Positions 1-14,583 of a stretch of DNA of 14,583 nucleotides are shown here, one piece after another. Every line of letters starts with the position of its first letter. Positions within the stretch are counted from its first letter, which is position 1. Both the position numbers and the translations under genes were made by a program. The notes under the pieces are model-generated. The model searched no databases and was not told the DNA's origin. It was given only the letters and a program-made list of their open reading frames with translations. Source of the stretch: Microbacteriaceae bacterium (GTDB taxonomy: Bacteria; Actinomycetota; Actinomycetes; Actinomycetales; Microbacteriaceae); NCBI GenBank assembly GCA_025463615.1, contig JAODAU010000352.1, positions 1 to 14,583 on the forward strand, written 5' to 3'.

Positions 1-1334
1 GTGTCGGTGAAATGGAGGGCGGCGTCCGGACCGAGCTCGCGTCCGAGGCCGCTCTGCTTCATGCCGCCGAACGGGGTGGTGTAGCGCACGCTGGAGTGCG
101 AGTTGACGGACAGGTTGCCGGACTCGACACCCCTGGCCACGCGGATGGCCCTGCCCACGTCGCGGGTCCAGATCGAGCCGCTCAGCCCGTAGATCGAGGC
201 GTTCGCGAGCGCGATCGCATCGGCCTCGTCGTCGAACGGCAGCACGCTCACGACCGGCCCGAAGATCTCCTCCGTGACCACGCGATCCGTGCGCGAGTCG
301 GGCAGCAGCACGGTCGGCGCGAACCAGAACCCCGCGCCATCCGGAGCGCTGCCGCGGAACGCGACCTGCCGGTCGTCGGGCAGGAACGACCGCACCTTCT
401 CCAGGTGCGCCGCGGAGACGAGCGGCCCCATGTCGGTGCCCTCGTCGCCCGGCGCGCCCACCCGGTACGCCTGCACCGCCGGCTCGAGAAATTGCAGGAA
501 CTTCTCCAGAACCGACCGCTCGACGAGTATCCGGGACCGCGCACAGCAATCCTGTCCTGCGTTTTCGAAGACGCTCGAGGGGGCGGATGCCGCGGCGCGC
601 TCCAGGTCGGAGTCGGCGAAGACGATGTTCGCGCTCTTGCCGCCGAGCTCCAGCGTGACCGCCTTGACCTGGTCCGCGCATCCGGCCATCACGCGTTTGC
701 CGGTCTCGGTGGACCCGGTGAAGACGATCTTGCGAACGTCCGGGTGCGAGACGAACCGTTCGCCGACGACCGAGCCCCTGCCCGGCAGCACCTGGAACAG
801 TCCCTCCGGCAGCCCCGCCTCGAGGGCGAGCTCGCCGAGGCGCAGCGCGGTGAGCGGCGTCCACTCGGCCGGTTTGAGCACCACGGCGTTGCCCGCGGCG
901 AGCGCGGGCGCGAAGCCCCAGCTCGCGATCGTCATCGGGAAGTTCCACGGCACGATCACGCCGACGACGCCGAGCGGCTCGAGGAACGTGATGTCGATGC
1001 CGCCGGCCACCGGGATCTGCGAGCCGAGCATGCGCTCCGGCGCCGCCGAGTAGTAGGTGAGCACGTCGCGAACGTGGCCCGCCTCCCAGCGGGCCTGCGT
1101 GATCGGATGCCCCGAGTTCAGCACCTCGAGCTGCGCGAGCTCCTCGTTCGCCTCGCCGACCGCCGCCGCAAATCGCCGCAGCGCGTTCGCGCGTTCGACG
1201 GGTGCGAACGCGGCCCAGGTCTTCTGGGCGTGCACGCCGCGGGCGACCGCGTCATCCACCTCGTCGACGGTGGTGTGCGCGACGGTCTGGAAGCCCTCCC
1301 CGGTGGCCGGGTTCACGAGGGTGATCGCGGTCAT
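1..1334 (-). CDS. Aldehyde dehydrogenase (NAD(P)-dependent), C-terminus cut by window
   Basis: This is an ALDH-superfamily enzyme that oxidises an aldehyde to a carboxylic acid in the cytoplasm. Reading left from an ATG at 1334, 444 codons are in the window and the C-terminal tail is missing. Seen in the translation: the substrate-channel motif VVGVIVPWNFP (about 123-133), the cofactor-loop lysine in LKP (about 153-155), FTGSTETGK (about 205-213), the general base in LELGGK (Glu about 229), the nucleophile in NAGQDCCARSR (Cys about 263), EEIFGPVVSVLPF, and the late PFGGMKQSGLGRELG. The start overlaps the stop of the upstream hydrolase as ATGA, so the two are translationally coupled. Next to a gamma-glutamyl ligase and a PuuD-type hydrolase, the likely substrate is a gamma-glutamylated aminoaldehyde (PuuC-like role). 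That substrate is inferred from context; the family assignment is secure. Confidence 0.93.
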   Translation of the reverse strand, partial: MTAITLVNPATGEGFQTVAHTTVDEVDDAVARGVHAQKTWAAFAPVERANALRRFAAAVGEANEELAQLEVLNSGHPITQARWEAGHVRDVLTYYSAAPERMLGSQIPVAGGIDITFLEPLGVVGVIVPWNFPMTIASWGFAPALAAGNAVVLKPAEWTPLTALRLGELALEAGLPEGLFQVLPGRGSVVGERFVSHPDVRKIVFTGSTETGKRVMAGCADQVKAVTLELGGKSANIVFADSDLERAAASAPSSVFENAGQDCCARSRILVERSVLEKFLQFLEPAVQAYRVGAPGDEGTDMGPLVSAAHLEKVRSFLPDDRQVAFRGSAPDGAGFWFAPTVLLPDSRTDRVVTEEIFGPVVSVLPFDDEADAIALANASIYGLSGSIWTRDVGRAIRVARGVESGNLSVNSHSSVRYTTPFGGMKQSGLGRELGPDAALHFTD

Positions 1335-2110
1335 GCGTTCTCCCGCTTCGCGCGCGCAGCGTCGACGAGCCCCGCGAACAGCCGCAGGTCGTCGTCCTCT
1401 TCGGGGTGCCACTGCACGGCCACGCCGAACGCCGCCGACTCGAGCTCCACGGCCTGCACCAGCCCGTCATCCGATCGCGCCGTGACGACGAGCCCGTCGG
1501 CGAGCCGATCGACGGCCTGGTGGTGGTACGACTTGACCGCCAGCTGCGGGGTCTCCGCGAGCAGCCCGCCCTCGACCGACACCTCGTTCACACTGAACCG
1601 GCCGCCGCCCGCGTTGTACCGGTCCGAGCCCACCAGCTCGGGCAGGTGCTGGTGCAGCGTGCCGCCCAGCGTCACGTTGAGCACCTGCAGCCCGCGGCAG
1701 ATGCCGAGGAACGGCAGGTCGCGCTCGATCGCGCCGGCAAGCAGCGCGTCCTCCCACGCGTCCCGGTCGAGCCGGGGCTCGTCGGTGAGCAGGTGCGGCT
1801 CCTGGCCGTAGCGGGCCGGGTCGACATCCCTGCCGCCGGTCACGATCAGCCCGTCGAGCCCGTCGAGCACGCGCGACACGATGGATGCCGACACCGGCTG
1901 CGGGGGCAGCAACACCGCCACGCCTCCCGCGCGGGTCACCGCGTCGAAGTACTGCCGGGGCAGGAACGCCGCCTGCACGTCCCACACCCCGGTCTGCGCC
2001 TGCTCCAGGTAGGTCGTGAGGCCGATGATCGGAATGCCGGTCGCTGAGGCACTCGAAGCGGCCCCTTCGAGATCCTCAGGGACCGACAACTCAGAACCGC
2101 TCAAAACCAC
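1331..2110 (-). CDS. Gamma-glutamyl-gamma-aminobutyrate hydrolase family protein (PuuD-like, class I GATase fold)
   Basis: This 259-aa protein belongs to the peptidase C26 / class I glutamine amidotransferase-like family. In the Puu pathway such enzymes release glutamate from gamma-glutamyl-GABA. Seen in the sequence: LIVTGGRDVDPARYG (about 88-102), the nucleophile elbow PFLGICRGLQVLNV with Cys138, GGTLHQHLPE just after it, and the partner pair in QWHPEEDDD (His235, Glu237), so the catalytic triad is complete. I chose the GTG at 2110 because GAGAGGG lies just upstream; it overlaps the end of the ligase gene by 20 bp. TTG codons at 2104 and 2089 are alternatives. Family proteins usually begin close to the PIIGLTTY strand, so the first 25 residues may be a variable extension. 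It presumably acts last in the pathway, recovering glutamate from the oxidised amide. Confidence 0.92.
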   Translation of the reverse strand: MVLSGSELSVPEDLEGAASSASATGIPIIGLTTYLEQAQTGVWDVQAAFLPRQYFDAVTRAGGVAVLLPPQPVSASIVSRVLDGLDGLIVTGGRDVDPARYGQEPHLLTDEPRLDRDAWEDALLAGAIERDLPFLGICRGLQVLNVTLGGTLHQHLPELVGSDRYNAGGGRFSVNEVSVEGGLLAETPQLAVKSYHHQAVDRLADGLVVTARSDDGLVQAVELESAAFGVAVQWHPEEDDDLRLFAGLVDAARAKRENA

Positions 2111-3461
2111 GAACCCTCTCCCAGTCGGTCACGGCCGCGTCGTAGGCCTTCAGCTCGATGCGCGCGTTGTTGAGGTAGTGCTCGACGACCTCGTCGCCGA
2201 ACGCCTCGCGCGCGATCTCAGACGAGGCGAACAGCTCGGCCGCCTCACGCAGCGTCGTCGGCACGCGCGGCGCGTCGCTCGAGTAGGCGTTGCCCTCGAA
2301 CACCGGCTCCAGCTCCAGCTCGTGCTCGATGCCGTAGAGGCCGCCCGCGATCAGCGCCGCGGTGGCCAGGTACTGGTTCACGTCGCCGCCGGGCACGCGG
2401 TTCTCCACGCGCATCCCGAGCCCCGTGCCCACCACGCGCAGCGAGCAGGTGCGGTTGTCGAGGCCCCACGCCACCGCGGTCGGCGCGAAGCTGCCGTCGA
2501 CGTAGCGCTTGTAGGAGTTGATGTTGGGCGCGAAGAACAGCGTCAGCTCGCGCATGGTCTTCAGCTGGCCGGCGAGGAAGTGGCGGAACAGCTTCGACAT
2601 CCCGAGTTCGTCGTCCGGGTCGGAGAACACCGCGCTGCCGTCGACCCCGCGGAACGAGATGTGGATGTGGCACGAGTTGCCCTCGCGCTCGTTGAACTTG
2701 GCCATGAAGGTGAGCGCCTTGCCGTGCTTGTCGGCGATCTCCTTGGCCCCGTTCTTGTAGATCGAGTGGTTGTCGCAGGTCACCAGCGCGTCGTCGTACT
2801 TGAACGCGATCTCCTGCTGGCCGAAGTTGCACTCGCCCTTCACACCCTCGCAGTACATGCCGGCGCCCTCCATCGAGACGCGGATGTCGCGCAGCAGCGG
2901 CTCCATGCGCGTCGACGCGAGCAGCGCGTAGTCGATGTTGTAATCGCTCGCGGGCGTGAGCCCGACGTAACCGCGGCTCCAGGCATCCCGGTAGGTGTTG
3001 TCGAAGACGATGAACTCGAGCTCGGTGCCCACGAACGACTTGAGCCCCTTCACCTCGAGCTTGCGCAGCTGCGCCTTGAGGATCTCGCGGGGCGAGGCCG
3101 TCACGGGCTTCTCGTCGAGCCAGGTGAGGTCGGCCATCACGAGGGCGGTCCCCGGCAGCCACGGCACCAGCCGCAGCGTCGACAGGTCGGGGATCATGGC
3201 CATGTCGCCGTAGCCCTTCTCCCAGGAGGAGATGGCGTAGCCGTCGACGGTGTTCATCTCCACGTCGACCGCCAGCAGATAGTTGCAGCATTCGGCGCCG
3301 TGGCGCGCGATCTCGTCCTTGAACAGCCGTGCGGACGCACGTTTGCCCACCAGACGGCCCTGCATGTCGGTGAAGGCCACGATCACCGTGTCGATCTCGC
3401 CGCCATCGATCAGCGCGTCGAGTTGCTCGATCGTGAGCATTCCGGTGCGGGTTGCCTGCAT
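2091..3461 (-). CDS. Glutamine synthetase-like gamma-glutamyl-amine ligase (GlnA3/GlnA4/PuuA type)
   Basis: This 456-aa glutamine-synthetase-fold enzyme probably joins glutamate to an amine using ATP rather than making glutamine for housekeeping. The N-terminal beta-grasp domain carries VIVAFTDMQGRLVGKR (27-41). The catalytic domain has the metal-binding GTELEFIVF (145-153), the ATP/metal motif GNSCHIHISF (261-270), NSYKRYVDGSFAPTAVAWG (315-333) and arginine-rich DNRTCSLRVVG (335-345). A GGAGGAG ribosome site at 3467-3473 fixes the ATG at 3461. It heads an overlapping operon with a gamma-glutamyl hydrolase and an aldehyde dehydrogenase, and an ethanolamine-permease-like gene diverges from it. 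Established parallels are PuuA (putrescine), Streptomyces GlnA3 (polyamines) and GlnA4 (ethanolamine). The permease tips the inference towards ethanolamine or another small amine. The exact substrate cannot be read from the sequence. Confidence 0.9.
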   Translation of the reverse strand: MQATRTGMLTIEQLDALIDGGEIDTVIVAFTDMQGRLVGKRASARLFKDEIARHGAECCNYLLAVDVEMNTVDGYAISSWEKGYGDMAMIPDLSTLRLVPWLPGTALVMADLTWLDEKPVTASPREILKAQLRKLEVKGLKSFVGTELEFIVFDNTYRDAWSRGYVGLTPASDYNIDYALLASTRMEPLLRDIRVSMEGAGMYCEGVKGECNFGQQEIAFKYDDALVTCDNHSIYKNGAKEIADKHGKALTFMAKFNEREGNSCHIHISFRGVDGSAVFSDPDDELGMSKLFRHFLAGQLKTMRELTLFFAPNINSYKRYVDGSFAPTAVAWGLDNRTCSLRVVGTGLGMRVENRVPGGDVNQYLATAALIAGGLYGIEHELELEPVFEGNAYSSDAPRVPTTLREAAELFASSEIAREAFGDEVVEHYLNNARIELKAYDAAVTDWERVRGFERF

Positions 3462-3645
3462 GCGGGCTCCTCCAGTTCGGGTCGATTTCGACCATTACAC
3501 CACGACCCGGTAAACCCGATCCGCAGTCACTGTAACAAGCTATTTACATCCAAAGGTAGACACCAAGTACCAATAAACGCCATGCTCTCGATAACCTGCG
3601 CGGCAGGCGACCCCCACTTCCCGTCCTTTCCCCCTGGAGGATTGC
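3462..3645. promoter_or_regulatory. Divergent control region of the amine locus, with two dyads
   Basis: This 184-bp gene-free stretch separates the ligase and the permease and is more AT-rich than its surroundings. Two dyads are visible. A perfect one, GGTCGA-TT-TCGACC, spans 3480-3493, directly after a minus-strand TGTAAT (plus 3494-3499) that could be the -10 of the ligase operon; a repressor there would cover its start site. The second, TGTAA-n8-TTACA with an AGCT core, spans 3531-3548. GTAAC and TTTAC inside it keep the AC-n9-AC spacing of GlnR half-sites, but the match is weak. The permease ribosome site GGAGG is at 3636-3640. No regulator gene adjoins the region in this window. Confidence 0.5.
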
Positions 3646-5163
3646 ATGGCAGAGAACTCGGTGTCCGGCGTCACCTACACCAAAGCGGAGGCGGGCTACT
3701 TCGAGAAGCGCAAGCTCAAGCGCAGTGCCGGCATCTGGGGGATCTGGGGGCTCGGCGTCGCGGCCGTCATCTCGGGCGAGTTCTCCGGCTGGAACTTCGG
3801 CACGTCGACCGCCGGGTTCGGCGGCATGGCCATCGCGGTGGTGATCGTGATCGTCATGTACTTCACCATGTATTTCTCCATCGGCGAGATGGCGGCGGCG
3901 ATGCCGCACACCGGCGGCGCGTACTCCTTCGCCCGTGCGGCGATGGGACCGTGGGGCGGCTTCGTAACCGGGCTCGCGGAATCCATCGAATACGTGGTGA
4001 CCACCGCGGTCGTCGTCTACTTCTCGGCGCTCTACGCCAACTCCGCGCTCCACTCGTTCTTCGGGTTCGAGGTGCCGAGCTGGGTGATGTGGATCATCCT
4101 CTACGCGATCTTCGTCGTCGTGAACTGGGCCGGGGCATCCATCGGCTTCCGACTGGCGATCGTGGTCTCGATCATCTCCCTCGCCATCCTCGCGATCTTC
4201 GTCGTCACCGCATTCGCGACCGGCGGTTTCGACCCGGCGAAGCTCTGGGACGTGAAGCCGGATGCCGGCCAGAGCACCTTCCTGCCCCACGGCTTCGGGC
4301 CGGTGCTGCTCGTCATCCCGTTCGCGATGTGGTTCTTCCTCGGCATCGAGGAGCTGCCGCTCGCCTCAGAGGAGACCCACAACCCCACGCGGGTCATCCC
4401 CCGCGCGGGCATCATCGCCCTGATCACCCTGACCGTCGCTGCGGTGGCCATCTTCATCGTCAACACGGGCGTGCTGGGAGCGGTCGCCACCCAGAAGTCG
4501 GGCCAGCCGCTGCTCGACGGGTTCGCGGTGATGGTTCCGAAGCAGCTCGAGGGGGTGCTCGCGCTGGCGGCACTGATCGGGCTCCTCGCGTCGCTCCAGG
4601 GCATCATGTACGCCTACGGCCGCAACCTCTACTCGCTCTCCCGCGCGGGCTATTACCCGAAGGTGCTGTCGCTGACCGGCAAGAAGCAGACGCCGCTCAT
4701 CGCGCTGATCGTGGGAGCGGTGATCGGGTTCGTGGCCCTGGTCGTCGTCGACTCCGCGGGCGGCACCGCGGGCACTGCCGGGGCGATCGTGCTCAACATC
4801 GCCATCTGGGGAGCCGTCGTCTCGTACCTGATGCAGATGATCTCGTTCGTCGTGCTGCGTGTGCGCTTCAAGAACGCGGTGCGCCCGTACAAGAGCCCGA
4901 CCGGCATCGCCGGCGCGGTCATCGCCGGCATCATCTCGGCCGTGATCTTCGTGGCCTTCCTGTTCAACAGCGCCTACGTGACGGCGATCATCGCGATCGC
5001 GGTCGTCTACGTGGTCGGGATCGCCATCTTCGCGATCTGGGGCCGGCGGCGCCTGGTACTCGCGCCCGAGGAGGAATACGCCCTCAGCGGCGGGCTGCAT
5101 CGGGACCCCGAGGCCGAGGGCTACGACGCCATGGAGACCGAGGTCTTCGACGGCACCAAGTAG
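3646..5163 (+). CDS. APC-superfamily permease, ethanolamine permease-like
   Basis: This 505-aa polytopic inner-membrane transporter has about 12 hydrophobic segments and a charged C-terminal tail (EEEYALSGG onwards). The N-terminal sequence YFEKRKLKRSAGIWGIWGLG followed by AAVISGEFSGWNFG (about 39-52), and GGAYSFARAAMGPWGGFVTG (about 90-109), are the pattern I associate with proton-coupled ethanolamine permeases of the amino acid-polyamine-organocation superfamily. The start is fixed by CTGGAGG five bases before the ATG. It is monocistronic, divergent from the ligase operon, and followed by a hairpin terminator. Its likely role is to bring in the amine used by the ligase/dehydrogenase/hydrolase set. 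Ethanolamine is the best guess from family resemblance; a polyamine or amino acid cannot be excluded. Confidence 0.88.
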   Translation: MAENSVSGVTYTKAEAGYFEKRKLKRSAGIWGIWGLGVAAVISGEFSGWNFGTSTAGFGGMAIAVVIVIVMYFTMYFSIGEMAAAMPHTGGAYSFARAAMGPWGGFVTGLAESIEYVVTTAVVVYFSALYANSALHSFFGFEVPSWVMWIILYAIFVVVNWAGASIGFRLAIVVSIISLAILAIFVVTAFATGGFDPAKLWDVKPDAGQSTFLPHGFGPVLLVIPFAMWFFLGIEELPLASEETHNPTRVIPRAGIIALITLTVAAVAIFIVNTGVLGAVATQKSGQPLLDGFAVMVPKQLEGVLALAALIGLLASLQGIMYAYGRNLYSLSRAGYYPKVLSLTGKKQTPLIALIVGAVIGFVALVVVDSAGGTAGTAGAIVLNIAIWGAVVSYLMQMISFVVLRVRFKNAVRPYKSPTGIAGAVIAGIISAVIFVAFLFNSAYVTAIIAIAVVYVVGIAIFAIWGRRRLVLAPEEEYALSGGLHRDPEAEGYDAMETEVFDGTK

Positions 5164-5175
5164 CACCCGTTTCGC

Positions 5176-5207
5176 CGTTCGGGCCCCGGGATTCCGGGGT
5201 CCGAACG
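5176..5207 (+). terminator. GC-rich hairpin terminator after the permease
   Basis: A 14-bp stem (arms 5176-5189 and 5194-5207, one G-T wobble) closes on a GATT loop, 13 bases after the permease stop codon. No T-run follows, as is common for terminators in high-GC actinobacteria. The hairpin is nearly symmetric, but only rightward transcription reaches it here. Confidence 0.75.
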
Positions 5208-5291
5208 CCGTTAAGCGGAGTGTCGGGCCGGATTCCCAGCAATGGTCGCCGACAATGAGCGTGTACCAGCTCCAACGTCGAAAGGCCGTTC

Positions 5292-5657
5292 ATGATGAAC
5301 TTCTCGCGGAAGCGCAATCGTGCGCTGACCCCGGCCCAGACCGAGGAAGTGCAGAAGCTGGCCTACGAGCTCGTGCGGGAGCGCCTGACAAAGGCCTTCG
5401 GCACCGACGGAATGTGGTCCGTCAACCTGCGTAAGAAGGGCGACACCGAGGTGCTCTTCGGCGCCACCGTGGCCGAGACGCTCGCCCACGACATCGCCAC
5501 CCAGCTCGGCCTGCCCGCCCCCGCGCGGATGCCCGCCCACGAGGCCACGCCCGTCGCGAGCCCGTCGCTCGAGCCGATGCCGCTCGTGCCCGCGGTGCAG
5601 CCCGTGCACGTGGAGGTCATGGACGACCTCGAGGCCGCACAGGCGCACGCGGCCTGA
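5292..5657 (+). CDS. Hypothetical protein, 121 aa, basic N-terminus and proline-rich tail
   Basis: I do not recognise this protein. Its first 15 residues are basic (FSRKRNRALT). Residues about 15-40 look like an amphipathic helix (AQTEEVQKLAYELVRERL), followed by a short strand-rich part (MWSVNLRKKGDTEVLFGATV) and another helix (AETLAHDIATQLG). The last 45 residues are rich in Pro, Ala and Val and probably disordered. It has no cysteine, signal peptide or membrane span. AAAGG at 5281-5285 serves as a moderate ribosome site; the start is ATGATG, so 5295 is an equally possible first codon. The gene stands alone between the permease terminator and a large hairpin. Reading-frame composition supports it as real; its function is unknown. 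Confidence 0.7.
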   Translation: MMNFSRKRNRALTPAQTEEVQKLAYELVRERLTKAFGTDGMWSVNLRKKGDTEVLFGATVAETLAHDIATQLGLPAPARMPAHEATPVASPSLEPMPLVPAVQPVHVEVMDDLEAAQAHAA

Positions 5658-5677
5658 GTTCGATCCGGCCGGCGAAT

Positions 5678-5726
5678 CAGACTGATCGCCGCCGCTCCCT
5701 GGCAGTCGCGGCGGCGATCGGGTCTG
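5678..5726. terminator. Long bidirectional hairpin after the 121-aa gene
   Basis: CAGAC-t-GATCGCCGCCGC pairs with GCGGCGGCGATC-gg-GTCTG around a 12-base loop, giving 17 base pairs with a small internal bulge. It begins 20 bases after the 5292-5657 stop codon, so it most simply terminates that transcript. It could also end a leftward transcript from the structured stretch to its right. Confidence 0.65.
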
Positions 5727-5880
5727 GTCTCGAGTACCCGATTCGAGACGTACCTGGTAGCTATCGGATGCCAGCGCCCCCGCGCTGCGATCACGATCCA
5801 GGAGACCCCGGAAGACTTATGCCCCCCGGCTATCCGTTTACAAGTTAGCAGCGGCCCCGGGGCCTGTCTCCCCCGCCGCT
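5727..5880. other. Hairpin-rich non-coding stretch, possible structured small RNA
   Basis: No credible gene fits here. Several pairings are visible: GTCTCGA/TCGAGAC (5727-5733 with 5743-5749, 9-base loop), and an interrupted long stem from CCTGG (5753-5757) to CCAGG (5798-5802) that contains ATCG/CGAT, GAT/ATC and CAGCGC/GCGCTG around a CCCC loop, 18 pairs in all. A perfect GGCCCCGGGGCC palindrome lies at 5853-5864. On the minus strand, TTGTAA and CATAAG at 16-base spacing near 5840-5815 could promote an RNA ending at the 5678-5726 hairpin. It could instead be merely a stack of convergent terminators. No known RNA family is recognised with confidence. Confidence 0.35.
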
Positions 5881-5882
5881 CA

Positions 5883-5921
5883 CCCCAGTTAGGGGGCAGA
5901 GTAGAACGTCAGGTCTGCCCC
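5883..5921 (-). terminator. Hairpins at the end of the ABC permease gene
   Basis: GGGGCAGA (5893-5900) pairs with TCTGCCCC (5914-5921), straddling the permease stop codon at 5909-5911. A competing small hairpin, CCCC-AGTTA-GGGG, lies at 5883-5895. Neither is followed by a T-run on the minus strand. They probably mark the end of the leftward five-gene operon. Confidence 0.4.
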
Positions 5922-7363
5922 GCCGAAAAGCCGCGTTTCCGGGCGATCGCGATGGCTCCGAGCACGGCGACGACGCCGGCCGCCGCCTCCAGGACCATCG
6001 CCGGCACGGAGCCCGGTTGCCCGGCGAGCGAGGCGAGGTAGAGCACCGCGGTCTCCGCGCCGAGCGTGACGACCGACGTGAGCATCATGCCCGCGGTGGC
6101 GCCGCTCGAGTACGGCACGGCCGTGCCGCACAGGTATGCCACGGACGAGAGCGATATCGCGGCGACCCCCAGCTGCGGCGCCGCCCGCACAAACTCGGAC
6201 GGCGCGGGAACGACGGCGGCCAGCAGGCCAAGGCACACGACCAGGCTTGGCAGCGCGGCGCCGAGCCACTGCCCGATCGCCTGCCGCGAATACGACAGCC
6301 CCGCCGACCGGTACACCCAGGACCACGGCGCCGAACGGCCGTACGCCGTCTCGGAGAGCGTGGAGAACAGCAGCGGGAAGGCGACCAGCGCGACCCCCGG
6401 GGGCGCGTTGCCGAGACGCACGAGCACCACCATCGCCGCGGCCAGCAGCCCGGCCAGGAGCCAGCCCAGCTGGCCGACCGGATGCCTCACCGACAGCACC
6501 ACCTCGCGGAGGGTGAACGCGGCCATCCCCGCACCCAGCCGCGGAAGCGGGATCAGCCGTCGCACGCGCTGCAGGGTCTCGCGCGGCGCGGCGAGCGCCA
6601 CCGCCGCGAGGTCCGCGGCGAGCGCGACGGCGACCACGGCGAGGACGACAAGTGCGGCGGATGCCGTGGTCGGCATCCGCTCGCCGGCCCACAGCAGGCG
6701 CACGAGCGCGTCGACCGCGCCGCCGCGGTGGTCGGCCAGCGAGACCAGCACGTCGACGAGGAGCAGGCCCACCCCCACGAATCCGGCGACGATGCCGACG
6801 AGCCGGGCGGCGGAGCCCGCCATCCCGGCAAGGTTCGCCACCGCGGCGAACGCGTGGCACACGACGAGGGCGGCGACGGCGAACGCGATTCCCGTGAACA
6901 GGAGGGTGACGAGGGTGAGCGGCGGAGTCGGCTGCTGCTGGGCCTCGAACCACGCCGGGCCCGCACCCACCGCCGCGGCCGCGATGCACAGGCCCACGGT
7001 CGTCGGCACGTATTCGCCGACGGCGATCTGGCGCGGTCGCGCGCCCGCGATACGGGCGCCGATGGTGAGCCCCGAGCCCGTCGGCCCGAACACCACGAGA
7101 ATGAGCGCGACCGCGGCGGTCGTGATGAGCTGCGTCTGCACGAGGCCGCCACGCACCTGCGCGAGCTGCGCCGACGCGTGGGGGCCGAACACGCCCGCGA
7201 AGTTCTGGCTGTAGAACGCGTACACCAGCGCATTGAGCGCGATCACGACGGCGCACCCGGCGACGATGGCGAGCCGGGCCCCGACCACGCCGCCGAACGT
7301 GCGGCGCAGGTGGTTGCGCAGCGACCGGGTGCTCGCGACGGCGACGGAGAGGGTGGCGCTCAC
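5909..7363 (-). CDS. ABC transporter permease, 484 aa, peptide-export type context
   Basis: This is a large hydrophobic protein with roughly 10-12 membrane segments (for example around 32-50, 82-98, 118-135, 153-172 and 185-208, and several after 300) and no nucleotide-binding motif. It would be the membrane partner of the ATPase encoded just upstream. Its GTG start overlaps the ATPase stop as GTGA, so the two are coupled. I do not see a named family signature; it looks like an ABC-2-like or YydJ/SkfF-like membrane subunit. It is last of five overlapping leftward genes that begin with a small hydrophobic peptide, so export of that peptide, or self-protection against it, is the inferred job. 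Confidence 0.82.
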   Translation of the reverse strand: MSATLSVAVASTRSLRNHLRRTFGGVVGARLAIVAGCAVVIALNALVYAFYSQNFAGVFGPHASAQLAQVRGGLVQTQLITTAAVALILVVFGPTGSGLTIGARIAGARPRQIAVGEYVPTTVGLCIAAAAVGAGPAWFEAQQQPTPPLTLVTLLFTGIAFAVAALVVCHAFAAVANLAGMAGSAARLVGIVAGFVGVGLLLVDVLVSLADHRGGAVDALVRLLWAGERMPTTASAALVVLAVVAVALAADLAAVALAAPRETLQRVRRLIPLPRLGAGMAAFTLREVVLSVRHPVGQLGWLLAGLLAAAMVVLVRLGNAPPGVALVAFPLLFSTLSETAYGRSAPWSWVYRSAGLSYSRQAIGQWLGAALPSLVVCLGLLAAVVPAPSEFVRAAPQLGVAAISLSSVAYLCGTAVPYSSGATAGMMLTSVVTLGAETAVLYLASLAGQPGSVPAMVLEAAAGVVAVLGAIAIARKRGFSAGQT

Positions 7364-8130
7364 GCGCGGCTCGCGAGCAGGTCGAGGCCCTCGAAGAATC
7401 GCGTCGACGATCGCTGCGCGGTGACGTCGATGCCCGTCATCCGCTCGAAGGAGCGCTCGAGCGTCTCGGAGCCCCGGCCGGTCTCGAACTCCAGCATGGA
7501 CGCGTCGGCCACCAGCCTTCCCTCGCGGAGCACGAGCACCCGGTCGCAGAGCTCCTGGGCCACGAGCAGGTCGTGCGTGGAGACGAGCACCGTGTTGCCG
7601 CGATTCGCGTAGACGCGCAGCAGGGTCTTGACGATAGCGGCGGACTCGGGGTCGAGGCCGCGGAACGGCTCGTCCAGAACCAGCAGCTGCGGCTCGTGCA
7701 ACAGCGCGGCGACGACCTGCAGCTTGCGCCGCATCCCGTGGCTGTAGGTGGCGATGAGCCGGCCGAGCGAGTCGGTGAGGCGCATACCGTCGAGGAGCGC
7801 CCGCTCCGCCTCGGGAACCCGGCGCAGCCCGCGGATGCCGGCCACCATGTCCAGGTACTCGCCGCCGGTGAGAAGTTCCGCCTGGGGCAGGTCGTCGGGG
7901 CAGAACCCGATCCTGCCCCGGGCGGCGGCGACCAGGTGGTCGCCATCGCTTGCGTACACGTCGCCGGCCGACCGGGTGATCAGGCCGACGATGATGTGCA
8001 GCAGCGAGCTCTTGCCCGCGCCGTTCGGGCCGACGAGGGCGACCAGCTCGCCGTCGTCGAGCTCGAACGTGACCTCCGAGAGAACCGCGCGGGTGCCGTA
8101 GGTCTTGGCGAGGTCAGTCGCGACGAGCAT
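7360..8130 (-). CDS. ABC transporter ATP-binding protein, 256 aa
   Basis: This is a complete nucleotide-binding subunit that energises transport through the permease encoded downstream. Motifs in order: Walker A GPNGAGKSS (34-42), a Q-loop region around PDDLPQAELLTGGEYL (78-93), a divergent signature SHGMRRK (130-136) of the kind found in ABC-2-type exporters, Walker B LLVLDEP (149-155), D-loop GLDP (158-161) and the switch histidine in STHD (184-187). An open frame continues further upstream, but the start is placed at the ATG at 8130 because GAAAGGA lies at 8136-8142 and the family N-terminus begins there. The first 17 bp overlap the end of the M50 gene. Confidence 0.93.
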   Translation of the reverse strand: MLVATDLAKTYGTRAVLSEVTFELDDGELVALVGPNGAGKSSLLHIIVGLITRSAGDVYASDGDHLVAAARGRIGFCPDDLPQAELLTGGEYLDMVAGIRGLRRVPEAERALLDGMRLTDSLGRLIATYSHGMRRKLQVVAALLHEPQLLVLDEPFRGLDPESAAIVKTLLRVYANRGNTVLVSTHDLLVAQELCDRVLVLREGRLVADASMLEFETGRGSETLERSFERMTGIDVTAQRSSTRFFEGLDLLASRA

Positions 8131-8647
8131 GGGGATCCTTTCGGGCGCGCACGGCGTGCAGGGCGGCGCCGTCCGAGCGCCCGGGCCGTAGTTCGAGGAG
8201 GTGGGTGAGGAAGAGCAGGACGAAGGGCGCGCGCACCAGGAAGGGGCCGCCAGGAAGGAGCAGGGCGAGCGCCGGCGCGAGGCCGAAGGCGGGACCCGCG
8301 ACCGACACCAGAGCGTCGCCGTACCGCCCCAACGACGTCCCGACGATCGACGCCCGCCGCAAGTCGCCCTCCGAGCGGAGCGCGGGCTCGATAGCGACGG
8401 CTCGGCCGGTGAGCACGGCCGCCGCCGCGTGGCCCAGTTCGTGGGTGAAGTAGCTGAGGCAGTACAACGCGACTGCAAGAAGCGGCGACCACGCGATCCC
8501 TGTCGGCAGCCCCACCGCAGAGAGGAGGCCACCGGCGAGCGCGCCGGGTAACACGGTCACCGCCGCGACCGGGGCGACCGCCCGCACGCTGGCACGCGCG
8601 GCGACGATCGCCCCGATCGCGAGGGACTCAGCGATAGGGGTTGTCAC
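8114..8647 (-). CDS. Membrane metalloprotease, M50 (site-2 protease-like), 177 aa
   Basis: This is a small polytopic membrane protein with the zinc-binding HExxH motif inside a hydrophobic segment (THELGHAAAA, His69/Glu70/His73). A second conserved element, RPGRSDGAALHA (154-165), matches the PxxxxDG aspartate motif of intramembrane site-2 proteases. Hydrophobic segments flank both motifs. M50 proteins cleave peptides within or near the membrane; small M50 members such as YydH occur in peptide-antibiotic operons next to ABC transporter genes. It starts with GTG at 8647, overlapping the preceding gene by 20 bp, and its own end overlaps the ATPase gene. The inferred role is to cut the 83-aa peptide encoded two genes upstream. 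Family placement is good; the substrate is a guess. Confidence 0.82.
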   Translation of the reverse strand: MTTPIAESLAIGAIVAARASVRAVAPVAAVTVLPGALAGGLLSAVGLPTGIAWSPLLAVALYCLSYFTHELGHAAAAVLTGRAVAIEPALRSEGDLRRASIVGTSLGRYGDALVSVAGPAFGLAPALALLLPGGPFLVRAPFVLLFLTHLLELRPGRSDGAALHAVRARKDPHARRD

Positions 8648-8936
8648 GGCCCACGCGTCGGCGCGACGCCCGGGCGCTCAGCACGCCGACCACGAGACCG
8701 ACGACGCAGAGCGTGAGAGGGATGATGATCGCGCCGGGACCGGTCGTCGCCACCACGTCCGCGCCGGAGGCACCCGTGGAGACGATGAACGGCACACCCG
8801 CGCCCGGCGTGCCCGAGAGCGCGGCGGAGAACGCGACGATCCATACCGCGGCGATGCCGACGAGGCCGACGAGCAGCCCGATCACCGCGCCGCCCAGGCC
8901 GGCGAGCCCGACGGTGAGCGATCGATTTCGGGCCAC
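8628..8936 (-). CDS. Small membrane protein, 102 aa, candidate accessory or immunity protein
   Basis: I do not recognise a family. The start is taken as the GTG at 8936, two bases after the stop codon of the peptide gene; there is no good ribosome site, so translation probably depends on coupling. The first hydrophobic segment is glycine-rich (GLAGLGGAVIGLLVGLVGIA, about 10-29) and runs on towards residue 41. A Gly/Thr/Ser-rich middle follows. A second segment, IIIPLTLCVVGLVVGVLSA (about 70-88), precedes a basic tail (RASRRRVGRDNPYR). Its end overlaps the M50 gene by 20 bp. Its position between a putative toxin-like peptide and its processing enzyme fits an immunity or chaperone protein. This is inference only. 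Confidence 0.68.
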   Translation of the reverse strand: MARNRSLTVGLAGLGGAVIGLLVGLVGIAAVWIVAFSAALSGTPGAGVPFIVSTGASGADVVATTGPGAIIIPLTLCVVGLVVGVLSARASRRRVGRDNPYR

Positions 8937-8938
8937 GC

Positions 8939-9190
8939 TCAGATCTTGTGGCACTTGACCTGCACCTGCCAGATGTTCAGGCTGACCACGCCGTCGAGCA
9001 CGCCGCCGTGCTGGGCGCACAGGATGACGGCCGCGGCGACGATCGTCACCGCCAGGGCCAGCAGCACGATGATCGCGATCACGATGATGATCGGGATCAC
9101 GTCGTTGCGCCGCTCGAGCCGCGCCCGCAGCATCGTCGCGTTCGCCACGAGGCCGGTGGTCGCTGGGAGGGTGGCGAGAAGAGCTGACAT
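8939..9190 (-). CDS. Small hydrophobic peptide, 83 aa, putative secreted peptide precursor
   Basis: This is the first gene of the five-gene leftward operon, with a clear ribosome site (GAAAGGA, plus 9197-9203) six bases before the ATG. Layout: a 30-residue N-terminal part ending in charged LRARLERRND (21-30), a very hydrophobic stretch VIPIIIVIAIIVLLALAVTI (31-50) running to residue 57, then a 26-residue C-terminal segment between and after two cysteines, Cys58 and Cys80, containing HGGVLDGVVSLNIWQVQ. The two cysteines could form a disulfide loop. A membrane-embedded precursor beside an M50 protease and an ABC transporter suggests that the C-terminal part is cut out and exported as a bacteriocin or signalling peptide. 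I know no family with this sequence. A short membrane protein of other function remains possible. Confidence 0.72.
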   Translation of the reverse strand: MSALLATLPATTGLVANATMLRARLERRNDVIPIIIVIAIIVLLALAVTIVAAAVILCAQHGGVLDGVVSLNIWQVQVKCHKI

Positions 9191-9237
9191 CGAGTGTCCT
9201 TTCGAAGGGAGGGGAGCCGGAGATTCGACCTGTTGGT

Positions 9238-9266
9238 ATCGTAAACATAGGTGCTAAAAACCGCAA
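9238..9266 (-). promoter_or_regulatory. Promoter of the peptide/M50/ABC operon
   Basis: On the minus strand, TTGCGG (plus 9261-9266) and TACGAT (plus 9238-9243) are separated by exactly 17 bases, about 48 bases before the peptide start codon. TACGAT is a good actinobacterial -10; the -35 matches only in its first three bases. The local AT-rich patch supports the call. Confidence 0.5.
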
Positions 9267-9293
9267 TGCCATGCGCCCGATTGTGGAAAGTCC

Positions 9294-9326
9294 GTTCCCT
9301 CCACGTTCACTCCGAGTTCACCGGCC
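9294..9326 (+). promoter_or_regulatory. PHO box: three tandem 11-bp repeats upstream of pit
   Basis: Three head-to-tail 11-mers sit side by side: GTTCCCTCCAC (9294-9304), GTTCACTCCGA (9305-9315) and GTTCACCGGCC (9316-9326). Direct repeats of this length and GTTCA-type core are the known binding units of PhoP in Streptomyces and relatives. They lie 53-85 bases before the phosphate transporter start; TACCGT (9332-9337) could be the -10. This suggests control by phosphate limitation. Confidence 0.65.
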
Positions 9327-9378
9327 GCGCCTACCGTCCGCCGCGCGGGGCCGATCGGCTCCCGGAAGGCGGTACCCG

Positions 9379-10536
9379 ATGGACATTCTCATCCCGGTCA
9401 TCCTCGTGATCGCGCTGGCCCTCGTGTTCGATTTCACGAACGGCTTCCACGACACCGCGAACGCCATGGCGACCTCGGTCGCCACCGGCGCGCTGAAACC
9501 CCGGGTCGCCGTGCTGATCTCGGCGGTGCTCAACCTGGCCGGCGCGTTCCTCTCGACGGCCGTGGCGAAGACGGTGTCGGACGGCATCCTGAACGAGAAC
9601 TCGAAGGGCATCCCCCACATCACCACGGCGATGATCTTCGCCGGCCTCGTGGGCGCCGTGCTCTGGAACCTCGGCACCTGGTGGCTCGGCCTGCCGTCGA
9701 GTTCGACGCACGCCCTGTTCGGCGGACTCATCGGGGCCGCGATCATCGGATCGGGTTTCAGCGCGGTGAACTTCGGCGGAGTGATCTCCAAGATCGTGCT
9801 GCCCGCGCTGCTCTCCCCCTTCATCGCGGGGGCCGTCTCGCTGATCGCCACCTTCGTGGCGTACCGCATCACCAAGATGGCCACGGTCCGCGGGTCGGAG
9901 CGCGGATTCCGGCACGCGCAGACGGTGTCGGCATCCCTCGTCTCCCTGGCGCACGGCACCAACGATGCGCAGAAGACGATGGGTGTGATCACCCTGACGC
10001 TCATCGTGGCGGGCTACCAGGCCGCGAACACCGGGCCGCAGGTCTGGGTGATCCTGGCCTGCGGGCTCGCGATCGCCACCGGCACGTACACCGGTGGATG
10101 GCGCATCATGCGCACCGTCGGCAAGCGGATCACCGACATCCAGCCCCCGCAGGGCTTCAGCGCGGAGACAAGCGCGGCCACGACGATCCTCATCTCCTCC
10201 AGCCTCGGCTTCCCGCTCTCGACCACGCAGGTCACCTCGGGCGCGGTCGTCGGCGCGGGGCTCGGCAAGCGACTGGCGTCGATCCACTGGGGCGTCGTGA
10301 GCCGCATCGCTGTCGCCTGGGTCATCACCCTGCCGGCCGCGGCCATCGTGGGCGGCCTCGCCGCGTGGCTGGCCAGCTCGAGCACGATCGGCCTCATCAT
10401 CGTGGCCGTGCTCGCCGTCGCGGCCGGCCTCGGCTTCGTACTGCTCGCCCGTCGCAAGCCCGTCAACCACAAGAACGTGAACGAAGAACCCGCCGAGGCG
10501 GAGCCCGAGCCCGAGCTCGCCGGAACGAAAGGCTGA
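9379..10536 (+). CDS. pit: Inorganic phosphate transporter, PiT family
   Basis: This 385-aa inner-membrane carrier imports inorganic (usually metal-complexed) phosphate with cation symport. The two PiT signature repeats are both present: FDFTNGFHDTANAMATSVATGAL near the N-terminus (18-40, the GxxDxAN element) and SLAHGTNDAQKTMG (189-202) in the second half, with the paired re-entrant motifs PSSSTHAL (106-113) and PLSTTQV (279-285). The internal duplication is intact and the length is normal for bacterial PiT. The frame is open further upstream, but the ATG at 9379 is chosen because the family starts there and GGAAGG lies at 9364-9369. The C-terminal 30 residues are acidic and Glu/Pro-rich. 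Tandem PHO-box repeats upstream suggest PhoP control. Confidence 0.95.
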   Translation: MDILIPVILVIALALVFDFTNGFHDTANAMATSVATGALKPRVAVLISAVLNLAGAFLSTAVAKTVSDGILNENSKGIPHITTAMIFAGLVGAVLWNLGTWWLGLPSSSTHALFGGLIGAAIIGSGFSAVNFGGVISKIVLPALLSPFIAGAVSLIATFVAYRITKMATVRGSERGFRHAQTVSASLVSLAHGTNDAQKTMGVITLTLIVAGYQAANTGPQVWVILACGLAIATGTYTGGWRIMRTVGKRITDIQPPQGFSAETSAATTILISSSLGFPLSTTQVTSGAVVGAGLGKRLASIHWGVVSRIAVAWVITLPAAAIVGGLAAWLASSSTIGLIIVAVLAVAAGLGFVLLARRKPVNHKNVNEEPAEAEPEPELAGTKG

Positions 10537-10539
10537 CCC

Positions 10540-10806
10540 ATGAGGACCATCATCCTGAAGGCCGCGGAATCCACCGGCTTCCTCGGCGTCGATTGGGGCT
10601 CGATCGCCCTCGTCTTCGTCGTGGCGCTCGTGGTCGTGGTCGCGGTCGTGTCTCTCTACTCGACGGGACTGCTGCTGCTCTCGACCGGCGAATCGGCGTC
10701 CGCTCGCCCGAAGATCGTCACCGCCGCGGCGTGGCTCTGCATCGGCATCGGCGGGCTCGCGGCGCTGTACGGCATCTACCTCGTCATCCCGCTGTTCCAC
10801 CAGTGA
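10540..10806 (+). CDS. Small membrane protein downstream of pit, 88 aa
   Basis: I recognise no named family. Two hydrophobic segments are clear: about 22-50 (ALVFVVALVVVVAVVSLYST within it) and about 61-85 (VTAAAWLCIGIGGLAALYGI), joined by a short polar loop with RPK. The ATG lies three bases after the pit stop codon, with GAAAGG eight bases upstream inside the pit gene, so the two form an operon and are probably translationally linked. A stable pairing with a PiT transporter would suggest a small accessory subunit; this is inference from position only. Confidence 0.8.
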   Translation: MRTIILKAAESTGFLGVDWGSIALVFVVALVVVVAVVSLYSTGLLLLSTGESASARPKIVTAAAWLCIGIGGLAALYGIYLVIPLFHQ

Positions 10807-10916
10807 GGCCTCGTTAACCTGCCGGACGCCAGCAATTCGCCCCGGCGTTGTGGCCCGGCGCGCCCGCGCGAACGTACCGTTGACCTGCAGTTCTGGTTCG
10901 TTCGCCGGGAGGTCGG

Positions 10917-11114
10917 ATGTCGTCAGCAGCAGAGTTCTTCCGCATCGTCGATGCGGGTGCCGCGCACTGGGCGGTGCTCCATGAGATCACGGACGAACCT
11001 GCCGGCAGCATCGCGCGCACCCCGCGCGGCTACCTGCTCGAGGCGGAAGCAACGCGCCTGGGCACGTTCGCCACGATCGACCAGGCGCTCGAGGCGCTCT
11101 ACGAGGCCGTCTGA
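10917..11114 (+). CDS. Hypothetical protein, 65 aa
   Basis: The family is not recognised. GGGAGG at 10907-10912, four bases before the ATG, and sustained coding composition support a real gene. The sequence suggests a small alpha/beta fold: FFRIVDAGAAHWAVLHEI, then a Gly-containing turn, GYLLEAEATRLGTF, and a C-terminal helix TIDQALEALYEAV. It has no cysteines and no membrane segment. The 110 bp before it show only a weak ACGCC/GGCGT hairpin (10826-10848) and a TTGACC at 10880-10885 without a convincing -10. It ends two bases from the end of the convergent methyltransferase gene. Confidence 0.72.
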   Translation: MSSAAEFFRIVDAGAAHWAVLHEITDEPAGSIARTPRGYLLEAEATRLGTFATIDQALEALYEAV

Positions 11115-11115
11115 G

Positions 11116-11874
11116 CTAGGGACGCCCCGCCGCGACCCACGCGGTCGCGTCGAGTTCGAACGCTCCCGTCGACAGCTCGGCGAGGCACCGCTCGCGCAGC
11201 CGTTCGCGCTCCGGCACGGTGAGCGAGGCCACGTAGGCGCCCGCCGGGCTCACGCCCAGGGTGAACGGCTGCCACCAGGCATCCGCGCTCTCGAACGGCA
11301 CGGTCACGGTGATGCTGTCCCACACAATGCCGCGCAGGCCGGCGTCGGCGAACAGCACCGCCAGGTCGCCCTCGCGCACGCCCGCGTAGTGCGACTCGTC
11401 CCGGGCCGCGGGGTCGAGCGCCTCGACCGCCCGCCAGAACGGGGCGAGTGGGCTGCGACCGGTGCCGTGGTCCCAGACGGATGCCGCCACCGTGCCGCCC
11501 TCGCGCGTCACCCGCGCCATCTCCGCGATCCCGGCCACCGCGTCATCCATGAACGGCACGACCAGCTGCGCCAGCGCGAGGTCGAACGCGCGGTCGGCGA
11601 ACGGCAGTTGCTCGGCGTTCGCGCGCCGGACATCCGCGCCGGGGAAGCGCTCCCTGGCGCGATCGACGAACGACTCGGACGGGTCCACCGCGGCCACGTT
11701 CTCCGCACCCAGCCGCTCGACGAGCCGGGCGGTCAGCGCCCCGGTGCCGCACCCGACGTCGAGGGCGCGCGCACCGGGTTCCGTCTCGAACCGCGCGGCG
11801 AACGCGACGGCGAGCGGCCCCGAGAAGCGGCCCATGAAGCTGTCGTAGTCGTCGGCGGGCACCTCGAACGTCAT
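11116..11874 (-). CDS. Class I SAM-dependent methyltransferase, 252 aa
   Basis: This soluble enzyme has a Rossmann-type methyltransferase core. Motif I ALDVGCGTGALTARL (37-51) binds S-adenosylmethionine; the acidic end of strand 2 is AVDPSESFVDRARERFP (62-78); AEQLPFADRAFDLALAQLVV (87-106) is the usual motif II-III region; VTREGGTVAASVWD follows. The C-terminal half varies between relatives and determines the substrate, which cannot be inferred here (ubiE/cypemycin-type small-molecule methylation is typical of the group). The open frame extends upstream, but the ATG at 11874 is preferred since the conserved fold begins just after it. It lacks a ribosome site and sits a few bases from a promoter, suggesting an almost leaderless mRNA; ATG at 11934 is the alternative. 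Confidence 0.88.
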   Translation of the reverse strand: MTFEVPADDYDSFMGRFSGPLAVAFAARFETEPGARALDVGCGTGALTARLVERLGAENVAAVDPSESFVDRARERFPGADVRRANAEQLPFADRAFDLALAQLVVPFMDDAVAGIAEMARVTREGGTVAASVWDHGTGRSPLAPFWRAVEALDPAARDESHYAGVREGDLAVLFADAGLRGIVWDSITVTVPFESADAWWQPFTLGVSPAGAYVASLTVPERERLRERCLAELSTGAFELDATAWVAAGRP

Positions 11875-11883
11875 GCCGAGAGC

Positions 11884-11912
11884 ATATTCCCGCGGGGTCA
11901 ACGCCTTGCCAA
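11884..11912 (-). promoter_or_regulatory. Promoter of the methyltransferase gene
   Basis: On the minus strand, TTGGCA (plus 11907-11912, five of six to consensus) is followed after 17 bases by GAATAT (plus 11884-11889). The -10 ends only nine bases before the ATG at 11874, so the predicted leader is about 3-5 bases and no ribosome site is possible. Leaderless messages are common in actinobacteria. Confidence 0.45.
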
Positions 11913-11982
11913 CTAGGCCGGAGAGGACTCGCATGGGGAGGGAACGCAGCCGCTCGGCGTGCCGCGAGAACTGGAGCACCCC

Positions 11983-12114
11983 ATGACCGACCCCAACACC
12001 GGCGCACCCGCCGTTAACCCGAGCCAGGCCGACGACGAGGAGAAGCCGTCCGGCTCGGCCGCGACCACCGAGGAGGACACGGCCTCCGGCGGGGCACCCG
12101 AGCCGCCGGAGTGA
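11983..12114 (+). CDS. Small acidic, disordered protein, 43 aa
   Basis: This short open frame has a proper ribosome site (GGAG at 11973-11976, six bases before the ATG). The product begins MTDPNTGAPAV and is dominated by Glu, Asp, Ser, Thr, Gly and Pro (for example ADDEEKPSG and ATTEEDTASGG), with no hydrophobic core, so it is intrinsically disordered. Function is unknown. It is monocistronic, divergent from the methyltransferase, and resembles in composition the 63-aa acidic protein at 13788-13979. Its length makes chance possible, but the ribosome site and codon bias favour a real gene. Confidence 0.55.
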   Translation: MTDPNTGAPAVNPSQADDEEKPSGSAATTEEDTASGGAPEPPE

Positions 12115-12127
12115 TCCGACGGGGGTC

Positions 12128-12155
12128 TTGACTCCGCACTTGTTTTTTGCAAGTG
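12128..12155 (+). promoter_or_regulatory. -35 element plus dyad, candidate HxlR operator
   Basis: TTGACT (12128-12133) is a good -35. Immediately after it, CACTTG (12137-12142) and CAAGTG (12150-12155) form an inverted repeat around a T-rich 7-base centre, occupying the spacer of the promoter; no strong -10 follows. Dyads of ACTT-n-AAGT type are known operators of HxlR-family regulators, and such a regulator is encoded two genes downstream, so autoregulation of the operon is likely. Confidence 0.5.
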
Positions 12156-12197
12156 TTGGTGTCATCCGAAACGCGGATGCCACGAGAGGAGACCACG

Positions 12198-12629
12198 ATG
12201 GCTCAAATATTCGTCAACCTGCCGGTGACCGACCTGGATCGCGCGAAGGCGTTCTACACGGCGATCGGCTTCACGATCAATCCGATGTTCACCGACCACA
12301 ACGCGGCGTGCGTCGTCGTCGAGGACGGCCACAGCTACTTCATGATCGAGACGCGCGAGTTCTTCCAGTCGATGACCAAGCTCACGATCGGCGACCCCGC
12401 CGTGAACCCCACCTCGGGCACCTCGATCTTCCTCGACAGCCGTGAGGCCGTGGATGCGGCGGTCGCGGCCGGCGTCGCAGCCGGCGGCACGGAGCTCGAG
12501 GTCGCGGACTACGGCTTCATGTACCAGCACGGCCTCACCGACCCCGACGGCAACGTCGTCGACTTCGGCTGGATGGACCCGGTCGCGGCAACCCAGGGCC
12601 CCGAGGCCTTCGCCGCGCAGCAGGCCTAG
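12198..12629 (+). CDS. VOC-family protein (glyoxalase / bleomycin-resistance fold), 143 aa
   Basis: This is a vicinal-oxygen-chelate-fold protein. It shows the two beta-alpha-beta-beta-beta repeats: the first opens IFVNLPVTDLDRAKAFYTAIGF (4-25) and the second contains the late DPDGNVVDFGWMD typical of the PhnB-like subgroup. The ATG at 12198 follows AGAGGAG (12185-12191) by six bases, so codons open upstream are excluded. Members include glyoxalase I, dioxygenases and fosfomycin or bleomycin resistance proteins; nothing here identifies the substrate. It is first in an operon with an HxlR regulator five bases downstream, suggesting an inducible detoxification or resistance function. Its natural ligand may be what the regulator senses. 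Confidence 0.9.
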   Translation: MAQIFVNLPVTDLDRAKAFYTAIGFTINPMFTDHNAACVVVEDGHSYFMIETREFFQSMTKLTIGDPAVNPTSGTSIFLDSREAVDAAVAAGVAAGGTELEVADYGFMYQHGLTDPDGNVVDFGWMDPVAATQGPEAFAAQQA

Positions 12630-12634
12630 GGTCC

Positions 12635-13276
12635 ATGGCCGCACGGGACTACGGCGAGTACGGGGGGATGACGCGCGCCCTCGAGCTGGTCGGCGAGCGC
12701 TGGGCGCTGCTCATCGTTCGCGACCTGCTCGTGGGGCCGCGGCGGTACGGGGAGCTCGCGGCGGGGCTGCCGCGCATCCCGACCAACATCCTCGCGGCGC
12801 GGCTCAAAGACCTGCAGGCGGCCGGCGTGATCCGCAGGGCGCCGCGGTCCCGGGTGATCGTCTACGAGCTGACGCCGTACGGCCGCGAGCTCGAGCCGGT
12901 CGTGCTCGCGCTCGGCGCGTGGGGCTTCAAGGCGATGGGCGAGCCGCGGGAGGAGCAGGTCATCACGCCCGACTCGATCACCATGGACCTCCGCTCTGCC
13001 TTCCGCCCGCAGGTGGCCCTCGATCTGCCGGCGACCGCCTACGCGGCCCGCCTCGGCGGCGCCGAGCTGCTCATCCGGGTGGACGGCTCCGCGCTGGATG
13101 TGGGGCGCGGCGACGGCCCGGTCGACCTCGCCTTCGCGGCCGGCCCCGGCATCCATCGCCTCATCTCCGGCGACCTGGCCCCGGATCGGGCCATCGCCAC
13201 GGGGGTGGTGGAGGTGCTGCACGGCCCGGGCGACCTCCTCGACCGCTTCGCGAGCACCTTCCACCTGGCCGCCTAG
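12635..13276 (+). CDS. HxlR-family winged-helix regulator with C-terminal SCP2-like domain
   Basis: This 213-aa protein has an N-terminal HxlR-type DNA-binding domain (1-105): GMTRALELVGERWALLIVRD (11-30) then LLVGPRRYGELAAGLPRIPTNILAARLKDL (31-60) with the recognition helix, and the wing RRAPRSRVIVYELT. Unlike most HxlR proteins it has no cysteine anywhere, including the usual N-terminal one, so it is unlikely to be a thiol redox switch. Residues about 110-213 form an extra domain resembling the SCP2 sterol-carrier fold, which could bind a hydrophobic ligand. It follows the VOC gene by five bases, with only a weak TAGGG ribosome site. It probably controls the operon through the dyad near 12137-12155. 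Confidence 0.87.
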   Translation: MAARDYGEYGGMTRALELVGERWALLIVRDLLVGPRRYGELAAGLPRIPTNILAARLKDLQAAGVIRRAPRSRVIVYELTPYGRELEPVVLALGAWGFKAMGEPREEQVITPDSITMDLRSAFRPQVALDLPATAYAARLGGAELLIRVDGSALDVGRGDGPVDLAFAAGPGIHRLISGDLAPDRAIATGVVEVLHGPGDLLDRFASTFHLAA

Positions 13277-13281
13277 CCGCT

Positions 13282-13369
13282 TTCACAAAACGCAGGAGAT
13301 TCTTCTCGAAGGCGCGCCGACGACACGATCTCGCCGCGATTCGCGAAGAATCTCCTGCGTTTTCGGAGG
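13282..13369 (+). repeat. Palindromic interspersed repeat, copy 1 (88 bp)
   Basis: AAAACGCAGGAGATTCTTC (13287-13305), continuing one mismatch later to 13310, is matched by its inverse complement at 13340-13363, giving 24-base terminal arms around about 29 bases. The outer flanks, TTCAC on the left and CGGAGG on the right, are shared with copy 2 and give the element a direction. It lies between the HxlR stop codon and the next gene. Confidence 0.85.
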
Positions 13370-13408
13370 CTGGGGTACGGTGGCTCAGTGATCGAGGGGG
13401 ATCCCACA

Positions 13409-13780
13409 GTGGCAAACGAGGAAACGGCGTCCGTCGACCGGCTGGCCGACGACGTGTTCGAGACGATCCGGCTGATCAAGGATGTGACGCGGGGCGCGCG
13501 ACTCCCGGCGCCGCTGGTGTACCCGGTGCTCGGCGATCTGCAGGGGTCGGCCCGGCTGCTCTCCGTGGCGCTCACCCAGCTCGCGACCGGGCTGGGGCGG
13601 TCGCTGCGCGAGTTCGAGGTCTACGAGTCGGGCGGCGGCGAGCCGAGCATGAGCGTCGCCGTGTCGCGCGACCACCTGGCGCGGGCATCCGGCCTCGCGG
13701 TCAGGCTCGCGGACGAGCTCGAGGAGGCTCAGACCGCGATCGCGCATCTGCGCGTGCGGCGGGAGTACCCGGTCGACTGA
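13409..13780 (+). CDS. Hypothetical protein, 123 aa, helical
   Basis: No family is recognised. The sequence is predicted largely helical: ASVDRLADDVFETIRLIKDV, then a Pro-rich turn (LPAPLVYPVLGDLQG), SARLLSVALTQLATGLGRSL, and a C-terminal helix HLARASGLAVRLADELEEAQ; a short Gly-rich loop (ESGGGEPS) separates the halves. There are no cysteines and no membrane span. GTG at 13409 is preferred because GAGGGGG (13394-13400) lies eight bases upstream. GTG at 13388 is the alternative; TACGGT at 13376-13381 would place a transcription start right at it, as a leaderless message. The gene is flanked on the left by repeat copy 1 and converges on the acidic-protein gene. Confidence 0.72.
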   Translation: MANEETASVDRLADDVFETIRLIKDVTRGARLPAPLVYPVLGDLQGSARLLSVALTQLATGLGRSLREFEVYESGGGEPSMSVAVSRDHLARASGLAVRLADELEEAQTAIAHLRVRREYPVD

Positions 13781-13787
13781 CCCGCGC

Positions 13788-13979
13788 CTACTCGCGCGAG
13801 GGCTCGTCGCTTTCGTCGGGCCGGAACCCGTTCACCAGTTCGTCGCCGATCTCGCTGATGAGGTTCTCGCCGCTGTTGTCCTCGTAGTGCTTGGGGTCGT
13901 CGGCGTCGCCGTCGAGACCCGGCGCGAGGCCGTTCGTCTCGTCGAAGTCGTCGATCGGTTCGTCAGTCGTCTTGCTCAT
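13788..13979 (-). CDS. Small acidic protein, 63 aa
   Basis: The family is not recognised. The product is strongly acidic (DEPIDDFDETNGL near the start, DGDADDPKHYEDNSGENLI in the middle) with a short potentially ordered segment ISEIGDELVNGF and a charged end. The open frame continues upstream through the repeat, but the ATG at 13979 is chosen because GGAGA (plus 13987-13991) precedes it by six bases. Its stop lies seven bases from that of the convergent 123-aa gene. In composition it resembles the 43-aa protein at 11983-12114. Confidence 0.68.
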   Translation of the reverse strand: MSKTTDEPIDDFDETNGLAPGLDGDADDPKHYEDNSGENLISEIGDELVNGFRPDESDEPSRE

Positions 13980-14045
13980 GGCAGTTCTCCGTCCTGCCCG
14001 GGACGGTACTCGCGCGCCCGCCCCGGCGTAAGGCCCGCTCCTCCC

Positions 14046-14134
14046 TTCACAAAACGCAGGAGATCCGTCGGGAAACCGCGGTCGCGGCATCCGCACGTCG
14101 ACGAACGCGGCAGATCTCCTGCGTTTTCGGGAGG
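14046..14134 (+). repeat. Palindromic interspersed repeat, copy 2 (89 bp)
   Basis: AAAACGCAGGAGATC (14051-14065) and its exact inverse complement (14113-14127) form the arms. A second, weaker pairing, CGTCG with CGACG (14066-14070 and 14099-14103), continues inside. The flanks TTCAC and CGGGAGG agree with copy 1 and show the same orientation, while the centre is unrelated in sequence. It sits between the acidic-protein gene and the tRNA terminator. Confidence 0.85.
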
Positions 14135-14156
14135 CCGATGGCGGCACACCGCAACG

Positions 14157-14190
14157 AAAAAGCCCGGCGGCTCGAAGGAGCGGCCGGGCT
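14157..14190 (-). terminator. Rho-independent terminator of tRNA-Lys
   Basis: On the minus strand, AGCCCGGC and GCCGGGCT pair (8 bp), then one mismatch and GCTC/GAGC around a 4-base loop, followed by TTTTT. It starts two bases after the encoded CCA end of the tRNA and is the only classical T-tailed terminator in the window. Confidence 0.9.
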
Positions 14191-14192
14191 GG

Positions 14193-14268
<76 letters not shown>

Positions 14269-14307
14269 GTGGCGTCGGCGGCGAATCCTCGCCAGCCGAA
14301 GGTCAAC

Positions 14308-14356
14308 ATTAGCAGAGCCAACGGCGCCCTTGCGAATCAGGTCCGCTGCCTAGAAT
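14308..14356. promoter_or_regulatory. Back-to-back promoters of tRNA-Lys and the peroxiredoxin gene
   Basis: Leftward, TTCGCA (plus 14331-14336) and GCTAAT (plus 14308-14313) lie 17 bases apart, about 40 bases before the tRNA. Rightward, TAGAAT (14351-14356) is a strong -10, with TTGCGA (14330-14335) at a short 15-base spacing. The two -35 elements share the self-complementary-like TTGCGAA, so the promoters overlap and may compete. Confidence 0.42.
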
Positions 14357-14389
14357 CGAGAGGGGTCACACCAGGCAGAAGGAGAAGTC

Positions 14390-14583
14390 ATGTCGGAATC
14401 CGCCAAGCTCGAAGTCGGCGAAAAGGCACCGCAGTTCACGCTCAAAGACCAGGACGGCGCGGATGTCTCGCTCACCGACTTCGCCGGTGACAACGTGATC
14501 GTCTACTTCTACCCCGCCGCGAGCACCCCCGGCTGCACCACGGAGGCCTGCGACTTCCGCGACAACATCAACTCGCTCAAGTC
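14390..14583 (+). CDS. bcp: Thioredoxin-dependent thiol peroxidase (peroxiredoxin, Bcp type), N-terminal part
   Basis: The first 64 codons are present; the rest lies beyond the window. The thioredoxin-fold start EKAPQFTLKDQDG (11-23) leads to VIVYFYPAASTPGCTTEACD (36-55): Cys49 in the PGCT motif is the peroxidatic cysteine, and Cys54 five residues later is the resolving cysteine of atypical two-cysteine Bcp enzymes. These reduce hydrogen peroxide and organic hydroperoxides in the cytoplasm with thioredoxin as electron donor. AAGGAG at 14379-14384 lies five bases before the ATG. It has its own promoter (TAGAAT at 14351-14356), divergent from tRNA-Lys. Confidence 0.95.
   Translation, partial: MSESAKLEVGEKAPQFTLKDQDGADVSLTDFAGDNVIVYFYPAASTPGCTTEACDFRDNINSLK

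What the first reader, a model, noticed from the sequence alone, without database searches (positions are those of the whole stretch)
5909..9190. Five-gene peptide / membrane protein / M50 protease / ABC operon without a modification enzyme
Seen: an 83-aa hydrophobic peptide, a 102-aa membrane protein, a HELGH membrane protease, an ABC ATPase and an ABC permease are all leftward and overlap or nearly touch (2-bp gap, then 20-, 17- and 4-bp overlaps) behind one promoter. Known: M50 peptidase plus ABC pair occurs with the epipeptide YydF in Bacillus (YydH, YydI, YydJ), but there a radical SAM enzyme (YydG) modifies the peptide. Here no radical SAM, lanthipeptide, cyclodehydratase or PqqD-like gene is present, and the operon ends in a convergent spacer. 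Inference: an unmodified, intramembrane-cut peptide is exported as a bacteriocin or signal.
Basis: partly seen in the sequence, partly recalled or inferred. Interest (0 to 1): 0.78.

Follow-up and report, generated by a model that had tools for sequence, protein, structure and literature searches.

The report
Probable TMcin-like bacteriocin operon
Five tightly packed genes look like a kit for making, cutting and exporting a small membrane-inserting antibacterial peptide of the recently described TMcin type, in a form that differs in several details from the one TMcin studied so far.

Summary
The five leftward genes are real and placed as described. A better match than the YydF locus is the TMcin bacteriocin cluster (PMC12328743, PMC13252029): a one-helix precursor (TmcA), a two-helix escort (TmcE), an S2P-type protease (TmcP) and an ABC exporter (TmcB, TmcC). 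Here the 83-aa peptide has one helix; it and 19 relatives share an ungapped block with Asn29 (20 of 20), the helix, Cys58 (20 of 20) and Cys80 (19 of 20). AlphaFold2 gives helix 31-60, then a hairpin 63-71/76-82, the published TMcin shape. The protease has HExxH at 69 and Asp at 159 (published TmcP: 68, 158). The 102-aa protein has two hydrophobic segments, the permease about 12.

Differences: no Trp pair flanking the helix; protease resembles M50B, not DUF3267; gene order A-E-P-B-C. No TMcin sequence was available for direct comparison, and there is no bench result. Verdict: new variant of a known kind.

The parts
8939..9190 (-). 83-aa precursor peptide (TmcA-like): variable leader 1-28, transmembrane helix about 31-60, Cys58-Cys80 loop
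   Evidence: AlphaFold2 model
9011..9100 (-). codons of the predicted helix, residues 31-60
   Evidence: mean pLDDT of the three blocks 91, 95, 85
8945..9004 (-). codons of the predicted two-stranded hairpin, residues 63-82 (strands 63-71 and 76-82)
   Evidence: block pLDDT 64-72
9197..9203 (-). GAAAGGA, probable ribosome-binding site of the peptide gene
   Evidence: read from the sequence
8628..8936 (-). 102-aa protein with two hydrophobic segments (18-36, 68-86) and a 31-residue stretch between them; TmcE-like escort by position and topology, possibly also self-protection
   Evidence: no Pfam or NCBIfam family above its cut-off
8114..8647 (-). 177-aa S2P-type (M50) membrane protease, TmcP-like; HELGH at residues 69-73, Asp159-Gly160
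7360..8130 (-). 256-aa ABC ATPase, TmcB-like; Walker A from residue 34, Walker B ending Asp153-Glu154
5909..7363 (-). 484-aa membrane protein, TmcC-like permease; about 12 hydrophobic segments; no Pfam or NCBIfam match

Best explanation
The operon makes a TMcin-type bacteriocin. The precursor is inserted in the producer's membrane, N-terminus inside. The two-helix protein escorts it to the S2P-type protease, which removes the leader just before the helix (somewhere in residues 29-36, inferred). The two cysteines close a disulfide on the outside, through a general oxidase encoded elsewhere or in air. The ABC pair pulls the helix-containing peptide out of the membrane and releases it; in a target membrane it inserts and assembles, hairpins side by side, into a pore. 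Shown here: gene set, order, conserved residues, predicted helix-hairpin fold, catalytic motifs. Inferred from the TMcin papers: the role of each gene, the disulfide, export of the helix, pore formation and killing.
For: Gene-by-gene match in kind to the TMcin core set of PMC13252029: one-helix precursor with two conserved Cys, two-helix protein, HExxH/Asp S2P-type protease, ABC ATPase, 12-helix permease. Positions agree: HExxH at 69 and Asp 159 here against H68 and D158 in TmcP; Walker B Glu 154 here against E156 in TmcB; Cys58 to the end is 26 residues here against 28 (C25 to R52) in TMcin-G1905. If the cut left the first Cys as residue 25, as in TMcin-G1905, the product would begin at Ile34 with 50 residues, 72% hydrophobic by my residue set (65% published). 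Of 20 aligned peptides: no gap from Asn29 to residue 82, Cys58 in 20, Cys80 in 19, 21 residues between the two places in 20, leader lengths 18-60. AlphaFold2 on that alignment predicts helix 31-60 and strands 63-71 and 76-82. A peptide relative and a protease relative are listed on contigs of identical length, 55,737 bp. NCBIfam's PmtC model (peptide export) is among the ATPase's 206 matches (E 1.4e-28), although generic ABC models score higher.
Against: TMcins have two highly conserved Trp flanking the helix; here Trp stands at the N-terminal helix end in 1 of 20 (P0024, at the place of residue 34), and the conserved Trp74 (16 of 20) lies in the hairpin turn. The protease does not match DUF3267 (PF11667), the family of TmcP, at E <= 10 (HMMER's filters drop most matches above 0.1). 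The AlphaFold2 model of the protease is unusable (mean pLDDT 51.4). The alternation of polar and apolar columns in the two strands is not significant (p 0.26 and 0.16), and confidence in the hairpin is middling. P0021 lacks the second Cys. Co-occurrence of peptide and protease outside the window rests on one contig length. No activity has been measured.
Confidence: 0.74

Rival explanations
1. A signal peptide: the protease cuts inside the helix and the 26-residue C-terminal loop is released as a pheromone, with the ABC pair clearing remnants.
For: S2P-type proteases are known to release signal fragments (recalled, not from a call). The C-terminal part is conserved.
Against: The helix is more conserved (0.66) than the loop (0.56) and equally ungapped, unexpected for a discarded part. 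No receptor, kinase or regulator gene is in the operon; of ten neighbours scanned, one is an HxlR regulator, 3.4 kb away. A loop freed outside would hardly need an ABC exporter (inference).
Confidence: 0.1
2. The peptide is a permanent small subunit or regulator of the ABC transporter, which itself exports lipids or protects against envelope-active compounds; the protease turns the subunit over.
For: Single-helix small subunits of membrane complexes are common (recalled). Among solved structures the ATPase resembles phospholipid transporters of the ABCA group best.
Against: The leader varies freely while helix and Cys loop are fixed; a separate two-helix protein and a protease in the same operon stay unexplained; the set matches the TMcin cluster gene by gene in kind.
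Confidence: 0.1
3. An epipeptide- or daptide-like RiPP whose modification enzyme is encoded elsewhere in the genome.
For: The YydFGHIJ locus also combines a peptide, a membrane protease (YydH) and an ABC pair (YydIJ) (PMC7026026, passages).
Against: No modification gene in the operon or in ten neighbours scanned; the leader is the variable part, not a conserved recognition sequence. No genome is held for the window, so enzymes elsewhere could not be sought.
Confidence: 0.04

Closest known systems
TMcin-G1905 biosynthetic cluster (tmcB, C, E, P, A; Staphylococcus aureus plasmid pCT545)
   Same: Same five kinds of gene; one-helix precursor with two conserved Cys near the C-terminus; helix plus two-stranded hairpin predicted; HExxH and distal Asp at nearly the same residue numbers; no chemical modification enzyme other than the one for the disulfide.
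   Different: No helix-flanking Trp pair; 21 rather than 24 residues between the Cys; shorter precursor (83 aa against a 297-bp gene); protease resembles M50B (below its cut-off) and does not match DUF3267; operon order A-E-P-B-C, while the G1905 core operon is described as tmcB to tmcA with tmcP the fourth ORF; no tmcD or regulatory pair (PMC13252029 says non-staphylococcal clusters lack tmcD).
Epipeptide locus yydFGHIJ (Bacillus subtilis)
   Same: Peptide, membrane protease and ABC pair in one operon (PMC7026026, passages).
   Different: A radical SAM epimerase, YydG, modifies the peptide there and none is seen here; the product there has 17 residues, too short for a helix plus hairpin; no counterpart of the 102-aa protein.
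Daptides (Microbacterium paraoxydans)
   Different: Daptides carry a modified C-terminus made by several enzymes (recalled); no such gene was found in the operon.

Membership tests
TMcin | Precursor with a single transmembrane helix that is kept in the product | tested here: inconclusive
   Single helix in the precursor: met. Kept in the product: cannot be tested here.
TMcin | Two universally conserved cysteines closing a C-terminal loop | tested here: met
   Cys58 in 20 of 20, Cys80 in 19 of 20. The disulfide itself is untested.
TMcin | Two-stranded sheet after the helix | tested here: met
   AlphaFold2: strands 63-71 and 76-82, block pLDDT 64-72. Polar/apolar alternation of the strands not significant.
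TMcin | Two highly conserved Trp flanking the helix | tested here: not met
   Trp at the N-terminal helix end in 1 of 20; Trp74 (16 of 20) lies in the hairpin turn, not at the helix end.
TMcin | S2P-type protease gene (tmcP) | tested here: met
   HExxH 69, Asp159; spacing 90 in 3 of 3; M50B E 5.6e-5, 23.4 bits against a cut-off of 26.
TMcin | Protease of the DUF3267 family (true of G1905 TmcP; not stated for all TMcins in what I read) | tested here: not met
   PF11667 not listed for any of 3 members at E <= 10 (filters drop most matches above 0.1).
TMcin | Two-helix escort gene (tmcE) | tested here: met
   Two hydrophobic segments, 102 aa; by topology and position only.
TMcin | ABC ATPase plus 12-helix permease (tmcBC) | tested here: met
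   ATPase; permease 10 hydrophobic segments at cut-off 1.5, 12 at 1.2 and 1.0, 14 at 0.9 and 0.8.
TMcin | Detectable sequence homology to TmcA | not testable with these tools
   The TMcin plasmid is not in the collections; supplements closed. Of 16 NCBIfam families matched at E <= 1 by any of the 20 peptides, none is a TMcin model (best E 0.0029).
TMcin | Pore formation and killing of Gram-positive bacteria | not testable with these tools
   Needs a bench test.
Epipeptide (YydF) | Radical SAM epimerase with the precursor | tested here: not met
   None in the operon or in ten neighbours scanned.

The most novel reading that the evidence does not exclude
This is a separate class of helix-plus-hairpin bacteriocins that arrived at the TMcin design independently, with an M50B-like protease instead of DUF3267 and a hairpin of other charge pattern (acid at 66 in 17 of 20, base at 82 in 20 of 20; TMcin-G1905 pairs Lys32 with Glu49), so that 'transmembrane-helix bacteriocin' would be a design invented more than once.
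Probability: 0.2. Interest if true: 0.65.

Novelty: new variant of a known kind. Interest (0 to 1): 0.47.

Why it matters
The two TMcin papers that I found characterise one member, from Staphylococcus aureus. A divergent set with the same five kinds of part, but another protease family, free leaders and no Trp flanks, points to the features likely to be essential (helix, two Cys, hairpin, S2P cut, escort, exporter). The 20-sequence family gives a profile for finding more clusters; NCBIfam (20 peptides) and Pfam (the window's peptide) do not name it. It would also give a second producer in which to test whether the helix is exported intact.

Tried and rejected
YydF and daptide readings: rejected as best match, see rivals. 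ABC ATPase against plasmids: capped at 5000 records, all under 60% identity; I opened 3 of the 15 listed rows. Two Streptomyces ones lie in polyketide clusters with no peptide or protease listed beside them (that gene table is incomplete); the Nocardia one has no annotation in the stretch.

Searches for related loci found nothing: genome contigs with the protease (357 pattern matches, none confirmed) and with the six-peptide alignment A1 (199, none); viral contigs with A1, A2 and the protease alignment (335, 35 and 81, none); plasmids with the protease, peptide, permease and two peptide relatives. A control shows that the peptide negatives are weak: relatives used as queries against the window, E scaled to 7.3 billion bases, reach E < 1e-3 in only 4 of 19 cases with BLAST's low-complexity filter (a fifth, P0019, prints as 0.001), and E < 1e-4 in 19 of 19 without it. 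The protease negatives are stronger, but for close relatives only: the two known relatives score 1.8e-21 and 3.9e-29 in the same control.

The protein search with the protease scored only the 7996 candidates sharing most words, and the peptide profile search only 7992, so both lists may be incomplete. Model of the protease too poor to search with; no fold search was run. Solved-structure searches with the protease and peptide profiles: none at E <= 1. Hairpin alternation test not significant. Spacer hairpin no better than shuffles. PHROGs and PADLOC were not searched.

Full report
What is there. Five minus-strand genes, 9190 to 5909, in the order peptide (83 aa), 102-aa membrane protein, M50-type protease (177 aa), ABC ATPase (256 aa), permease (484 aa), spaced +2, -20, -17, -4 bp. 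The peptide gene has a good ribosome-binding site (GAAAGGA, 9203-9197, read). No promoter or terminator was found by consensus scan, and the spacer hairpin is ordinary.

Families. NCBIfam and Pfam name only the ATPase; the protease touches Peptidase_M50B below its cut-off; peptide, 102-aa protein and permease match no family above a cut-off. Ten neighbouring ORFs are ordinary: glutamine synthetase, peptidase C26, amino-acid permease, phosphate transporter, methyltransferase, HxlR regulator, and four without a family.

The peptide family. A first search found 5 relatives, a profile search 19 at E <= 1, the weakest at 9.2e-16 (only the 7992 candidates sharing most words were scored). In the alignment of 20 the leader varies in length (18-60) and sequence (mean pairwise identity 0.28). 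From Asn29 (20 of 20) to residue 82 there is no gap: helix 0.66, C-terminal part 0.56. Cys58 is in 20 of 20, Cys80 in 19 of 20 (Gly in P0021), with 21 residues between and 2-4 after. AlphaFold2 on this alignment: helix 31-60 (block pLDDT 85-95), strands 63-71 and 76-82 (block pLDDT 64-72), mean pLDDT 70.8, pTM 0.46.

What it matches. A literature search for peptide, intramembrane protease, ABC transporter and bacteriocin led to TMcins. I read the whole text of PMC13252029 (figures not held) and, of PMC12328743, parts 1-3 of 10, the discussion and passages. TMcin-G1905 is made from a one-helix precursor; TmcP (S2P clan, H68, D158) removes the leader, TmcE (two helices) escorts, TmcD (DsbA-like, in staphylococcal clusters) makes the Cys25-Cys50 disulfide, TmcBC (12-helix permease) exports it; the product forms large pores, modelled as a helix belt round a beta-barrel. 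The window's protease has HExxH at 69 and Asp at 159 (spacing 90 in 3 of 3 relatives; 90 in TmcP by the published numbers), the ATPase its Walker B Glu at 154 (E156 in TmcB), the permease about 12 hydrophobic segments (12 at two of five cut-offs tried, 10 at one, 14 at two), the 102-aa protein two. Short S2Ps often have similar spacing (recalled), so that number alone is weak; the sum of parts is the argument.

Where it differs. No Trp at the N-terminal helix end except in P0024; the conserved Trp74 (16 of 20) lies in the hairpin turn. Protease not DUF3267. Three residues fewer between the Cys. Gene order A-E-P-B-C; the 2025 paper mentions three arrangements, shown in a figure that I could not see. 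TMcin homologues in Actinomycetota were already reported, but the word Microbacteriaceae does not occur in the main text, and of 7 papers holding the string 'TMcin' only these two are, by their titles, about it. So the kind is known; whether this very branch was in the authors' tree is unknown.

Limits. The only co-occurrence evidence outside the window is equal contig length for P0003 and P0009. P0010, a third protease, is listed on a 2,596-bp contig, a length that none of the 19 peptides shows. Negative searches for the peptide are weak because of the low-complexity filter.

Reading. I give 0.74 to a TMcin-type bacteriocin operon by way of working; within that, about 0.2 is for a separate class of the same design.

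Noticed in passing
13287-13363 and 14044-14134: Two imperfect inverted-repeat elements of 77 and 91 bp (arms 24 and 27 nt, 96% and 81% complementary) share the arm sequence AAAACGCAGGAGAT / ATCTCCTGCGTTTT, 764 bp apart: perhaps a mobile or REP-like repeat.
   Followed up: partly
1331-5163: Peptidase C26, a glutamine synthetase and an amino-acid permease side by side; a glutamine synthetase and a gamma-glutamyl-GABA hydrolase are also adjacent on an Arthrobacter plasmid. Looks like a gamma-glutamyl amine-catabolism set (inference).
   Followed up: no
relatives P0015 and P0023: Two peptide relatives are named 'RDD family membrane protein YckC' by their source; at 80 and 82 aa, aligned with one helix, this is probably a wrong label.
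   Followed up: no
relative P0021: One relative keeps the first Cys but has Gly for the second: a decayed copy, a sequencing error or a form without disulfide.
   Followed up: no
relatives P0020, P0022, P0023: Three relatives have Gly for the conserved Trp74 together with Lys at 72, a possible sub-branch of the family.
   Followed up: no
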